Shown: piece by piece, positions 1 to 64,000 of the stretch
Numbering within the stretch: position 1 is the stretch's first letter
Layout: each line of letters opens with the position of its first letter
Assembly (NCBI RefSeq): GCF_039134705.1
Contig: NZ_CP146256.1
Span: 2,914,001-2,978,000 of the forward strand
Direction of reading: 5' to 3'
DNA: 64,000 nucleotides
DNA from: Kineothrix sp. IPX-CK
Lineage (GTDB): Bacteria; Bacillota; Clostridia; Lachnospirales; Lachnospiraceae
Notes under the pieces: generated by a model
Database searches by the model: none
The model's input: only the letters and a program-made list of their open reading frames with translations
Told to the model about the DNA's origin: nothing
Made by a program: the position numbers and the translations under genes

Positions 1-983
1 TAGCTGTCATCATGTCACAAACCGGAGGCGGATGCCGCGCTACCAACTACGTAGGTTTTATACGAAGGGCTTTCGAAAAGGCCGGTATGCCTCAGATTCC
101 TGTTATATCTCTCAACATGGCTGGCATCGAAACCAATCCGGGCTTTAGCCTGAATGCGGATTTGCTTATGCGTGCCGCCTACGGGGCTATCTTCGGGGAC
201 ATTTTCATGCGCTGCATCTACCGTATGCGTCCTTATGAAAAAGAGCCCGGCTCGGTGGAGAAGGTGCATGCGAAATGGCTGAAGCAGTGTCAGGACTTCG
301 TATCCGCAAAGCATATGAATTATTTTAAATTCAGGAAGATGTGCCGCTTAATCGTGGAGGACTTCGACGCGATTCCCATTACAGAAGAGGTGAAGCCGAA
401 GGTCGGCATCGTAGGCGAGATCCTTGTGAAATTTGCTCCTGCCGCCAACAATCATCTTGTGGAGCTTTTGGAGTCCGAGGGTGCGGAAGCTGTGGTTCCT
501 GATTTGATCGATTTCATGCTTTACTGCTTCTATAACCAAATATATAAAGCGGAGGAACTTGGCATGAGCAAGAAAGCAGCCATCGTTTCCAAACTGGGTA
601 TCGACGGCATCGAATTCCTGCGCGCTTCTGCAAGGAGAGCCTTTGAGAAGAGCAAACACTTCCATCCTCCGGTAAGCATATACAAAATCGTGAATTATGC
701 GAAATCTATCGTATCCATCGGCAATCAGACCGGCGAAGGCTGGTTCTTAACCGGCGAAATGGTGGAACTGATACACGGGGATGTTAACAATATCGTATGT
801 ACCCAGCCTTTTGGCTGCCTTCCTAACCATGTGGTAGGAAAAGGTGTCATAAAGGAGCTTCGGAAGCAATATCCGCTTTCCAACATCGTTGCCATCGATT
901 ATGACCCGGGCGCCAGTGAGGTAAACCAGTTGAACAGAATAAAACTGATGCTTTCCACCGCACAGAAGAACTTAAAAAAATAG
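1..983 (+). CDS. 2-hydroxyacyl-CoA dehydratase activase-like protein, C-terminal part
   Basis: The reading frame is open to the window edge (codons A-V-I precede the first visible Met), so the gene starts upstream and about 325 C-terminal residues are seen. The sequence resembles the C-terminal module of the very large clostridial proteins annotated as CoA-substrate-specific enzyme activase / 2-hydroxyglutaryl-CoA dehydratase, in which ASKHA-type activase domains are followed by DUF2229 and dehydratase-like segments. Visible family signatures are SQTGGGCRATNYVGF near the left edge and CTQPFGCLPNHVVGKG near the end; their cysteines could bind an Fe-S cluster. The physiological substrate is not established for most members. 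A strong hairpin terminator follows the stop codon directly. Family assignment is good; the exact role is unknown. Confidence 0.8.
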   Translation, partial: AVIMSQTGGGCRATNYVGFIRRAFEKAGMPQIPVISLNMAGIETNPGFSLNADLLMRAAYGAIFGDIFMRCIYRMRPYEKEPGSVEKVHAKWLKQCQDFVSAKHMNYFKFRKMCRLIVEDFDAIPITEEVKPKVGIVGEILVKFAPAANNHLVELLESEGAEAVVPDLIDFMLYCFYNQIYKAEELGMSKKAAIVSKLGIDGIEFLRASARRAFEKSKHFHPPVSIYKIVNYAKSIVSIGNQTGEGWFLTGEMVELIHGDVNNIVCTQPFGCLPNHVVGKGVIKELRKQYPLSNIVAIDYDPGASEVNQLNRIKLMLSTAQKNLKK

Positions 984-1004
984 GACCTTTCGGTCCTATT
1001 TTTT
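973..1004. terminator. bidirectional intrinsic terminator
   Basis: A 6-bp GC-rich stem (AGGACC/GGTCCT) with a TTTC loop is flanked by an A-run on the left and a T-run on the right, so it can stop transcripts from both sides. It separates the convergent activase-like gene and the amino acid ABC operon. Confidence 0.85.
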
Positions 1005-1018
1005 ATGAATATGCTTCA

Positions 1019-1984
1019 TTAATCTACAATTCCGCCCTCTACTACCAAGCTGTCAGCATCCACGCTGTCTCCGTATACCGGCTTCAGGGTTTCTTCGAAA
1101 TCCTTGTGGAAGAACTGCTCTGCTGCCAAGCCCTCAATTTCTTCATTGATCCAGTTAAGCAGCTCCGTATTGCCCTTCTGTACCGCCGGAGCGATCGTAT
1201 CCAGATTTCCAATAGATTCAATACCTACCGCAAAGCCTTTGTTCTGCAAAGCCCAAGCCAATACTTCCGTATTATCCGTGGAGAAAGCATCTCCTCTTCC
1301 GTCTGCCAGAGCGTCATACGCTTCCTGATACTCATCAAATTTCAAAAGATTGATCTCAGGATAGTTCTCCTGGAAATAAGTTTCTGCCGTAGTTCCTTTT
1401 ACTACGATAAGCGTCTTTCCCTGCAACTGCTCTACATCCGTTATCAGACTGCCCTCCGGAGAAACTACGCCCAGGGCTACCTTCATATAAGGTAATGCGA
1501 AATCTACCTGCTCGCTTCTTTCATCCGTCACGGTAAAGTTAGCCAGGATAATGTCTACCTTTGCGGATTTCAAATACTCAACGCGGCTGGCTGCCTCTAC
1601 ATATACGAATTCTACCGCATCCTCACTGCCGAATAGATCCAATGCAAGGCGCTTTGCAAAATACACATCATATCCTTGTACATCACCGTTGGCATCTACG
1701 TAGCCAAAAGGGTTTTTGTCACTGAATACGCCAATTACCAGCTTTCCGTCCGCTTTAATGTCCTCTAAACTTCTCGCCTGCGCCGAAGCGGAAGCGTCTT
1801 CCGATTCTGCGGCAACCGGCTCTGCAGCACTTTCTTCCTCCGCCGCTTCGCTTTCTGCTGCCGGTGCTGTTTCTTCCGCTGTCGGCGCAGCCGTGGAAGC
1901 CGCCTCCTGTGTCTGTCCGCAGCCTGCCAGTACACCTGCTAACAGACCTGCCGTCAAGATAACTCCTAATAATTTCTTCTTCAT
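1019..1984 (-). CDS. polar amino acid ABC transporter, substrate-binding lipoprotein
   Basis: Predicted extracellular solute-binding protein of family 3 (SBP_bac_3). The N-terminus has a lysine-rich start, a hydrophobic stretch and a lipobox (LLAGVLAGC) whose Cys about residue 22 would be lipidated. A low-complexity Ala/Glu/Ser linker of about 50 residues follows, then the bilobal binding domain (KLVIGVFSDKNPFGYVD onward). Length, 321 residues, fits once the linker is allowed for. The start has an AGGAGG site 6 nt upstream. It is the last gene of a four-gene operon with two permeases and an ATPase. The ligand cannot be read from sequence; cystine or another polar amino acid is plausible given a possible sulfur-type operator upstream (inference). 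Confidence 0.88.
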   Translation of the reverse strand: MKKKLLGVILTAGLLAGVLAGCGQTQEAASTAAPTAEETAPAAESEAAEEESAAEPVAAESEDASASAQARSLEDIKADGKLVIGVFSDKNPFGYVDANGDVQGYDVYFAKRLALDLFGSEDAVEFVYVEAASRVEYLKSAKVDIILANFTVTDERSEQVDFALPYMKVALGVVSPEGSLITDVEQLQGKTLIVVKGTTAETYFQENYPEINLLKFDEYQEAYDALADGRGDAFSTDNTEVLAWALQNKGFAVGIESIGNLDTIAPAVQKGNTELLNWINEEIEGLAAEQFFHKDFEETLKPVYGDSVDADSLVVEGGIVD

Positions 1985-2005
1985 AATAATCCTCCTTCAT
2001 TTTGT

Positions 2006-2758
2006 TTATATTTCTAACGCTTCATAATGAAACGTATTTAGAAACTGCTTTGCTCTTTCCGTCTTAGGATAGGCGAAAAATTCCTTCGCCGTATTCTCCT
2101 CTACGATGACTCCCTGATCCATAAATATGACTCTGTCCGCCACCGCCTTTGCAAATTCCATTTCATGGGTTACGATTGCCATCGTCATACCCTCCTGTGC
2201 CAGTTTCAGCACTACCTGAAGCACCTCGCGGACCATTTCCGGGTCCAGCGCCGCGGTGATTTCATCCAGAAGCAGTACCTCCGGATTCATGATAAGGGCA
2301 CGTACTATGGCAACTCTCTGCTTCTGCCCGCCGGACAGCTGCCTTGGGAACGCATCCTTTTTATCAGACAGACCCACCCTCTCTAACAGGGCTGATGCCT
2401 CCCGTTCCGCTTCCTTCCGGTCTCTCTTCTGTACCTTTATCGGTGCCAGCAGAATGTTATTCATAATGCTAAGATGAGGAAACAATTCATAGCTTTGAAA
2501 GACCATACCTATTTTCTGTCTGTGCTGATGAACGTTCTTATCCTTTCTGTCTATGGTCTCACCGCCTAGAACGATACTTCCCTCATCGATAGGTTCCAAC
2601 AGATTCAGGCACCTTAAAAAAGTGCTCTTACCGCATCCCGATGGCCCTACAATGACTACAACCTCTCCTTTTTGCAGGTTAAAATTGATATCCTTCAAAA
2701 CCGGCTCGTTTTTTTCATATGATTTCGTCAAATGCTTTACCTGTAAAACTTCATTCAT
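2006..2758 (-). CDS. polar amino acid ABC transporter ATP-binding protein (GlnQ type)
   Basis: Cytoplasmic ATPase energising the importer. It shows Walker A (GPSGCGKST, about residue 38), the ABC signature [11 protein letters not shown], and a Walker B ([13 protein letters not shown]) where the usual T-S is T-A. The switch histidine is in IVTHEMEFA. The 250-residue length is typical for GlnQ/HisP proteins. It lies between the permease and binding-protein genes with short gaps of 16 and 21 nt, so the four genes are almost certainly co-transcribed. Confidence 0.93.
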
Positions 2759-2774
2759 TTTTCATTTTGCCTCT

Positions 2775-3452
2775 CTAAATTTCGTATTTCTTTTCCAGCC
2801 ATAGCGACAACCTCGAAAACGGATAACAAACGATAAAATACATGATAAATATCACTCCATATATCCAAAGCGCGGCGGTGGGCGTCTGATACCTCGAGGC
2901 GTCTATGATCTGTTTTCCCACTTTTACTACTTCAACCACGCCTATGAGCACCACCAGAGATGTAGTCTTTATCATTCTTGTAAGCAGATTCACGGCAGGA
3001 GGCAGCAATCTCCTTATCGTTTGGGGGATGATTACATAAAAATAGGTCTGCAGCTTATTCATCCCCAAGCCGCCTGCGCTTTCGTATTGGTGTTTCGGTG
3101 TGGAGATGAGAGCGCCTCGCACCAAATCGCCCATTTCCGCTGTGCCCCAAAAAGTGAATACGATAATAGCCGCTGTCTCACCCGACATGTTGATTCCCAA
3201 ATGCTTCGCCGCGCCGAAATATACGAGGAAAAGCAGAACCAACTGAGGTAAGATTCTGACAGTTTCCAGATAAAGCCTCGTAATACATCGCACCGCCCTA
3301 TTGTGCATCGTCATGACCATTCCTAAAAGGAAACCAAGCAAAATAGAAAGCGCCATAGCAATTACCGCGATGCGGAGGGTTACCCACAAGCCTTCCCACA
3401 GCCTTATAAAATTCCTACCCTGAAACAGCACTTGTATCCCCAAATCCTGCAT
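2775..3452 (-). CDS. polar amino acid ABC transporter permease (HisM/GlnP family)
   Basis: Integral membrane permease of the HEQRo family, 225 residues, with a first hydrophobic segment around LRIAVIAMALSILLGFLLG and further segments to the C-terminus. The cytoplasmic coupling motif includes EYSAGGLGMNKLQTYFYVIIPQ-like sequence (E-S-A-G-G-L-G at the EAA loop). The start lies 38 bp inside the upstream permease gene and is preceded by AGGAGAG at good spacing, indicating translational coupling. It pairs with the neighbouring permease as a heterodimer. Confidence 0.9.
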   Translation of the reverse strand: MQDLGIQVLFQGRNFIRLWEGLWVTLRIAVIAMALSILLGFLLGMVMTMHNRAVRCITRLYLETVRILPQLVLLFLVYFGAAKHLGINMSGETAAIIVFTFWGTAEMGDLVRGALISTPKHQYESAGGLGMNKLQTYFYVIIPQTIRRLLPPAVNLLTRMIKTTSLVVLIGVVEVVKVGKQIIDASRYQTPTAALWIYGVIFIMYFIVCYPFSRLSLWLEKKYEI

Positions 3453-4092
3453 AGCGCACTCTCCTTTCTATGAGTGATGCAAGGACGGATATCGGAAGCA
3501 GAATCACCAGATAAGCCGACACCAGCATAAACAACGCTTCATCCGTCTTGTAATAAATGCCGATCAAATCCTTTGCGACAAACATCAGATCCGCCAGCGC
3601 CACCGCGCTGAACACCGAAGTTTCTTTTATCAAAAAAATAACATTGGCACAAAACAGAGGAACAGAGGTTGATACTGCCTGCGGAAGTACGATATGCCGG
3701 AATATCTGGCTGTTTGTAAAACCCAGACTTAATCCCGACTGCGTCTGTATCTGCGCCACATTATCTAGTCCCGAACGAAACGCCTCCGACATGTAGCTGC
3801 CTCCTAAAAACGCCAGTCCAATAATCCCGCAGCTTTCTGAGCTAAGCACCACTCCCAGCTTGGGAAGGCCAAAATATAGAAAAAAAAGCTGTATTAAAAG
3901 CGGAGTATTTCTCGACAGTTCTATATAAGTATTCGCTATCTGTGTCAGTACCGGTATCTTCAAATATTTTACTATGCTCGTTACCAGACCGATCAGAAAT
4001 GCCAGCAGAATTCCCACAGCAGCTATTCTTAATGTCAACCACGCCGCCTCGGTATAAAGCTGCAAATGTGTTCTCATAAATTCCAAATCCAT
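3415..4092 (-). CDS. polar amino acid ABC transporter permease, first gene of operon
   Basis: Second HisM/GlnP-like permease of about 225 residues. The start chosen is the ATG at 4092 (MDLEFMRTH), preceded by AAGGAGAG at 8 nt; a longer frame to 4164 would have no ribosome site and would run through a leader hairpin. Hydrophobic segments begin at LRIAAVGILLAFLIGLV. The EAA-like loop is in SGLSLGFTNSQIFRHIVLPQA. It heads the operon permease-permease-ATPase-binding protein, driven by the promoter at 4227-4255. Confidence 0.9.
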   Translation of the reverse strand: MDLEFMRTHLQLYTEAAWLTLRIAAVGILLAFLIGLVTSIVKYLKIPVLTQIANTYIELSRNTPLLIQLFFLYFGLPKLGVVLSSESCGIIGLAFLGGSYMSEAFRSGLDNVAQIQTQSGLSLGFTNSQIFRHIVLPQAVSTSVPLFCANVIFLIKETSVFSAVALADLMFVAKDLIGIYYKTDEALFMLVSAYLVILLPISVLASLIERRVRYAGFGDTSAVSG

Positions 4093-4125
4093 CCGTCTCT
4101 CTCCTTCTCCCTTTCGTTTCGGCGC

Positions 4126-4160
4126 AAAAAAAGAAGCATATATACGCTCGTACCTGCTTC
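4126..4160 (-). terminator. terminator-like hairpin in the ABC operon leader
   Basis: Read on the minus strand, GAAGCA and TGCTTC form a 6-bp stem followed by a run of seven T, between the promoter and the first permease gene. Such a hairpin inside a leader suggests attenuation. An open frame beginning at 4204 crosses it and has two Cys codons and three Phe codons over the stem and T-run. No T-box or SAM-type consensus was recognised. Confidence 0.4.
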
Positions 4161-4206
4161 CCATCCTTCGGCGCTTCTAAGCGATGCCGCACGATTGAAA
4201 TCAATT

Positions 4207-4255
4207 CCTATCAATTCTATAGGTTTAGTATATTATTGATCATTTATATTGTCAA
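4207..4255 (-). promoter_or_regulatory. sigma-A promoter and palindromic operator of the amino acid ABC operon
   Basis: On the minus strand TTGACA (4250-4255) and TATACT (4227-4232) are separated by exactly 17 bp. Immediately downstream an inverted repeat, CCTAT-N7-ATAGG (4207-4223), overlaps the expected transcription start. Its shape resembles Rrf2-family (CymR-like) operators of sulfur-uptake genes; the regulator identity is inference. Confidence 0.7.
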
Positions 4256-4311
4256 CACTTTTTATGAAATTAAATTTTATATATTTTATGGAAAAAATCC
4301 ACCTTGATTTT

Positions 4312-4388
4312 TGTGTAATAAGAGTACTTTTCTTATTATCGTTAGGGTGTCAAAAGGTACTTTTGACGCTCTAATCCTATTACAAAAA
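4312..4388. repeat. long imperfect palindrome (stem-loop element)
   Basis: The core 4341-4375 folds into a 16-bp stem (GTCAAAAG / CTTTTGAC plus an outer GTTAGGGT / GCTCTAAT arm using G-U pairs) with only a GTA loop. An outer arm GTAATA (4315-4320) faces TATTAC (4379-4384). It lies between the ABC promoter and the kinase-operon terminator, outside any gene. It looks like a small dispersed palindromic element or a structured RNA; no second copy was noticed in this window. Confidence 0.5.
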
Positions 4389-4411
4389 AAATCTGCCTTC
4401 GCAGATTTTTT
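4383..4411. terminator. intrinsic terminator after the sensor kinase gene
   Basis: The stem AATCTG/CAGATT with loop CCTTCG is flanked by A8 on the left and T6 on the right. On the minus strand it ends the copper/two-component operon; it could also act in the other direction. Confidence 0.85.
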
Positions 4412-4428
4412 ACATGCCGTATGCACTT

Positions 4429-5811
4429 TTATTTTTTTGGAATAGTCACCGTAAAACAGCTTCCTTCATTCACCTTACTGCTTACAGTTATCGTACCGCC
4501 ATGAGCTGCAACGATAGATTTGGCAATAGTCAGGCCGATTCCTGCGCCGCCCGTTTTGCGGCTGCGTGACTTGTCTGTCCGGTAAAATCGTTCGAAAATG
4601 AGAGCCAGCTCCTTCTCCGGAATCCCGATGCCGTTATCCTTCACCCGAATACAGCCCTCTCCCGGAGCATCCGACACTTGTATGGAAATACTTCCGCCCT
4701 CCGGCGTATATTTAACGGCGTTGGATAAGAGGTTTATCATCACTTGAAGCATTCTGCTTCTATCCGCAGATATCACAGAGGATTCTCCCCCTACAGACAT
4801 GGTAAGTTCCTTCTTTGCTCCTTCCGCCTCCAATGTTTCGAAGGCCGCCTTAGCAATTTCCAGTAGGTCTGTCTGCTGCTTTTGCAGCTTCAGGTTATCT
4901 CCCTCCACCTTGGCCAGGCGCCCCAGATCTGCAACCAGATTACCAAGGCGAAGTATCTCCTCATGACAGCCGGAAAGCCGTTCCGGCGTAGGCTCCCATA
5001 CTCCTTCCAGCATTGCCTCCAGATGGGATCCTACTGCGGTAAGAGGAGTACGAAGCTCATGGGCGATATCCGTAGTCAGTCTCTTTCTCAGATTCTCCTG
5101 TTCATTTAACGCATCTGCAAGCTGGTTGATAGCGGTTACCAAATCGTTAAGCTCTCTGGTATTCGTCTCGCTTTCAAAGCGGATATCGTAGTTTCCTTCT
5201 GAAATCTCCTTGGCGATATAGGCGGTCTTCGTCACAGGCCTCGCTATCCGGCGAGCCATCAGACTTCCCACCACAATAGAAAAAAATCCTGCCAGAGCGC
5301 CGATTATGAGCAGGAGGATATTTAGTGTCTTAATGAAGCGGAAGTCATTCTCGCTGAAAAAGAAAGGTCCGTAATAGGTAACGGAAACAGAGCCCACCTT
5401 CTCCCCGCCCTGTTCGATATCATAGGTATGGGATACAAAGCCTCCGTCCTTCTTCAGCTTCTCCATTCGTGCAGAAATCTCATCCATAACCTGCCAGCAT
5501 TTGGACATGTCATGATTCTCCGCATCCCAAAGCAGCTTTCCGTCCACATCATAAATTTTTAAAATATAGCTTTCATATAAAGCATACATACCTATGGTAT
5601 GCAGGAAGTCCTGATTCCAACTGCGCGTGAGCCCATTGTACTGGGCACCCAGATCGCTTACGATATTCTCGCTTCGTACCTGCTCCTGCCTGGCGATGTA
5701 GTCCTCGAACTCCTGGTTGATGAACCAATTGGAAAATACACTGGTGAGCGCCACAGTAACCAACACGATCAGCAGTATGGATAAAGACAGCTGGGTTCTT
5801 AAACTCCGCAT
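4429..5811 (-). CDS. sensor histidine kinase (BaeS/CssS-like), copper operon
   Basis: Membrane sensor kinase. The start taken is the ATG at 5811, with GGAGG 11 nt upstream inside the regulator gene; an in-frame TTG at 5829 is the alternative. Order: TM1 about residues 5-30, an extracytoplasmic sensor region of about 130 residues, TM2 about 163-185, HAMP (ARRIARPVTKTAYIAKEI), HisKA with phospho-acceptor His about residue 251 (DIAHELRTPLTAVGS), and a HATPase domain with N-box (INLLSNAVKYTPEGG), G1 (VKDNGIGIP), F-box (FERFYRTDKSRS) and G2 (GGAGIGLTIAKSIV). It is translated just after the response regulator and lies downstream of copA and copZ, so its signal is probably metal or envelope stress (inference). 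Confidence 0.92.
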   Translation of the reverse strand: MRSLRTQLSLSILLIVLVTVALTSVFSNWFINQEFEDYIARQEQVRSENIVSDLGAQYNGLTRSWNQDFLHTIGMYALYESYILKIYDVDGKLLWDAENHDMSKCWQVMDEISARMEKLKKDGGFVSHTYDIEQGGEKVGSVSVTYYGPFFFSENDFRFIKTLNILLLIIGALAGFFSIVVGSLMARRIARPVTKTAYIAKEISEGNYDIRFESETNTRELNDLVTAINQLADALNEQENLRKRLTTDIAHELRTPLTAVGSHLEAMLEGVWEPTPERLSGCHEEILRLGNLVADLGRLAKVEGDNLKLQKQQTDLLEIAKAAFETLEAEGAKKELTMSVGGESSVISADRSRMLQVMINLLSNAVKYTPEGGSISIQVSDAPGEGCIRVKDNGIGIPEKELALIFERFYRTDKSRSRKTGGAGIGLTIAKSIVAAHGGTITVSSKVNEGSCFTVTIPKK

Positions 5812-5815
5812 AATT

Positions 5816-6517
5816 CTAATCGCCTCCAAATTTGTAGCCCAGTCCGTGAACGGTCAGGACATATACCGGCTTTTTCGGGTCATCCTCGATCTTCTGGCGC
5901 AGGTTTTTGACATGACTGTCGATAGCCCTGTCATAGCCCTCGAACTCGCTGCCCAATGCAATTCCAATGAGTTCTTCTCTGGTAAATACCTTCCCGGGAT
6001 ATTTGATGAGGGCCGACAATATTTTGATTTCATTGGGCGTCAGGCTGACTGTATGTCCCGACTTCTGAAAAAAATTTTTTTCAAAATCCACAATGAAATC
6101 GCCGTTATGAAACGAATTTCTCACGTTTAACGGCATAAGGTCATTCTGCGTCCTTCGCAAAATGGCCTCCATGCGCGCATATAATTCCTTTAAGCTGAAA
6201 GGCTTGGTGATATAATCGTCAGCGCCGATTTCCAAGCCATACAGCAAATCATTCTCTTCCGCCTTGGCAGTAAGCATCAGGACCGGTACTCTCGACTTCC
6301 TTCGTATCGCCCTGCAGACCTCCTCGCCCGAAATATCGGGCAGCATCAAATCCAAAACTACCAGCGTAATATTCTCCCTATCGAATATCTCGAGGGCCTT
6401 CCCGCCGCTCTCGGCGGGAAATACATGAAAGCCCTTGCTCTCCAAAAGTGCGGAAATCACCTCGAGTATCTTAGGTTCATCGTCTACAACCAATATATTT
6501 TTGCTCGCGCCCGGCAT
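5816..6517 (-). CDS. OmpR/PhoB-family response regulator, copper operon
   Basis: DNA-binding response regulator. The start is ATG 6517 (MPGASKN), preceded by GGAG at 5 nt; a TTG at 6535 in the same frame is less likely. Receiver domain: acidic pair VVDDEP, phospho-acceptor Asp about residue 56 (VVLDLMLPD), conserved K in YITKPFSLKEL. A trans_reg_C winged helix follows (SLTPNEIKILSALIKYP ... VKNLRQKIEDDP ... VHGLGYKFGGD). The stop overlaps the start region of its cognate kinase. It probably regulates this copper operon, although that target is inferred from position. Confidence 0.93.
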   Translation of the reverse strand: MPGASKNILVVDDEPKILEVISALLESKGFHVFPAESGGKALEIFDRENITLVVLDLMLPDISGEEVCRAIRRKSRVPVLMLTAKAEENDLLYGLEIGADDYITKPFSLKELYARMEAILRRTQNDLMPLNVRNSFHNGDFIVDFEKNFFQKSGHTVSLTPNEIKILSALIKYPGKVFTREELIGIALGSEFEGYDRAIDSHVKNLRQKIEDDPKKPVYVLTVHGLGYKFGGD

Positions 6518-6540
6518 AACAGCTCCATTTCTCAAATCGA

Positions 6541-6750
6541 TTATGCGACTACATCGTAGCCCTGGTCTTCGATTTCTGCTTTAATTTCATCTACGGACAC
6601 CTTGGAAGCATCGAATTCTACCGCTACCGTCTTGCCTTCCAAATCCACAACTACACCGGATACACCCGGCAAAGCGCCTACCGCGCCGTTAACAGCCTTT
6701 ACGCAATGCTCGCAGGACATACCATCCACATTCAAAATCACTTTTTCCAT
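6541..6750 (-). CDS. copZ: copper chaperone CopZ (HMA domain)
   Basis: A 69-residue single heavy-metal-associated domain with the metal-binding motif GMSCEHC near the N-terminus and the conserved hydrophobic core (VSGVVVDLEGKTVAVEFD). CopZ proteins bind Cu(I) in the cytoplasm and hand it to the CopA ATPase. The gene sits in the copA operon, 63 nt after an unknown membrane-anchored protein and 23 nt before the response regulator. Confidence 0.92.
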   Translation of the reverse strand: MEKVILNVDGMSCEHCVKAVNGAVGALPGVSGVVVDLEGKTVAVEFDASKVSVDEIKAEIEDQGYDVVA

Positions 6751-6813
6751 CTTGGAAAACCTCCTATTTGTTTACTTCAGTACATTTTTAGTTCGTTTAT
6801 TTTCAGTTTGCTT

Positions 6814-7539
6814 TTATTCATTTAAGTCAAAGGGTTTTAAAAATTTGTACACTTCTACCATCTTCCCGTTTTCTTCGACCTTTACCGTAGCATACGCCCA
6901 GCCTTCCACTTTTTCAGGAGAAACGCCTGCCTCTATCAGCGCCTCGGGATCCAATACGAATACAATATCCTTATCCTGAACATCGCCCGTTACCGTATTC
7001 GTATCCATATCCTTCGCCCACTCGAACATATTTCCTCCATCCAGCTTCACACCGAAGTGGTCCATGGCGGAATGATAGTTTATTCTGTCTCTATGCTGAT
7101 CCACGATCCTCTCATAGGCAGCAAGGGGAGTAGCCGCTGCGCCTTCCTTAACGTTCCCGTCCTCGAACTTCACTCCGGCCAGTAGCTTATCTCCGGACAA
7201 GGTATAATTGTCCGGCAGCTTTCCTGCATCCAGTCCCGCATCGAGAAAAGGCTGTACATCGAATTCAAGCATTGCATCGTAGAGAGGACTCCTGCTGTAA
7301 TCTCCGCTCCATATAAAACGTACCGTATCATCCGGTGCTTCCAGACTATAGCCGCTGTTCTCATCATCTATTTTAACACGCTCCGGTATCTTTTGCAAAA
7401 CCTCTGCAAAAGAAGTGCTGGAGCCCTTTCCGATCACATCCAGACTGCTGTCTGCCGTGTTAACAAGAACGAGCAGGAAGGCCGCTACAACCACCACAGC
7501 AACCGCTGCTGCAATAATAATTTTTACATTTTTCTTCAT
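6814..7539 (-). CDS. membrane-anchored protein of unknown function in copper operon
   Basis: This 241-residue protein is not assigned to a family. It has a lysine-rich N-terminus, one strong hydrophobic segment (residues about 7-28) without a lipobox Cys, and an acidic soluble remainder expected outside the membrane. The soluble part contains two Cys-free acidic blocks and no CxxC or Met-rich copper motif. The ATG is one base after the copA stop, so translation is tightly coupled, and copZ follows. Position suggests an accessory role in copper export or sensing at the cell surface; nothing in the sequence proves metal binding. Confidence 0.8.
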   Translation of the reverse strand: MKKNVKIIIAAAVAVVVVAAFLLVLVNTADSSLDVIGKGSSTSFAEVLQKIPERVKIDDENSGYSLEAPDDTVRFIWSGDYSRSPLYDAMLEFDVQPFLDAGLDAGKLPDNYTLSGDKLLAGVKFEDGNVKEGAAATPLAAYERIVDQHRDRINYHSAMDHFGVKLDGGNMFEWAKDMDTNTVTGDVQDKDIVFVLDPEALIEAGVSPEKVEGWAYATVKVEENGKMVEVYKFLKPFDLNE

Positions 7540-7540
7540 A

Positions 7541-10027
7541 TTAATTCACTTCTCCTTTCACCGTAACCGGCTTGAATCGCTTTAATCGCAAGGCATTAGT
7601 CAATACGGAAACTGAGCTTAAGCTCATGGCCGCTGCTGCAAAAATCGGGTTAAGTAGCGGACCGCCGAACAAGTAGAGTAAGCCGGCGGCAACCGGAATA
7701 CCGATTACGTTATAACCAAAGGCCCAGAAAAGATTTTCCTTTATATTTAAAATTGTCTTTTTACTCAAATGAATTGCAGTAGGAACATCCATAAGATCGG
7801 AGCGCATGAGCACGATATCTGCGCTTTCCATCGCCACGTCCGTACCGGAGCCGATCGCAATACCAATGTCCGCCTGAGCTAATGCCGGAGCATCATTGAT
7901 TCCGTCACCTACCATAGCAACCTTACGCCCCATTTCCTGAAGCTTCTTCACCTCGCTGGCCTTATCCTGAGGAAGTACCTCCGCAAGGACGCGGTCAATA
8001 CCTACCTGACGGGCGATGGCTGCAGCGGTTCTCTTGTTGTCGCCGGTAATCATCGCTACCTCGATGCCCATTTTATGAAGGCTGTCAATGGCTGCCCTGC
8101 TGCTTTGCTTTACTACGTCCGCCACGGCGATAATACCTGCTAATTCACCGTCAAGCGCTATATACATCGGAGTCTTGCCTTCCTCAGCCAGACGGTCGGA
8201 AACAGATTCGAAATCCTTTAAGTCTATATTTTTTTCCTCCATCAGCTTACGGTTGCCTGCCAAAACGGTCTGGCCACTTATCAGTGCCTCGATGCCGCGC
8301 CCCGTAATAGACGTAAAGTTATCCACTTTAAGAATATCATACCCTTTTGCTTCTGCCTTGGACACAATCGCTTGCCCAAGAGGATGCTCGGAGCTTTTTT
8401 CCGCCGAAGCTGCGATTTGAAGAAGCTGCTCTTCTTTCGTTCCCGCCGCCGCCAGTATATCCGTAACGGTGGGCTTTCCTTCCGTAATCGTACCCGTCTT
8501 ATCGAATACGATGGTATTGATTTTATGAGCGATTTCCAACGCTTCGCCGCCCTTTATCAAAATACCGTTCTCCGCACCCTTTCCCGTGCCGACCATAATG
8601 GCCGTCGGTGTCGCAAGACCCAGCGCACAAGGGCACGCAATTACCAGCACCGAAATGAAAATGGTCAGCGCAAACTTCACATCTCCGCCCGTTCCAAAGA
8701 ACCATGCCGTTCCTGCCAGAAGGGCAATGAGGCAGACTACCGGCACGAAATAGCCGGATACAATATCCGCCATCTGAGCGATGGGCGCCTTTGATCCCTG
8801 CGCATCCTCCACCAGCTTGATGATCTGTGCCAGCACCGTATTGCTTCCGACCTTTTCCGCACGGAAGCGAATGGTTCCGGTTGTGTTGATGGATGCGGCA
8901 TAGACCTCATCGTTCGCCTTTTTATCAACCGGCATACTCTCGCCGGTAAGCATCGATTCATCAATTGCTGTGTTACCCTCGATTACCGTTCCGTCAACAG
9001 GTATCTTCGCACCGGGCTTTACAACAATGATGTCTCCTACTTCCACTTCATCGATCGGTATTTCCTTTTCTACGCCATTATGAATAATAATCGCCGTCTT
9101 GGGAGCCAGCCCCATCAGCTTCTTAATGGCCTCTCCGGTACGTCCCTTGGATACCGCTTCCAACGATTTTCCAAGAAGAATCAGGGTTATGATGACCCCT
9201 GCTGTCTCGAAATAGAGGGACTCTACCGCATGCGAATTTCCTTTTGCAATCAGAAATACATTATAAGCGCTGTAAATAACTGCAGATGTAGTTCCTACCG
9301 CGATAAGAGAGTCCATATTCGGACTTCTCTGCCAGAGAGCCTTAAATCCTATCACATAAAATTTGTAACCCACGCCGATGACCGGAGCGACCAGTATGAT
9401 TTGCAGCATCGCATAAATCAAAGGAAACTGCATGGGGTTCAGCGCTGCAGGAAATGGAAGGCGCACGAACTGAATCATGGGAGCCATCGCTATATATAAC
9501 AGCGGAAGAGAAAACACTGCAGAAACGATGAACTTCGTCCAAAGAGTACGTATCTCCTTCTGCTTTCGTATTCTGTCCTCGTCGGCCGCATCCGCCTTAT
9601 TCACTTCCAAAGCCTGATATCCGGCTTTTTCAATAGCTTCACGAATAGCGGAAAGCCGTACCTGATGGGGAAAATAGGACACAGAAGCTTTTTCGGTGGC
9701 ATAGTTTACCGATACGCTTTCTATACCCTCCAGCTTTCCAACTGCCTTTTCCACTCTCTTTGCGCAGGCTGCGCAGGACATCCCTCCAATAGGGATTGTT
9801 ACATTCTGGCTGGCGGCTTTTTCCACCACCTCATAGCCTATTTTCGTCACTCTGTTCTTAATGTCATCCAGTTCGATCAAAGCGTTGTCATACTCAACAA
9901 ACAACTTCTCGCTGGCAAGATTTACATTCGCCTGACCGATGCCGTCCAGCTTGCGGACAGTTTTTTCAATTCTCCCGGCACAAGCCGCACAGGTCATGCC
10001 ACGTATGTCTAATACTCGACTTTCCAT
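7541..10027 (-). CDS. copA: copper-exporting P-type ATPase CopA
   Basis: P1B-1 ATPase of 828 residues that pumps Cu(I) out of the cytoplasm using ATP. It has two N-terminal HMA domains (GMTCAAC about 10-16; GMSCAAC about 82-88), eight predicted membrane helices, the actuator TGES loop (361-364), the transmembrane metal site CPC (465-467), the phosphorylated Asp in DKTGT (509-513), the SEHPLG nucleotide-binding signature and the GDGINDAPAL hinge. The downstream helix motifs (YN in FGYNVIG; M-SSVSV) fit copper rather than zinc pumps. It leads an operon with the unknown anchored protein, copZ and a two-component system, and is divergent from an HxlR gene. Confidence 0.96.
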   Translation of the reverse strand: MESRVLDIRGMTCAACAGRIEKTVRKLDGIGQANVNLASEKLFVEYDNALIELDDIKNRVTKIGYEVVEKAASQNVTIPIGGMSCAACAKRVEKAVGKLEGIESVSVNYATEKASVSYFPHQVRLSAIREAIEKAGYQALEVNKADAADEDRIRKQKEIRTLWTKFIVSAVFSLPLLYIAMAPMIQFVRLPFPAALNPMQFPLIYAMLQIILVAPVIGVGYKFYVIGFKALWQRSPNMDSLIAVGTTSAVIYSAYNVFLIAKGNSHAVESLYFETAGVIITLILLGKSLEAVSKGRTGEAIKKLMGLAPKTAIIIHNGVEKEIPIDEVEVGDIIVVKPGAKIPVDGTVIEGNTAIDESMLTGESMPVDKKANDEVYAASINTTGTIRFRAEKVGSNTVLAQIIKLVEDAQGSKAPIAQMADIVSGYFVPVVCLIALLAGTAWFFGTGGDVKFALTIFISVLVIACPCALGLATPTAIMVGTGKGAENGILIKGGEALEIAHKINTIVFDKTGTITEGKPTVTDILAAAGTKEEQLLQIAASAEKSSEHPLGQAIVSKAEAKGYDILKVDNFTSITGRGIEALISGQTVLAGNRKLMEEKNIDLKDFESVSDRLAEEGKTPMYIALDGELAGIIAVADVVKQSSRAAIDSLHKMGIEVAMITGDNKRTAAAIARQVGIDRVLAEVLPQDKASEVKKLQEMGRKVAMVGDGINDAPALAQADIGIAIGSGTDVAMESADIVLMRSDLMDVPTAIHLSKKTILNIKENLFWAFGYNVIGIPVAAGLLYLFGGPLLNPIFAAAAMSLSSVSVLTNALRLKRFKPVTVKGEVN

Positions 10028-10148
10028 CTTGTATTTATCTCCTTTCTATATCCATATCTGCATATCTTAGACTTTTGACTATTACAAAGCCCATAATTAT
10101 CATGCATTTGCAGGATTACCATTTGGCAGTTGCTTTTATCATAATTTC

Positions 10149-10176
10149 ATTTTAACGCAAATAATTCTTTTTGCAA
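10149..10176 (-). promoter_or_regulatory. probable copA promoter
   Basis: On the minus strand TTGCAA (10171-10176) and TAAAAT (10149-10154) are spaced by 16 bp, about 120 nt before the copA start. A palindrome lies just upstream (10198-10215). Confidence 0.5.
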
Positions 10177-10197
10177 CTACGCACTTTATTGTATAAT

Positions 10198-10215
10198 AGT
10201 ACCTAAAAAGGTACT
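10198..10215. promoter_or_regulatory. palindromic operator between copA and the HxlR gene
   Basis: AGTACC-N6-GGTACT is a perfect 6+6 inverted repeat in the divergent intergenic region. HxlR/DUF24 regulators are reported to bind GTAC-type inverted repeats, so the adjacent HxlR protein is the natural candidate binder; this is inference. A TATAAT sits immediately to its left. Confidence 0.55.
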
Positions 10216-10242
10216 GTAATGTTTTTTTCAGCTTTCCGGCAC

Positions 10243-10271
10243 TTGACCTTTGTTTGCCGGCGTTGTATCAT
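10243..10271 (+). promoter_or_regulatory. promoter of the HxlR gene
   Basis: TTGACC (10243-10248) and TATCAT (10266-10271) have a 17-bp spacer, 47 nt before the HxlR start codon. An inverted repeat CCGGCA/TGCCGG (10236-10241 and 10255-10260) straddles the -35 box. Confidence 0.6.
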
Positions 10272-10318
10272 AATTCAAATAATTGTTTATATTTAAATAA
10301 TAAAGGAGGTATGCTGTT

Positions 10319-10663
10319 ATGGTTTATAATTGTCCCGTAGAAATTACCCTTAAAATGATTGGGGGAAAATATAAAGCTCTTATTCTCTGGCATTTGATCG
10401 ATTCCACGCTTCGCTTTGGGGAACTGCGTAAACTTATTCCGCAGGCTACGCCTAAAATGCTCACCCAGCAGCTTCGGGAATTGGAGGAAGACGATTTGAT
10501 ATGCCGCAAGGTATATCCGGTTGTGCCTCCTAAAGTGGAATATTCCCTTACCGAACTGGGTATGAGCATTCGCCCTATTTTACTGGCCATGTATGGCTGG
10601 GGCTCCGATTATCTTAAAAACAACGGTATTGAGGTAAACTGTTCCATGCACATTCAACCTTAA
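10319..10663 (+). CDS. HxlR-family winged-helix transcriptional regulator
   Basis: A 114-residue MarR-like regulator of the HxlR/DUF24 family: [20 protein letters not shown] at the N-terminus, the recognition helix region [18 protein letters not shown], and the beta-wing [14 protein letters not shown] Cys at residue 5 matches the N-terminal redox-sensing Cys of several family members; another is at the C-terminus. The start is preceded by AAAGGAGGT. It is transcribed divergently from copA and may respond to electrophile or metal stress. Its target is unproven, but the GTAC palindrome between the two genes is the obvious candidate. Confidence 0.9.
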
Positions 10664-10692
10664 TCTTTTGTAAAAAAAGTGAAATATTATTC

Positions 10693-11322
10693 TTATTTCC
10701 AGTTAGCGAATATTTGCTCTGATTCTTGCAAAAAGCTGTACGATATAGTAATGGAGTCATCCGTTACCGTTTTGTTTTCATCGAAAATCGGCCATGGGTT
10801 GCATCCGCCGGCTTCTACTTCCACTTGCTCCATCGGGAACTGATTACCGCAGTTTTGGCATACCAGCTTGTCACCATCCTGCTTATAATAGCCTCTGCCG
10901 GAATTGTAACATATCTGACAAGTATTAAAAGCCGTACGGATGCTTCCGTCAGAGGCCTTGACCGCTATGATCTCCATGTCGATTCCGTCCACCGTAACCG
11001 GGTAAAAAGAAGCTTCCTCCGTAATATCTGACACGGGAATGATCAAATCCTCACCCGTCGATGCTTCCGTTTCTTCAGACTGCGAAGTGCTTTCTTCTAC
11101 AGCCTGCGGAGTACTTTCTTCTACAGACTGCTGCGCTTTTGCCGTTTCGGTTTCAGAAACCGCATTATTTTTCTGTCCGCAAGCCGCCAATAAAAGTGTG
11201 GGTAAAAGTATCAAAACTATACATGCTGCACCTTTTCTGAATTTCTTTTCTTTTTTTTCTTCCGTTATTTCATTATTTTTTCTGTTGGATTTCATAGCTA
11301 CTTTCCTGTTAAATGAAAACAT
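10693..11322 (-). CDS. DUF2318-type cysteine-rich lipoprotein
   Basis: A 209-residue protein with a charged N-terminus, a hydrophobic stretch and lipobox (LLLAACG), a Ser/Glu/Thr-rich linker of about 45 residues and a C-terminal DUF2318 domain. The diagnostic cysteines are CQICYNSGRGYY, CQNCGNQFP and a later GGCNP. DUF2318 proteins are described as Fe-S/metal-binding and often neighbour membrane metal transporters. The upstream genes encode a 38-aa membrane peptide and an HMA-SafE-cupredoxin fusion, so a surface role in copper or iron handling is likely (inference). The start has AAGGAG at 8 nt. Confidence 0.82.
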   Translation of the reverse strand: MFSFNRKVAMKSNRKNNEITEEKKEKKFRKGAACIVLILLPTLLLAACGQKNNAVSETETAKAQQSVEESTPQAVEESTSQSEETEASTGEDLIIPVSDITEEASFYPVTVDGIDMEIIAVKASDGSIRTAFNTCQICYNSGRGYYKQDGDKLVCQNCGNQFPMEQVEVEAGGCNPWPIFDENKTVTDDSITISYSFLQESEQIFANWK

Positions 11323-11352
11323 TCTCTTTTCTCCTTTTGACTTCTTATTTTG

Positions 11353-11469
11353 TCATTTTAAAGTTGTCTCGTCATCGCCTTGCTTTTTATTGCGTCCTAC
11401 CAGAAGTATCCCGATTAAAATCGCTGCTGCCGGTACGATACAGTGCCAGTGGCTCAATAATAAATCCAT
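11353..11469 (-). CDS. 38-residue single-pass membrane peptide
   Basis: A short gene with a clear AAGGAG 8 nt before its ATG. The peptide begins MDLLLSHWHCIVPAAAILIG, continues as a hydrophobic helix (ILLVG), then ends with a charged cytoplasmic tail (RNKKQGDD). It lies 69 nt after the fusion gene stop and 30 nt before the DUF2318 start, in the same orientation, so it is part of that operon. The HWHC cluster at the presumed outer face is a possible metal-binding site. No family was recognised. Confidence 0.7.
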   Translation of the reverse strand: MDLLLSHWHCIVPAAAILIGILLVGRNKKQGDDETTLK

Positions 11470-11538
11470 GCTGTCAACTCCTTTCTACCGTGGTATCTAT
11501 TCGTAACAGTTCAGTCATCAGAGCTGCTACATCTATTC

Positions 11539-13392
11539 TCATTGACAACATGATGCACCCGCCGCCTGCGTAAAGTATTCCTGCGGATACACAAGCGTCT
11601 CGTAAGAAGAGACCTCCGCCTTTACAGCTTCCAGATCAATATTATCCAGACTGTCCACTACCTTTATATATCCAAAGAACTGATTGCTTCCGTCATAGAA
11701 CTCGAAATCCGCCGAAGGCAAAAAGTACAAGGAATTCTCACCCTTTGCTAATGAAAGCTGGGCGTAATATGCCGGAGCAATTATTTGATCCAATCCCTGT
11801 CCGCTCGCGGACTGATTGTCAATGTTCCATAATACATTCATGCCTGTCTGAACAATTGCAACTGCCGGCTGAAAACCGTCGTCCGTCAAAGTTATGGTTA
11901 TTTGCTGCATATCGTTGCCTGAGTCGTCTATTATGGGCTCCGCTATGACAATATTTTCTACAGGTATCACATAGTCGGAGACTTCCGGCTCAGGGGCGGG
12001 CGGAGTACTGTCAAAAGCGATGGGTTCCGAAGAATCATCATCCCCTCCCTCCACAACAGTAATGGTACCGCGGATCATCCCCATCCAGCAGGTATACTGG
12101 AAGGTTCCCGTTTCTTCAGGGGTAAATTCTATAATGTTTTCACCCTCTGTAAATTTGTGCTGAATACCATATTCCCGAATATATATTTCGTTGTTGCATC
12201 CGTTGATACTGCCCTGTGGTGCGTCAATAACCCATTTTACCGGCATCCCTGCCTGAACAGTGATATCGGGATACCTGCCGGAGGAAAGCGTACTGTTTAC
12301 TACCTGCTCTCCATCCTCTGTTTTCTCGCCCACGACGTCTGTTTGTTCGCTGCCGCCTTCCTTGGCAAAGGACAAGGGCTGATAAATTCCCGCCAGATTC
12401 ACACCTTGGGAAAACATGGACAAACCTAACACCACCACCAGCACCGCTCCGGCAGGCATTATCTTATTAGTGAACTTTTTGCCAAGTGCCGTTCCTACCG
12501 CACCAAGTCCGAACATCAAAGGTACGGTTCCCATGCTGAACAAGAACATCGACATCGCTCCCGCAAAAGCGTTTCCGGTGGAAAGGGCATAAATCTGCAT
12601 CGCCTGCAAAGGACCGCAAGGCATTAATCCGTTTAAAAGACCTACAATAAGAGGACTTTTACTTTTTCCCTTTTCCGCATTGATTTTTCGGGCAAATACC
12701 CTGGGCATTCTCGGATTGAGTCTGCGAAGCCATGGAAAAATTCCCAGCATATTGATTCCCATAATTACCATGAAGACTCCAGCCGCCAGCTTCAAGGCTC
12801 CCTGCATCGTATTGGAAAAAGTAAACACCGATCCCAGTGCTCCGACAATAAATCCTACTATTGTATATGAGATTACTCGTCCGAAATTATATAAAAATGC
12901 CGGTCTGAGAAAAGCGAAACGACTGCTTTCCTCTTCAAGAGGCCTCCCCGGAATACACTGAGACAGATTAATGCCGCCGCACATGGCCACACAGTGCACA
13001 GATGTAATCAGGCCTATAACAAAAAGCATCCCATATCCCATATTTGCTTCCGCGAGCTGGCTTGGAACGAGCATATTCAAAAGACCAAACTGCTGTATGA
13101 AAATATAGAGGGAAAAAATTATAAGAAGCAGCCCTACTGTGCGGCTGTTTCCCGATGCCCCCTTATCATTTCCCATCAACACCTCATAATCCAGTCGTTC
13201 AATTACTGAAATAATATCTTTTAAAGAAATAATGTCCGTATCATATGTGACGTCGGCAGTCCCTGCATTATAACTTACCGTAGCGGATTGTATGCCTGCG
13301 GTATTTCGCAGTTTTTTTTCGATTTTATTCTGACAGTTAACACAAGTCATGCCGCCGATTCGCAATGTTTTGGATTTTATACCTGATTTCAT
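11539..13392 (-). CDS. HMA - SafE-like membrane - double cupredoxin-like fusion
   Basis: A 617-residue multidomain protein. Residues 1-72 are an HMA domain with GGMTCVNC (13-20). Residues about 85-345 form a six- to seven-helix membrane domain of the TauE/SafE (DsbD-like) type with SVHCVAMCGG (131-140) and GLMPCGPLQ (255-263). Residues about 370-450 look like a cupredoxin, ending in YTCWMGMIRG where Cys and Met could ligate copper. A second cupredoxin-like segment (about 485-600) lacks an obvious Cys ligand, and the C-terminus ends in SCCQ. The gene has AAAGGAGG at 7 nt and heads an operon with a small membrane peptide and a DUF2318 lipoprotein. The likely job is copper movement or redox relay across the membrane; the substrate is not proven. 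Confidence 0.88.
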   Translation of the reverse strand: MKSGIKSKTLRIGGMTCVNCQNKIEKKLRNTAGIQSATVSYNAGTADVTYDTDIISLKDIISVIERLDYEVLMGNDKGASGNSRTVGLLLIIFSLYIFIQQFGLLNMLVPSQLAEANMGYGMLFVIGLITSVHCVAMCGGINLSQCIPGRPLEEESSRFAFLRPAFLYNFGRVISYTIVGFIVGALGSVFTFSNTMQGALKLAAGVFMVIMGINMLGIFPWLRRLNPRMPRVFARKINAEKGKSKSPLIVGLLNGLMPCGPLQAMQIYALSTGNAFAGAMSMFLFSMGTVPLMFGLGAVGTALGKKFTNKIMPAGAVLVVVLGLSMFSQGVNLAGIYQPLSFAKEGGSEQTDVVGEKTEDGEQVVNSTLSSGRYPDITVQAGMPVKWVIDAPQGSINGCNNEIYIREYGIQHKFTEGENIIEFTPEETGTFQYTCWMGMIRGTITVVEGGDDDSSEPIAFDSTPPAPEPEVSDYVIPVENIVIAEPIIDDSGNDMQQITITLTDDGFQPAVAIVQTGMNVLWNIDNQSASGQGLDQIIAPAYYAQLSLAKGENSLYFLPSADFEFYDGSNQFFGYIKVVDSLDNIDLEAVKAEVSSYETLVYPQEYFTQAAGASCCQ

Positions 13393-13507
13393 TTGGCGTC
13401 CTCCTTTTAATCTTATGGCATGAGTATATGAAACAAATTTGTAGAAGTTATGGAGATAGAAAATTTTAATATAAATAAAAAATTATTGAACAAAGGTCAT
13501 TAATTTA

Positions 13508-13555
13508 TTGACATCATTTGAAGCGAGCATTATAATTATTAATGACTTAAAGTCA
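13508..13555 (+). promoter_or_regulatory. consensus promoter and operator of the TetR gene
   Basis: TTGACA (13508-13513) and TATAAT (13531-13536) match consensus with a 17-bp spacer. The perfect palindrome TGACTT-A-AAGTCA (13543-13555) covers the expected start site, within a longer repeat of ATTATT...AATAAT arms. This arrangement fits autorepression by the TetR protein encoded next. Confidence 0.75.
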
Positions 13556-13579
13556 ATAATATTTTGTGAGGTGAATTCT

Positions 13580-14203
13580 ATGGCTCGTCCTGCAAAAAAA
13601 TCATCTGAACAGTGGACACAAGAAATCATAAATGCGGCCCAAAATCTTTTTACTGCCAATGGTTATGATGAAACTTCCATAAGTGACATAATGGATGCCG
13701 TAAAAGGTGCGAAGGGTACATTTTATCAATTTTTTGAAAGTAAAGAATTGTTATTGGAAACGCTTGTTGAAAAATGGGCAGATGATTATGAAAAAGCTAT
13801 CATTGAGATACTGGACAGTGCTAATAGCACTTTTGTTGATAAGTTTTCAAAAATGATGGACTTAATTAAACAAATGTCAAGTAAGACATTGGGAATGGAA
13901 GCATTTTTTCACCCCTCAAACGGTGTTATGATTTATAAACTGACAAAAAGAATAGCCACCGTTATAACTCCTTATTTGGAAGAAGTTTTAAAAATGGGAA
14001 TGGAAGAAGATTTGTTTTCTTTGGATGATCCGCATTTTTATGCAAGCTTTATTATAAGCGGAGCATTAGGCTCATTGAGTTCAGGTGCAGAGGCCCCTAT
14101 CGATAACATACCGGGGAATCTCCAGTTACTGCCTGAAATAACGGCTAATATCCTGGGAATTGACAAAGGCGTACTGCTCTATAGCAAGGAGACCACAAGA
14201 TGA
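13580..14203 (+). CDS. TetR/AcrR-family transcriptional regulator
   Basis: A 207-residue regulator; the start at 13580 (MARPAKKSSEQW) follows GAGGTG at 7 nt, whereas upstream Met codons overlap the promoter. The HTH is at residues about 10-55 (IINAAQNLFTANGYDETSIS ... KGTFYQFFESKELL). The rest is a helical ligand-binding domain. It is divergent from the HMA-SafE-cupredoxin operon and overlaps the next small gene by ATGA, so the two proteins are co-translated. It probably represses itself through the TGACTTAAAGTCA palindrome; control of the divergent operon is plausible. Confidence 0.9.
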   Translation: MARPAKKSSEQWTQEIINAAQNLFTANGYDETSISDIMDAVKGAKGTFYQFFESKELLLETLVEKWADDYEKAIIEILDSANSTFVDKFSKMMDLIKQMSSKTLGMEAFFHPSNGVMIYKLTKRIATVITPYLEEVLKMGMEEDLFSLDDPHFYASFIISGALGSLSSGAEAPIDNIPGNLQLLPEITANILGIDKGVLLYSKETTR

Positions 14204-14373
14204 TAAATAATGAATTCGATAGTTGCCCGTGTCCAAAAGTCAAATGCAAAAATCATTCTGATTGTAAGCTGTGTATTGTGCGGCATTCCAGAAAAAAATC
14301 AAAACCATACTGCATGAGAGAGCGCAGAGATAACGCCGTCAAAAAAGAAAAAAACAGCGCTGTCGATAAATAA
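14200..14373 (+). CDS. 57-residue cysteine-rich protein coupled to TetR
   Basis: A small gene whose ATG overlaps the TetR stop (ATGA) and is preceded by AAGGAG at 8 nt. The 57-residue product has six Cys in its first 40 residues in a pattern C-x-C-x4-C-x5-C-x2-C, followed by a Cys in KPYCMRERR, and a basic C-terminus. It looks like a small zinc- or Fe-S-binding protein. I know no defined function. Coupling to a regulator beside metal genes suggests a sensor partner or metal buffer (inference). Confidence 0.78.
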   Translation: MINNEFDSCPCPKVKCKNHSDCKLCIVRHSRKKSKPYCMRERRDNAVKKEKNSAVDK

Positions 14374-14392
14374 AATCAAAGCCGCTGTTTTT
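14354..14392. terminator. intrinsic terminator between convergent genes
   Basis: ACAGCG (14354-14359) pairs with CGCTGT (14383-14388), followed by T5; the upstream A-run allows use from the minus strand as well. It ends the TetR pair and probably the oleate hydratase transcript. Confidence 0.6.
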
Positions 14393-14399
14393 CTCTTTA

Positions 14400-16175
14400 T
14401 CAAATCACATGATATTCCTTCAATAACTTTTCTATATCCGTGCCTCCAATTTTTTTAAGTACTTCTTTAACTACTATCTTTTCCACAAATCCCAGCTTCA
14501 TGTCGGTGGCTTTTTTGCCGTCGCGAAGCTGCACAGTAGCATTTAACAGATCCCGGACATCGTATACGCTTCCCCATACCTCAGGTACGCCGCGATCGAT
14601 ATCCAACAAAGTATAAACTGCCTCCATTCCGGTACGGATAGAATACTCAGTGGTAAAGATGGTATCACGCTTCGTTTCCGCAAACTGTCCGAGAAAGGCA
14701 AAGTTAACGGCTCCCTGCGGAACTACGTCCGGTCTGTCTCCATATGCGCGGGGCATGAAGAACGCAGTGATATACGGCATCATACAGGGCACGGTGTTTG
14801 CGCTGTTTTCAGCAATATCCTCAATTTCACTTTCGGGCACACCGATATGGTACAGCCACTCCATACATATTTCTTTGCCGGTGCAATCCCGCATGGGTTT
14901 CTTCACATAATCGCCGGGCTGATCGGAAAATAAACCGTACACCCAGACGAGGAGCTGATCCTTAGGCTGATTACGAAACTGGGGCTGACGGTTAATGGTC
15001 CAGCTCAAGAGCCATGAGGAATCCTTTACGGTGACAATACCTCCGGTAACCACTTTGCCTGAGAAGGGGTCTCGCTTACAAATATTCTGAATATAAGGAA
15101 CGACGCGCTGGTCGAGGGTATTGACAGTAGCACTCATCCAGTTGGACTGCTCAGGATCATAACAAAATTTGTCAGGATGGCCGAAAGACTTGTCTTGAGC
15201 CGCAATCTTACGCCACATATCCCATCCGCCGCCGGCTTTGATCTCGGACTGAAAGATTGCCGGTGTATTCTGGTCACCGATGGTGGAGTTCTCCACACAG
15301 CCGCCGTTAGTGATAAATACGAGATCGTTTTCAGTAAGATCTATGCTTTCTTCCTTGCCGTCTCTAATTACCTCTATACTCGCAGCCTGCTTTTTACTCC
15401 CGGCACAGTTAAATTTCACATTTACAACCTTGACACCGTAGTGAAACTGTACGCCAAAGCCTTCCAAATATTTTACCATAGGAAGAATCATGGATTCATA
15501 CTGGTTGTACTTGGTAAAACGCAGAGCCTTAAAGTCTGGCAGACCACCAATATGATGGATAAAGCGCTGAATATAGAGCTTCATCTCCAGGGCGCTGTGC
15601 CAGTTTTCAAAGGCAAACATAGTACGCCAATACATCCAGAAATTAGAATCCAGCACTTCGTCGTCGAACACATCGGTAATGCGCTTATCCTGAAGTTCTT
15701 CATTCGCCGTGAAAAACAACTTCATGATCTCCATGGCGCCCTTATCCGAAATATCGAATTTCCCTTCGGTATGGGCATCCTCTCCGCGGTTTAGCGTAGC
15801 CCGGCAAAGGGAATAATTAGGGTCTGCTTTATTCAGCCAGTAGTATTCATCCAGAACGGATATCCCCTCTGTTTCAATGGATGGAATGGAACGGAACAAG
15901 TCCCACATACACTCGAAATGGTTGTCCATCTCCCGGCCGCCTCGCATGACATAACCGACATTTTCATACTGATAACCGTCGCAAGCGCCGCCGGGAATAG
16001 GGTCTTTCTCCAGAACATGGACATGCTTTCCTGCCATCTGTCCGTCTCTGACAAGAAAGCAGGCTGCTGCAAGGGCTGCAAGACCGCTGCCAACAATATA
16101 CGCCGATTTCCCGTCGACTCCCTCCGGCTTCAGCGGGCGGGCGAACGCTTCATAATTACCACTTGAATAATACAT
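14400..16175 (-). CDS. ohyA: oleate hydratase (MCRA family)
   Basis: FAD-dependent oleate hydratase, formerly called myosin-cross-reactive antigen, which adds water to the 9,10 double bond of unsaturated fatty acids to give 10-hydroxy fatty acids. The 591-residue length is typical. The start is ATG 16175 (MYYSSGNYEAFARP), with AGGAGG 8 nt upstream; an ATG two codons earlier is too close to the site. FAD-binding signature YIVGSGLAALAAACFL is at about 26-41, and family motifs GGREMDNHFECMWD and RFIHHIGGLPDF are intact. In gut bacteria it is linked to detoxification of host or dietary fatty acids. A TetR gene directly upstream probably controls it. Confidence 0.95.
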   Translation of the reverse strand: MYYSSGNYEAFARPLKPEGVDGKSAYIVGSGLAALAAACFLVRDGQMAGKHVHVLEKDPIPGGACDGYQYENVGYVMRGGREMDNHFECMWDLFRSIPSIETEGISVLDEYYWLNKADPNYSLCRATLNRGEDAHTEGKFDISDKGAMEIMKLFFTANEELQDKRITDVFDDEVLDSNFWMYWRTMFAFENWHSALEMKLYIQRFIHHIGGLPDFKALRFTKYNQYESMILPMVKYLEGFGVQFHYGVKVVNVKFNCAGSKKQAASIEVIRDGKEESIDLTENDLVFITNGGCVENSTIGDQNTPAIFQSEIKAGGGWDMWRKIAAQDKSFGHPDKFCYDPEQSNWMSATVNTLDQRVVPYIQNICKRDPFSGKVVTGGIVTVKDSSWLLSWTINRQPQFRNQPKDQLLVWVYGLFSDQPGDYVKKPMRDCTGKEICMEWLYHIGVPESEIEDIAENSANTVPCMMPYITAFFMPRAYGDRPDVVPQGAVNFAFLGQFAETKRDTIFTTEYSIRTGMEAVYTLLDIDRGVPEVWGSVYDVRDLLNATVQLRDGKKATDMKLGFVEKIVVKEVLKKIGGTDIEKLLKEYHVI

Positions 16176-16255
16176 GATCATAACCTCCTATATGTTTTAT
16201 TTCCTTTTGATAGTTATATGCTAACAATTCTTTTTCAATCTCACAATAAACAGAA

Positions 16256-16290
16256 ATCCCTCCGTGATAAGATTTTTATCACAGAGGGAT
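16256..16290 (-). terminator. strong hairpin between TetR gene and ohyA
   Basis: ATCCCTC-C-GTGATAA faces TTATCAC-A-GAGGGAT, a 14-bp stem with one mismatch. On the minus strand it follows the TetR stop; the T-run is poor, so it may be a terminator, a 3' stabiliser or an operator for the TetR protein. Confidence 0.55.
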
Positions 16291-16308
16291 CATTTGTAAA
16301 AAGTTTTA

Positions 16309-16890
16309 TCATTTTTCAGACTTTGATGCATTTTTGTCCGTACGGTAGCTTTCCAGGGCGGAAGAAATATTTCCATGTACGAGAGTCGCCAAACGGTCGA
16401 TAATGGTCTGCGGCCCCTCCCGCATATCTTTTTTGATCCAATCTAACATAAGGCCAACAAATGCAAATTTATAGAAATCGGCGATAAATTTCTTATCCTC
16501 ATCCCGAACAGCCATCCCGTCAGCCTTTTCTTCCACAACGCCAATCATCAAATCATAGGTCAGTCTGTATAAATAGATTTCCACCTGCTCTCTGCTGACG
16601 GAGTGATAAACATTCATAATAAACGGCTTGTTGGCTAAGACAGCTTCAAAAATCTGCAAAAAGCCCTGCTGCCAAGTGTCATAGGTCTTCTTCCCTTCCA
16701 ATGCCTTAGCAGCATCCTCCACGCAGGACCACTCCACAAGGTCGTAAATATCCTTAAAATGATAGTAAAAGGTCATGCGGTTTATACCGCAGTCCTCAGC
16801 AATGTCGTTAATCGTAATTTTATCCAAAGGCTTCTTCAAAAGCAGGTTTTTAAGCGATGCTTCCAGAGCCCGTTTCGTCGTTTGCGACAT
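16309..16890 (-). CDS. TetR/AcrR-family regulator upstream of ohyA
   Basis: A 193-residue regulator with N-terminal HTH (ITINDIAEDCGINRMTFYYH) and a C-terminal TetR_C_33-like (DhaS-type) helical domain. The start has AAAGGAG. The gene sits directly upstream of ohyA in the same direction, separated by a hairpin, which suggests it senses fatty acids and controls ohyA; that is inference. Confidence 0.87.
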   Translation of the reverse strand: MSQTTKRALEASLKNLLLKKPLDKITINDIAEDCGINRMTFYYHFKDIYDLVEWSCVEDAAKALEGKKTYDTWQQGFLQIFEAVLANKPFIMNVYHSVSREQVEIYLYRLTYDLMIGVVEEKADGMAVRDEDKKFIADFYKFAFVGLMLDWIKKDMREGPQTIIDRLATLVHGNISSALESYRTDKNASKSEK

Positions 16891-16920
16891 GAGGCAGCTC
16901 CTTTCCTGAGACAGTAACCG

Positions 16921-18102
16921 TTATTCCTCTATTTTATCATAATTTTCCAAGAAATTGTGGACAATGCCGTTTTCTTTATATGCAACGATCGTACTTAGGT
17001 TTACATTTTCCATACTTTTAAAAATATTACCCTCTACATATGGATTTACTTTCTTAAGCTGCTTAATCAGCTCCTTGATTTCCATTCGCTTCGAGCCCAT
17101 GCTTCCGTCGCTTCGACAGGTGGTACAATTGTCCGTAAAGCGGCAGGCGCATTGAATGAAGTGCAGATTATTATAATCTCTCCAGTGCTTAATGTCATCC
17201 TCGCGAATGAGATACATCGGACGTATCAGCTCCATGCCTTCGAAGTTGGTACTGTGAAGCTTCGGCATCATAGTCTGCACCTGACCGCCGTACAGCATTC
17301 CCATCAATATCGTCTCTATGACATCGTCATAGTGATGTCCCAAAGCAATTTTATTGCAGCCTAGCTCCTTCGCCTTGCTGTAAAGATAACCTCTGCGCAT
17401 TCTCGCACAAAGATAGCAGGGGGATTTCTCCACTTCATAGACGGATTCAAAAATATTCGTTTCAAAAACGGTAACAGGCACCTTTAACAATCCGGCGTTG
17501 TTCTCGATCACTTTACGATTCGTCTCATTGTATCCCGGGTCCATAACAAGAAATACCAGCTCAAAGGGAAATTTATTATGCCTCTTCAACTCCTGAAACA
17601 GCTTAGCCATAAGCATGGAGTCTTTGCCTCCGGATATACATACGGCAATTTTATCGCCTTCTTTTACGAGCTCATAGGTGTTTATTGCTTTGGCAAATCT
17701 GGAAAAAAGCGCTTTGTGGAATTTCTTTTTAATGCTTTTTTCAATTTCTTCACATCTGACTTCCTCCGCACCTTCTCTGTCCGCTTCTTTTTCTAAAGAG
17801 GACAGAAGCCATGCGCCGTAGCCGCTTTGAAGGTTGTACGCTTCAAAGCCGCGTGCATTCAGAAGACCTGCTGCGTCTGCGCTGATAACTCCCTTTCCGC
17901 AGTATAATATAATCTTTTTATCCTTCGGCAGCTCATAATCTCCCTGTTCTATCTGACTCATACCGATATTTACCGCTCCCGGTATATAGCCGTGTCCAAA
18001 GGATATTTCATCCCTGACGTCAATCAACACATACTCTTGCTTCTCCATTTCTTCCAGCTGTGCGATTGTGATATCTAATCCTTGTCCCATATTAATAATC
18101 AT
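16921..18102 (-). CDS. rhodanese - TtcA-type PP-loop sulfurtransferase fusion
   Basis: A 393-residue protein joining an N-terminal rhodanese domain (about 8-105; active Cys in ILYCGKGV) to a PP-loop ATPase of the TtcA/TtuA class (about 145-370). The PP-loop is SGGKDSML. Candidate Fe-S or metal cysteines are CYLCARMRR and CRFTDNCTTC; GHHYDDVIET is the second family motif. TtcA-family enzymes thiolate tRNA cytidine 32 or related positions; the rhodanese part would deliver persulfide sulfur. The start is uncertain between ATG 18102 and ATG 18090. It follows tcdA by 6 nt and is co-transcribed with it, so the pair forms a tRNA-modification unit. Confidence 0.85.
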   Translation of the reverse strand: MIINMGQGLDITIAQLEEMEKQEYVLIDVRDEISFGHGYIPGAVNIGMSQIEQGDYELPKDKKIILYCGKGVISADAAGLLNARGFEAYNLQSGYGAWLLSSLEKEADREGAEEVRCEEIEKSIKKKFHKALFSRFAKAINTYELVKEGDKIAVCISGGKDSMLMAKLFQELKRHNKFPFELVFLVMDPGYNETNRKVIENNAGLLKVPVTVFETNIFESVYEVEKSPCYLCARMRRGYLYSKAKELGCNKIALGHHYDDVIETILMGMLYGGQVQTMMPKLHSTNFEGMELIRPMYLIREDDIKHWRDYNNLHFIQCACRFTDNCTTCRSDGSMGSKRMEIKELIKQLKKVNPYVEGNIFKSMENVNLSTIVAYKENGIVHNFLENYDKIEE

Positions 18103-18108
18103 GCCTTT

Positions 18109-18870
18109 CTAAGCTTCCATCCCGCATATATCTTTTATGACTTCTCCCGCAAGGATTAACCCGGCTACAGAAGGCACGAAAGCTACGCTTCCCGGAATAT
18201 CCCGCCTTTCCGTGCATTTATGGGCTGCTCCGGGAGGACAGATACACTGAGTCCTGCAGCTGATCGCCATATCTTCTATTGGCCGTACGGGCTTTTCCTT
18301 GGAATAAACTACTTTCAGCCGTCCGATTCCTCTTTTTTTCAGTTCCCGTCTCATTACTTTGGCAAGGGGACACATGGATGTATTATAGATATCATCCACC
18401 TCGAATTTCGTCGCATCCAGTTTGTTCCCTGCTCCCATACAGCTTATAATCGGAATCCCCGACTCGTTGGCACGAACCACAAGGTCAAGCTTGGCCGTCA
18501 CGGTATCCACAGCGTCGATTACGTACGAATAAGACGTGAAATCGAAGTCACCGGCATTCTCCGGAAGATAAAAACATTTATGTACATTTACTTCCGCCTT
18601 CGGATTGATTTCCAATATGCGCGCCTTCATCACGTCCACCTTATATTGTCCTACCGTCTTATAGGTTGCAATAAGCTGTCTGTTCAGGTTGGTAAGACAA
18701 ACCTTGTCATCATCAATTAAGTCGAAGCTCTTTATGCCGCTTCGAACCAGGGCCTCCACTGCAAAGCCTCCGACTCCTCCAATACCGAATATGGCAACCC
18801 TGGCATTTTGCAGCTTATTCATCGCCTCTTCGCCCAATAATAATTGTGTTCTTGAAAATTGATTTAACAT
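18109..18870 (-). CDS. tcdA: tRNA threonylcarbamoyladenosine dehydratase TcdA
   Basis: An E1-like ThiF-fold protein of 253 residues that converts t6A37 of tRNA to cyclic t6A using ATP. The nucleotide-binding glycine-rich motif is FGIGGVGGFAVEALVRSGI, and the Mg/ATP-binding Asp and Arg are in DDDKVCLTNLNRQLIA. YVIDAVDTVTAK is the conserved D-x-D region. Cysteines CRTQCICPPG near the end occur in many members. It is the first gene of a two-gene operon with the rhodanese-TtcA fusion. Confidence 0.92.
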   Translation of the reverse strand: MLNQFSRTQLLLGEEAMNKLQNARVAIFGIGGVGGFAVEALVRSGIKSFDLIDDDKVCLTNLNRQLIATYKTVGQYKVDVMKARILEINPKAEVNVHKCFYLPENAGDFDFTSYSYVIDAVDTVTAKLDLVVRANESGIPIISCMGAGNKLDATKFEVDDIYNTSMCPLAKVMRRELKKRGIGRLKVVYSKEKPVRPIEDMAISCRTQCICPPGAAHKCTERRDIPGSVAFVPSVAGLILAGEVIKDICGMEA

Positions 18871-18960
18871 TCTATTTATCTACTTTCTATATTGTCATTA
18901 TATTCTTAGTCGGCTTTAAGATTAAAACATAGCCCCACGCTTTGTCAAGTAGATATTAAA

Positions 18961-18991
18961 TGAGCGAAAGCAGATATACTGCTTTCGCTCA
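18961..18991. terminator. perfect stem-loop terminator
   Basis: TGAGCGAAAGCAG and CTGCTTTCGCTCA form a perfect 13-bp stem with a 5-nt loop. It lies after the small coiled-coil gene on the minus strand and upstream of tcdA; flanking T-runs are short on both sides. Confidence 0.7.
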
Positions 18992-19039
18992 CTTTTATGT
19001 GATGTGCCAGGTGTGTTTTACATTGCACATCTATCATAT

Positions 19040-19267
19040 TTACTTTTTCTGGGATATGTAGGATTCAATCGCCTCCGTTATTTCATCAGGGCTCAAGCCC
19101 GACGTATTAAGTAGGTCGCTCAGGCTTTCCAAATCCTTCAGCTTCTTTTCATTATACAAGGCTTCTAACTCACTTTGCTCGGACTTGATTCTTGTCTGTA
19201 AACTCGATATTAATGCTTCTTTTTCCGCAATTCTATCCTCCAGCGGTTTTTTCGGTCTCCCTGCCAT
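19040..19267 (-). CDS. small coiled-coil protein with GRPKK N-terminus
   Basis: A 75-residue protein starting MAGRPKKP, an AT-hook-like basic motif, followed by a heptad-rich helix (about 10-45, IAEKEALISSLQTRIKSEQS) and a C-terminal helical segment. The start has TGGAGG 7 nt upstream. Similar short proteins occur in many Clostridia without known function. Nucleic-acid binding is plausible because of the basic GRPKK tip (inference). Confidence 0.75.
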   Translation of the reverse strand: MAGRPKKPLEDRIAEKEALISSLQTRIKSEQSELEALYNEKKLKDLESLSDLLNTSGLSPDEITEAIESYISQKK

Positions 19268-19353
19268 ATTCTACCTCCAATAATAAATTCAATTATTATA
19301 TAATATATGGACAGGTTCGAGAAAATATACATATGCAATCAACCTTACATCTG

Positions 19354-20238
19354 CTATTTATTTTTTTTGTGCCGTTTTTTGGAGACATACATATTTTCAT
19401 CAGCCAAATCAATCAGTTCTTCCGCCGTCAATCCGGAATCCGGCATTGTCATTACACCAAGTGATGCTTTAATCGTAATTTCAGTATCCTGTACAGAAAA
19501 TACTTCGTTGCTAAAATTATTCTCAATCTGTTCAGAAATACGAAGTGCGGCTTCCTTGTCGGCATTATTCAGACATACTACGAACTCATCTCCTCCGTAG
19601 CGGGCTACCCAATCCGTTTCGGTCCGGATACTTCCCTGAATTAATTTCGATGCCCTCTCCAAAAGTTTGTCACCAGCCGCATGACCTAACGTATCATTTA
19701 CCGTTTTCATATTATCAATATCGATAAAAATCAAAGACAATGGCCTTTGTCTGGTTACAGCATTTACAATGTCTGCGGGCAGACGTTCGTCCAGAAATCT
19801 ACGGTTGTAAAGGGATGTCAATTCATCGCGGATTATCATGTTGCTTATGTCCTGAATGGCATTAAAAAATATTTCCCCCTTGTTATAGTCACCCGAGCCA
19901 ATCATCATAGTGTCTGTCGCATTTTTTAAAAGTTCCAAAACTACAGGCTCCTGATCAGAATCTATCGGTAAAGCCGTAACCAGCATAACCGCTTCGGGAC
20001 TGTGCTCCAATTTTATAAAACTCTTCTGTTCACGGTATGCTCTCATTGAAACGCAGTTTTCACAAATCTGCCCATTCCCCCAGTAATCATAACAAGCTTC
20101 ACATGTATGCTCTGTGCCGTTACTGCGATAATCTATCACTCTTTTATGGATTGGATCTACAAGCCGAACTACATCATACATCTTATGAAAAAAATCCAGA
20201 TTTTTCTGTAATTTATTTAAAGTTATCTTTTCAATCAT
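19354..20238 (-). CDS. diguanylate cyclase with N-terminal cysteine cluster
   Basis: A 294-residue soluble protein. The C-terminal GGDEF domain (about 135-290) has an intact active site, RYGGDEFVVCL, and the DELTSLYNRRF lead-in, so it should make cyclic di-GMP. The N-terminal 110 residues look PAS-like and carry CEACYDYWGNGQICENC, a four-Cys cluster suited to a metal or Fe-S cluster. No membrane segment is seen. No I-site RxxD was noted five residues before GGDEF (the sequence there is TDWVARY). A redox- or metal-responsive cyclase is a reasonable reading. Confidence 0.9.
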   Translation of the reverse strand: MIEKITLNKLQKNLDFFHKMYDVVRLVDPIHKRVIDYRSNGTEHTCEACYDYWGNGQICENCVSMRAYREQKSFIKLEHSPEAVMLVTALPIDSDQEPVVLELLKNATDTMMIGSGDYNKGEIFFNAIQDISNMIIRDELTSLYNRRFLDERLPADIVNAVTRQRPLSLIFIDIDNMKTVNDTLGHAAGDKLLERASKLIQGSIRTETDWVARYGGDEFVVCLNNADKEAALRISEQIENNFSNEVFSVQDTEITIKASLGVMTMPDSGLTAEELIDLADENMYVSKKRHKKNK

Positions 20239-20311
20239 ATATAATATTATCTCCTAAAGACATATTATAATAAAGTCTTACTATATACAATACCATTCTA
20301 TCGGCATGTAA

Positions 20312-20512
20312 TCAATCTTTCATTCTTGCCTGTTCTACCAGACCACCGCATACACGACTTAGTGGTTCGGCATTAAACCCATCTGGCCTAGCATAATAAA
20401 CTCCCTCTGACTCTATAATCTTAACATTAGAAACTTCATTCCATATATCTTTATAAACTTTTTCTGTATCAATTTGATTTCCATCTCTGTCTAAAAATAA
20501 TTCAATCAGCAT
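20312..20512 (-). CDS. hypothetical 66-residue protein
   Basis: Unrecognised small protein. ATG 20512 (MLIELFLDRDGN) has AAGGGG 8 nt upstream and is preferred over ATG 20545, which has no site. The product is acidic at the start and has no membrane segment. It lies between the cyclase and an acetyltransferase on the same strand. It might be the remnant of a larger gene. Confidence 0.45.
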   Translation of the reverse strand: MLIELFLDRDGNQIDTEKVYKDIWNEVSNVKIIESEGVYYARPDGFNAEPLSRVCGGLVEQARMKD

Positions 20513-20614
20513 TCTTTTAACCCCTTCATCTTCATAAAACACCATTTATTTATTCTAAATATAATGCCCATTTTATCTCTATATTTATCATCGTAAAATA
20601 CACTTTAGTATTAA

Positions 20615-21061
20615 TCAAGAAATTATATCTAACTTCATAATAATTTCACCATCTTCAATTTCTCCTGTTTCTATAAAACCCATACTTTCGTATAAATGCT
20701 TTCCAACAACATTATCAGGAACATAATCTAAAGATACATAGTCAAACTTACCAGTTTCTTTGATTAACTTAAGAGCGTACGCCAAAGCTTTTCTGCCATA
20801 CCCCTTACCTTGTTGATTACTAGCTATCATAAATCGCCATATGCCACATTCTCGTTCTTTTTCATTCCAATCAAACATCATAAACCCTATGATGTCTTCA
20901 TCGTTATATATGGCATACGGTTTTGCTTCCTCAGGATAAAGCCAAGCCTGCGCTAACGAATATACATTAGAGGCTACATACTTACTTTGTTCTTCATTTA
21001 CTTTCATCCCCACGACTATTCTAAAATTATTTTCGTTTATTTCTTTTAATGATACCATATG
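20615..21061 (-). CDS. GNAT-family N-acetyltransferase (BltD/PaiA-like)
   Basis: A 148-residue GNAT enzyme. ATG 21061 (MVSLKEINENNF) follows AAGGGA at 7 nt and is preferred over ATG 21079. The acetyl-CoA pyrophosphate loop is in NQQGKGYGRKAL (Q-x-x-G-x-G/A). LYESMGFIETGEIEDGE is the typical C-terminal strand-helix. The overall pattern resembles spermine/spermidine acetyltransferases such as BltD, but the substrate is not certain. Confidence 0.85.
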   Translation of the reverse strand, partial: HMVSLKEINENNFRIVVGMKVNEEQSKYVASNVYSLAQAWLYPEEAKPYAIYNDEDIIGFMMFDWNEKERECGIWRFMIASNQQGKGYGRKALAYALKLIKETGKFDYVSLDYVPDNVVGKHLYESMGFIETGEIEDGEIIMKLDIIS

Positions 21062-21343
21062 GGAGTCCCTTCCGTTCATTTATTTGAATTCATAAATATA
21101 ACATATTAACAATAATATTTGCACGAAATCATATCTGGAGGTATTTATGGGATACTAGGTTCAATCAATATTTTTACATTAATACAACCCTTCTTTCAAA
21201 GGAGTATAACCTTCCGAATATAGTATTATTAACATAAGCAGTTTTATTGATATTTTTTATAGAATAACCGGCTTGAACAGACCACTTTAGATTGATATAA
21301 TAAGTATGTAATTTGGTTTATCCATTACTCCATGTTTGTATTA
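21062..21343. other. AT-rich intergenic region, no gene supported
   Basis: About 280 bases without a convincing gene. On the plus strand GGAGG at 21138 is followed by ATG GGA TAC TAG, a start that stops after three codons, and the following sequence has scattered stops; it may be the decayed start of a gene. Confidence 0.4.
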
Positions 21344-21390
21344 AATAAGTACTCTGTCAGACCGCCATTCTAACAGAGTGCTTATTTTTT
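21344..21390. terminator. terminator at the end of the MFS gene
   Basis: AATAAG-T-ACTCTGT pairs with ACAGAGT-G-CTTATT, a 13-bp stem with one mismatch, followed by a T8 run on the plus strand. On the minus strand it closes the marR-exporter transcript. Confidence 0.7.
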
Positions 21391-22809
21391 TTCATTTTTC
21401 CTTTTGACTAAGCGAATGGCTGTTAGAACAGCACCAACGGCACAAACACTCGCAGCTGCAATATAAGCACCTTTCATACCATAGATAAATACATCATCCC
21501 TGCCTTCAATATAAGTTGAGACATCATAACCGATTATACTGCTCATTCTGCCATAGAGAATAAGAATAGCCATGGCAATGCCAGTAATCATTCCAAGATT
21601 TCTAACCAGCGCATTTACACTGCCTACAATACCCAGCATGTTCTTTGGAGCATTGGATAAAATCAAGGAATTATTAGGAGATTGAAACAAGCCGTTTCCA
21701 ATGGACATAATAACAATATAAATAATCAGAATATACAAACTGGTGTGTTCCGTTAAAGTAGACATTAAAAATAAACCGACACTGTTTATCAACAATCCTA
21801 TAAAGGTTAAAATTTCCGAACCTATTTTATCAGATAATGCTCCGCTTAAAGGAGCCACTACAGCCAATACTACCGGAAATACCATCATAATCAGTCCGGT
21901 AAAACTGGGTGAAAATTTCAGGGTATTTTGAAGATAAAAGGGCTGAATAATCGTTAAACTGTTGATGGCGATAAAGGATATAAAGCCGCAGAATATACTG
22001 AGAGAAAATAGCTTATTCTGAAACAGTTTTAGTTGCAAAAGAGGTACTTCCATCCTATTCTCAACAATAATGAATGTAACAAATGATAACACAAATAAAA
22101 TAAATCCGCCAATGATATATGGATGTCTATAACCATAATCTTCACCTATTAACAGGGACCCGAATAAGGATACGATGGCAACGGCAAAGAGTATTGCACC
22201 TTTAATATCCAGTTTTTCATCCGAATTTTCAACTGATTTAGGAAGCAATCGGAATGAGAGGAAATATACAATGATACCGATAGGAACATTAATCAAAAAG
22301 ATATAATTCCAATCCAGAGAACCTACGATGAAACCTCCTATAGGCGGACCTGCCAAAGAACCAAGTGCTACAAAGGTGCCGTTAATACCAAGGGCCCTTC
22401 CCCTTTCCTGAGGAGGGAATACCTGTGTTATAATACCCTGATTAGCAGACATGGTTCCAGCGGCACCGATAGCCTGTACGACTCTTGCGAAGAGCAGAAA
22501 AGGAAAAGATCCTGCAATACCGCAGATAAGTGAGCCCATGGTAAAAATTATAATACCAAAGTTAAAAATCTTGGTTTTTCCTATGATATCGCCCAGTCTG
22601 CCGAAAATTAATATGGTACCTGCAATTACCAGCAGATAAATAGAAACTACCCAGGAAATTGCTTCCGTACTTATAGACATTTTTTTTGCCATAGTAGGTA
22701 ATGCAACGTTAACGATACTGCCATCTAACGTTGCCATAAAAGTCATTAATGCAATATTAAATAAAATAACATTTCTTTTCATATAAACTTTATCGTATGC
22801 CTGATCCAT
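21382..22809 (-). CDS. DHA2-family MFS drug exporter
   Basis: A 475-residue, about 14-helix major facilitator of the EmrB/QacA type. Motif D1/A near the start (TFMATLDGSIVNVALPTM) and motif A (GRLGDIIGKTKIF) are present, and motif C-like GSLAGPPIGGFI occurs in TM5, typical of proton-drug antiporters. The start codon directly abuts the marR stop, so both are translated together. Substrates would be hydrophobic toxic compounds; these are not identifiable from sequence. Confidence 0.93.
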   Translation of the reverse strand: MDQAYDKVYMKRNVILFNIALMTFMATLDGSIVNVALPTMAKKMSISTEAISWVVSIYLLVIAGTILIFGRLGDIIGKTKIFNFGIIIFTMGSLICGIAGSFPFLLFARVVQAIGAAGTMSANQGIITQVFPPQERGRALGINGTFVALGSLAGPPIGGFIVGSLDWNYIFLINVPIGIIVYFLSFRLLPKSVENSDEKLDIKGAILFAVAIVSLFGSLLIGEDYGYRHPYIIGGFILFVLSFVTFIIVENRMEVPLLQLKLFQNKLFSLSIFCGFISFIAINSLTIIQPFYLQNTLKFSPSFTGLIMMVFPVVLAVVAPLSGALSDKIGSEILTFIGLLINSVGLFLMSTLTEHTSLYILIIYIVIMSIGNGLFQSPNNSLILSNAPKNMLGIVGSVNALVRNLGMITGIAMAILILYGRMSSIIGYDVSTYIEGRDDVFIYGMKGAYIAAASVCAVGAVLTAIRLVKRKNEKK

Positions 22810-23262
22810 TTAGTCACTTTCCTCGTTTTCTAATCTGTATATTTTTATATTTCCCAAAACCTTGCTCAAAAGATCTGTAATATCATCTTTTTCTTCTTCC
22901 GTAAGGTTCTGTGTCATAATCCCATTCCATTTAGCTAATTCTTCCTTCATGGAAGGAATAATAAGTTTTGCTTTGTCCGTTAAATAAAGACAGTAAGCCC
23001 TGGAATCTTTTGAATTGGTTTCTTTTCTTACATAACCTAAATCAATTAGCTTTTTTATAACTCTTGCCGATAGAGCTTTATCTACTGCCAGCTCTTTACT
23101 GATCTGATTCTGACTGATTCCTTCTTTATTATATAGAATCATCAGATAGGGATAAGTACCGCTGCCCAGCGAATATTTTTTAAAAACTTCATTGGTGTAT
23201 TCCAAAGTATTACGATATATACCTCCCGTTAATTTCGTAATAGGAATTCTTGCTTTCTGCAT
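22810..23262 (-). CDS. MarR-family transcriptional regulator
   Basis: A 150-residue winged-helix repressor: the HTH is ISQNQISKELAVDKALSARV and the wing is KETNSKDSRAYCLYLTDKAK, with the family DxR. It is the first gene of a two-gene operon with the exporter. A perfect palindrome, GTTGACATGTCAAC, overlaps the -35 box of its promoter, so autorepression relieved by a drug ligand is the likely mode of control. Confidence 0.92.
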   Translation of the reverse strand: MQKARIPITKLTGGIYRNTLEYTNEVFKKYSLGSGTYPYLMILYNKEGISQNQISKELAVDKALSARVIKKLIDLGYVRKETNSKDSRAYCLYLTDKAKLIIPSMKEELAKWNGIMTQNLTEEEKDDITDLLSKVLGNIKIYRLENEESD

Positions 23263-23390
23263 GTTAACTCCTTTTCATTTTTCCTTAATGCATTCCATCA
23301 TTTGATCAAAACTCACGGCCTTGGGTTTTTCTTCTTAATTATCATTTTGCTCTCCTCTATGTTTTTTTATTACATATTGAGAATAGCTAA

Positions 23391-23420
23391 ATATTAAATC
23401 AAATTAGTTGACATGTCAAC
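23391..23420 (-). promoter_or_regulatory. marR-exporter promoter with overlapping operator
   Basis: On the minus strand TTGACA (23414-23419) and TAATAT (23391-23396) have a 17-bp spacer. The 14-bp perfect palindrome GTTGACATGTCAAC (23407-23420) contains the -35 box, a typical position for MarR binding. Confidence 0.75.
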
Positions 23421-23541
23421 CTTATTCCATTGAGGTTGGGTAAGCAAATTAAGATTTTCCCATAAAATAATATAATCCATAATTTTCTTTTATCTCTTTT
23501 TTCTTATGCATGTGATTGTTTAAATATATAAAATAAATCAT

Positions 23542-23570
23542 TTGACATTTAAACTCTAGTGTGTTATATT
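23542..23570 (+). promoter_or_regulatory. cold-shock gene promoter
   Basis: TTGACA (23542-23547) and TATATT (23565-23570) with a 17-bp spacer, leaving an untranslated leader of about 118 nt before the cold-shock start codon. Confidence 0.65.
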
Positions 23571-23598
23571 ATAATAGTATTTTGATAAAGTTTTGATT

Positions 23599-23658
23599 TC
23601 ACATATTTTTTGTAAGTCATTATTGTATTGATGATTTACAAAAGATATGTGATTTTTT
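23599..23658 (+). promoter_or_regulatory. cold-shock leader hairpin with T-run
   Basis: TCACATAT (23599-23606) pairs with ATATGTGA (23645-23652), and inside it TTGTAA-G-TCAT pairs with ATGA-T-TTACAA. Six T follow directly. It is either an intrinsic terminator in the leader or a temperature-responsive structure controlling the cold-shock gene. Confidence 0.6.
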
Positions 23659-23694
23659 ATTTAAAATATAATTAAATTAAAGGAGGTATCTTTT

Positions 23695-23895
23695 ATGAAT
23701 AAAGGTACAGTAAAATGGTTCAACGGACAAAAAGGTTTTGGGTTCATCTCTGATGAGCAGGGTGATGATGTATTCGTACATTACTCAGGTCTTGCAATGG
23801 ATGGATATAAAACATTAGACGAAGGACAGTCTGTAACATTTGATGTTACAAAAGGTGCACGCGGATTACAAGCTATCAATGTTGTCATTGCATAA
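23695..23895 (+). CDS. cold-shock protein (CspA family)
   Basis: A 66-residue single cold-shock domain with RNP1 (KGFGFISDE) and RNP2 (VFVHYSGL), binding single-stranded RNA/DNA as a chaperone. The start has AAAGGAGG. The C-terminus [13 protein letters not shown] is usual. A long structured leader and a terminator directly after the gene show it is monocistronic. Confidence 0.95.
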
Positions 23896-23905
23896 GTAGT
23901 ATCCT

Positions 23906-23935
23906 AAAAGATCACTTTCTAAGTGGTCTTTTTTT
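23906..23935 (+). terminator. intrinsic terminator of the cold-shock gene
   Basis: AGATCACTT/AAGTGGTCT stem (one G-U pair) with TCT loop and T7. Confidence 0.88.
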
Positions 23936-24172
23936 GTTCCATTTATTACGCCCTCATCTAACTTTGAAAGCTTATTCCGCTTCCAATTATTATATTATGT
24001 TAACCATGTTCGCTCCTGATATAATGTGACCCAATTTTTATCAAAATGCTGTATTGATAAATTTTATCGCTTTATTTATCTTAAACTTCTACGTTTTTAC
24101 TATTGTTCCTAGTACTTTAGTAATATATAATTATGCTGTTACTTTAGTTATACATAAAATATGGGAGAGGAA

Positions 24173-24598
24173 ATGTTCGATTTTAAATTTGATTGGAGCA
24201 AGGAAGTTGAGTGCGGGGTTGAAATTATCGATGCGTTGCACCGTGAGTTTTTTCATATTGGCAGAGACATAGAGCAATTATTAATGAATGAGTGTATTAA
24301 TGTCTCCGATAGCCAGCTTTTAAATATTGTGTGTTCATTAAGAGACTATGCTTCTTATCAGATATACACTAAAGAAGCATTGATGAAAGAATACAGATAT
24401 CCCAAAACATATATCCAACGTAAATCTTTGTATACTTTACAGGAAAGCATTCTTTCCATTGACATAAATGAACTTGGAAGAACACCGCAAATAGCTCTTA
24501 CCAGGCTGAAAGAAGATTTGCAAACATTTCTGTTTAATCATATTTTAATTGAATCAAGTGAATTTGGCAGATATCTAAATTCATGCGGTGTACATTAA
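24173..24598 (+). CDS. hemerythrin-like protein with most iron ligands replaced
   Basis: A 141-residue protein aligned by eye to bacteriohemerythrins: FDWSKEVECGVEIIDALH matches the usual W-x-VGI-x-D-x-QH start, and the closing NHILIESSEF matches the usual HI-x3-D-x2-Y/F helix. The start ATG 24173 follows GGGAGAGG; ATG 24161 has no site. Canonical bacteriohemerythrins use five His plus Glu and Asp to hold a di-iron centre. Here the middle helices read YQIYTKEALMKEY and YPKTYIQRKSLY, with Tyr, Thr and Gln where His/Glu ligands are expected. Oxygen binding is therefore unlikely; a structural or signalling role is possible. Confidence 0.72.
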   Translation: MFDFKFDWSKEVECGVEIIDALHREFFHIGRDIEQLLMNECINVSDSQLLNIVCSLRDYASYQIYTKEALMKEYRYPKTYIQRKSLYTLQESILSIDINELGRTPQIALTRLKEDLQTFLFNHILIESSEFGRYLNSCGVH

Positions 24599-24613
24599 AA
24601 GAAACTTTACTTC

Positions 24614-25486
24614 TCAATTCATTCTACAAACAGGAATCCATATCTCGCTTTTATAATCCGGTCTGCTTGTATCAGGACTTTCGTTCCACAATAATTCAGG
24701 TCCCCCTGTCAATTCATATCCTGATGTCGGGAACCATTCGGCGTATATTTTTGCCCATGTATCCTGAATAGCATCCAGAAAAGTACCAACCACTTTGAAT
24801 ACTGCCCAGGTGGAGGCTTCGACATGCAGGATGTCAAAGTCGTTTGAAGCGGTTTTGGAAGTTGCAACTCCAATATACTGGTCAAGCTCGGAGCCTTCTG
24901 CGGTACGCTCTTGAAAATTTGCAGAAACGCTAAGTATACCTTTTGGCTCCATGTCACATAAGCTTTTCAGATCAGCAATAATTTGTGGGGTCAGTTTCTG
25001 TATCAGCGAGTTCATATGCGGATTGATACCTTTGAATTGTATTGTAATCCTCTTTTTAAACCCTACAATATAAAATGCGTTCTTTTCGACAATACGATAA
25101 TTCATTTCAATTCCTCCTTTAATTGTTAATTGGAAAGTCATTGGGGGCAAGACTTTAAGGACGATATTTTTGTTTTTTGCCTGAGATGGTGTTACTCCAT
25201 GCATCGCTTGAAAGGCTTTACTAAAAGCTTCAGGTGATTCATAGCCAAGTTGTAACGCTAAATCAATGACTTTTACCGGTTCAGTTTGCAATAATATCCC
25301 CGCTACTGACAGGCGTCTGCGGCGAATATATTCCCCTAACGGCATTCCTGCAAGAAAAGAAAACATTCTGCGAAAATGGTATTCTGAACAACCGGCAATG
25401 TGCTAAATCTGATTTAACTCAATATTACACATCAAATTCCTTTCAATATACCCCATAGCTTCATTAAATTGAGTCAATACATTCAT
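24614..25486 (-). pseudogene. AraC / GyrI-like regulator interrupted by an in-frame TAG
   Basis: The gene starts with a strong GGAAGGAGG site and ATG at 25486 (MNVLTQFNEAMGYIERN). After 27 codons a TAG (25403-25405) interrupts the frame, then homology continues without shift: HIAGCSEYHFRRMFSFLAG, the first AraC helix-turn-helix, the second HTH (LALQLGYESPEAFSKAFQ), and an effector-binding GyrI-like domain (about 100-290) to the stop. The residue before HIAGCS is normally a sense codon in this family. Either it is a recent pseudogene by one base change, or the downstream part is translated from an internal start such as the ATG at 25366 as a truncated product. Confidence 0.8.
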
Positions 25487-25628
25487 CCTTAATTCCTCCT
25501 TCCAGAATAATCATATCTAAGTTTCCAATTAATTTCCTGATATTTTTGTTGCGGATAATAACGGGTTTCAAATGCTCATAATTTTTCTTTTCCCGCACAT
25601 ACTAACAAGAAAACAGGAGGTCACTCAA

Positions 25629-25814
25629 ATGAAAGCAACTGATAAAGATAAATCCATCTCTACCATACCTCACGGCATCTGGGAGGCCACACCATCCAAA
25701 CAAAATATTAAAAACCCAGGATCTTTAACAACCGATCTGCAAAACAACGGTTATCCTGCCGAACCATTGCCAGGGCCCGAATCCCTTCAAAAAGACAGAC
25801 CGGGAGAAGATTAA
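25629..25814 (+). CDS. hypothetical 61-residue proline-rich protein
   Basis: ATG 25629 follows an AGGAGG at 8 nt, much better than the earlier in-frame ATG at 25572. The product is hydrophilic and probably disordered (Pro, Asn, Ser, Lys), with a central IPHGIWEATPSKQN and a PGPESLQKDRPGED tail. No known domain and no membrane segment. Its 3' end overlaps the decayed deformylase stop by 4 bp, and a hairpin (25799-25822) forms over the stop. Confidence 0.55.
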   Translation: MKATDKDKSISTIPHGIWEATPSKQNIKNPGSLTTDLQNNGYPAEPLPGPESLQKDRPGED

Positions 25815-25822
25815 TCTCCCGG
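25799..25822. terminator. stem-loop over convergent gene ends
   Basis: ACCGGGAGA and TCTCCCGGT form a 9-bp stem with a 6-nt loop at the end of the 61-residue gene. There is no T-run, so termination is uncertain. Confidence 0.4.
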
Positions 25823-26191
25823 TACATAATCCACATACTCAATTATTTTATCCCTAAACAATATCCCATCTAAATGGTCAGTTTCATGACAAAGACACTT
25901 TGCCCCATATACCAGGATAGCTTAGGCAGCCCTCAATAACAAGTTCTTCTCCTTCGGATTCAACAATTTGAGGATTTATCAACTTTAATAACCCCTGTCC
26001 CATATTAGCAACAACTAAACGACGCAATATTCCAACTTGACACGCGGCTAATCCGCCTCCATTTTCTGTACTATACATTGTCTCCGCCATATCATTAAGG
26101 ATTTCTCTGATATGATCATCGACCTTATCAACCGGTTTGCTTATTTTGTGTAAAATTAATCATCAAACATTCTAATCTCTCTGATAGCCAT
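25811..26191 (-). pseudogene. def: peptide deformylase remnant
   Basis: Translation in three frames rebuilds a peptide deformylase: MAIREIRMFDD from a good AGGAGG start, then one base missing in the next (Pro) codon shifts the frame; ILHKISKPVDKVDDHIREIL, GGGLAACQVGI and EGCLSYPG follow in the second frame; and CHETDHLDGILF follows in a third frame. About 30 residues between the last two blocks are deleted. Motif 1 also reads GGGLAACQ rather than the usual G-x-GLAAPQ. The gene cannot make an active enzyme, so another deformylase must exist elsewhere. Confidence 0.85.
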
Positions 26192-26245
26192 ATGCATACC
26201 TCCTGCTGATATCTGCACGGGATTTTCACTCACTTTCTTCGAAAA

Positions 26246-28996
26246 TTAATCAGTACCTGCCATATAGTTCATAATACTGTATTCCAGCCATCTGGCAGGA
26301 GCACTGTCTCTTTGCCTGCGCAAATCCCAGGTACATACGAACAGTCTTCCCTCTCCTGCCTTCCGTTCAAACATATTGCCCAGCTTGTGGTTTCTTGTGG
26401 AATTATCAATGGTCCACACAATCGGTTCCACGGGACTGGCATCCAGTATCAGCGCCCGGGAATGAGACACCATGTCATACCATTGGGGCGTTGTATAGAA
26501 TTCCGTAGGAAAATACTGAAATACCTTATGGTCTTTCTCGATATAAAGGCCATGTGTTCCAACGGGTAACGGCTTGCCCATGCTTTCCGATATGGAGCGG
26601 AACATCGGATAACACCAAAAATCTGTGCAATAGGTGCCGGACACGGAATTAGTATCGTCCAGATGTTCCGGATATAAAAGAACCTTTCGTCCCTGCTCAA
26701 AATACTGTTTTGCTTCCTCTGTACTCCCTGTAACGATGACAGCCGAATCCCCTTTTTTATCGGAAAGCGCCGGTACTTCCTTGGGGTAGACCCATATATC
26801 ATACCGGTTCTCAATCTCTGTTCCCGCCAGCCGTATATGAATCGACCATTTCTCCGGCTGCGCAAGTTCCGGCAAGGTAACAGTCATGCGGCCCAGCTCA
26901 TACACTCCGTTTAAAAATTCGCCCCACGAGACCTCTTTCCGTGAGACAAGGCTTTTTTCTTCTTTGTAAATGCAAAGCTCCACCTGAGGGTCCACAACCG
27001 GCTGTGGATGAAATATCGCTAGCGTTATCCCTAAATCAATCTGCTCGCCCCCTTCATATACCAGTCCCGGCAGCATGGCCAGAATTACCCGCTCCGAGCA
27101 GAATTGCCGCCACTCTTTAGGTGTGATGATTCCTTTACTCTCCATAAAAGCATTCAAGATACCGATGCACGCTGTTCCCTGACCAGTAAAATCCTGAAGA
27201 TCCAAAATCTGAAATCCTGCCAGTTCCTTACTGCGAAGTGCCGTCTCCAGCTCCAGCTTATAGCAATCTGCCGCAAATCTTCCCGAAGCCCGGAAAAAAC
27301 GTTCGGCCATAGGAAGCATTCCTTTTTTCTCCATATTCCTTTTAAACACTTCCAGATTTCTTGCCTTTAGGACACCGGTATACCGGTCGATTTCCGAAAA
27401 ATCCGGATACATAGCATACTGTCCTATTTCATGGGATACCACCGGAACCCGGGGAATCAGCTCTTTCTCTTCTTCCATTTTTACCGTCTTTATTCCGGTT
27501 CCGAACTGAATGGTCACATAGTTCTCCCCTCCGTCCCCTTGTTCTATTTCAGGCGGGCGTATTACCGAATCATAATCATATACCGTATCCGGAGGCATCG
27601 TCTGAATATGCCCCTGAGGTGCATCGCACATGGCATAAGAACCTCTGAACAGCCGTGTTTTAGAAAAGCGTACTCCGCAAAAGAAATCTTCATTTTCCAA
27701 TATGCAGGGCATAAACTGGAAATTATTGGAGCCTTGAGTATACAAATGTCTGGAATCATATTTCTTATAATCTCCCAATATTCTATTCAATCTGCTCTTA
27801 CTGCCCCATAATTCATTCCCCAAAGACATCATAACAAAGGAGGGATGGTTTCCGAACTCATCCAGAATACGAAAGCCCTCTTCCATCAAATACTTCTGCC
27901 CTCTCTCGTCGTGGCTTTCTTCTCCCGGCTCCGTAACCGTCCCCCAGAAAGGCAGCTCCGGTTCCATATATATGCCTAGCATATCCGCAGCCGTAAAAGC
28001 CGCCTCCGGAGGACAGCATGTATGAAACCGGTAATGGTTAATGCCGTACTGTTTCGCTGTTTCAAGCACTTTGAGCCAGCTTGACACATCGGCAGGCGCA
28101 TGTCCGGTCAAGGGGAAAATCATGCCGTCATGCTTTCCTCTGAGAAAGGTCCGCATACCATTTATTTCAAAATAATTTCCCGCCGCCTCAAAATCCCTCA
28201 ATCCAAAGGAATAGACATAAGAATAAAGCTCCCGGTCTTCTGCGCCGGCCGCCTGTGACAATTCCATATGCAGCCGATATAGGTTGGGGGTATGCTCACT
28301 CCACAGCTGCGCCGTCTCCTCCAACGAATAGCGAAACCGGTTCTCGCCCCGATATAACGTATGCCGAACCGTCGGATAGGTATGGTCGCCGCCGGATACA
28401 AAAATGGTTAAATCCTCCTCTTTTGTACCTTCCAGCTCCAGTCGCACGTCGATATACCGCCCTGCCCCGTTTGGATATATTCTGACCTTGTCCAGATAGC
28501 TATGGCCGTATTCTTCTATATAGATTCCTCCGGTAATTCCATTCCAGTTGCTCTGAGTATCCGGTGAGGTCATATGTCCTCCCGTTACCGGATAGGACGT
28601 ATTATCAATCATAATGGTGATTTTTCTGCAAGTCTTCCCATAAGGCGTGACTCGGTACCGATGTGAGGTACACAGACTATCTGCGCTTCCCACATAATCT
28701 TCGTCTATCCACACATGAGATATTCTGGTCCGCTCCAATACAAGAAAGAATTCTTTTCCCTCTGCCTCTGAAAAGTCCACCTCTCTGGAATACCACGTAT
28801 ATCCCTCAAACAACCATGGATCGGTTAAATGCCCTGTATTCTCTTCTCCGGAAGGCGTTCCTTTCCCTGCCGTCGATACGGTAGCCGGAAGGTCGATGAT
28901 ATCCTCGAGCGTTCTGTTATAATACTGCTTTTTAATTCCCTCTTTCTCTTTATCGAGGCAGAAGTTCCAAACTCCCTTCAAATCTATTTTCTTCAT
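26246..28996 (-). CDS. glycoside hydrolase family 2 enzyme
   Basis: A 916-residue cytoplasmic glycosidase with the GH2 layout: N-terminal sugar-binding jelly roll (about 1-170), immunoglobulin-like domain (about 175-275), TIM barrel (about 280-600) and a C-terminal extension. The presumed acid/base Glu is in SLGNELWGSK and the nucleophile Glu is likely in VSHEIGQYAMY. RGKHDGMIFPLTGHAP and YGINHYRFHTCCPP are barrel signatures. The start ATG 28996 has GGAGG at 7 nt; two earlier Met are too close to it. It lies beside a sugar ABC transporter and YesM/YesN system, so it probably cleaves the imported oligosaccharide. The specificity (beta-galactoside, glucuronide or mannoside) is not certain. Confidence 0.88.
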   Translation of the reverse strand: MKKIDLKGVWNFCLDKEKEGIKKQYYNRTLEDIIDLPATVSTAGKGTPSGEENTGHLTDPWLFEGYTWYSREVDFSEAEGKEFFLVLERTRISHVWIDEDYVGSADSLCTSHRYRVTPYGKTCRKITIMIDNTSYPVTGGHMTSPDTQSNWNGITGGIYIEEYGHSYLDKVRIYPNGAGRYIDVRLELEGTKEEDLTIFVSGGDHTYPTVRHTLYRGENRFRYSLEETAQLWSEHTPNLYRLHMELSQAAGAEDRELYSYVYSFGLRDFEAAGNYFEINGMRTFLRGKHDGMIFPLTGHAPADVSSWLKVLETAKQYGINHYRFHTCCPPEAAFTAADMLGIYMEPELPFWGTVTEPGEESHDERGQKYLMEEGFRILDEFGNHPSFVMMSLGNELWGSKSRLNRILGDYKKYDSRHLYTQGSNNFQFMPCILENEDFFCGVRFSKTRLFRGSYAMCDAPQGHIQTMPPDTVYDYDSVIRPPEIEQGDGGENYVTIQFGTGIKTVKMEEEKELIPRVPVVSHEIGQYAMYPDFSEIDRYTGVLKARNLEVFKRNMEKKGMLPMAERFFRASGRFAADCYKLELETALRSKELAGFQILDLQDFTGQGTACIGILNAFMESKGIITPKEWRQFCSERVILAMLPGLVYEGGEQIDLGITLAIFHPQPVVDPQVELCIYKEEKSLVSRKEVSWGEFLNGVYELGRMTVTLPELAQPEKWSIHIRLAGTEIENRYDIWVYPKEVPALSDKKGDSAVIVTGSTEEAKQYFEQGRKVLLYPEHLDDTNSVSGTYCTDFWCYPMFRSISESMGKPLPVGTHGLYIEKDHKVFQYFPTEFYTTPQWYDMVSHSRALILDASPVEPIVWTIDNSTRNHKLGNMFERKAGEGRLFVCTWDLRRQRDSAPARWLEYSIMNYMAGTD

Positions 28997-29028
28997 TTTC
29001 ATTCCTCCGTCCATTGACAGTATGGGGA

Positions 29029-29823
29029 TTATACCGTTGTAAAATTCTTTCTTATTTCGCTTGGTGTAATATCAAATAAATTTTTAAACTGCTCCGTAAA
29101 GTAGCATGGATTCTGATAACCTACCCGGTAGGCGATTTCATTGATTCTTAGTTCCGAGTGCTTTAACAGCTCCATAGCCCGATGCAGGCGATAACGCTTA
29201 AGATAATTGGTAATTGTAATGCCAATTTCTTTTTTAAAAAGTGTGCTTAAATAACTCTCATTCATTTTAAACTGCTCCGCAATTTCGCAAAGGGTAATTT
29301 CCTCCGCATAATTTTTACTGATATAAATCATTACCCTCTGAATAGCCGGATGAATCTGTTTTCCCCGGCCCACATCGGATGCAGTCTCTTTCCCCGTCCA
29401 GATTTCGTTCAGCAGCTGTGCCGCGCCTTCCTCATCTTGCTTTTCTGTTTCCCATTTTCTCTTCTCACTCAGTATCCGAATATTTTCCTCAATCTCTTCC
29501 GGTTTGACCGGCTTCAGGATATAGGCACTGACGCCCAGACGTATGGCTTCCTGAGCATATGCAAATTCGTTATACCCGCTGACAATGATGATATCCGGCC
29601 GTTTTCCCCGCAAATATATTCTCTGAATCAGTTCCAAGCCGTTGATTTCAGGCATATTGATATCTGTAATGACCAACTCAAAAACCTCTTCCCTGAATTT
29701 CCTAAGAGCCTCCTTTACGCTGTATGCTCCGACTACCTGATCGACGCCCAGCTTACTCCAGTTTACATATTTCATAATTCCCCGCACGTGAACCGGTTCG
29801 TCATCAATAACCATAACCTTCAT
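29029..29823 (-). CDS. YesN-type response regulator with AraC DNA-binding domain
   Basis: A 264-residue regulator: receiver domain with acidic pocket (VIDDEPVH), phospho-acceptor Asp about 54 (ELVITDINMPE) and K in ILKPVKPEE, a short linker, then two AraC-type HTH motifs at the C-terminus (ITLCEIAEQFKMNESYLSTL; INEIAYRVGYQNPCYFTEQF). The linker helix is shorter than in many YesN proteins. The start overlaps the kinase stop by ATGA. It should activate the adjacent sugar-uptake and glycosidase genes. Confidence 0.93.
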   Translation of the reverse strand: MKVMVIDDEPVHVRGIMKYVNWSKLGVDQVVGAYSVKEALRKFREEVFELVITDINMPEINGLELIQRIYLRGKRPDIIIVSGYNEFAYAQEAIRLGVSAYILKPVKPEEIEENIRILSEKRKWETEKQDEEGAAQLLNEIWTGKETASDVGRGKQIHPAIQRVMIYISKNYAEEITLCEIAEQFKMNESYLSTLFKKEIGITITNYLKRYRLHRAMELLKHSELRINEIAYRVGYQNPCYFTEQFKNLFDITPSEIRKNFTTV

Positions 29824-31532
29824 TTCATTCCCCCCATTTCTTTAGGCAGTCGGATACGAATCAAGGTTCCCGATTGCCTATTGCTCGTTATCTCATAAAC
29901 AAAATGATTTCCGTAATAATAATTCAATATATTGCCGATAAATTGTATTCCGATACCAAAGGAGTCTCCATCCGTCTCCCTGTTCATTCTGAACTTTTGA
30001 AGCACTTCCTCCGGAATCCCATCTCCGTTATCCCAAATTTTAAATTCTACATTTATGCCGCAATCCTTCGCATTAATTTCAACTTTCCGGTTCCCCGGAG
30101 CCGTTATATTTCCATGGAGCCATATGTTTTCTACTAAAGGCTGCAAAATCATTTTCGGAACGGTAATATCCTTCAATTCAGAGTCCATAGTAAGCTTAAC
30201 TTCAACCACATGATCCCAGCGCATTTGCTGAATATTAATATACGCCCTTACCAGATTTAATTCCTGTTCTACGCTCAGCAGGCCCCGTCCCTTATTCAGA
30301 GACAGCCTGTAAAAAGCAGTTAAATCATCAAGCATAGTGACTAGCTTGGGATTTTGGGATTCCAATGCTTCCCATCGCATTACCCCAAGTGTATTATACA
30401 GGAAATGGGGATTGATTTGGGATTCCAGACTCTTAAATTCGAACTTTTGCTTTTGGCTCTTGACCTCCGCCATTTCATCAATTACGTTTTCCAGTTTTTT
30501 CAGCATACTATTGTACTGCGCTTCCAATACGGCGACCTCATCCCCTGTTTCATGAACGGCAATATAGCTGATATCTCCCTGAATCTGCTCCATTTTCTCT
30601 CCCAGCTTATGCAGCCGTTTAAATACATGGTTCAGCAAAATACTAAGAGCCATTCCCGAAAATATTCCATAGCTTAAAAGGATAAGCCCTACCACAAGCT
30701 TTGCATGCTTTACCTGATTCTCAAAATGGCTGGAGGATATGAAAACCCAAACATTCCACTTTTCATCCACAGAGTTCTTCATAACCATAATATTATTTTG
30801 CTCCGCGATACTTCCTTCCTCATAATCCAAACGGGTATCCGGCAAAATATTACTCATGTGCTTTCCCACTGCATCGGTTTCGGAAGAAGCTATTATTACA
30901 TTTTCTTCATCTGTGAGATAGACAAGACCGGCAATATCTCCTTTGATTTCGGTTACCGGTCCAAATGCTTCCTGACTGTCTATGCCTATTCTTATATACG
31001 CCTCCACATTATTATAAAGAGCGGATATTTTCTGATATCTGCACAGCAAGGCTGTTTTGTCATCCAATTCTGTAATCCAGCCGGTATTCTCAAGCACAGC
31101 GCTGTCGAATCTGTCATTAAAAACATATTTTCCGTCCTCCCCAATATCGCTTCCCTGCTGATACACTTCCAGCCGCTTAATAATGGAGGAACGCGCCATG
31201 TCCTCGCTGAGCGTATATTTTATGCTGGTCAGTGCCTCCCATACCTGCTCATATTGTTTGCACCGATTAGATAAGGATTTGTAAATAATATGGTTATTGC
31301 TTAATCGATATAGGATATTTCCGTAATTCTCCTTTATCACCTGAACATCCTCCACTATTTTCTCGGAATTGGACCTCATATTCTGTACTCTTTCATCTTC
31401 CAGAGAACGGAAGAGAAATGCGGACAGCACCATCCAAGTCACTAAATATACAATAATCAAGGATGCTATGTAAATCAAAATAATTTTTATTTTAATTGAG
31501 TTTTTTATATGGAAAAGCAGCTTTTTCATCAT
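29820..31532 (-). CDS. YesM-type sensor histidine kinase
   Basis: A membrane kinase of about 570 residues. ATG 31532 (MMKKLLFHIKNS) is chosen; AAAGGA is close to it and the upstream in-frame codons to 31592 look non-coding. Layout: TM1 about 15-45, extracellular sensor of about 220 residues, TM2 about 280-305, HAMP, then His_kinase domain (PF06580 type) with the phospho-acceptor His in SLESQINPHFLYNTLG and a HATPase domain (ILQPLVENIWLHG; WDNGDGIPEE; FGIGIQFIGN). It overlaps the response regulator by 4 bp. Kinases of this class sense oligosaccharides, often via the partner binding protein. Confidence 0.9.
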   Translation of the reverse strand: MMKKLLFHIKNSIKIKIILIYIASLIIVYLVTWMVLSAFLFRSLEDERVQNMRSNSEKIVEDVQVIKENYGNILYRLSNNHIIYKSLSNRCKQYEQVWEALTSIKYTLSEDMARSSIIKRLEVYQQGSDIGEDGKYVFNDRFDSAVLENTGWITELDDKTALLCRYQKISALYNNVEAYIRIGIDSQEAFGPVTEIKGDIAGLVYLTDEENVIIASSETDAVGKHMSNILPDTRLDYEEGSIAEQNNIMVMKNSVDEKWNVWVFISSSHFENQVKHAKLVVGLILLSYGIFSGMALSILLNHVFKRLHKLGEKMEQIQGDISYIAVHETGDEVAVLEAQYNSMLKKLENVIDEMAEVKSQKQKFEFKSLESQINPHFLYNTLGVMRWEALESQNPKLVTMLDDLTAFYRLSLNKGRGLLSVEQELNLVRAYINIQQMRWDHVVEVKLTMDSELKDITVPKMILQPLVENIWLHGNITAPGNRKVEINAKDCGINVEFKIWDNGDGIPEEVLQKFRMNRETDGDSFGIGIQFIGNILNYYYGNHFVYEITSNRQSGTLIRIRLPKEMGGMK

Positions 31533-31634
31533 TCCTTTGAAATCCCCCTCTGAGAAATCAACGATAACAGCACCAAAAGTTCCCCATACCAAACGGTACG
31601 GGAAACTTTATCAGAGCATAAATTCAGGGAGAAA

Positions 31635-33383
31635 CTAGTTTTGACTCTGTTCCTGATATAAGGTCATCCATTCCGCTTTCATCTGGGACCAGTTAGCCCT
31701 TAACTCAAGCTGTTCCTTAAATTCATCGTATACCTCTTGGAACTTGTCATCCGAATCCGCCATAATAAGCTTGGCCGTATACTCATCTACAACATTATGA
31801 AGGGATTCCAGACTTTTTGCAATTACACTGTCCACATCGGCCTTTACGGAATCCATATCGTTGATGGCTCGGTGATTTACAATATCGCCGCTAATGTATT
31901 TGCACCACTGAGACACCAGATTCGCCCCCGCCTTATTGCCGCCGGTATTCTGATTCCACCATGCATACCATTGATTGCTGTAGCTGGCAAACTGCCAAAG
32001 CTGATGAGTACAAGCCGCGACTCTTGCACTGTCGCCGGAATCTCTTTCCACCTTATAACTCGCCTCGAAATCCCAAGTGCCCGCATCCTCATCCACAAAG
32101 TCCCATAAAACGCCTCTGGGACCTTCATTCACTTCCTGTCCTATATAAGGGCTTGGTTCATTGACCCATTCCAAAAAATTCAGTACTGCGTTCAAATGAG
32201 CGGTGTCCTTATTAATATACACCATATATCCCGGATTGGGATTGACATAGGAGGTATAAGCTTTTTCCACTCCTTCCACCTCCGGATTGGCAACCGGCTC
32301 ATAATAGAAGGTTACGCTGTCATCGCCGCTGTCATAATTCTTCCAGGTTTCATTCAGCCCCGATACCCATAAATCTGTTGTAAACATACCAATCTGTCCG
32401 CTTGTGATTTTCTCTTTAAATCTTTCCTGAGACATCGTGGTGGTCTCCATATCTATCAGGCCTTCCCGATACATTTTATTCATCCAGAAATATGCTTCTT
32501 TATAGTTGGGATTATCATATAAAAATACCTTTTCTCCATTGTTATCCATGACCGCCGGCATTCCGCTGACACCATTAGCAGTATCTACGCCAAAAGTAGA
32601 CAGAATGATTCTCTCTTCCGGACTCTGGCTCTTGCTCTGTCCATAGGACTGGGCAAAGGATAACGGAATAATGTTGCTGCCGTTTTCATTCTTTAATTTA
32701 GCAAAGGCACGCAATGTTTCCTCCATTCCTTCTATCGTTTTCAAATCCTCCTTGGTTTTACCCGCCTGTTTCAGAAGATCTATCCTGACCCACCATGCAT
32801 CTACCGTCCAGCCTCCCCAAGGCTCATCATACTCTAAAGCATAATATCCGGGAATCCACCATAAATCACCGGAACTGGTCTTTATGTAATCCTGCACCTG
32901 GGAATCAATATTAGGAATATTATTCAGCTTTTCATTCGTGTAGATATCATTCAGATTCATGACTCGGTCTGCCGTAGTCAAAGCGCTCTCTACGGATTTA
33001 TCATATGGAAAAATCATAATATCCGGAAGATTGGCTCCGCTGCTGAGCTTCAAGTTGAGTGTGGTCATGTAATCATTGCTCTGCATATACTCAACCTGAT
33101 AATCAATTCCCAGCTCATCTTTCATGACCTGCTGAACCTTGGTGTTATTCGGACTTTCGGAAGTCCATCCGGCCAGTATGGTAAACTGGTCCGTAGTCTT
33201 ACCGCCCTCGCTCTCAGGCACATAGAATCCTTCTGCCGTTTCGGTTCCGGAAGCGTCTCCGGCCGCATTTGTTTCCCCCACGGTACTTTCTGTTTGTGCT
33301 TCCCCGCCGTTTCCGGCACATGCCGTAAGAGACAGCAGCATAACTAACACAAGCAATAATGCTAAACCCTTTTTTTGTTTCAT
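31635..33383 (-). CDS. carbohydrate ABC transporter substrate-binding lipoprotein (LplA-like)
   Basis: A 582-residue family 1 solute-binding protein. The start is ATG 33383 (MKQKKGLALLLVLVMLL), with AAAGGAGG at 6 nt; an upstream extension in frame is discarded. The lipobox is SLTAC with Cys about residue 22, followed by a Gly/Thr/Ala linker. The large size and aromatic-rich binding face (YALEYDEPWGGWTVDAWW) fit binders of oligosaccharides. It is downstream of two permeases and upstream of the YesM/YesN pair. No ATPase gene is in the locus, so a shared MsmX-type ATPase elsewhere is expected. Confidence 0.9.
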   Translation of the reverse strand: MKQKKGLALLLVLVMLLSLTACAGNGGEAQTESTVGETNAAGDASGTETAEGFYVPESEGGKTTDQFTILAGWTSESPNNTKVQQVMKDELGIDYQVEYMQSNDYMTTLNLKLSSGANLPDIMIFPYDKSVESALTTADRVMNLNDIYTNEKLNNIPNIDSQVQDYIKTSSGDLWWIPGYYALEYDEPWGGWTVDAWWVRIDLLKQAGKTKEDLKTIEGMEETLRAFAKLKNENGSNIIPLSFAQSYGQSKSQSPEERIILSTFGVDTANGVSGMPAVMDNNGEKVFLYDNPNYKEAYFWMNKMYREGLIDMETTTMSQERFKEKITSGQIGMFTTDLWVSGLNETWKNYDSGDDSVTFYYEPVANPEVEGVEKAYTSYVNPNPGYMVYINKDTAHLNAVLNFLEWVNEPSPYIGQEVNEGPRGVLWDFVDEDAGTWDFEASYKVERDSGDSARVAACTHQLWQFASYSNQWYAWWNQNTGGNKAGANLVSQWCKYISGDIVNHRAINDMDSVKADVDSVIAKSLESLHNVVDEYTAKLIMADSDDKFQEVYDEFKEQLELRANWSQMKAEWMTLYQEQSQN

Positions 33384-33424
33384 AGTATCCTCCTTTATAT
33401 TTATACACCGGTTTGCGGTGTTTT

Positions 33425-34324
33425 TTACTCCTTTACAGATCCAATCATCATACCCTTCACAAAGTGTTTTTGAACAAACGGATAAACACACAGTATGGGT
33501 ACCGTACCGATGATTACCGCCGCCATTTTCACAGAAGTAGCTGTCATCTTGGATGTCTGAGAAGCTCTGACCGCCGCCTCCGCAACAATAGCATTGTTAC
33601 TGGACATCAGCCCAAGATTATCCGCTTCGAACAACCGTTGAAGGTAGGTCTGTACCGGAAGCAGTCCGGTTGAATTCACATAAAACGCTCCCGAATACCA
33701 GTCATTCCAATGATATACTGCGATAAACAAACCTATCGCTGCCAGTACAGGCTTGGAAAGAGGAAGTATGAGCTTTAAAAATATTTTGACTTCTCCCGCC
33801 CCGTCCATTAATGCTGCTTCCCTAAGGCTTGTCGGAATTTCCGAAAAGAATTTCATCATAACAAACATATTCCAAATATTAAACATATTGGGAATCACAT
33901 ATACCCAGAAGGTATCCACCAATCTCAATCGGGACAATTGAATATAGTATGGGATGATCCCTCCGTTAAACAGCATAGGAATTAAAATCAAGTACATTAA
34001 TTTCTTCCGGTAGGGCAATTCTTTAAAGGAAAAACCATATGCGGTAATACCTGTTACCACCAATCCCAGTAAAGTACCCAAAACGGTACGCCCTATCGTA
34101 ATTAGATACGCACGCTGTATCACTCCGTTTCCCAGCACATATTCATAATTGAATGTTGTAAATATTCTGGGCAGCAAATACAAGCCGCCTTTCAAAGAAT
34201 CCAATCCCTCGTTCAGGGAATACACAATGATATAATATAGAGGGTATAATGTAATCACGCACAATACCGCTAAAAAAGCCGTATTAAACACTCTGAATAT
34301 TCTTTCTCCTAAGCCTGCCTTCAT
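33425..34324 (-). CDS. carbohydrate ABC transporter permease (LplC/YtcP-like)
   Basis: A 299-residue six-helix permease of the MalG class: TM1 about 12-32, and the EAA coupling loop SLREAALMDGAGEVKIFLKLILP. The C-terminus ends QKHFVKGMMIGSVKE, the usual closing motif of this group. It lies 32 nt after its partner permease and 41 nt before the binding-protein gene. Confidence 0.93.
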   Translation of the reverse strand: MKAGLGERIFRVFNTAFLAVLCVITLYPLYYIIVYSLNEGLDSLKGGLYLLPRIFTTFNYEYVLGNGVIQRAYLITIGRTVLGTLLGLVVTGITAYGFSFKELPYRKKLMYLILIPMLFNGGIIPYYIQLSRLRLVDTFWVYVIPNMFNIWNMFVMMKFFSEIPTSLREAALMDGAGEVKIFLKLILPLSKPVLAAIGLFIAVYHWNDWYSGAFYVNSTGLLPVQTYLQRLFEADNLGLMSSNNAIVAEAAVRASQTSKMTATSVKMAAVIIGTVPILCVYPFVQKHFVKGMMIGSVKE

Positions 34325-34356
34325 TTTTATGTCATTCTCCTTTCAGCCTTTTTACC

Positions 34357-35268
34357 CTACCAAAGCCCTTCTCCGTTGACCGCATTAGCAATCTTATTTG
34401 CTGTAACAATAAGCAGAAAACTGATTACCGAAGATACCATGCCCACTGCGGTAGCAAAGCTGTATCTTCCTTGCTGCAGACCGTTCATCAATACATAAGT
34501 ATCCAACACGGTGGACACCTCCAGATTGGCATTATTCATCAGCGGATATACCGCATCCACACCTGCATTGATAATACCCGGAATTCCAAGTATCAATAAA
34601 AGCACAATGGTCGGACGAATGGAAGGCAGGGTAATATACCTCATCTGATTCCATCTTCCCGCTCCATCCAGTTTGGCTGCTTCGTACATTTCCTGACTAA
34701 TCCCGGTTATTGCTGCCAGATAGATGATAGTCCCCCAGCCAACTTCTTTCCATACACTGGCAATTACGACCATAGGGACAAACCATTTGTTCTCTCCCAT
34801 AAAATAAATCGGCGAGCCGCCCAGTTTCACTATAAGCTCATTAATCAGTCCATCGTAGGGGGACAAAAAGGAATTTAGCATATATACTACCACCACCCAA
34901 GAAATAAAATGAGGAATATAAGTTATTGACTGTACAATCCGTTTGAACCAGACGCTTCGTACCTCGTTAATAAGCAGTGCCAGAATAATAGGGGCAGGAA
35001 ATGTAACTGCAAATCTGGAAACGGTCAGCAACATAGTATTTTTTACCACTCTCCAGAATTCATTGTCCCTTAAAAACCAAAAATTATCTAACCCCACCCA
35101 GGCAGCATTCCAGATAGTATTTCCCGGTCTAAAATCTCTAAAGGCAATCTGGAGGCCAATCATCGGAATATAATTAAATAATATCAGACACACTAGTCCA
35201 AACATTATCATAATATACTGGCATTTATACTTTTTCAGATTATAAAAAAATCCGCTCTTTCTTACCAT
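34357..35268 (-). CDS. carbohydrate ABC transporter permease (LplB/YteP-like)
   Basis: A permease of about 303 residues of the MalF class with a basic N-terminus (MVRKSGFFYNLKKYKCQYI), six helices and the EAA loop EMYEAAKLDGAGRWNQMRYITLP. NAVNGEGLW at the C-terminus is typical of LplB-like proteins. The start at 35268 has only a weak site (AAGGGA at 12 nt), and the frame stays open to 35343, so the start is not certain. It is the first gene of the sugar-uptake operon. Confidence 0.9.
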   Translation of the reverse strand: MVRKSGFFYNLKKYKCQYIMIMFGLVCLILFNYIPMIGLQIAFRDFRPGNTIWNAAWVGLDNFWFLRDNEFWRVVKNTMLLTVSRFAVTFPAPIILALLINEVRSVWFKRIVQSITYIPHFISWVVVVYMLNSFLSPYDGLINELIVKLGGSPIYFMGENKWFVPMVVIASVWKEVGWGTIIYLAAITGISQEMYEAAKLDGAGRWNQMRYITLPSIRPTIVLLLILGIPGIINAGVDAVYPLMNNANLEVSTVLDTYVLMNGLQQGRYSFATAVGMVSSVISFLLIVTANKIANAVNGEGLW

Positions 35269-35423
35269 GCTTTGTTTGTTCCCTTCTTGTTTCTTATCCT
35301 TAAAATAATGTAACACAGTCCTTTTGGGCAAACAACCTAACATTATTTGGATTTATATAACACTCTTTGTTCACTATGTGAGAATCATCCCGATTCGATT
35401 TTTATTTTTCATGTTTTTTGCAT

Positions 35424-35467
35424 AAAAAAAATCAGGTATTCTTCCATATTATTATGGCAAAATACCC
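35424..35467 (-). terminator. terminator-like hairpin in the sugar operon leader
   Basis: On the minus strand GGGTATT pairs with AATACC (35435-35440 and 35461-35467) and is followed by eight T, about 155 nt before the first permease start. No minus-strand gene lies immediately upstream, so it may attenuate the sugar operon. Confidence 0.45.
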
Positions 35468-35951
35468 GTTGAATTCTTTCTTTATATTTAATAGATGCCA
35501 AGTACAGACAGTAGCCACTCTAATTGGAAACTGCTAACACTAAAAATCGTAAAATGTTGGTTTTCCGTAAACGTCGTTCCCCTACATGTGTTAACAATAA
35601 TTCCAATATGCGTTCATTTTTATCAATAGTAAATATAATATAACGAAATTTATATAAAAAGATTAATTGACTGCAGAATAATATCTATAACAGCACAAAA
35701 AGGCAGCGCAATAAAGGAACGTTACGCCGCCTTTCTCCATAGTATGAGGGGTTTATGATGAAACAATAATTATTGTATTAAGCATAATCATTAGCCCAAT
35801 ACTATATTATTCAATTCGACAGATTTTGCAACTTGGTCATGTGTGGTATATACATATCTAAATAATGCCTGTCATAGTTATCAATAACCTACATAACTTA
35901 GTGCAACCGACTCATATAATACTATTATCAAATCTATCAAGGAGTAACTAC
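35468..35951. other. AT-rich intergenic region before the cupin gene
   Basis: About 480 bases without a supported gene. It contains the hairpin at 35697-35734 and presumed promoter sequence for the cupin gene; an upstream in-frame extension of the cupin frame (from 35865) has no ribosome site. Confidence 0.5.
35697..35734. terminator. hairpin upstream of the cupin gene
   Basis: AAAGGC-A-GCG pairs with CGC-C-GCCTTT, with five A on its left side (T-run on the minus strand). It shares the 13-bp arm AAAAAGGCAGCGC with the hairpin after the cupin gene, so twin hairpins bracket that gene. Confidence 0.5.
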
Positions 35952-36398
35952 ATGGACTTTAACACCTGTGAGTCACCCGATAGCCAAAACACTTTTGGTG
36001 AGGGCTCAATTCCCTACATAATTAATTTAAGACAAGAAGTTCTTAATAACACACATTTCTTTGCCACAAGATGGACTACCAGAACTATTCAATTTGCGCA
36101 TATGTCCGTACCAGTCGGCGTAGAAACCGGGTTGGATGTATATTATAATTCAACGTTATTTCTTTACATTGAGCAGGGAGAAGCATTAGTAATCATGGGT
36201 TTCTGCGAAGAATGCCTTGATATTCAAACACATGTGTATGCAGGCCATGCAATAATTATTCCGGCTGGTACCTGGAATAATGTAGTTAACACCGGCAATT
36301 CCGACTTAAAAATGTATGCCATCTATTCTCCGGCTCTTCATTCCTACAATGTTGTTTTCAGGACAAAGGAAGAATGGACCTTCCACAATGGATCTTGA
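35952..36398 (+). CDS. cupin-fold protein with altered metal-site residues
   Basis: A 148-residue cupin; ATG 35952 has AAGGAG at 7 nt. The fold pattern is clear: MSVPVGVETGLDVYYNSTLF for motif 1, IEQGEALVIMG, then HAIIIPAGTWNNVVNTG for motif 2. In the common clostridial homologues motif 1 reads like H-P-x-x-D-Q-F and motif 2 like GTWHNV; here the first His is Tyr and the second His is Asn, so the usual metal site appears lost. The product is likely cytosolic. Function is unknown; related proteins are annotated as mannose-6-phosphate isomerase-like cupins. Confidence 0.75.
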   Translation: MDFNTCESPDSQNTFGEGSIPYIINLRQEVLNNTHFFATRWTTRTIQFAHMSVPVGVETGLDVYYNSTLFLYIEQGEALVIMGFCEECLDIQTHVYAGHAIIIPAGTWNNVVNTGNSDLKMYAIYSPALHSYNVVFRTKEEWTFHNGS

Positions 36399-36415
36399 AA
36401 AGGTCGCGGATACAG

Positions 36416-36457
36416 AAAAAGGCAGCGCCCGGGGTATACCTGCATTGCGTTGCCTTT
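36416..36457. terminator. hairpin after the cupin gene
   Basis: AAAGGCAGCGC (36418-36428) pairs with GCGTTGCCTTT (36447-36457), an 11-bp stem with one G-U pair. A-run on the left and short T-run on the right. Confidence 0.65.
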
Positions 36458-36652
36458 CCTGTGCGGGTAAAAAAAAACCACGATTACCAATTACATCTAA
36501 TGACATAACCTTGAATAGAGGATAGAAAAGAATGCCCGACTTGCCTAAATATTCCGCTGCTCATGTCGGCTTGTCCACAGGTGCGGCGTCCGCTTTTACA
36601 TACATCATCTTATACCGTTTTCGACAATTATCACAGCCTTATATGCTCAATT

Positions 36653-38647
36653 TTAAAGCTTAAACTTTCTTGTTTCTTTTATCATTTCCTCCATGCGATC
36701 ACGTAAATTAGAAGCTGATTCAGCTATTTGCTCAGAGGAACTGAACAACTGTTCCATCGAAGCACTTATCTCTTCCGTTGCCGCAGATGATTCCTCTGAA
36801 ATTGCTGAAATCTGATCCAATTCTCCCATAATGGAATTTGTTTTCTCGTTAATTCTTTCTGCAGAATCATTAACATTTTTAATCTTAGGAAGAATATTCT
36901 GTACAGAAACAACTATTTCATTGAATGATTCAAGTGTAATATCTATTACGTCTGTCTGATCCATAAATTCTTTGTCCAATAATTTAGTAGATTCCTCGAT
37001 TTCAACATTCCCTGCACTGATTTTGCTAATTAAATCGTTAATTCTTTCCGCAGAATTTTTAGACTGTTCCGAAAGCTTTCTGATTTCATCAGCAACCACC
37101 GCAAAGCCCTTTCCCGCATCTCCTGCTCTGGCGGCTTCAATAGTCGCATTAAGTGAAAGGAGATTTGTCTGTTCCGAGATACCATTAATTAATTTAGTAA
37201 TATCATTTATTTGTTCTAAATTCTGACCTAATATAATTATTCTATCACGGAATATACCGAAGGTATTATTCGTATTTTTCACTGACTCAGATAAGCTTTC
37301 CATGTTTTGATTACTATTTTCTGATAAGGTCTTAATTCCGTAAGTACTTGTATTTACATCCTTAATATCTAACACAATTTGTTCCATATTTCCAGAAAAA
37401 GTATTCATATCCCTTGCAATAGATGATATTGACTCCGCTTGTACCGCGCTTCCTTGTGCAACGTCTTGAATAGCATCGTTCACCATGCCCACAGCTTCAT
37501 TCATCTGACCTGAAACCTGAGATAAATTCTCCGCATTTTCATCAACTTTCTCAGAATTATCAACCACCAGCTTAAACATGTCGCTTAACGAATTCTGCAT
37601 AGTGTTAAAGGCACGCATCATTTGTCCAATCTCATCCTTTGTCTTTAGCTTATTTTCTTCAATTACCTGCGTAAAATCGCCCTCAGACATTGGAATCATA
37701 TACTGTGTTACCATACGAAGATTCTTTGCAAATTGATTAGCTATTACATACACTATAATAACAGAAACAATAATTGATACTACTGCCAGAGTAACCAGAA
37801 TATTTACCAATTGATCAACCTGTGATAAGACCTCACTTTTAAGTACACTAACTGCCAAAGACCAGCTTGTCCCGCTCACAGGAGCATATGCCAATTCTTT
37901 ATCCTCTCCGTTATAAGTGTACTCCCCAATTCCCTGCTCTCCCCTTATCATTTTTTCTTCCAGTGTGGCCAGCTCAAGCAATTCACTGTCATTTTTAACG
38001 TTTTCTAAATCATTGTCCATTTTTTCAACTAATTCATTATTATAATGAGCGATTTTTACTCCTTCAGCATTAAGCATAAATGCTTTGCCCGATTGACCAA
38101 CCGTTATCTCATTAATCATATTACTGATTTCATTACTATCTTTGGTCGCGGTAAGTACACCAACTACTTTTCCATCATTTATGATAGGAACAGCATATAC
38201 GACAACGATAATACCTTCTGTTGAACTCATCAAAGGATCTGAAACATTCGCAGTTCCATTAACAGCCAATTTAAAATAATCCCTTTCAGATATGTCTGCA
38301 TTGGTACTATTACTAAATATTATATGTCCATTGATATCTGAAATGCCTATTTTGATATAGTCTCTTTCTTCAATTACATTTGCAAGACTTTTTAGTTTCC
38401 GCTCAATTGTTAAACTATTATTTAATATTTCAGAACGAGACGCAATTGCGCTAACATACTCCAGGTTTGACTCCACCTTGTTGGCTATTAAGTCCGCAGA
38501 CCGATCAGCTAAAGAAACTAACATGGAATTCGTGGTATCATTTAGTGCCTGGGTCGAATAAAATTTCGTTACCAAAGTCATTGCTACAATAATTCCTATT
38601 ACTAAAGCTGTAATTGAAACTATCATTTTTGATTTAATACTTTTCAT
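36653..38647 (-). CDS. methyl-accepting chemotaxis protein with dCache sensor
   Basis: A 664-residue transmembrane chemoreceptor: TM1 about 8-28, a double Cache extracellular sensor (about 35-275, with [18 protein letters not shown] and [11 protein letters not shown]), TM2 about 282-305, HAMP, and a long cytoplasmic coiled-coil with the signalling tip [18 protein letters not shown] and [16 protein letters not shown]. It signals to CheA/CheW. dCache receptors usually bind amino acids or small organic ligands. It is monocistronic and flanked by the cupin gene and a transposon remnant. Confidence 0.93.
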
Positions 38648-39303
38648 AATAATCCTCTCTTGTATAATATTTGTTCGTTAAAATATTATCATAGCGGCTT
38701 TCAAATTACAATGTTTATGAAATTATTTGGCATTTTTTGTAAAAAAACAAAAAAATTTGATATTTATTTGTTTATATAATCCCCTTTCGATGATTTATCA
38801 TATAACAGACACATGTTTTTGATAGGATATCTCAAAATATTGATAAACTTACAGCAACTTGCTACTTGCCAAAGTATAATTAAGCAAAATACTTATGGAG
38901 AAAACCTAATTGAAAATCATTCGAAAGCAGTTAGCCTTCTTTTTCTACATGTTTTTTCTGTTGTAATCTTGTTCAATATATATCCGTCTCCCAACCCATC
39001 AGTGACTAAACCAAACAAATTATGCATTTCTTTACTTATCCTATACAACCCAAAGTGAAGGGAATATTACGATTTCAATCATAAACGAGTGTTATAATAA
39101 GCCACAGCGTGATAGGAAAGCTGAAAAGGTGTTAAACACACAATCCAAACAGGAAGAACCCGCAATGGTCGGAAAGGAAACTTCACTCCATTGTAATTAA
39201 TGAAATTGGAAAAAGCGCCGCCAGTACATTACTCAACTAATACAATTCTAATAAAAATTGTTTTTACTATATGAAAGGATCGCGGCGTGCAAAAAATATA
39301 AAA
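38648..39303. other. gene-poor AT-rich region
   Basis: About 650 bases between the chemoreceptor start and an IS remnant. An 81-codon plus-strand frame (38813-39058) has no ribosome site and no recognisable domain. The stretch near 39180-39230 could be a degraded gene end. Nothing here is supported as functional apart from presumed promoter sequence. Confidence 0.5.
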
Positions 39304-39323
39304 GGGAGTATCCCAAAGTTTGT

Positions 39324-39373
39324 ATAAACCTCCAAACTGATGTAAGATAAAAATACTCAGTTTGGAGGTTTAT
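39324..39373. repeat. 17-bp perfect inverted repeat over the transposase ribosome site
   Basis: 39324-39340 and 39357-39373 are exact reverse complements with a 16-nt loop (core CCTCCAAACTGA / TCAGTTTGGAGG). The GGAGG ribosome site of the following frame lies in the right arm, so the hairpin would hide it in RNA, a known way to limit transposase translation from read-through transcripts. Confidence 0.7.
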
Positions 39374-39374
39374 T

Positions 39375-39632
39375 ATGGCAAGGAAAATGGAAGAAAAAAT
39401 CATCTCTATGTACGCAAAGGGCATGATTACCAATGACATTGAAAGTCATATGCGAGAACTGTACAATATGGATATATCCGACAGTACCATCGGGATTGAT
39501 CTGAATGGAATAAAGGATGTCCTGATCGCTTGTGTAGACGTTTCCTTTGATGGAAAATGGAGCGGGAAATACCCCAAAATAGCAAAATCATGGAGTGACA
39601 ACTGGGTAAATCTGACCACCTATTTCAAGTAA
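39375..39632 (+). pseudogene. IS256-type transposase fragment with internal deletions
   Basis: The 85-codon frame reads KMEEKIISMYAKGMITNDIE, the N-terminal part of IS256-family transposases, then jumps to GIDLNGIKDVL, IACVD and KYPKIAKSWSDNWVNLTTYF, blocks that are normally hundreds of residues apart. The DDE catalytic core is missing. It is a relic fused in frame, not an active enzyme. Confidence 0.75.
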
Positions 39633-39677
39633 CCGGAAGTCGTATGCTCTCCTCGCTCTCATCACTGTATCAAGACT

Positions 39678-39731
39678 ACTACACCATTTGAATTTTTACT
39701 ACACCATTTACTACACCATTACTACACCATT
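39678..39731. repeat. four copies of ACTACACCATT
   Basis: The 11-mer occurs at 39678, 39698, 39710 and 39721. It lies just outside the left attachment site. Its role is unknown; slippage or an older integration scar is possible. Confidence 0.7.
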
Positions 39732-39822
39732 TTCGCATCAAATAACATGGATTTACATAGATTTTTATTTTCCTCTCAAACCCCGCAAACACCTATGAAT
39801 ATGCCATTCTTCCACACTCCCA

Positions 39823-39861
39823 CTACAACTCATAAGGGGTCACCTGATACACATAGTAAGA
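39823..39861 (-). repeat. left attachment site: diverged copy of the metA 3' end
   Basis: Read on the minus strand this segment encodes [11 protein letters not shown] and a TAG stop, exactly the C-terminus of MetA encoded at 52058-52096. The first 12 bases (39823-39834) equal 52058-52069; the remaining coding part differs at about five mostly silent positions. A 12-bp identical core with a diverged element-side arm is what site-specific integration into a gene end should leave. Confidence 0.8.
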
Positions 39862-39921
39862 CGTGCAAACATTTGTTCTTATTAACTCGTGAGGGCTTAT
39901 AGAATCTAGGTTCTTAGACCA

Positions 39922-39962
39922 CCAACACCAATTTCGTTGAATTTGACTCCAATTTTGGCACC
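39922..39962 (+). repeat. subterminal TTGACTCC-type repeats, left end
   Basis: TTGACTCC (39943-39950), TTGGCACC (39955-39962) and CCAACACC (39922-39929). The segment 39942-39963 matches 51945-51966 at 21 of 22 positions in the same orientation. These are candidate integrase arm-binding sites. Confidence 0.6.
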
Positions 39963-40003
39963 TGAAGATTTTTGAGCATTTTCTTAAAGAGCTTTTGGCT
40001 CTC

Positions 40004-41353
40004 TCAGGTACCTACGGAAGCCAGATAGACGATGTTCTTCTTTCTTTTACTTGTATGCTTGGTAGTATCTTCGATTTCGTTTGCATTTACGTCTTTTTCT
40101 ATATCTTTCGCTGACTTTTGAAACGTATGATTAAACTTATCAAATCGTTCCTGAATTGTGGAATCTGAAACATCCAGTGTATTGTCCAGAACCTTTTCTA
40201 ACTTAGTCATCTCTTCCTGCGAATGTTCCTTTAATACATGAGTGTATAAGTCCATGGTCATCTGTAACGTGGCATGCCCCAGATACTGTTGCACTGTTTT
40301 TGACTTGATCCCTGCTTCAAAACATCTGGTCGCAAAAGTATGTCTGAAACAATGGGGACTAAAATATTCAATTTTCTCCAGTTCATCCCTGCATAGGTTC
40401 ACGTTTTCCAAAACTGCCTTAATGGCATCGGAATAGGTCTGTGTATTAATTGGTGTTCCAAATTTGGTGGTGAATAAGAGTTCTTCAAATCCTGCAATTG
40501 GCTTGGCAGTCATTCTTCCCATGACAACGTTTCGTTGCATGAGCTGTTTCTTAAATGCCAATGCACATTGCTGATTCATCGGAATTTCTCTTTTGCTTGA
40601 TTTGGTTTTTGGATCATCAAAATGAAATGTCTTTTTCTCGTCTCCTTCAAAGGTCTGATAAACAAGGGTCTTATTTACGCGGATAAGAGAATCTTTAAAA
40701 TCAATATCCTTCAGGGTTAAGGCACATACCTCGCCAGGTCTTAGACCTGTAGATACGGCAACCACAAAAAGATTGTCATAAAAGGTGCCCTTGGAACATT
40801 CAAAAAAACTTGCCTGTTCTTCTGGTGTAAGTACTCTTGGTTCTTTCTTATCATGAGCGCCTAATTTGATTCCTTTTGCTGGATTCTTGTAAAGCATGTC
40901 ATTAATCATAGCTTTATCAAACATATCCTGAAGCAAAATACGAACCTTATTCCGACTCTCAAACTGTAATCCCTTTGCATCCATCTTTTTTAGGAGCTGC
41001 AAAATCTGTAATTGTGTAATGTCCAGCAGTTTCATTTTTCCAAGAACTGGTGAAATGTGCATCCGATAGATTTCCATATAACGTCGTTTGGTATTGGCAC
41101 AAATGGTATTTTCCTTGTAGTGCTCCATCCATGTTTTGAACCATTTGTCTAAGGTAATTGACGTTTTACACAGATTCATATGATTCGTATCTTCATAAAT
41201 TGCTGTGTTTAATAACGTCTTCAGTTCCTTAAGATCACGGCTCTTTACTTCCTGCCGCTGACCAAAACGATTGGTAAATCGTCCAACATATCTTCCATCT
41301 TTTCTCTGCATAATTCCTGTGCCCAGTTCTTTGCTACTTAAATCTTTTCCCAT
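40004..41353 (-). CDS. int: tyrosine site-specific recombinase (integrase)
   Basis: A 449-residue phage/ICE-type integrase: an N-terminal arm-binding domain (GIMQRKDGRYVGRFTNRFGQ), a core-binding SAM-like domain (about 65-165, SITLDKWFKTWMEHYKE), and a catalytic domain with the first Arg in STGLRPGEVCAL, H-x-x-R in SPHCFRHTFATR and the nucleophile Tyr in QMTMDLYTHV. The layout resembles Tn916-type and related Gram-positive integrases. It lies next to the left attachment site, the usual position, and should catalyse integration and excision at the metA 3' end. A basic extra tail of about 40 residues follows the catalytic domain. Confidence 0.95.
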   Translation of the reverse strand: MGKDLSSKELGTGIMQRKDGRYVGRFTNRFGQRQEVKSRDLKELKTLLNTAIYEDTNHMNLCKTSITLDKWFKTWMEHYKENTICANTKRRYMEIYRMHISPVLGKMKLLDITQLQILQLLKKMDAKGLQFESRNKVRILLQDMFDKAMINDMLYKNPAKGIKLGAHDKKEPRVLTPEEQASFFECSKGTFYDNLFVVAVSTGLRPGEVCALTLKDIDFKDSLIRVNKTLVYQTFEGDEKKTFHFDDPKTKSSKREIPMNQQCALAFKKQLMQRNVVMGRMTAKPIAGFEELLFTTKFGTPINTQTYSDAIKAVLENVNLCRDELEKIEYFSPHCFRHTFATRCFEAGIKSKTVQQYLGHATLQMTMDLYTHVLKEHSQEEMTKLEKVLDNTLDVSDSTIQERFDKFNHTFQKSAKDIEKDVNANEIEDTTKHTSKRKKNIVYLASVGT

Positions 41354-41558
41354 AAACAGGCTCCTTTCGTAAACGAAAACAACCTGCGTTATAGGAATCG
41401 TAAGTACATAGCAATATATGGACTTATTATACTATAAAACAGGCTGGTTGGATTATATTATTTAATTTTTTATCTGTAGTTGCCATAAACTTGCTTAATA
41501 TAACAGACACCGTCTGTTGAATTACCGTTTCAAGGATTATCGCTAAAATCATCATAAG

Positions 41559-41747
41559 CTAATTCCCGCTGTATCGATCAAGCCATTGATCTAATCTCCT
41601 CTTGTTGGCGTAATATCGGTTGCCGATTTTAAAGGTATATGTGCTTGATGGGTCTTTCAATAATTCTCTTGCTTTGGTTTTGCCTATGCCTAGATATGAG
41701 CAGAATTCTTCTAAGTTTAATAGGGCTTTTTCGGGTTGTTTATTCAT
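41559..41747 (-). CDS. xis: excisionase-like small HTH protein
   Basis: A 62-residue protein (ATG 41747, AAAGGAGG at 7 nt) with an excisionase-type winged helix: LNLEEFCSYLGIGKTKAREL, then FKIGNRYYANKRRLDQWLD. It is similar in size and layout to Tn916-type Xis proteins and lies directly upstream of the integrase gene in the same direction. The IS66 insertion begins only about 5 bp upstream of its ribosome site, cutting it off from its original promoter. Confidence 0.85.
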   Translation of the reverse strand: MNKQPEKALLNLEEFCSYLGIGKTKARELLKDPSSTYTFKIGNRYYANKRRLDQWLDRYSGN

Positions 41748-41824
41748 GTGGGACCTCCTTTTGTTAGTATACGGTAAACCATGAGTACCGCCTTGAATTT
41801 TGACCGCCATTTTGGCGGCCTGGA

Positions 41825-43438
41825 TTAATCTTTTGTTTTTATCCGGCAGTTCTCCGGGATTTTATCTGACCAGGGAAGTAGATCTTTCAGGAAATCCTGA
41901 TCGGTATCTTCTTGATGTTCCATCAATTCTGTGAGTAAAAACTCCAGATAGCGGAATGGATTCAGATTGTTTGCCTTGGCTGTTTCAGTAATGCTGTAGG
42001 CTATGGCACTAGCCTTTGCTCCGTCAATCGTATCGATTAAGCGCCAGGTATGTTTATGGACACAGAAGGTGCGAAGTGCTGACTCTGTTGCATTGTTATC
42101 CAGAGGTACATCCCCGTCATCCAGGAACACTTTAAGATTCTTTTCATGATTGATACAGTAGCTGATGCCTTCCAATGTTTTGCCTTTTGATAGGCGGTTA
42201 CTCATTTGAACATCTTTTGCCCATGCGAAGAAGGCCTCTACCAGTGGCTTTACGGTGAGCTGTCTCTCCTGCCTTCTTCGCTCAGGAGATAGCCCGGATA
42301 ATCCATTATCCAGATGATATATGGCTGCGATCTGCTTCAATGCCTGATATGCGACCGTATCCTGTGCGGATTCCCGTCTATTCTTGGGAATCGCTTTGAT
42401 TGCTTCGGCAAATCGCCGCCTGCCGTGAGCCCAGCATCCTGCAAATATGATATCCGGATTCTTTCGATCTAGTGAATCATATACAGCGTATGCATCGGTC
42501 ACTAAGGTTCCATGAAAGTTCTTTAAGAACTCTTGCGGGTGCTCCGTCTTTCGAGTCTTTTGATACTCGTAAAGAATGATAGGAGTATCCTTATAACCCT
42601 TTCCTGTGCGGTATACCCACATGTAACTCTTGCTATTCGCAGGACGTCCATCCTTTGTTACGAATACTGGTGTTTCATCTGCCTGAAGAATGCGGAATGT
42701 AAGCAGCTCCTTCTGCAGATAATCGAACATGATCCCCAGATAACGTTCCGCACATTGGATTACCCAGTTTGCCAGGACCTGCTTGGATATATGGATATCG
42801 TTTCGTAAATACTCTTTATTGATACGTTCCAACGGCATTCCGTTTACGTACTTTGCATTATAGATACTCGCAACAAGTGATGGTGTTGCAATACTGTTTC
42901 GAAGAAGGCTCTTTGGACGGTCTGCTTTTACAATCGTTTGATTGTCCCTGCCTGCATAGACTGCCACGTGATGCTCTTCTACGGTATAGACAGCTGGTTC
43001 CACCTTGACTCTTTTATATACTTCGTCAGGCAATTGTTTCCATCCGTTCACTCCAAAGATTTCTGTCAGTTCTTCCTCGGATAATACATGAGGGATTTCG
43101 ACAACTGGAAGGCCTGCTAAATCCTTATCTCGTTTTCCGACCTGCTTTTTCTTCTTTGCAGGAAGTACATCATCTTCAGCCGGTTCAACCACATAGAGGG
43201 TTTCCGTGAGTGCTTCTGCCTCATTAAATATGAAGTCAAGATTCAGCTGCCCATCCATTACCTCAAGCTTTTCCGAAGAGCGGCCATACCGCTGATTGTT
43301 TGCAACTGCAATCTGCTCGATGAGACGTTCCATGTTCTGGTTCAGCTGCTCTAATTGTTCCTGCATGGACAGGATGACAACCATCATGCTCTCTTTGCTT
43401 AAGCCATTCAGTTCATCAACCGTGTATTTTTTAGCCAT
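41825..43438 (-). CDS. tnpC: IS66 family transposase TnpC
   Basis: A 537-residue DDE transposase: an N-terminal leucine-rich coiled coil (about 20-55, MQEQLEQLNQNMERLIEQ), a linker, the conserved helix region LVASIYNAKYVNGMPLERI, and the catalytic domain with Asp in LQADETPVF, Asp in LVTDAYAVYD and Glu in NNATESALRTF. The canonical IS66 zinc-finger cysteines are not evident; this part reads EEELTEIFGVNGWKQLPDEV. The length is normal for the family. Confidence 0.95.
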   Translation of the reverse strand: MAKKYTVDELNGLSKESMMVVILSMQEQLEQLNQNMERLIEQIAVANNQRYGRSSEKLEVMDGQLNLDFIFNEAEALTETLYVVEPAEDDVLPAKKKKQVGKRDKDLAGLPVVEIPHVLSEEELTEIFGVNGWKQLPDEVYKRVKVEPAVYTVEEHHVAVYAGRDNQTIVKADRPKSLLRNSIATPSLVASIYNAKYVNGMPLERINKEYLRNDIHISKQVLANWVIQCAERYLGIMFDYLQKELLTFRILQADETPVFVTKDGRPANSKSYMWVYRTGKGYKDTPIILYEYQKTRKTEHPQEFLKNFHGTLVTDAYAVYDSLDRKNPDIIFAGCWAHGRRRFAEAIKAIPKNRRESAQDTVAYQALKQIAAIYHLDNGLSGLSPERRRQERQLTVKPLVEAFFAWAKDVQMSNRLSKGKTLEGISYCINHEKNLKVFLDDGDVPLDNNATESALRTFCVHKHTWRLIDTIDGAKASAIAYSITETAKANNLNPFRYLEFLLTELMEHQEDTDQDFLKDLLPWSDKIPENCRIKTKD

Positions 43439-43719
43439 TTCGCCGCTCCTTTAACTGTCATCTATTATACGATAAATGCAGGGAAAAAGCGAATCCGGGT
43501 AATTCGGGTCATCGGCATTTTGACGGTGTATAACTACTCTGAAACCTCTAAGAAATGGCTGGTTTTCTTGGTTTTTCAAAGTTTTATCCACTTGAATTAG
43601 TTTTCCGGGTTTTGCAGGGAGAACTAATTCACTTTACTAGCTTGTTCTGGTGGATAACTATCCGGATGCGGCGAATCCTGTCAGATTTAACATTTTCAAT
43701 TTCTACGAAATGCACAAAA
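43439..43719. other. non-coding spacer inside IS66
   Basis: About 280 bp between tnpB and tnpC on the minus strand. No gene was seen. Such a gap is longer than in many IS66 members and could hold a regulatory signal for tnpC. Confidence 0.5.
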
Positions 43720-44079
43720 TCAGAGTAGATCTGTACGATCAACTTCCTGGATCGGTTTCTTTGCAATGACTTCGATACCTTCCATTAACCGTTGGTACTG
43801 TTCCTGCGTAATCTCCAGTGCTTCTTCGGTAGTACGAGGCCAGTTGAAGCCTCCAATTTCAAGTCGCTTATATAGTAGCAGGAAACCATCACCTTCCCAA
43901 AGAAGTCCTTTCACACGGTCTGTCCGTTTGCCGCAAAAAAGAAACAAAATATTCTTCTGGAACGGATCAAGATTGAAATTATATTTTACAATGGATGCTA
44001 ACCCGTCAATTCCACGTCGTAAGTCCGTGTAGCCGGTGGCAAGATATATCTTCCGAAATCCAGATGAATCATTGAACAT
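43720..44079 (-). CDS. tnpB: IS66 accessory protein TnpB
   Basis: A 119-residue IS66 Orf2-like protein with family signatures RKIYLATGYTDLRRGIDGLA, LFLFCGKRTDRVKGLLWEGD and FLLLYKRLE. It is required with TnpA for IS66 transposition, role not fully resolved. It overlaps tnpA by 11 bp, suggesting coupling. Confidence 0.95.
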   Translation of the reverse strand: MFNDSSGFRKIYLATGYTDLRRGIDGLASIVKYNFNLDPFQKNILFLFCGKRTDRVKGLLWEGDGFLLLYKRLEIGGFNWPRTTEEALEITQEQYQRLMEGIEVIAKKPIQEVDRTDLL

Positions 44080-44431
44080 AAGATAGTGCTCCTATCAACC
44101 GGCGGAGAAATGCATCCGATGCAGAATCTGCAATTTCAATCATACATCCATTTACATGGATGGTAGCGGAAGAACTTCCGCATTCGTATTTTGGTTCCGC
44201 AGTCTTAATTACGTTAGGAACTTCAACAAAACCAGTTGAGAGATCCGTGGGAGCCATACTTGCCTGTATGGTATAGGCCTCTTCCCGAACCCTACGCTGC
44301 CAGTAGTAAAACTGTTTCTCGTCGACCTGATTTTGTTCGCACCACTGTTTTTTTGATAATCCGCTTACATTACATTTCTGGATGAGCTTGCTCCAACGGG
44401 CCAATCTCATCTTGTGAGTGATCTTGTCCAT
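44069..44431 (-). CDS. tnpA: IS66 accessory protein TnpA
   Basis: A 120-residue IS66 OrfA-like protein with an N-terminal HTH-like part (WSKLIQKCNVSGLSKKQWCE, QFYYWQRRVREEA) and a C-terminal beta segment (SATIHVNGCMIEI). It is probably the DNA-binding regulator of the element. Confidence 0.92.
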   Translation of the reverse strand: MDKITHKMRLARWSKLIQKCNVSGLSKKQWCEQNQVDEKQFYYWQRRVREEAYTIQASMAPTDLSTGFVEVPNVIKTAEPKYECGSSSATIHVNGCMIEIADSASDAFLRRLIGALSYVQ

Positions 44432-44536
44432 TCAATAGACCTCCTTGATTCTTTGGAGGCATTATCTCATGGATGTAACTAATTGACACGGTACTGGTTA
44501 TTTACCGTGTACTTTTGTTATTTTAGGGCAAAATAA

Positions 44537-44560
44537 TAGCCCCAGAAAATTAGGGCTTAA
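44537..44560 (-). terminator. weak terminator after the cargo operon
   Basis: On the minus strand AAGCCC pairs with GGGCT followed by an AT-rich run. Before the IS66 insertion this hairpin would have stood between the last cargo gene and xis. Confidence 0.4.
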
Positions 44561-44578
44561 AGTTATTTTTCTTACTTA

Positions 44579-45811
44579 TTATATTTTTTGTACTCTTCCC
44601 AACCACCTTGTCATTTGTCCATTACTATCTTCACCAACATAAAACTTTCCATTATAAATAGCACAGACACAATTAGTTGTTAGTAATTTCAAGTTTCCAT
44701 TTTCCACTGTGGTTATTCTAGCCTCATTTAAATTTTTGCATATTTTGTTAACAGTAGTATTATTTTCTTCACAGTAATCATTAAATCCTTGATCAAATAC
44801 TGATATATCTTTGCCATTACAAAGTAGATGAACTATTCCATATTCAATATCAGTCACTTCATTTGGCTTCCAGATATCATCTCCTTTTGCTAACTTTGCA
44901 TTAAGAACATTATATATCCATCCATTAGCATTTCCTCTAGCTATTAAAAACGGATTAATGCCTTCAACTTTATCTTCTTCTCCAAAAATTTCATATGATA
45001 TCTCATCATACATATAATACAATCTTGTCCAAATTAATTCTATTAACAATGTTAATGGATTTCCATTGTAAGATCCATAGGAAATCCATGCATTAGAATC
45101 TGTTGCTAAAGCAAAAGGCATTCCATTTGTTTTTATTAATGAAAATTCACCAGATATAATTAGATTTGGAAAACTGACGATTCCTCCTCCTTTTTTACCT
45201 TTCATATTATCTATATGATTAACAAAAGATTTTCTTAGACTCTCTTCACTTTTAAATCCATCATATCCAAATGCTATTCGCAAAGGTAAATATGCTTCCA
45301 AAACCAAAGCATGGTATGTATACTGTAATTCTTCACTCAGCTCAATAATTTGTTCGGGATTAGGCAATGCATTTCCAACAATTTGTTTATATGCCATTTC
45401 CAACATATCTATCTTCATATCTCTAGTAGGTTCAGAAAGTGACTTAACACTTAATAGATTATTATATGCTGAAGCCAAATCATCTGAAAACAAGTCTTTC
45501 TTTACCTCTATAACTGCGATAACTTTATCAATACTATATACTTTTTTACTTGTTTCGGGTATTTTTTCTCCCTCACCAACAACAATCATACAATCGATTT
45601 GTCTACTGTAATCACCTTTTGAGTTTTTAATAAACCCAGAACATACCTCCAATTCCAAATTATCAAATATAGCTTTATTAATTAGCTCTTTTGTTAATCC
45701 TTCATACATGTCACCAATAGTCGGACCATGCTTAATACATAGATATTTTTCAATATCTTTTATTCCATTTTCTTTCAAGCCTGATAATAACTCTATAATA
45801 CTTTTTATCAT
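44579..45811 (-). CDS. DUF6602-like, PD-(D/E)XK nuclease-like protein
   Basis: A 410-residue protein; ATG 45811 (MIKSIIELLSG) follows AGAGGAG at 6 nt. The N-terminal 120 residues resemble DUF6602: HGPTIGDMYEGLTKELIN, then SRQIDCMIV and VIAVIEVKKDL. The spacing E37 - D73 - E102-x-K104 matches the PD-(D/E)XK nuclease core, suggesting DNA or RNA cleavage, though activity is unproven. The C-terminal 250 residues are unrecognised and include aromatic, mixed alpha/beta sequence. It is the last gene of the cargo operon, 102 nt after the UDG-like gene. In a defence reading it would be the effector. Confidence 0.7.
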   Translation of the reverse strand: MIKSIIELLSGLKENGIKDIEKYLCIKHGPTIGDMYEGLTKELINKAIFDNLELEVCSGFIKNSKGDYSRQIDCMIVVGEGEKIPETSKKVYSIDKVIAVIEVKKDLFSDDLASAYNNLLSVKSLSEPTRDMKIDMLEMAYKQIVGNALPNPEQIIELSEELQYTYHALVLEAYLPLRIAFGYDGFKSEESLRKSFVNHIDNMKGKKGGGIVSFPNLIISGEFSLIKTNGMPFALATDSNAWISYGSYNGNPLTLLIELIWTRLYYMYDEISYEIFGEEDKVEGINPFLIARGNANGWIYNVLNAKLAKGDDIWKPNEVTDIEYGIVHLLCNGKDISVFDQGFNDYCEENNTTVNKICKNLNEARITTVENGNLKLLTTNCVCAIYNGKFYVGEDSNGQMTRWLGRVQKI

Positions 45812-45913
45812 ATATACTCCTCTAAAAATTACTGTGCAAAACATATTCATTTCAATAAATACAACCATCTCCACATGTGGGGAGTTGGGAAACAAATCAT
45901 CCACAATAACCCG

Positions 45914-46474
45914 TTATAACGAAGTTTCCAATAGATTATTAACTATATTTTGAATACTTTGAATATATTGATCTACTTTTTTTCTTTTGTACACATAAAT
46001 ATATGACGGATGGTGTATCGGAACGTAATATACTCCATTATTTTCCTTATAAAAATAATCAAACTCTTTCCATTTATCAAATTTTATATCAAAGTGTTTT
46101 CCCACAGATGAATAAACTTTTTCTCCAAGAAGAAAAACAATTTTAGGTGATAACTGGTTTATTTCTTTTTTTAAGTTCCCAATACAACTGTCAATCTCCT
46201 TTTTATTGGGGTACCGTAGTTTTTCTTCTTCATTCAATGGCAAGCATTTAACTAAATTGGTCTTGTATGTAGACACATCTCCAATTTTCAATTCAATGTT
46301 ATTTATTAGCATTCCCGTATTAGTATTTACTGATAACGGTATCTCATCATCTGATTCTATTTTTTTTGCGGACAATCCAACCCATACAATTTGACACTCT
46401 TTTTTGCAATCCATTAAAGGTTTCTGATTATTGCATAATCCGCATTTTTGACATTTTTTTATTTGATCAATCAT
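45914..46474 (-). CDS. uracil-DNA glycosylase-like Fe-S protein
   Basis: A 186-residue member of the UDG-like superfamily, closest in layout to family 4. Cys 8/11/14, Cys77 (NLVKCLPL) and Cys97 (EIDSCIGNL) match the four Fe-S ligands of that family (one N-terminal Cys is extra), and H154-H155-P-S-Y matches motif 3. Motif 1, usually GEAPG, is here GLSAK (33-37), and motif 2's PF-x-G-x-AG is PLSVNTNTG. The catalytic surroundings are thus altered, so it may act on a different base or only bind DNA. It starts 3 nt after the radical SAM stop, so the two are co-translated. Confidence 0.75.
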   Translation of the reverse strand: MIDQIKKCQKCGLCNNQKPLMDCKKECQIVWVGLSAKKIESDDEIPLSVNTNTGMLINNIELKIGDVSTYKTNLVKCLPLNEEEKLRYPNKKEIDSCIGNLKKEINQLSPKIVFLLGEKVYSSVGKHFDIKFDKWKEFDYFYKENNGVYYVPIHHPSYIYVYKRKKVDQYIQSIQNIVNNLLETSL

Positions 46475-46477
46475 ATT

Positions 46478-47803
46478 TTACTCCACTAAATTTTGCGTTT
46501 TTATTATAAATTCATTTAATACATCATCATTAACTTCACTGTAATTTCCAGAACTAAAATTAAACTGATTTCTATCAAGTAATGTATTAGTAATTTCATC
46601 TTGTATACATGTGGGAATTTCTCCCTTTTTTGCAACTATTTCTTTATATAATAAAGTTCCATGGTAAGGACGAAATTTAAAAACACTTGTCCTAAATACT
46701 CCCTTAAAATTTCTAGATATATCCATAATCTTACATGCTAATTCGTATGTAGCTTCAAAATCTTCTATTGTTTCGTCTGGAAAACCATAGATAAAATATC
46801 CTTTTAAGTCAATCCCATTTCTTAATATCTCGGTTGCAACACTTATTATATCATTCAAAGTTCCAATTTTGTTAATTTTATTTCTTATTTTTTGAGAGCC
46901 TGATTCAATCCCCATAAATAATTCTTTACAATTACTTTGTTTTAGTAATTCTACTTTATCTAGTGAATTGACTAATGAAATAGCATGAACCATTCCCCTC
47001 CACTCTATACTTGGATAATGACCGAATATTCTACTTGCCATATCTATACTTTTACTATTCCTTAAAAATAGATCATCTAAAATCCTTATACTTTTAATAC
47101 CAGTATATAATACTAACAATTCATTTATCTCTTCAATAACACTTTGTTCTGTTCTAATTCGAATATCAACGTTATTATTTAGGCTTCTTGCTCCACCACA
47201 AAATGCACAGTCAAACGCGCAACCCCGAGATGTAATAATTGATGCTTCATTATCTCCATAGTGATTTGTTATTATCTCTTTCTTAAAGTACTTTCTATTT
47301 AAATGAATTGAGGAAATATCCTTAGGCAAATAATCCGAATTATTATCTACTCTATATACTTTTTTATTTTTTAATTCCTTTATTGGAGACTCTTTGCATT
47401 GTCCATTAAGGATATCAGGTAAAATAAGTTCTCCTTCACCAATTACTATACTTAAATTATTATTTATATTCCACAACAATATTTCTTCATATATACTTTT
47501 AACTGCCGGTCCTCCAATAAAATATTCGCAGTTAATCTCTATGTTCTCAAGTATGTTCTTAACTAAATGATAATTTTGGGTAAAAACATTTATACCGACA
47601 TAATCTGGAGCTATATGGACAATTGTATTAACAATATCATCTACACCCAATCTTTCTTTTACACAATCTATTAGTTCAACCTTAAATCCATTATATTCTA
47701 AATATGTGGCAATATATCCTAAGCCAAGAGGAGCTAAATATTCTTCATGTTCATCTGTTGTATTTTTAAAAATAGGCGAATTCAAAATCACTACACTCTT
47801 CAT
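46478..47803 (-). CDS. B12-binding-type radical SAM protein
   Basis: A 441-residue class B-like radical SAM enzyme. The N-terminal 150 residues have a Rossmann cobalamin-binding-like fold (LAPLGLGYIATYLEYNGFKV; YVGINVFTQN; YFIGGPAVKSIYEE), but the DxHxxG cobalamin motif is not evident. The core carries the 4Fe-4S signature C195-x3-C199-x2-C202 (SRGCAFDCAFCGG) and MGIESGSQKIRNKI, then LKGYFIYGFPDET. Such proteins are methylases, cyclases or other radical enzymes. The start overlaps the kinase-like gene stop by ATGA. Next to a nucleotide kinase and a UDG-like protein, a nucleotide or DNA substrate is suspected (inference). Confidence 0.82.
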   Translation of the reverse strand: MKSVVILNSPIFKNTTDEHEEYLAPLGLGYIATYLEYNGFKVELIDCVKERLGVDDIVNTIVHIAPDYVGINVFTQNYHLVKNILENIEINCEYFIGGPAVKSIYEEILLWNINNNLSIVIGEGELILPDILNGQCKESPIKELKNKKVYRVDNNSDYLPKDISSIHLNRKYFKKEIITNHYGDNEASIITSRGCAFDCAFCGGARSLNNNVDIRIRTEQSVIEEINELLVLYTGIKSIRILDDLFLRNSKSIDMASRIFGHYPSIEWRGMVHAISLVNSLDKVELLKQSNCKELFMGIESGSQKIRNKINKIGTLNDIISVATEILRNGIDLKGYFIYGFPDETIEDFEATYELACKIMDISRNFKGVFRTSVFKFRPYHGTLLYKEIVAKKGEIPTCIQDEITNTLLDRNQFNFSSGNYSEVNDDVLNEFIIKTQNLVE

Positions 47804-48417
47804 TGTTTCTCCTTCAGATTTATTATGTGGTTAACAATTGTTTCAATGTTCACATCTGGTCGGTCATTATTTACAACACTTAATACATTTACACCTATTT
47901 TTATTAATGTCTGAACTCCTAGTTTCATATAGTTAAGTTCTTTTAATGTCTGATTTCCTTCTTCAAATCTTGTTAAAATAGAGCGTTCAGATAACCTTTT
48001 TTGAATGATATCTTCATCTGCACATATTGTAATTTGTAAATCAGGCAATATCACATCATGATTTACACTTAATATAAATTCTTCACTAACACCATCCATT
48101 CTTTGGAGAATTAAGGAAGACAATAAATATCTATCTGAAACCACGATTTTTCCATTTTCTAAATTTGGAATGATTTCTATACTCAAATGCTCATACCTAT
48201 TTGCAGCTACTAAACAAGCTAATTCTAATCCTCCATGATTTTCAGCATACTCTCTAGTGTAATTACCTAATTGCGTTTCTGATGGTTCTTTTGTAAAGTA
48301 TACTTCATACCCTAATTCTTCTAATTTTGATTTTACACCTGCTAATAATGTTGATTTTCCAACTCCATTTGGTCCATCTATTGCAATAAATTTTCCCTTC
48401 AAATCATTTATTTTCAA
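47800..48417 (-). CDS. thymidylate kinase-like P-loop protein
   Basis: A 205-residue dTMP-kinase-like protein: P-loop GPNGVGKST (15-23), the acceptor-site VSDRYLLSSLILQ (DR motif), and a lid region around KRLSERSILTRFEEG. The length is typical of Tmk. It is presumably additional to the housekeeping Tmk and would phosphorylate a dTMP-like or modified nucleotide. It overlaps the radical SAM gene by 4 bp and lies 81 nt after the HerA-like gene. Confidence 0.85.
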   Translation of the reverse strand: MKINDLKGKFIAIDGPNGVGKSTLLAGVKSKLEELGYEVYFTKEPSETQLGNYTREYAENHGGLELACLVAANRYEHLSIEIIPNLENGKIVVSDRYLLSSLILQRMDGVSEEFILSVNHDVILPDLQITICADEDIIQKRLSERSILTRFEEGNQTLKELNYMKLGVQTLIKIGVNVLSVVNNDRPDVNIETIVNHIINLKEKQ

Positions 48418-48498
48418 AAACTTACCCCCTTCAAAAACCTCACTTTATCCCAATTGTTAACATGCATGTAATTAACTTATTATAACATTCCTAAGCAA

Positions 48499-50571
48499 TT
48501 AATGTTCTGAATCCATCTCTTTAATCTCAGGCACTTCAAATATCATTGGGACACTCGATTTGAAAGCCTTCCCTGCTGCTACTGCTTGTCGAAACTGAAG
48601 TTTATTTAGTGCACTGGAGATTTCTTGTCCAAAATAATTAGACAAAAAATCTATACTAGTTTTATCATATTCTTGAAATGAAATAATTGAATTGCATTGT
48701 GTAAGAATCGTCTTTGAAACATTTGCTGTTCTTTGTGCAATTACTAAAAGACCAATATTATATTTTCTTCCTTGTAAGGCAATTTGAGCAATCGAATTAA
48801 TCAGAGGTTGTGATACTTTATCCGAAATTCCAGCAAAGTTTGATTCTGGAATTATTGTATGCGCTTCTTCAAGTACCAAACAAATACACTTGCCATAATT
48901 TTCTTGCTCTTTCGCTATCTTGAATAAAGCTTTAAAAAACGTTTGTGTATACTTCATAACCCCTGAAGTATTTTGTACCTCGGGAAGTTCAAAAATACTT
49001 AACTTCTCATCATCTGAAACAATAAATTCTTTGACAGAAGAAATTACCTTATCATATACCTCAATTTTTTTCTTTCTTGAATTTGCAGTATCTTTATTAT
49101 AATTATTAGCCATCTCATTTTCAATAAAGTCGATATCGTTAAATAATTTTCTTGATGTTTCATCATCAATTATAGATTTCGGTTTTAAATCAGCAAATTT
49201 TTCTTTATATTCTCCTGTAAAATCAACACATATAACTTTTACGTTCTCATCCTTAATATACTCTCTAATTATATTTCTTGAAAATATTGATTTACCTGTA
49301 CCAGTAACACCGATAATAGCAGTATGATGCGTAATAGCGACCTTCTTATCAAGAATTACTGGATAATTTGTTCCTGGTAAATTTCCTAATATAATTTCAT
49401 TTGAAGTCGTTGTTGTTTCATCAATGTCTGATGCAAGATAAACAGGGCTATTCATATTTGGTACCCAACCATATTTTTCAAATTGAAATTTTTCTTTATT
49501 CCAAGTTCCTAATTGTATAGCTTCTCCAATAATATATCCTGTTTCATTTTTATTTGCCAAAGACTCAGTGTGTGTTATTCCATCTACAATCTGATATAAC
49601 ACTTTATTTTCATTTACATTTACTTCTAACATACTTCCTTCGGCAACACATACTTTTGATGCATATAAAAATTTTATTTTCCCGATTTTACTTCCATCTG
49701 TAATTAAGCCAATAAACTTATTTACAATACAATCATCAGAAATACTATCCAATAAATAAACAATGTCTTCAATTGGTTTTTCTATTTGTGGAATGTTACA
49801 GCATAGTGAGCTAAAATCTTGATTTGAAATAACTTTTATCCACTGTTCTTGGTCCAATAACATTGATTCAAATATCAGTCCCCTCTTATATTCACCATCT
49901 GAAGAGCACTTAAACTCAACAAAACTAAAAAGTTCATTTTTCTTATATGTACAATCTAATTTAACTAAAAAAATATTTGTTGATTGAATACCCATTATCG
50001 TCCCAATCCCTGTAAAATGAGTACTTTCTTTTCGAGAAAATAACATCTCTATTACTTTAGCTAATTCTGGTAAGTTAAGTAACATGAATAATGCCCAGAA
50101 AAGTAATAACGAATTTAACTTTGTTGAAGAAGATGCATATTGAGTTAGTGCTCCCCATATGAAAAAAGCCGAAAAAAGTACATCTGGTTTCCCTAGAATA
50201 CGATTTATACGTGAAAAAAACTGCACAGCTTTATTTTCATCTTTTAACGAATTCTTTCTAATAATCATCAATGAATAACTTGATACGCACAAATATACAA
50301 TTAAAACTAAAAAAAAGAAAAATACAGCATCTCTATTTTCAATAGGTATAACTAATAAAGATAAACCTGCTGTTATAGCATTTACAAATATATTTGAATC
50401 TTTAGAAAAGAATGGTTGGTCAACCAAAGATAACAATATCAATAGCAAAAAACCTGAAGTAAACCAAAAACTCTTCAATAAATTTTCAAAATTTCTTTCT
50501 AATACGTAACCTACACCAATTAATACTATACACGAAAGTGTTAATAAAATAATTCGATATTTTCTACTCAT
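48499..50571 (-). CDS. membrane-anchored HerA/FtsK-like ATPase
   Basis: A 690-residue protein with four to six N-terminal hydrophobic helices (about 8-24, 38-55, 62-80, 82-105, 132-170), a central region with an N-terminal beta-barrel-like part (about 185-380) and a HerA/DUF87 ATPase domain. Walker A is GVTGTGKS (421-428), Walker B is LVLEEAH (565-571), with the sensor AQR (612-614) and a GR (601-602) as possible arginine finger. HerA-type ATPases are DNA translocases that form hexamers with nucleases and occur in defence systems such as HerA-Sir2; the membrane anchoring is unusual. It is the first gene of the cargo operon. Confidence 0.85.
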   Translation of the reverse strand: MSRKYRIILLTLSCIVLIGVGYVLERNFENLLKSFWFTSGFLLLILLSLVDQPFFSKDSNIFVNAITAGLSLLVIPIENRDAVFFFFLVLIVYLCVSSYSLMIIRKNSLKDENKAVQFFSRINRILGKPDVLFSAFFIWGALTQYASSSTKLNSLLLFWALFMLLNLPELAKVIEMLFSRKESTHFTGIGTIMGIQSTNIFLVKLDCTYKKNELFSFVEFKCSSDGEYKRGLIFESMLLDQEQWIKVISNQDFSSLCCNIPQIEKPIEDIVYLLDSISDDCIVNKFIGLITDGSKIGKIKFLYASKVCVAEGSMLEVNVNENKVLYQIVDGITHTESLANKNETGYIIGEAIQLGTWNKEKFQFEKYGWVPNMNSPVYLASDIDETTTTSNEIILGNLPGTNYPVILDKKVAITHHTAIIGVTGTGKSIFSRNIIREYIKDENVKVICVDFTGEYKEKFADLKPKSIIDDETSRKLFNDIDFIENEMANNYNKDTANSRKKKIEVYDKVISSVKEFIVSDDEKLSIFELPEVQNTSGVMKYTQTFFKALFKIAKEQENYGKCICLVLEEAHTIIPESNFAGISDKVSQPLINSIAQIALQGRKYNIGLLVIAQRTANVSKTILTQCNSIISFQEYDKTSIDFLSNYFGQEISSALNKLQFRQAVAAGKAFKSSVPMIFEVPEIKEMDSEH

Positions 50572-50619
50572 TAGTCGCCCCCACTATATATAATTTCTAA
50601 TTGTATACACAATATTTTA

Positions 50620-50648
50620 ATTATACAACTACGTTTTACAGTTTACAA
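50620..50648 (-). promoter_or_regulatory. promoter of the cargo operon
   Basis: On the minus strand TTGTAA (50643-50648) and TATAAT (50620-50625) have a 17-bp spacer, 49 nt before the HerA-like start codon, which has a GGGGG site. The iteron array ends 30 bp upstream. Confidence 0.6.
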
Positions 50649-50677
50649 CAAATAACCCTTAAATTTACAAAAATATG

Positions 50678-50888
50678 TGATAGCATAAAATGCAATCAAA
50701 ATCCCCCGTGATAGTATTTTGTGCACTCACTTTCCAAAAGTAATAGTAAAAAGTGCACTCACTTTAACCACCTTATCCACACCAGTATAATTACTTCAAA
50801 AAAGTGATAGCATTTTATGCACTCATAATTTCCCTATGATAGCATTTTGTGCACTCACCTTCCAAATTGATAGCAAAAAGTGCTATCA
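50678..50888. repeat. iteron array of six 21-bp repeats with a DnaA box
   Basis: Copies at 50678, 50709, 50741, 50805, 50837 and 50868 follow TGATAGCA-N5-TGCACTCA; the last one is a perfect palindrome (TGATAGCA-N5-TGCTATCA). Start-to-start spacing is 31, 32, 64, 32, 31 bp, so all lie on one helical face. Where the missing seventh copy would be (50773) there is a perfect DnaA box, TTATCCACA (50773-50781). The array therefore looks like an iteron-type replication origin, or alternatively phased operators upstream of the cargo promoter. Confidence 0.85.
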
Positions 50889-50898
50889 TTATATTATT

Positions 50899-51211
50899 TC
50901 AGGGGTTTTAGGGGATTTCCCCCTAACTAGATGCATCAGAGACTGGAGCTGTCTCTTATGCGTATCTAGCAATGGACCCCCTAGGACTTTGCTTAATACT
51001 AACTGCAAAATTAGTTCCAATAACAGCACTCATCTCATCGCCTAATACATTTCCAATAACCACTTTTTATTATCTTTATCCGTCATTTTTTTATCCATGT
51101 CTCCTTGCCTTGCAAACAAAACACTCCCCACCGACATCGCAGGATACGCCACTAAGCCATCTCTGGCTTTTTGACACCTGTTAGTGGAGTTAATTCCCCT
51201 AAAACCCCTGA
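50899..51211. repeat. 17-bp inverted repeats enclosing hairpin-rich DNA
   Basis: 50899-50915 and 51195-51211 are exact reverse complements (core GGGGTTTTAGGGGA). Between them lies a strong hairpin at 50927-50969 (CTAGAT...AGAGAC / GTCTCT...ATCTAG with small internal loops) and a terminator-like stem at 51154. No gene is supported in between. The layout suits an origin of replication or transfer. Confidence 0.65.
51154..51173 (+). terminator. small intrinsic terminator
   Basis: AAGCCA/TGGCTT stem, TCTC loop, then a T-run; it is enclosed by the arms CCACTAA (51149) and TTAGTGG (51181). Confidence 0.5.
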
Positions 51212-51218
51212 TAATTTA

Positions 51219-51306
51219 TATTCCCCATAGAATTTCCCCATAGATTAGCAATTCTCATTGGAAATTCCCCATCAAAAGATCATTTTCCCATGGAATTTCC
51301 ACGGGG
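51219..51306. repeat. TTCCCCAT-type direct repeats
   Basis: TTCCCCAT recurs at 51221, 51234 and 51265, with the variant TTTCCCAT at 51284, among ATGGAAA-type complements. They form the flank of the origin-like region and have no coding role. Confidence 0.6.
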
Positions 51307-51343
51307 AACATTCTAATACAACATCAATTTTATTATCATCTAA

Positions 51344-51586
51344 CTACCACACACTATCATCATCCATAGCCTCCACCCATACCTGCAATTCCTCATCCAA
51401 TGCCAATCTTACATATTCCAGCGGATCATCAATTGCCAATGCATCCAGTCTACCCTGTGAATTCATAGTGGTCTTAATTCCATCTTCCCACTTCCCACAA
51501 TCTATCCGTAATACATATCCTGCTTCATATACCGTTACATCAATATAATTTTTCTGTTCATTATACCTTGCATATATTCCATTCAT
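51344..51586 (-). CDS. small conserved protein of mobile elements (DUF6061-like)
   Basis: An 80-residue acidic protein; ATG 51586 has AAAGGA 8 nt upstream. It begins MNGIYARYNEQKNYIDVTVY and contains RIDCGKWEDGI and DPLEYVRLALDEELQVWVEA. It resembles short DUF6061-type proteins common in Lachnospiraceae genomes and elements, function unknown. It is the last gene before the right end of the element. Confidence 0.65.
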   Translation of the reverse strand: MNGIYARYNEQKNYIDVTVYEAGYVLRIDCGKWEDGIKTTMNSQGRLDALAIDDPLEYVRLALDEELQVWVEAMDDDSVW

Positions 51587-51877
51587 AATAATCATCCTTT
51601 CTCATGACAACTAAGGCAAATAAAACGATCCTAATTCCAATCCTTCAAATACAGATAAAAGAAAAACTTAATAAAACCAAAAGCAGCATGTCAAAATCGC
51701 CCTTTACAGACAACTTCAAAACACACTGCTTTACATACATTCCATGTACCGATTCCCATATCACAGATTATCTTCTACAATCATTTTCATCGTTACAATT
51801 CATTTTTAATTTTTACACATTACAGTCAAAAGACCTAATACAAATTTAGATTCTAAACCCAATTAGCACCCAAAATA
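51587..51877. other. right-end non-coding region of the element
   Basis: About 290 bases with no supported gene. An 81-codon plus-strand frame (51604-51849) lacks a ribosome site and has random-like composition. Confidence 0.5.
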
Positions 51878-51975
51878 CCGACACCACCAAGCTCATTTTA
51901 AATCCAATTGACACCCTAAATTTCTGACACCTTTTTCATCCGTTTTTGACTCCAATTTTGACACCTTTTGACTCC
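51878..51975 (+). repeat. subterminal TTGACACC/TTGACTCC repeats, right end
   Basis: CCGACACC (51878), TTGACACC (51908), CTGACACC (51924), TTGACTCC (51946), TTGACACC (51958) and TTGACTCC (51968) occur in direct orientation. 51945-51966 repeats the left-end 22-mer with one mismatch. They are probable integrase or excisionase arm sites. Confidence 0.65.
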
Positions 51976-52057
51976 AAAACATACGATATTTTACGATAAG
52001 AAAAATAACTTCAAAATCGTTGGAACCGCATGAAATATGGGCTTTTACACCACTTTC

Positions 52058-52096
52058 CTACAACTCATACGGCGTAACCTGATATACATAATAATT
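52058..52096 (-). repeat. right attachment site in the metA 3' end
   Basis: The last 11 codons and stop of metA; 52058-52069 is identical to 39823-39834. The gene end is restored at this junction. Confidence 0.75.
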
Positions 52097-52963
52097 CAGC
52101 CAGTTCACATACAAGCAGTTGCAATGAGCTCTCCACTGGAGACTCGGCTTTTGTTCAGGGTCATTGTTCGGGTAGTAATTTTGCGGGATGTCTATGGGCA
52201 GCCCCTTTTCCTTATCGCGCACATATTCGTTATGAAGCGTCATGCGGTCGTACTCCGGATGTCCCATGACAAATATTTGCTTTCCTTCCCCTGCCATACA
52301 GAGCGTCACTCCGGCTTCCTGCGATTCCGCCAGTACCATCAGCTCTTTGCATGCGTGTACTTCATCTGCGGATACCGTCGTATGCCGGCTGTGAGGAACG
52401 AGAAAGTAATCGTCAAATCCCCTTACGAGAGGAATCTTCCGGTTCATTATCTTATGCTCATATATGCCGAAAAGCTTTTCCGGAAGAAGTTCCTTGTTCA
52501 GTCCGTAATGATAGTAAAGTCCGGCCTGTGCTCCCCAGCAGATATGTAAAGTAGAGGTCACATTTCGCTTGGACCATTCCATGATTTCGCACAGTTCATC
52601 CCAATAATCCACCTCTTCAAAGGCAATCTGCTCCACCGGCGCTCCGGTAATAATCAAACCGTCGTATTTGTTTTCCCTCAATTCATCGAAGGTATTATAG
52701 AATTTATTCAAATGGTTCATAGATGTATTGAGTGAGCGGTGGCTGTTCATTTTCATGAACGATACATCCACTTGAAGAGGGCTGTTCGACAGCGCCCTTA
52801 ACAATTGAAGTTCCGTATCCTGCTTGATGGGCATAAGATTCAAAATACAGATTTGCAGCGGACGAATGTCCTGATGAAGTGCTCTGTTTTCGTCCACCAC
52901 AAATATATTTTCGTTTTCCAGTATCCCTTTTGCAGGCAAATCATTCTGTGTCTTAATTGGCAT
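52058..52963 (-). CDS. metA: homoserine O-acyltransferase MetA (probable acetyltransferase)
   Basis: A 301-residue MetA-family enzyme that activates homoserine in methionine synthesis. The catalytic Cys is C142 ([10 protein letters not shown]), with the family HSRHT and GHPEYDR (His/Glu of the triad). Position 111 is Glu (ITGAPVE), the residue that in characterised members directs use of acetyl-CoA rather than succinyl-CoA (Gly in E. coli), so this is probably a homoserine O-acetyltransferase despite the MetA fold. The start overlaps the ligA stop by 11 bp. Its 3' end is the integration site of the element. Confidence 0.95.
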
Positions 52964-54938
52964 GATTTTCTCCTCCTAAAAACTGTTCTATAAATTGCTG
53001 CTCCGTAAGAATCGGTACTTGCAGTTCCTTAGCCTTCTTATTTTTCGATGAAGAAGAGGCAATATCGTTGTTGATCAGGCAATCGGTTTTTGATGTCACG
53101 CTCCCGGTCACTTTTCCGCCCATCTTCTCAATCGCTTCCTTCAAATCATTGCGGCTGGCGTAAATATTAAGGCTTCCGGTGACGACAAATACCTTTCCGG
53201 TCAGCATTTCGCTGCCCTCCTGTGCCTCTTCCACTTCTATTTCTATTTCTTTTAACAGGTTCTCCAGATTCGCTTTGTTGTTTTCTTCTCTGAAATATTG
53301 ATAAAAGGCAGCGGCTATTACCCCGCCAATTCCGTCAATTCCGTTTAAATCCTCCGTATCTGCCTCTATCATAGCATTAAGATCATAGCGGTAATATCTG
53401 CATATCATCTTCGCATTCGCCAGGCCTATATTGGCAATTCCAAGACTATAAATCAGGCGGGGCAAAGTCGTCTTTCTTGCGGTCTCAATACTGTTTATAA
53501 GGTTTGTATACGATTTTTCCCCAAATCCCTCTATCTCTATGATTTCATCCTTATATTTCTCCAGATGAAAAATATCCGCATATTCATGAATATATCCCCT
53601 GGCTATGAATTTCTCTAGCGTAGCCTCCGAAAGCCCCTCGATGTTCATGGCATCCCTGCTTACAAATAAGGTAAACGCCTTTATTTTCTTCGCGCTGCAA
53701 AATGGATTAATGCAATATAGCGATTGTACCTCATTCACCTTTCTGACCTCAGTATTTCCTCCGCACGCCGGACATTCCTTGGGAAGCTCCACATTATCGC
53801 TTTTTGTCAGATTCTCAGCGATTTGCGGGATGATCATATTGGCCTTATATACAGTAATGCGGTCGCCGATTCCCAGCTTCAGCCCGCGCAGAATACTTAT
53901 GTTATGAACCGACGCACGGCTCACAGTGGTTCCTTCCAGTTCTACCGGCTCGAAAATCGCTACGGGATTGATGAGGCCGGTTCTGCTCGGACTCCATTCG
54001 ATCTCCTTCAGCATTGTTTCCCTTACTTCATCCTCCCATTTAAAAGCGATAGAATCTCTGGGAAATTTTGCGGTGGTCCCTAAAGATTGCCCATAAGCAA
54101 TGTCATTATAAACGATGACCAATCCGTCCGACGGTACATCGTAGTTTTCAATCTTTTTTTCAAAATCTTCAATAACGGGGATAATAGTATTCTTATCTAC
54201 TTTTTTAAATTCTACGGTCTGAAATCCCTGCTCCTGCAAAAATAAAAACTGTTCTTCCCTGGAATTATGAAAATCAACTCCATCCGCTTTTACAAGAGCA
54301 AATGCAAAAAAATTCACATTCCGCTTTGCAGTTATTTCATTGTTCAGCTGTCTTACAGAACCGCTGCAAAGATTGCGAGGATTTTTGTATTTTGCCGCTA
54401 CCTCTTCTATTCCTGCATTTATTTTGTCGAAATCGGAATATGTTATTACTGCCTCGCCACGAAGTATCAATTCTCCTTTATAAGGAATGGATACCGGCAG
54501 ATTGCGGAAAGTCTTGGCATTATTTGTAACAACTTCTCCCACTTCTCCGTTCCCTCTGGTAATCGCTTTTGCAAGTTTTCCGTCAAAATATGTCAAAACA
54601 ACGGTTAATCCGTCTAATTTCCACGATAATAATGCAGTTTGTTCCTGCACCCAATCCCGAAGCTCTTCTCTGCTCTTCGTCTTTCCCAAAGATAACATCT
54701 GTCTTTCATGACGCTCCTTCGGCAGTTCCTCCACAGCCGCATAGCCTACATGTATCGTGGGGCTGTTAGCCAGAACTGTTCCTGTTTCTTCCTCCAACTG
54801 TGCCAGCTCGTCATACAATTTATCGTATTCGAAATTGCTCATGAATTCCGTATTTTCTGCATAATACGCTTTAGAAGCCCGATTGAGCAACTCCGTTAAT
54901 TCTCTCATTCTTTTTGTTTTATCGTCTCTTTTATTCAT
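52953..54938 (-). CDS. ligA: NAD-dependent DNA ligase LigA
   Basis: An essential ligase sealing nicks with NAD, about 661 residues. ATG 54938 ([14 protein letters not shown]) is taken; the open frame to 55001 begins with TTG and lacks a site. Order: domain Ia ([21 protein letters not shown]), adenylation domain with active Lys about 107 ([11 protein letters not shown]), OB fold, four-Cys zinc finger (CPACGG ... CINPFC), helix-hairpin-helix repeats ([29 protein letters not shown]) and a C-terminal BRCT domain (about 585-655). Some motifs are mildly divergent from the common LigA, for example [14 protein letters not shown] in place of KVxHxxPMLSL. Confidence 0.95.
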
Positions 54939-55004
54939 GTCCGGCAACTCTTCCCTCAATCTGTTTCTTACTATATTATCATTCCGCTCCCATACTTTCA
55001 AATA

Positions 55005-55748
55005 CTAATTTCCAATTGCTGCGGCCCGCATCCCGCATGTTTCATATAACTGCTGCAATTCTTCTCCCTGGAGTCTGCGATACTCTCCGGGCTTTAAGCT
55101 TGCAAGCTCGACATTCATAACACGTGTTCTTTTTATTTCTTTTACCTCGTAGCCCAAAGTTTTCGACATTCTCCGAATCTGTCTATTGACTCCTTGGGTC
55201 AGTATTATATCAAAGGTATACTTTCCAAGCTTCTTAATGTCACACGGCCTTGTTGTAATATCCAGCTCTTCCAGACGAACACCTCTCGCCATCGATTCTA
55301 AAAACTCCTGCGAGATCTCTTTAGCCACCTTCACCACATACTCCTTTTCGTGACGGTTGGCTCCACGCATCATCGCATCAATCAGCATTCCGTCATTAGT
55401 CATAATGATAAGCCCCTCGGAATCCTTATCCAGTCTGCCCGCATAAGTCAGTCGGACCGGATACTTTAGCTGATCGCTGATCTTCTTCTCCGCATATTTA
55501 TCCCGCTGCGTACAAGTGACTCCTACTTGCTTATAATAGGCCAAAACCACCTTTTTATTCTTCCCGCCTATGGTTTTTCCGTTTACGGCAATCGTATCCG
55601 AATCGCTTACCATACTGCCGATAGCGGCTGCTTTTCCATTTACTGTCACACGCCCTTCCTCAATCAGCTTATCCGCATCTCGTCTGGAGCATACACCACA
55701 CGCCGCCAAATATTTATTTAAACGTTCCATATTAGTCTTTTCCGCCAT
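55005..55748 (-). CDS. RluF/RsuA-family pseudouridine synthase
   Basis: A 247-residue enzyme that isomerises a uridine in 23S or tRNA. ATG 55748 (MAEKTNMERLNKYLA) has AGGAAA upstream. An S4 RNA-binding domain (MERLNKYLAACGVCSRRDAD) is followed by the catalytic domain with the active Asp in YAGRLDKDSEGLIIMTNDG and the closing LTQGVNRQIRRMSKTLGYEV. It is closest to RluF/RluB-type enzymes; the exact target site is not certain. It lies upstream of ligA in the same direction. Confidence 0.92.
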   Translation of the reverse strand: MAEKTNMERLNKYLAACGVCSRRDADKLIEEGRVTVNGKAAAIGSMVSDSDTIAVNGKTIGGKNKKVVLAYYKQVGVTCTQRDKYAEKKISDQLKYPVRLTYAGRLDKDSEGLIIMTNDGMLIDAMMRGANRHEKEYVVKVAKEISQEFLESMARGVRLEELDITTRPCDIKKLGKYTFDIILTQGVNRQIRRMSKTLGYEVKEIKRTRVMNVELASLKPGEYRRLQGEELQQLYETCGMRAAAIGN

Positions 55749-55901
55749 TATCTTTCCTATTATTAGAAAAGAATTCACCTCTGTCCGAGGCGAATTCCGC
55801 ATCTTAGTTTGTCTTATTTATTGTATCACATTTTCACAATATCTAACAGCTTTATATCCATGCTGTTAATTTTCTTTTACTGCATCATGAGGCCAAAGTT
55901 A

Positions 55902-57407
55902 TCACATATATTTCATATCCACACATAATACATAAGACTTTCCGAAGCTCGTTTCATATGCCTGGGAATATGTGGAGCATAAATTTCCCGTGGCGCTTGA
56001 TATGTATTCATGGGACACATACATTTCATCTCTTTGTCTATCCGCCTGACTGAAATAACGTTTCGCCCTATGATCGTCTCCGGGCTCCGCCGGTTTAAAT
56101 CCTCCTGCTGTCCTTATTTCCACCAGACCGCTCATCACCGTATGGCTCGTCTGCCTGCCGTCGCTGCCAATCACATAGGCACATTCAATATGCGCTTCTT
56201 CCTTTAAACAGTTCTTCAGCGTTTCATCTATTTTATTTTCTGCGCAGCCCTTTAACGCATTCAAAGCTTTCTTCATAAAGACTTCCGCCTCGTTGTCAAC
56301 GAGTTTCTTCTCAAGAACGATTCTTTTGGCAGGATCCACAATAAAGGTGTCCAGGACCTCCTTCAATCTCGCGGTCTCCTCATAAAGGCAAGCATTTGTA
56401 CTCGCATTTTCCTGTGCCAGCGCAGCATTGTTTTGAATCGTAGAGGATATTCTCGCAATAGTATCTACCATTTCCTTTATATTTTCTTTTTGTCTTGCCG
56501 TATTTGTCGCAATTTCCAGACTATCCCCATTTATTTCCCCGAGGGAATCCTTCATCTGTGCAAAACGGTCTGCCGTCAAATTTACTACCGTCTGACATTC
56601 TCCTACCTTAGACACGCTCTCTTCTATAAGCCTTCCTGTCTGCTCCACCGCCTTCGTTGTTTGGTGTGCCAGTTCTCCTATCTCCTGCGCTACCACTGCG
56701 AAGCCCCTTCCGTGTTCGCCGGCCCGCGCCGCTTCGATAGATGCATTCAAGGATAAGAGCTTAGTCTGAGAGGAGATAGAATAAATCATATCAGCCACCT
56801 TGGAAATGTTGCCTGAGGCTATGTTTACCTGCTCCATGGCATCCACCATTTGCACTGCGTCGGCATGTCCCTCTTTCGCGTGCGCCATCAGTTCCGTCAT
56901 ACCTGCGCATATTTTATTTACGTTATTATAATTTCTCTCAGTCTCCTCATATACGCTGTCGGCTTTCACCGTTACCAGATTCATCTCCTCCGCTATCTGC
57001 GTTTCATTTTCCGCCAAAAGCACAGTGGTTTGATTAGCCTGCTCCCCAATCTTGTTGATCTGATTCATTATATCGTTAATTTTAACAAACGTCTCTGAAA
57101 GCGATACGGTTATTTTGGTAAGAGCCGCTTTTATCGGAATAAAATCTCCGTAAAATTTCGCAGTATCCGACATCTGAACGAGCAAATCGCCTACCGACAG
57201 GTGAGAAAGCACTCCGGATATCTCCGCTATGTATTCGTTCAATAGGTTAGCAATCTCGTTAATATCCTCGCTCACTCTTTGAAGATGCTCCTCCCCGGCC
57301 TCAATTTTATCGATATCCAGATTGCCTTTCGCAAGCCGGTTCGTCTGCTTCCTGATTGCCTCACAATCCTTCTCCAATTGTCTGTACATGCTTCTTTTAC
57401 TCATCAT
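55902..57407 (-). CDS. soluble methyl-accepting protein with C-terminal sensor domain
   Basis: A 501-residue cytoplasmic chemoreceptor with no membrane segment. HAMP-like repeats are at the N-terminus (NRLAKGNLDID; LLVQMSDTAKFYGDFIPIKA), followed by the coiled-coil signalling domain (SQTKLLSLNASIEAARAGEHG; GFAVVAQEIGELAHQT). After it, residues about 385-500 form a PAS/Cache-like domain (ECAYVIGSDGRQTSHTVMSG ... YFSQADRQRDEMYVSHEYI), placing the sensor at the C-terminus. The start has AAGGAG. Such proteins can signal to a chemotaxis array or to a separate Che pathway from the cytoplasm. Confidence 0.9.
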   Translation of the reverse strand: MMSKRSMYRQLEKDCEAIRKQTNRLAKGNLDIDKIEAGEEHLQRVSEDINEIANLLNEYIAEISGVLSHLSVGDLLVQMSDTAKFYGDFIPIKAALTKITVSLSETFVKINDIMNQINKIGEQANQTTVLLAENETQIAEEMNLVTVKADSVYEETERNYNNVNKICAGMTELMAHAKEGHADAVQMVDAMEQVNIASGNISKVADMIYSISSQTKLLSLNASIEAARAGEHGRGFAVVAQEIGELAHQTTKAVEQTGRLIEESVSKVGECQTVVNLTADRFAQMKDSLGEINGDSLEIATNTARQKENIKEMVDTIARISSTIQNNAALAQENASTNACLYEETARLKEVLDTFIVDPAKRIVLEKKLVDNEAEVFMKKALNALKGCAENKIDETLKNCLKEEAHIECAYVIGSDGRQTSHTVMSGLVEIRTAGGFKPAEPGDDHRAKRYFSQADRQRDEMYVSHEYISSATGNLCSTYSQAYETSFGKSYVLCVDMKYM

Positions 57408-57738
57408 GGCTTCTTCTCCTTCTTAATTTAAATCAGATAAAATACACCTTCCTATTTCAGAACAAAAGTGTGCTTTGCTCACTCTCGCAATCATATACTC
57501 CCGCAGCCCAGCTTTTGTTCCGCGCAAAGCTGCGCATCCTGCACGGAGTGCTTTTATTTCATAGGAAACCGAAACATTATCACTGCAACGTAACAAGGTC
57601 TTTCCTATGAAATAAAAAAGTCTGGGCAAGGCAATACACCTTATCCAAACTTCTTCGTTCAGCATCAAATCTTTATTTTCTCTGATCTTTTTCATGCTTA
57701 ATATATTATCACAACATACGTACAATAGTAAATACATT
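57408..57738. other. structured region after gdhA
   Basis: About 330 bases. A 107-codon minus-strand frame (57423-57746) overlaps the gdhA stop; its best internal ATG (57695) has no ribosome site. The region carries a large inverted repeat (57552-57617) plus further short palindromes around 57490-57550. It may be a dispersed repeat or a structured RNA; the protein reading is weak. Confidence 0.45.
57552..57617. repeat. 17-bp perfect inverted repeat
   Basis: 57552-57568 and 57601-57617 are exact reverse complements (core TTTCATAGGAAA / TTTCCTATGAAA) with a 32-nt loop; the right arm runs into AAAAA, so on the minus strand a T-run precedes the stem and on the plus strand none follows. Confidence 0.7.
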
Positions 57739-59073
<1,335 letters not shown>

Positions 59074-59120
59074 CTACGTGTCCTCCTTTAGTTTGAATGT
59101 ATAATCCTTATGTAAACAAT

Positions 59121-59145
59121 GAGCGATTCGCTTCGCGAATTGCTC
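59121..59145. other. hairpin just upstream of gdhA
   Basis: GAGC-G-ATTCGC and GCGAAT-T-GCTC form a 10-bp stem (one mismatch) with a TTC loop; T4 follows on the plus strand. On the minus strand it sits between the leader terminator and gdhA. Confidence 0.5.
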
Positions 59146-59153
59146 TTTTACTT

Positions 59154-59185
59154 AAAAAAAAGCACAAAAGAACAAGCTTCTGTGC
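59154..59185 (-). terminator. terminator-like hairpin in the gdhA leader
   Basis: On the minus strand GCACA...TGTGC with an inner GAA/TTC stem is followed by eight T. It lies downstream of the gdhA promoter and 80 nt before the start codon, so it can act as an attenuator for gdhA and as terminator for the upstream gene. Confidence 0.6.
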
Positions 59186-59208
59186 CAAGACGTCTTTGTC
59201 CACGTATT

Positions 59209-59237
59209 ATTATATAATGCTGATTCCGATTTCACAA
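59209..59237 (-). promoter_or_regulatory. gdhA promoter
   Basis: On the minus strand TTGTGA (59232-59237) and TATAAT (59209-59214) have a 17-bp spacer; the leader would be about 128 nt. Confidence 0.6.
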
Positions 59238-59323
59238 GACACTTTAGGATATTAAACTGTAAAAGTTTTATAACATATTTAACTGTTTTTTTATACACTT
59301 TGTACAATAATACGTGTATACAG

Positions 59324-59755
59324 TCATAAATATTTCTTCAGCCGTTCAATATTCTTTTCCTCAAAATCCATTAATTCCTTTGCGATTTCCAGTGAAGTGT
59401 TCTCCGCATGCTCATGGTGGTTCAAATGCTTGCACATATCCGTTATCCCCCGGTTACTTCCCTGAATCATCATCTCCGCAATATGGCTCGTGCTCGTATC
59501 GAACAGCGTATTGGAATGGATACCTCCTACTAACATCATCTGACTTACATTATTCGTGTGATACGGTTCCGATTTCCCTTCCAGAATCTTATCCAGCGCC
59601 TTATTATGGATTTCCGAATATTTTAAAGCCTGCTTGGACAGTTGTACCGCCAGACTATCGTCCAAAACTTTTTCGCTTATCGTATTGATAGCTTTTATTG
59701 CCATTTCCGTATTTTTCTGCACTCCACGCAGAATTTCCACATCGTCTTTTTTCAT
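59324..59755 (-). CDS. conserved helical protein, function unknown
   Basis: A 143-residue, almost entirely alpha-helical protein: VEILRGVQKNTEMAIKAINT, LSKQALKYSEIHNKALDKIL, HIAEMMIQGSNRGITDMCKH and AKELMDFEEKNIERLKKYL. Four amphipathic helices with Glu and His suggest a ferritin-like bundle, but an iron site cannot be confirmed (HHEHAENT is the only His-rich stretch). Similar proteins are common in Lachnospiraceae as hypothetical proteins. It is monocistronic. Confidence 0.78.
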   Translation of the reverse strand: MKKDDVEILRGVQKNTEMAIKAINTISEKVLDDSLAVQLSKQALKYSEIHNKALDKILEGKSEPYHTNNVSQMMLVGGIHSNTLFDTSTSHIAEMMIQGSNRGITDMCKHLNHHEHAENTSLEIAKELMDFEEKNIERLKKYL

Positions 59756-59833
59756 CGCGCACTCTTCCTTCCTAGCCTAGCTGGCTCCATTGATTTCAAT
59801 TAAGAATCCTTTAAGCAGAAATTTAAATAGAAA

Positions 59834-59865
59834 AGGTGTAAGTATAGCTTTCTATACTTACACCT
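59834..59865 (-). terminator. perfect terminator stem after the oxidoreductase gene
   Basis: AGGTGTAAGTATAG and CTATACTTACACCT form a 14-bp perfect stem with a 4-nt loop, followed on the minus strand by TTTTC. Confidence 0.8.
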
Positions 59866-59904
59866 CACTTCCTCTGATTAAGAGTATGCGCTCTTTTTTA
59901 TATT

Positions 59905-60903
59905 TTATTCAAAGGGATATTTTATTCCCCACTCATATCTGAGGCCGTCCATCAGCTTCATGATGCGAATCGTTTCGGCATGGGGCATCTGAGGACATTC
60001 TATCTCTCCGTTCTGCAAAGCCCTCACACAAGCTTCAACCTCGTATTCATAGCCTGAAATCTGCTTCGGACGGTTGTATTTTTCTACTTTATTATAACTG
60101 CTGTCATATACCGTCATGCTCGCAAAGTTATTGATATTCTCGATTACCACAAAACCCTTGGTCCCGTGTATGATTCCCTTTCTATCGCTTAACGAAAGCA
60201 TAGAGCTGTTCAACACCGCCATCTTTCCGTCTTCGAATACCATTGTTATGCTGTTCTGCTCATCCACACCGCTCTTTGTATAGGTACAGACGGAAGATAA
60301 CTTCTTTACTTCCGTTCCGAATATCATCGACGCAAAATTAATCGTATACACTCCTACATCGAGAAGTGCACCTCCTGCAAGCGCAGGATCTGTCAGACGG
60401 GACACTCCGTTAATTACATAGCCGAGGTTCGCGGTCAGCATTGTAGGAACACCGATCACGCCGCTGTTTAGTACTTCCTTTATCGTTTGAAGCATGGGCA
60501 TATAACGGGTCCACATTGCTTCTGTTATAAGCACATTCTTTTCCTTTGCTAAGGCAATTAGCTCCTCTGCCTGCGCAGCATTAGCTGTGAAAGCCTTTTC
60601 GCAAAGCACAGGTTTCCCGTTTTCTATACATAGCCTTGCGTGTTCATAATGCTCGGAATGAGGTGTCGCGATATAGACCAAATCTACCTTCTTGTCCGCA
60701 ACCAACTCTTCGTAAGATCCATAGAACTTCTTACATCCGTATTTTTTAGCAAATTCAGCCGCCTTATCCTTGTTTCTGGAACCTACCGCGTAGCATCTTG
60801 CGGTCTTCATCTTAATCAAGGTCTGCGCCATCGTTCCGCCGATACCTCCGGCTCCCAGGATCGCCACGTTTATCTTATTGTTCAAGTTCATATCCGGCAC
60901 CAT
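59905..60903 (-). CDS. Gfo/Idh/MocA-family oxidoreductase
   Basis: A 332-residue NAD(P)-dependent dehydrogenase acting on sugars or polyols. The Rossmann motif is VAILGAGGIGGTMAQTL, and DLVYIATPHSEHYEHA and GKPVLCEKAFTANAAQAEEL (catalytic Lys of the EKP-like motif, here EKA) are conserved; GGALLDVGVYTINFA is the usual D-x-G-x-H/Y motif. The start at 60903 has GAGGGA 4 nt upstream; ATG 60891 is an alternative. It is close to dihydrodiol-dehydrogenase-like members, substrate unknown. It is followed by a strong terminator. Confidence 0.92.
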   Translation of the reverse strand: MVPDMNLNNKINVAILGAGGIGGTMAQTLIKMKTARCYAVGSRNKDKAAEFAKKYGCKKFYGSYEELVADKKVDLVYIATPHSEHYEHARLCIENGKPVLCEKAFTANAAQAEELIALAKEKNVLITEAMWTRYMPMLQTIKEVLNSGVIGVPTMLTANLGYVINGVSRLTDPALAGGALLDVGVYTINFASMIFGTEVKKLSSVCTYTKSGVDEQNSITMVFEDGKMAVLNSSMLSLSDRKGIIHGTKGFVVIENINNFASMTVYDSSYNKVEKYNRPKQISGYEYEVEACVRALQNGEIECPQMPHAETIRIMKLMDGLRYEWGIKYPFE

Positions 60904-61003
60904 TCTTCCCTCTCAATCATAGATTTATCACTATTCAGCATGCTGCTTCATAGCAACGGTTAATGCACAAAAATACTGCTGAGCAGTATTTCGCGCTTGC
61001 ATA

Positions 61004-62347
61004 TTATTCCACATAATCTGATTTCACATATGCGGTCTGCCCCTTGTATTTTACCTTCGTCCAGCCATCCGCCTGCTTCATTACCAGCTCCAGCTTCTCA
61101 CCGACATATACGAGTCCTAACTTCTCTCCGGTCTCACTGGCAGTCTTTCTGACGTTAACATTCTCTGTTACCGTTACTGTAGTACCGTCACCGGCAGCGG
61201 CGGTCTGTGTTCCCTCATTCGTTTCAGTTTGTGCTGTATCTTGATCTGCCTGCTCCGTTTCGGCTGCTGCGGCAGCTTCTTCTACGGGCTCCAGATATTC
61301 GGTCTTAATAAAGGCATCTTTACCATCGAAAGTAATCTTGCTCCAGCCATTGCCTTTTTCTTCCAATAGAGTAAATTCATCGCCTATTTGCGCTTTTCCA
61401 ACTTTATCGGCGGTCTCGCTGTCGGAACTTCGAACATTGACTACATCCGTAGCGCGCACTGTCTTTGTCACATTCGTCTGTGTCTCCTCGGCAGCTTGTT
61501 CCGTCTCCGTGTCCGCCGCTTCTGCCGTCTCGCTATTATCTGCATCTGCAGCCGCGGTTTCGTTTTCCGTCTGTGCAGCCTCCGCCTTCGCAAGAGCTTC
61601 ACCTACTGAAACATCGATTCTCTGCGCCAGATCCACGAGAAAGGCGTTCAGCTCCTCATCGCTTTCCAGAAGCTCGTTGTATTCTACGGCAACCTTATTG
61701 TTCAAATCAACCACATCGTCCTGAAGAGAAATATCTCTGATATAGTTTGTTACAACGGAATTGTCTTCGCCTTCATTAATATAACAGATCCCATTCTCAT
61801 CTGTGCAAACGTAAAACGCCTGCATTCCTGGTACCATTTCGTCATACTCGGTAAATTTCACTTTGGAATAAACATATACCAGATAGGAGTCCTCTACCGG
61901 CCCCGCTTTCGTATATACATCAAGCTGTGGATAGGAATCGATATATTTGCTCATTTCCTGAATTCTTATTTTTTCCGTATCATCCACAAATGCGTTAATG
62001 GAGGAGACCGTATCCAGATTTCCTTCTGCCAAAGCGGCATAATAGCTGCTCATAAGTTCGTTTACCGCCGGATATGCATTTTCCTCAAGCGGAAGCTCCG
62101 GCACTGCCTCCGCATCCTCTGCTGAAGCCGCCATGGTATCCGCCACCTCCGTGCTCTCCGCCATCTGCGCTTCTTCTTCGGCCGCTGCTTTTTTATTCGC
62201 ATTGACCGCTATGAGAACCGTAAACAGAACGCATACTACGAGAATTAGCGGCATTACTATTTTCGCATGGTCTGATATCCAATCCTTTATATCATCCAAT
62301 CTGTCTTTTATGCTGTTGTTCATAGATGATTTTCTATGCCTACTCAT
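61004..62347 (-). CDS. membrane-anchored SH3b-domain protein
   Basis: A 447-residue protein with a short cytoplasmic N-terminus, one TM helix (about 30-50, IVMPLILVVCVLFTVLIAV), an NTF2-like/unknown extracellular region (about 90-255), Ala/Glu/Thr-rich linkers and two bacterial SH3 domains (about 292-355 and 388-447: DVVNVRSSDSETADKVGKAQ; NVNVRKTASETGEKLGLVYV). It is probably cell-wall associated, because SH3b domains often bind peptidoglycan. No catalytic domain is seen. Confidence 0.88.
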   Translation of the reverse strand: MSRHRKSSMNNSIKDRLDDIKDWISDHAKIVMPLILVVCVLFTVLIAVNANKKAAAEEEAQMAESTEVADTMAASAEDAEAVPELPLEENAYPAVNELMSSYYAALAEGNLDTVSSINAFVDDTEKIRIQEMSKYIDSYPQLDVYTKAGPVEDSYLVYVYSKVKFTEYDEMVPGMQAFYVCTDENGICYINEGEDNSVVTNYIRDISLQDDVVDLNNKVAVEYNELLESDEELNAFLVDLAQRIDVSVGEALAKAEAAQTENETAAADADNSETAEAADTETEQAAEETQTNVTKTVRATDVVNVRSSDSETADKVGKAQIGDEFTLLEEKGNGWSKITFDGKDAFIKTEYLEPVEEAAAAAETEQADQDTAQTETNEGTQTAAAGDGTTVTVTENVNVRKTASETGEKLGLVYVGEKLELVMKQADGWTKVKYKGQTAYVKSDYVE

Positions 62348-62392
62348 AAAATAAAACTGTCCTTTCTGTTCTTACTTCCCTTCTTCTATTAC

Positions 62393-62537
62393 TCAGAGTG
62401 ATGTAAATGCACCCGGCAGGAATCGAACCTGCATTAAAGGCGTCGGAGGCCTCCGTTCTATCCATTAGACTACGAGTGCATAAAAAATTGGTACTTATAA
62501 AATTATAATATATTACAAATTTGTTACATCACTCTGA
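62393..62537. repeat. 14-bp inverted repeat enclosing tRNA-Arg
   Basis: TCAGAGTGATGTAA at 62393-62406 and its exact reverse complement at 62524-62537 enclose the tRNA with 1 and 44 nt spacing. In the minus-strand precursor RNA they could pair into a stem that closes around the tRNA. Confidence 0.7.
62408..62479 (-). tRNA. tRNA-Arg (anticodon CCG)
   Basis: On the minus strand a complete cloverleaf of 72 nt: acceptor GCACTCG/CGGGTGC with one G-U pair, a D-arm with TAATGGATAGA loop, anticodon stem GAGGC/GCCTT with loop CTCCGAC giving anticodon CCG (reads CGG, Arg), T-arm GCAGG-TTCGATT-CCTGC and discriminator A. CCA is not encoded. Confidence 0.93.
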
Positions 62538-62610
62538 TATAATATCATAACAATTTATTATTGTCTAGTGTACTTTTTGTGAACATACCAATAGGAAAAA
62601 TTTGGATATC

Positions 62611-63591
62611 TTAGAATAACTTTGTAATTGCGTTTTCTTTTCTCGAATAGCGATATACCGCATCTGTCAGAACATCCTCAGGGTCCACCTGGGTTTCATT
62701 GATATCACAGACCATTCTCCAAAGCTGTGTGGGCTCCTGCTTTCCGTCGTCAGGTATTAATATGATTTCATGGATGGAGCTGGGGAGAATGAATAAATCT
62801 TTACAAACTGCATCGGAAAATCCAAGCAACGCATTATCATATAGCAGCGTTGCTGCTCCAAAAAGCTTGTTCTCATTTCCCATAACGAACATTTGTCCAC
62901 AGCTTTCACAATCTGTTACCGTGGTAAGTAATTGCAAAGCCGCATTATCAAACCATTCTTCGTCGGGCATGAAGCCATCCTCGCCGGTTCCCGCAATAAA
63001 TTCCTTTTTCAAATCCTGAGAAAAAATTTCCTGCATCATCCTCTCGATAGGCAGCACTCTTGCCGGAAGCAGCCGTCTCGTATTTTCCTTTGCATCCTCA
63101 TATAATATTTCCTTCGTAATACCCCACAACTTAAGGTGGTTATTATAGATTAAAATAGTAGCTTTGCTCAACTCTTCTTCGTCGACACTGCAATAGAACA
63201 CTACCGCCATATCCAGGAAAAGAAAGTGGGGAATCTCTTTTAGTATCTCAAGATTTTTTTCATACCCTATTACTTTATATGCTACCTTTCCCTTCAGTTT
63301 TCCATAATCCAAAAAAAAATTCATATCCAGATTTTTTTTAAAACAGTTTTCCTTATAAATCCGCCTTATTTCTTCAATAATATCTTGCATGGGTTTTCCC
63401 CGCTCATATTCTTCAAAAAAATCATCGAGATAAATATTAGGTGATATATTTCTTTCCGTCTTGGCTATTACTACGCTATTTAAGATTACCCCGTTATTTT
63501 TCGTGATCCGGTTCAGCTCAACGGTTACCTCTCCTCCTAAACAAATTTCTAATTCACCCTTTACTTTTTCGCAAAATTCCATGATTTTCAT
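62611..63591 (-). CDS. DUF5688-family protein
   Basis: A 326-residue protein typical of Lachnospiraceae DUF5688 genes, which are often multi-copy and of unknown function. It begins MKIMEFCEKVKGELEICLGG, includes NGVILNSVVIAKTERNISPNIYLDDF and FFLDYGKLKGKVAYKVI, and ends with a C-terminal segment IHEIILIPDDGKQEPTQLW. It has no membrane segment or catalytic motif. AGAGGA precedes the start at 6 nt. Confidence 0.82.
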   Translation of the reverse strand: MKIMEFCEKVKGELEICLGGEVTVELNRITKNNGVILNSVVIAKTERNISPNIYLDDFFEEYERGKPMQDIIEEIRRIYKENCFKKNLDMNFFLDYGKLKGKVAYKVIGYEKNLEILKEIPHFLFLDMAVVFYCSVDEEELSKATILIYNNHLKLWGITKEILYEDAKENTRRLLPARVLPIERMMQEIFSQDLKKEFIAGTGEDGFMPDEEWFDNAALQLLTTVTDCESCGQMFVMGNENKLFGAATLLYDNALLGFSDAVCKDLFILPSSIHEIILIPDDGKQEPTQLWRMVCDINETQVDPEDVLTDAVYRYSRKENAITKLF

Positions 63592-63683
63592 GTAAAATCC
63601 TCTTTCTTTCTAATATATTTTTTAGTTTGTGATTTGTGGTAACGACGTACCCTGACTGTGCGGATTTCCCGCCGAAGATTTGC

Positions 63684-63712
63684 TTGGCATCGGAAAAAGT
63701 ATGCGATGCCAA
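63684..63712. other. stem-loop in the intergenic region
   Basis: TTGGCATCG and CGATGCCAA form a 9-bp perfect stem with an 11-nt loop, followed by TTTT on the plus strand. A short minus-strand frame across it (63554-63742) is not supported as a gene. Confidence 0.5.
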
Positions 63713-63730
63713 TTTTATGATTTGAATAAT

Positions 63731-63769
63731 AAAAAAAGACAACGGAAAAATTCATATTTCCATTGCCTT
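63731..63769 (-). terminator. intrinsic terminator of efp
   Basis: On the minus strand AAGGCAATGGAAA pairs with TTTCCGTTGTCTT (two G-U pairs), an uninterrupted 13-bp stem followed by T7. Confidence 0.88.
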
Positions 63770-63796
63770 ATAAGCTTAAATGATAGTTGATACAGA

Positions 63797-64000
63797 TTAT
63801 ACCCTGGAGAGATATTCTCCCGTTCTGGTATCGATCTTGATCACGTCGTCCTGATCCACGAATAAAGGAACGTAAACGGTTGCTCCCGTCTCCACAACAG
63901 CAGGTTTTGTCGCGCCTGTCGCTGTATCTCCCTTGAATCCCGGTTCTGTATCCGTAATCTGCAGTTCTACAAACAGCGGAGGTTCGATGGCGAATACATT
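63797..64000 (-). CDS. efp: elongation factor P, C-terminal part
   Basis: The last 67 codons of EF-P continue past the window edge. Visible parts are the OB-fold segments [37 protein letters not shown] and [20 protein letters not shown], the hallmark EF-P C-terminus, ending EYLSRV. EF-P relieves ribosome stalling at polyproline. The modified Lys or Arg lies in the unseen N-terminal part. A strong terminator follows. Confidence 0.95.

What the first reader, a model, noticed from the sequence alone, without database searches (positions are those of the whole stretch)
44579..50571. Five-gene cargo operon: candidate undescribed defence or nucleotide-modification system
On a metA-integrated element, five same-strand genes with short gaps or overlaps encode a membrane-anchored HerA-like ATPase, a thymidylate-kinase-like protein, a B12-type radical SAM enzyme, a UDG-like Fe-S protein and a PD-(D/E)XK-like protein. 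I recognise no named system with this set. HerA translocases with nucleases are known in phage defence, and nucleotide kinase plus radical SAM pairs accompany prokaryotic viperins. The combination suggests synthesis or sensing of an altered nucleotide or base, coupled to a DNA effector. The function is inference.
Basis: partly seen in the sequence, partly recalled or inferred. Interest (0 to 1): 0.88.

Follow-up and report, generated by a model that had tools for sequence, protein, structure and literature searches.

The report
Mobile nucleotide-editing and base-cutting module
Inside a five-gene cluster on a mobile element lies a conserved three-gene unit, predicted to make an unusual DNA building block and to cut a base out of DNA, which travels with virus-defence genes and for which we found no described function.

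Summary
The five genes are real, co-directional, equally AT-rich (28-30% GC against 42-45% for host genes) and lie on a 12.2-kb element in the 3' end of metA. The five-gene set is not the conserved unit. The middle is: dTMP-kinase-like protein, B12-type radical SAM enzyme, UDG-superfamily glycosylase. In 30 loci (window plus 29) the radical SAM and UDG genes are neighbours in 30 (fused once); the kinase precedes them in 20. A kinase-radical SAM fusion also exists. Streptomyces plasmids and phage SF3 carry related kinase and radical SAM genes with an AlkA-like glycosylase in the UDG's place and a NUDIX or MazG protein (7 of 7 loci read). Flanking genes vary: HerA and a DUF6602 nuclease here, GajB, Kiwa or DUF6119 elsewhere. 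Best reading: an anti-phage module in which radical SAM enzyme and kinase make an altered deoxynucleotide and the glycosylase excises its base from DNA. Architecture is shown; defence rests on context; chemistry is inferred. No named system matched in PADLOC, NCBIfam or our paper searches.

The parts
48499..50571 (-). Membrane-anchored HerA-like ATPase (690 aa); variable partner of the conserved unit, not part of its core
   Evidence: DUF87 63.6 bits; PADLOC HerA best 106.5 bits; 13 relatives of 55-85% plus the query keep GVTGTGKS, EEAH and QRTANVSKT invariant. N-terminal membrane segments judged by eye.
47800..48417 (-). dTMP-kinase-like protein of a specialised lineage (core gene 1)
   Evidence: PF02223 112 bits; closer to Streptomyces module kinases (mean 137 bits) than to four canonical TMKs (mean 73 bits) in the comparison
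46478..47803 (-). B12-type radical SAM enzyme (core gene 2), CxxxCxxC at residues 195-202
   Evidence: PF04055 and PF02310; cysteines invariant in 15 rows; AF2 model pLDDT 86.6, closest AprD4, MgmA, OxsB
45914..46474 (-). Family-4-like UDG with four Fe-S-type cysteines and altered motif I, GLSAK (core gene 3)
44579..45814 (-). DUF6602 NucC-like PD-(D/E)XK protein (411 aa), variable partner
   Evidence: PF20247 65.2 bits; PADLOC PD_DExK 51.3 bits, NucC 24.3 bits; D74, K105 and K106 invariant in 15 rows
40004..41353 (-). Tyrosine-type integrase of the element
   Evidence: ORF, named by eye; not scanned against a family library
39823..39859 (.). Left attachment repeat (copy of metA 3' end)
   Evidence: family D3, 32/37 identical
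52058..52094 (.). Right attachment repeat = metA 3' end
41825..44431 (-). IS66-family insertion (three ORFs) downstream of the cluster
   Evidence: ORFs, named by eye; 43.8% GC
50620..50648 (-). Promoter-like site upstream of HerA (TTGTAA-17-TATAAT)
   Evidence: the scan as a whole is at chance (39 found, 43.2 expected)
44538..44557 (-). Terminator-like hairpin just after the last gene
   Evidence: 3 found in the region, 1.7 expected; a second one on this strand lies inside the radical SAM gene

Best explanation
The functional unit is a mobile three-gene module: TMK-like kinase, B12-type radical SAM enzyme, DNA glycosylase. I think it is an anti-phage module that works by make-and-excise. The radical SAM enzyme changes a deoxynucleotide, most likely a thymidylate-type monophosphate. 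The specialised kinase raises the product to the diphosphate, host enzymes make the triphosphate, and fast-replicating phage DNA takes it up. The partner glycosylase then removes the altered base, leaving abasic sites that stall or break the DNA. In Streptomyces a NUDIX or MazG protein would trim the altered triphosphate and so limit self-damage. HerA and the DUF6602 nuclease here, like Gabija or Kiwa elsewhere, would be separate defence parts sharing the transcript. Shown: genes, module conservation, fusions, mobility, a glycosylase-like protein of another fold in the same slot. Supported by context only: defence. Inferred: substrate, product, incorporation, excision. I put the module itself at about 0.9, a defence role at about 0.65, and this mechanism at 0.35.
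Confidence: 0.35

Rival explanations
1. Brig-like unmask-and-excise: the glycosylase cuts a modified base out of phage DNA, and the radical SAM enzyme and kinase act on the phage's own modified nucleotides or bases so that the glycosylase can see them.
Against: A kinase that raises a monophosphate fits synthesis better than unmasking, and kinase and radical SAM stay together when the glycosylase fold differs. Two loci lie on phage genomes themselves (L039, SF3).
Confidence: 0.2
2. One dedicated five-gene system: the module's product is a signal or mark that HerA and the DUF6602 nuclease sense.
For: Common GC of 28-30%, short gaps, no terminator-like site between the genes, though one lies inside the radical SAM gene; a second contig probably holds HerA and radical SAM relatives of 85-86%; DUF6602 is NucC-like, and NucC is, as I recall, switched on by a cyclic nucleotide.
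Against: HerA or DUF6602 found with the unit in 0 of the other 29 loci; DUF6602 occurs without HerA on plasmids and viral contigs.
Confidence: 0.13
3. Self-marking or anti-restriction: the mobile element makes a modified nucleotide for its own DNA and the glycosylase polices unmodified or wrongly modified bases.
For: The module rides on phages, plasmids, an integrated element and beside Tn7-like genes; phages use nucleotide-level modification (PMC10853773, passage).
Against: Clustering of neighbour ORFs found no gene shared by more than 7 loci besides the core, the largest cluster being an insertion-site gene, so no polymerase partner stands out.
Confidence: 0.1
4. Nucleoside-type natural product: the radical SAM enzyme makes a nucleoside toxin for rivals and the glycosylase and NUDIX/MazG give self-resistance, as in oxetanocin or albucidin makers.
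Against: No shared exporter or phosphatase stands out among clustered neighbours (not every ORF was annotated); some Firmicutes copies sit next to defence genes.
Confidence: 0.1
5. Nucleotide repair or salvage: the module cleans up damaged thymidylate-type nucleotides, with no role in defence.
For: Glycosylase and NUDIX/MazG are typical sanitation enzymes; in its own genome the element's kinase is the only TIGR00041 or PF02223 match.
Against: Rare and patchy: 5 of 295 genomes of the order and 2 of 398 of the phylum, the own genome counted in both. Relatives without a detected module also lack a TIGR00041 match over the cut-off (G696, G699), so the kinase is not shown to be a replacement.
Confidence: 0.07

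Closest known systems
Brig1 and Brig3-BapA (antiviral DNA glycosylases)
   Same: UDG-superfamily glycosylase in defence islands, with a base-handling partner enzyme in the Brig3 operon (passages of PMC11078745 and PMC13160076)
   Different: There the target base is made by the phage and the partner is a sugar hydrolase; here the partners are a B12-type radical SAM enzyme and a dTMP-type kinase, and a glycosylase-like protein of another fold can take the UDG's place
Prokaryotic viperins with nucleotide kinases
   Same: Radical SAM enzyme plus nucleotide kinase; PADLOC VakA (viperin-associated kinase, expansion recalled) matches the kinase weakly, 25.5 bits
   Different: B12-binding-type domain; PADLOC match of the radical SAM protein is to PDC-M51A alone; dTMP-type kinase and a DNA glycosylase
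OxsB / AlsB (oxetanocin, albucidin)
   Different: OxsB is longer, with four domains, and works with the phosphohydrolase OxsA rather than a kinase and glycosylase; 16% identity
PADLOC candidate PDC-M51 (radical SAM + kinase-type models)
   Same: Same two broad enzyme families
   Different: Superfamily-level match only, 50.7 bits; proteins in 144 of 398 Firmicutes genomes score 106-171 bits on the same model
HerA defence systems (SIR2-HerA, DUF4297-HerA, recalled)
   Same: HerA-type translocase beside a possible effector nuclease; PADLOC HerA models match
   Different: NCBIfam antiphage HerA models score 73 and 68 bits against cut-offs of 800 and 850; HerA here carries N-terminal membrane segments (by eye)

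Membership tests
Family-4 uracil-DNA glycosylase | UDG fold with four Fe-S cysteines | tested here: met
Family-4 uracil-DNA glycosylase | Motif I GExPG | tested here: not met
   GLSAK in 20 of 20 rows; aligned to GEAPG of 4zbx and GEGPG of 1l9g
Family-4 uracil-DNA glycosylase | Curated family score | tested here: not met
   NF040953 53.2 of 250 bits, TIGR00758 47.2 of 125.3 bits
Family-4 uracil-DNA glycosylase | Excises uracil from DNA | not testable with these tools
   needs an assay
UdgX | UdgX family score | tested here: not met
   TIGR03914 29.9 of 189.95 bits
UdgX | Covalent capture of uracil | not testable with these tools
   needs an assay
Brig-type defence glycosylase | Cuts a modified base from phage DNA and blocks the phage | not testable with these tools
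   needs phage and oligonucleotide assays
dTMP kinase | TIGR00041 over cut-off, P-loop and DRY motif | tested here: met
   111 of 83.25 bits; alignment to solved TMKs
dTMP kinase | Belongs with the housekeeping TMKs of the order | tested here: not met
   11 module and 6 Streptomyces kinases separate from four canonical TMKs on a branch of support 0.969
B12-dependent radical SAM enzymes | CxxxCxxC and N-terminal B12-binding-type domain | tested here: met
   PF04055 and PF02310 over cut-off; cysteines invariant in 15 rows
B12-dependent radical SAM enzymes | Binds and needs cobalamin | not testable with these tools
   top fold match AprD4 is, as recalled, B12-independent
Viperin | Viperin family match and no B12 domain (recalled) | tested here: not met
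   B12-binding domain 50.4 bits; the only PADLOC match at E 0.1 is PDC-M51A; of 30 NCBIfam hits the 25 shown include no viperin
PDC-M51 | Profile match above that of unrelated radical SAM proteins | tested here: not met
   50.7 bits, below the 106-171 bits of proteins in 144 of 398 genomes
Antiphage HerA (NF042943, NF042944) | Curated score | tested here: not met
   72.7 of 800 and 67.7 of 850 bits
DUF6602 / NucC-like nuclease | PF20247 over cut-off with PD-(D/E)XK residues | tested here: met
   65.2 of 27 bits; D74, K105, K106 invariant and E103 nearly so in 15 rows

The most novel reading that the evidence does not exclude
A new class of immunity in which the cell makes its own poison base: a radical SAM enzyme and a dedicated kinase supply an altered deoxynucleotide that replicating phage DNA takes up, and a cognate DNA glycosylase, of either of two unrelated folds, excises it to shred the genome.
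Probability: 0.3. Interest if true: 0.93.

Novelty: categorically new. Interest (0 to 1): 0.7.

Why it matters
Nucleotide-analogue defence (viperins) and base-excision defence (Brig) are known separately. A mobile module that joins a radical SAM enzyme, a dedicated dTMP-type kinase and an exchangeable DNA glycosylase would unite the two ideas and point to a new natural deoxynucleotide. An AlkA-like protein in the slot that the UDG holds elsewhere makes base excision a testable core function. The label 'categorically new' rests on the gene combination and on the failed membership tests; if the module proves simply Brig-like it would be a new variant of a known kind.

Tried and rejected
Rejected: the five genes as one conserved system; PDC-M51 membership, after the PDC-M51A model matched proteins in 144 of 398 genomes with higher scores; the kinase as the host's essential TMK, since relatives with no detected module also lack a TIGR00041 match over the cut-off (the 20.9-bit fragment in G699 appears to lie in an ABC-transporter-like ORF, by eye).

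Led nowhere: HerA in viral contigs (none confirmed); DUF6602 at E 1e-10 in 295 genomes of the order (only its own) and HerA at E 1e-80 in 398 of the phylum (only its own); no useful Pfam match for the 361-aa L013 and 343-aa L039 proteins; Pfam gave no match for two Streptomyces glycosylase-like copies and a weak unrelated one (0.054) for a third, while a PDB search of one copy gave the relation, with an unrelated antibody at E 0.024 below it. All ten paper searches gave no paper on the combination in their listings; one of them was for 8xMP and gave nothing relevant. Promoter scan at chance.

Rows dropped: of 32 loci, L030-L038 (9) were weak or partial matches and left out; of 4 viral loci, L040-L042 (3). 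The Solidesulfovibrio radical SAM locus looks like a polysaccharide cluster and is not among the 7 Streptomyces-type loci. Near-duplicates L007/L008, L016/L018 and L013/L056 are all counted in the 30. Of 71 plasmid records, seven were opened (L005, L006, L061-L065); of 3 phage records, one. The radical SAM, DUF6602 and HerA protein searches listed 120 of 3930, 732 and 984 hits. The UDG alignment holds 20 rows; L008, L018, L019, L021, L026 and the whole-genome loci were left out. The PADLOC neighbour set holds 106 of 204 ORFs, picked by hand from 27 loci (window, L008 and L018 not among them); the answer showed 25 of 112 matched models.
Full report
Observation. The DUF6602 gene more likely starts at 45814 than 45904. 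The cluster sits on a 12.2-kb element: the last 37 bp of metA (52058-52094) recur, 32 of 37 identical, at 39823-39859, where one frame still reads the metA C-terminus. An integrase ORF and an IS66 set lie between the left repeat and the cluster (named by eye). All five genes have 28-30% GC, against 42-45% for metA, ligA and the first 38 kb of the window, 38% for the integrase and 44% for IS66, so the five came in together or from similar sources.

What is conserved. A search with the radical SAM protein gave a large family; 117 of the 120 listed hits have 58-68% identity or so, several from Lachnospiraceae. From a scan of genome contigs I kept 23 of 32 loci, one of 4 viral loci and, from whole-genome searches, five further genomes: with the window, 30 loci. 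In all 30 the radical SAM gene or its remnant is next to the UDG-like gene, fused in L026. In L019 the UDG gene is decayed, in L024, L028 and L029 the radical SAM gene is broken, and L021 and L060 are cut by contig ends. The kinase lies directly upstream in 20 of 30; it was not found in 9 (L016, L018, L020, L022, L025-L029), and L060 is undetermined. P0028 is a kinase-radical SAM fusion. Over 15 loci the pairwise identities of the three proteins rise and fall together, r 0.91-0.95, 0 of 2000 label shuffles as high; this shows joint inheritance, not function. The unit is rare: 5 of 295 genomes of the order and 2 of 398 of the phylum, the own genome included in both.

A second form. The best phage hit is Streptomyces phage SF3 (31% identity) and the twelve best plasmid hits are Streptomyces or Kitasatospora. 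In seven loci read (SF3, six plasmids) the order is a glycosylase-like protein (266-279 aa in the six annotated), radical SAM, kinase, then a NUDIX protein (six) or a MazG-like one (one). The first protein has no useful Pfam match in the three copies scanned, but phmmer of one copy against the PDB gives 3-methyladenine DNA glycosylases: 2yg8 E 9e-4, 4ejy 2e-3, 2jhj 3e-3. Six aligned copies share IGPWTA and YPH-x-DLAVRTWA, the region where AlkA-type enzymes keep their catalytic aspartate (recalled). The kinases of both forms lie apart from four canonical TMKs of the order (11 module, 6 Streptomyces, 4 canonical sequences; mean 137 against 73 bits; branch support 0.969). A related kinase-radical SAM pair has therefore been combined with two different DNA-glycosylase folds, which argues that base excision, or at least base recognition, is integral.

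HerA and DUF6602. No relative of either was found in the other 29 loci. HerA relatives reach 55-60% in several phyla by their source names. DUF6602 proteins occur after an AAA ATPase and an ATP-dependent helicase on an E. coli plasmid, near SIR2 in Sagittula, and before another ATP-binding protein in Agrobacterium. In 8 of 8 viral loci no neighbour matched the HerA, module, GajB, KwaB or DUF6119 queries. HerA and radical SAM relatives of 85-86% share a contig length of 26,266, and HerA and DUF6602 relatives share 11,958: probably one more HerA-plus-module copy, and a HerA-DUF6602 pair without evidence of the module. One simple history is that the module slipped into or beside a HerA/DUF6602 defence operon; this is inference.

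Function. See the best explanation and its rivals. The kinase, the NUDIX/MazG partner and the glycosylase together point to an altered deoxynucleotide that is made, limited and removed from DNA. DNA glycosylases as phage defence are proven for Brig1 and Brig3 (passages of PMC11078745 and PMC13160076). I found no description of this combination in the open-access library searched; subscription papers are not covered, and of the papers listed only five were opened, by passages or, for PMC10653934, by abstract and outline. PADLOC's PDC-M51 pair is only a superfamily-level match.

Noticed in passing
window 50678-50861: Four direct copies of a 26-nt repeat (GTGATAGTATTTTGTGCACTCAC-like, 32- or 64-nt spacing) and an inverted copy lie just upstream of the HerA gene; possibly operator or recombinase arm sites.
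   Followed up: no
own genome G000 (whole): The element's kinase is the only TIGR00041 or PF02223 match in the genome. Of 15 other same-genus genomes searched, 9 have a match over the cut-off, 4 have none and two near-complete ones (G696, G699) have only fragments. What serves as dTMP kinase there is unclear. P. putida carries its TMPK on a genomic island (PMC10653934, abstract).
   Followed up: partly
L053 675-1190: A faecal phage contig (MT836204) carries a UDG-like relative at 39% identity; no other match to the five window proteins was found on the 11.9-kb contig. Possibly a lone relative or a counter-defence gene.
   Followed up: partly
L058 2130-15727: The module sits among secretion-ATPase and pilus-type genes (T2SSE 87 bits; others by eye), with 121 and 129 bp to its neighbours.
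   Followed up: no
L060 2-8101: Module next to a Tn7-like set (TnsD, TniQ, a TniB-like ATPase, Mu-type transposase C-domain).
   Followed up: partly
L075-L082: DUF6602 genes in eight viral contigs with no HerA, GajB, KwaB or DUF6119 relative found nearby; DUF6602 may be a stand-alone defence gene.
   Followed up: partly
L013 8195-9280; L039 811-1842: Genes of 361 and 343 aa directly upstream of the module with no useful family match; candidate partners.
   Followed up: no
PADLOC model PDLC04689: The PDC-M51A model matches proteins with open frames of roughly 525-680 aa in 144 of 398 Firmicutes genomes at E 1e-30, so calls based on it alone look unsafe.
   Followed up: yes
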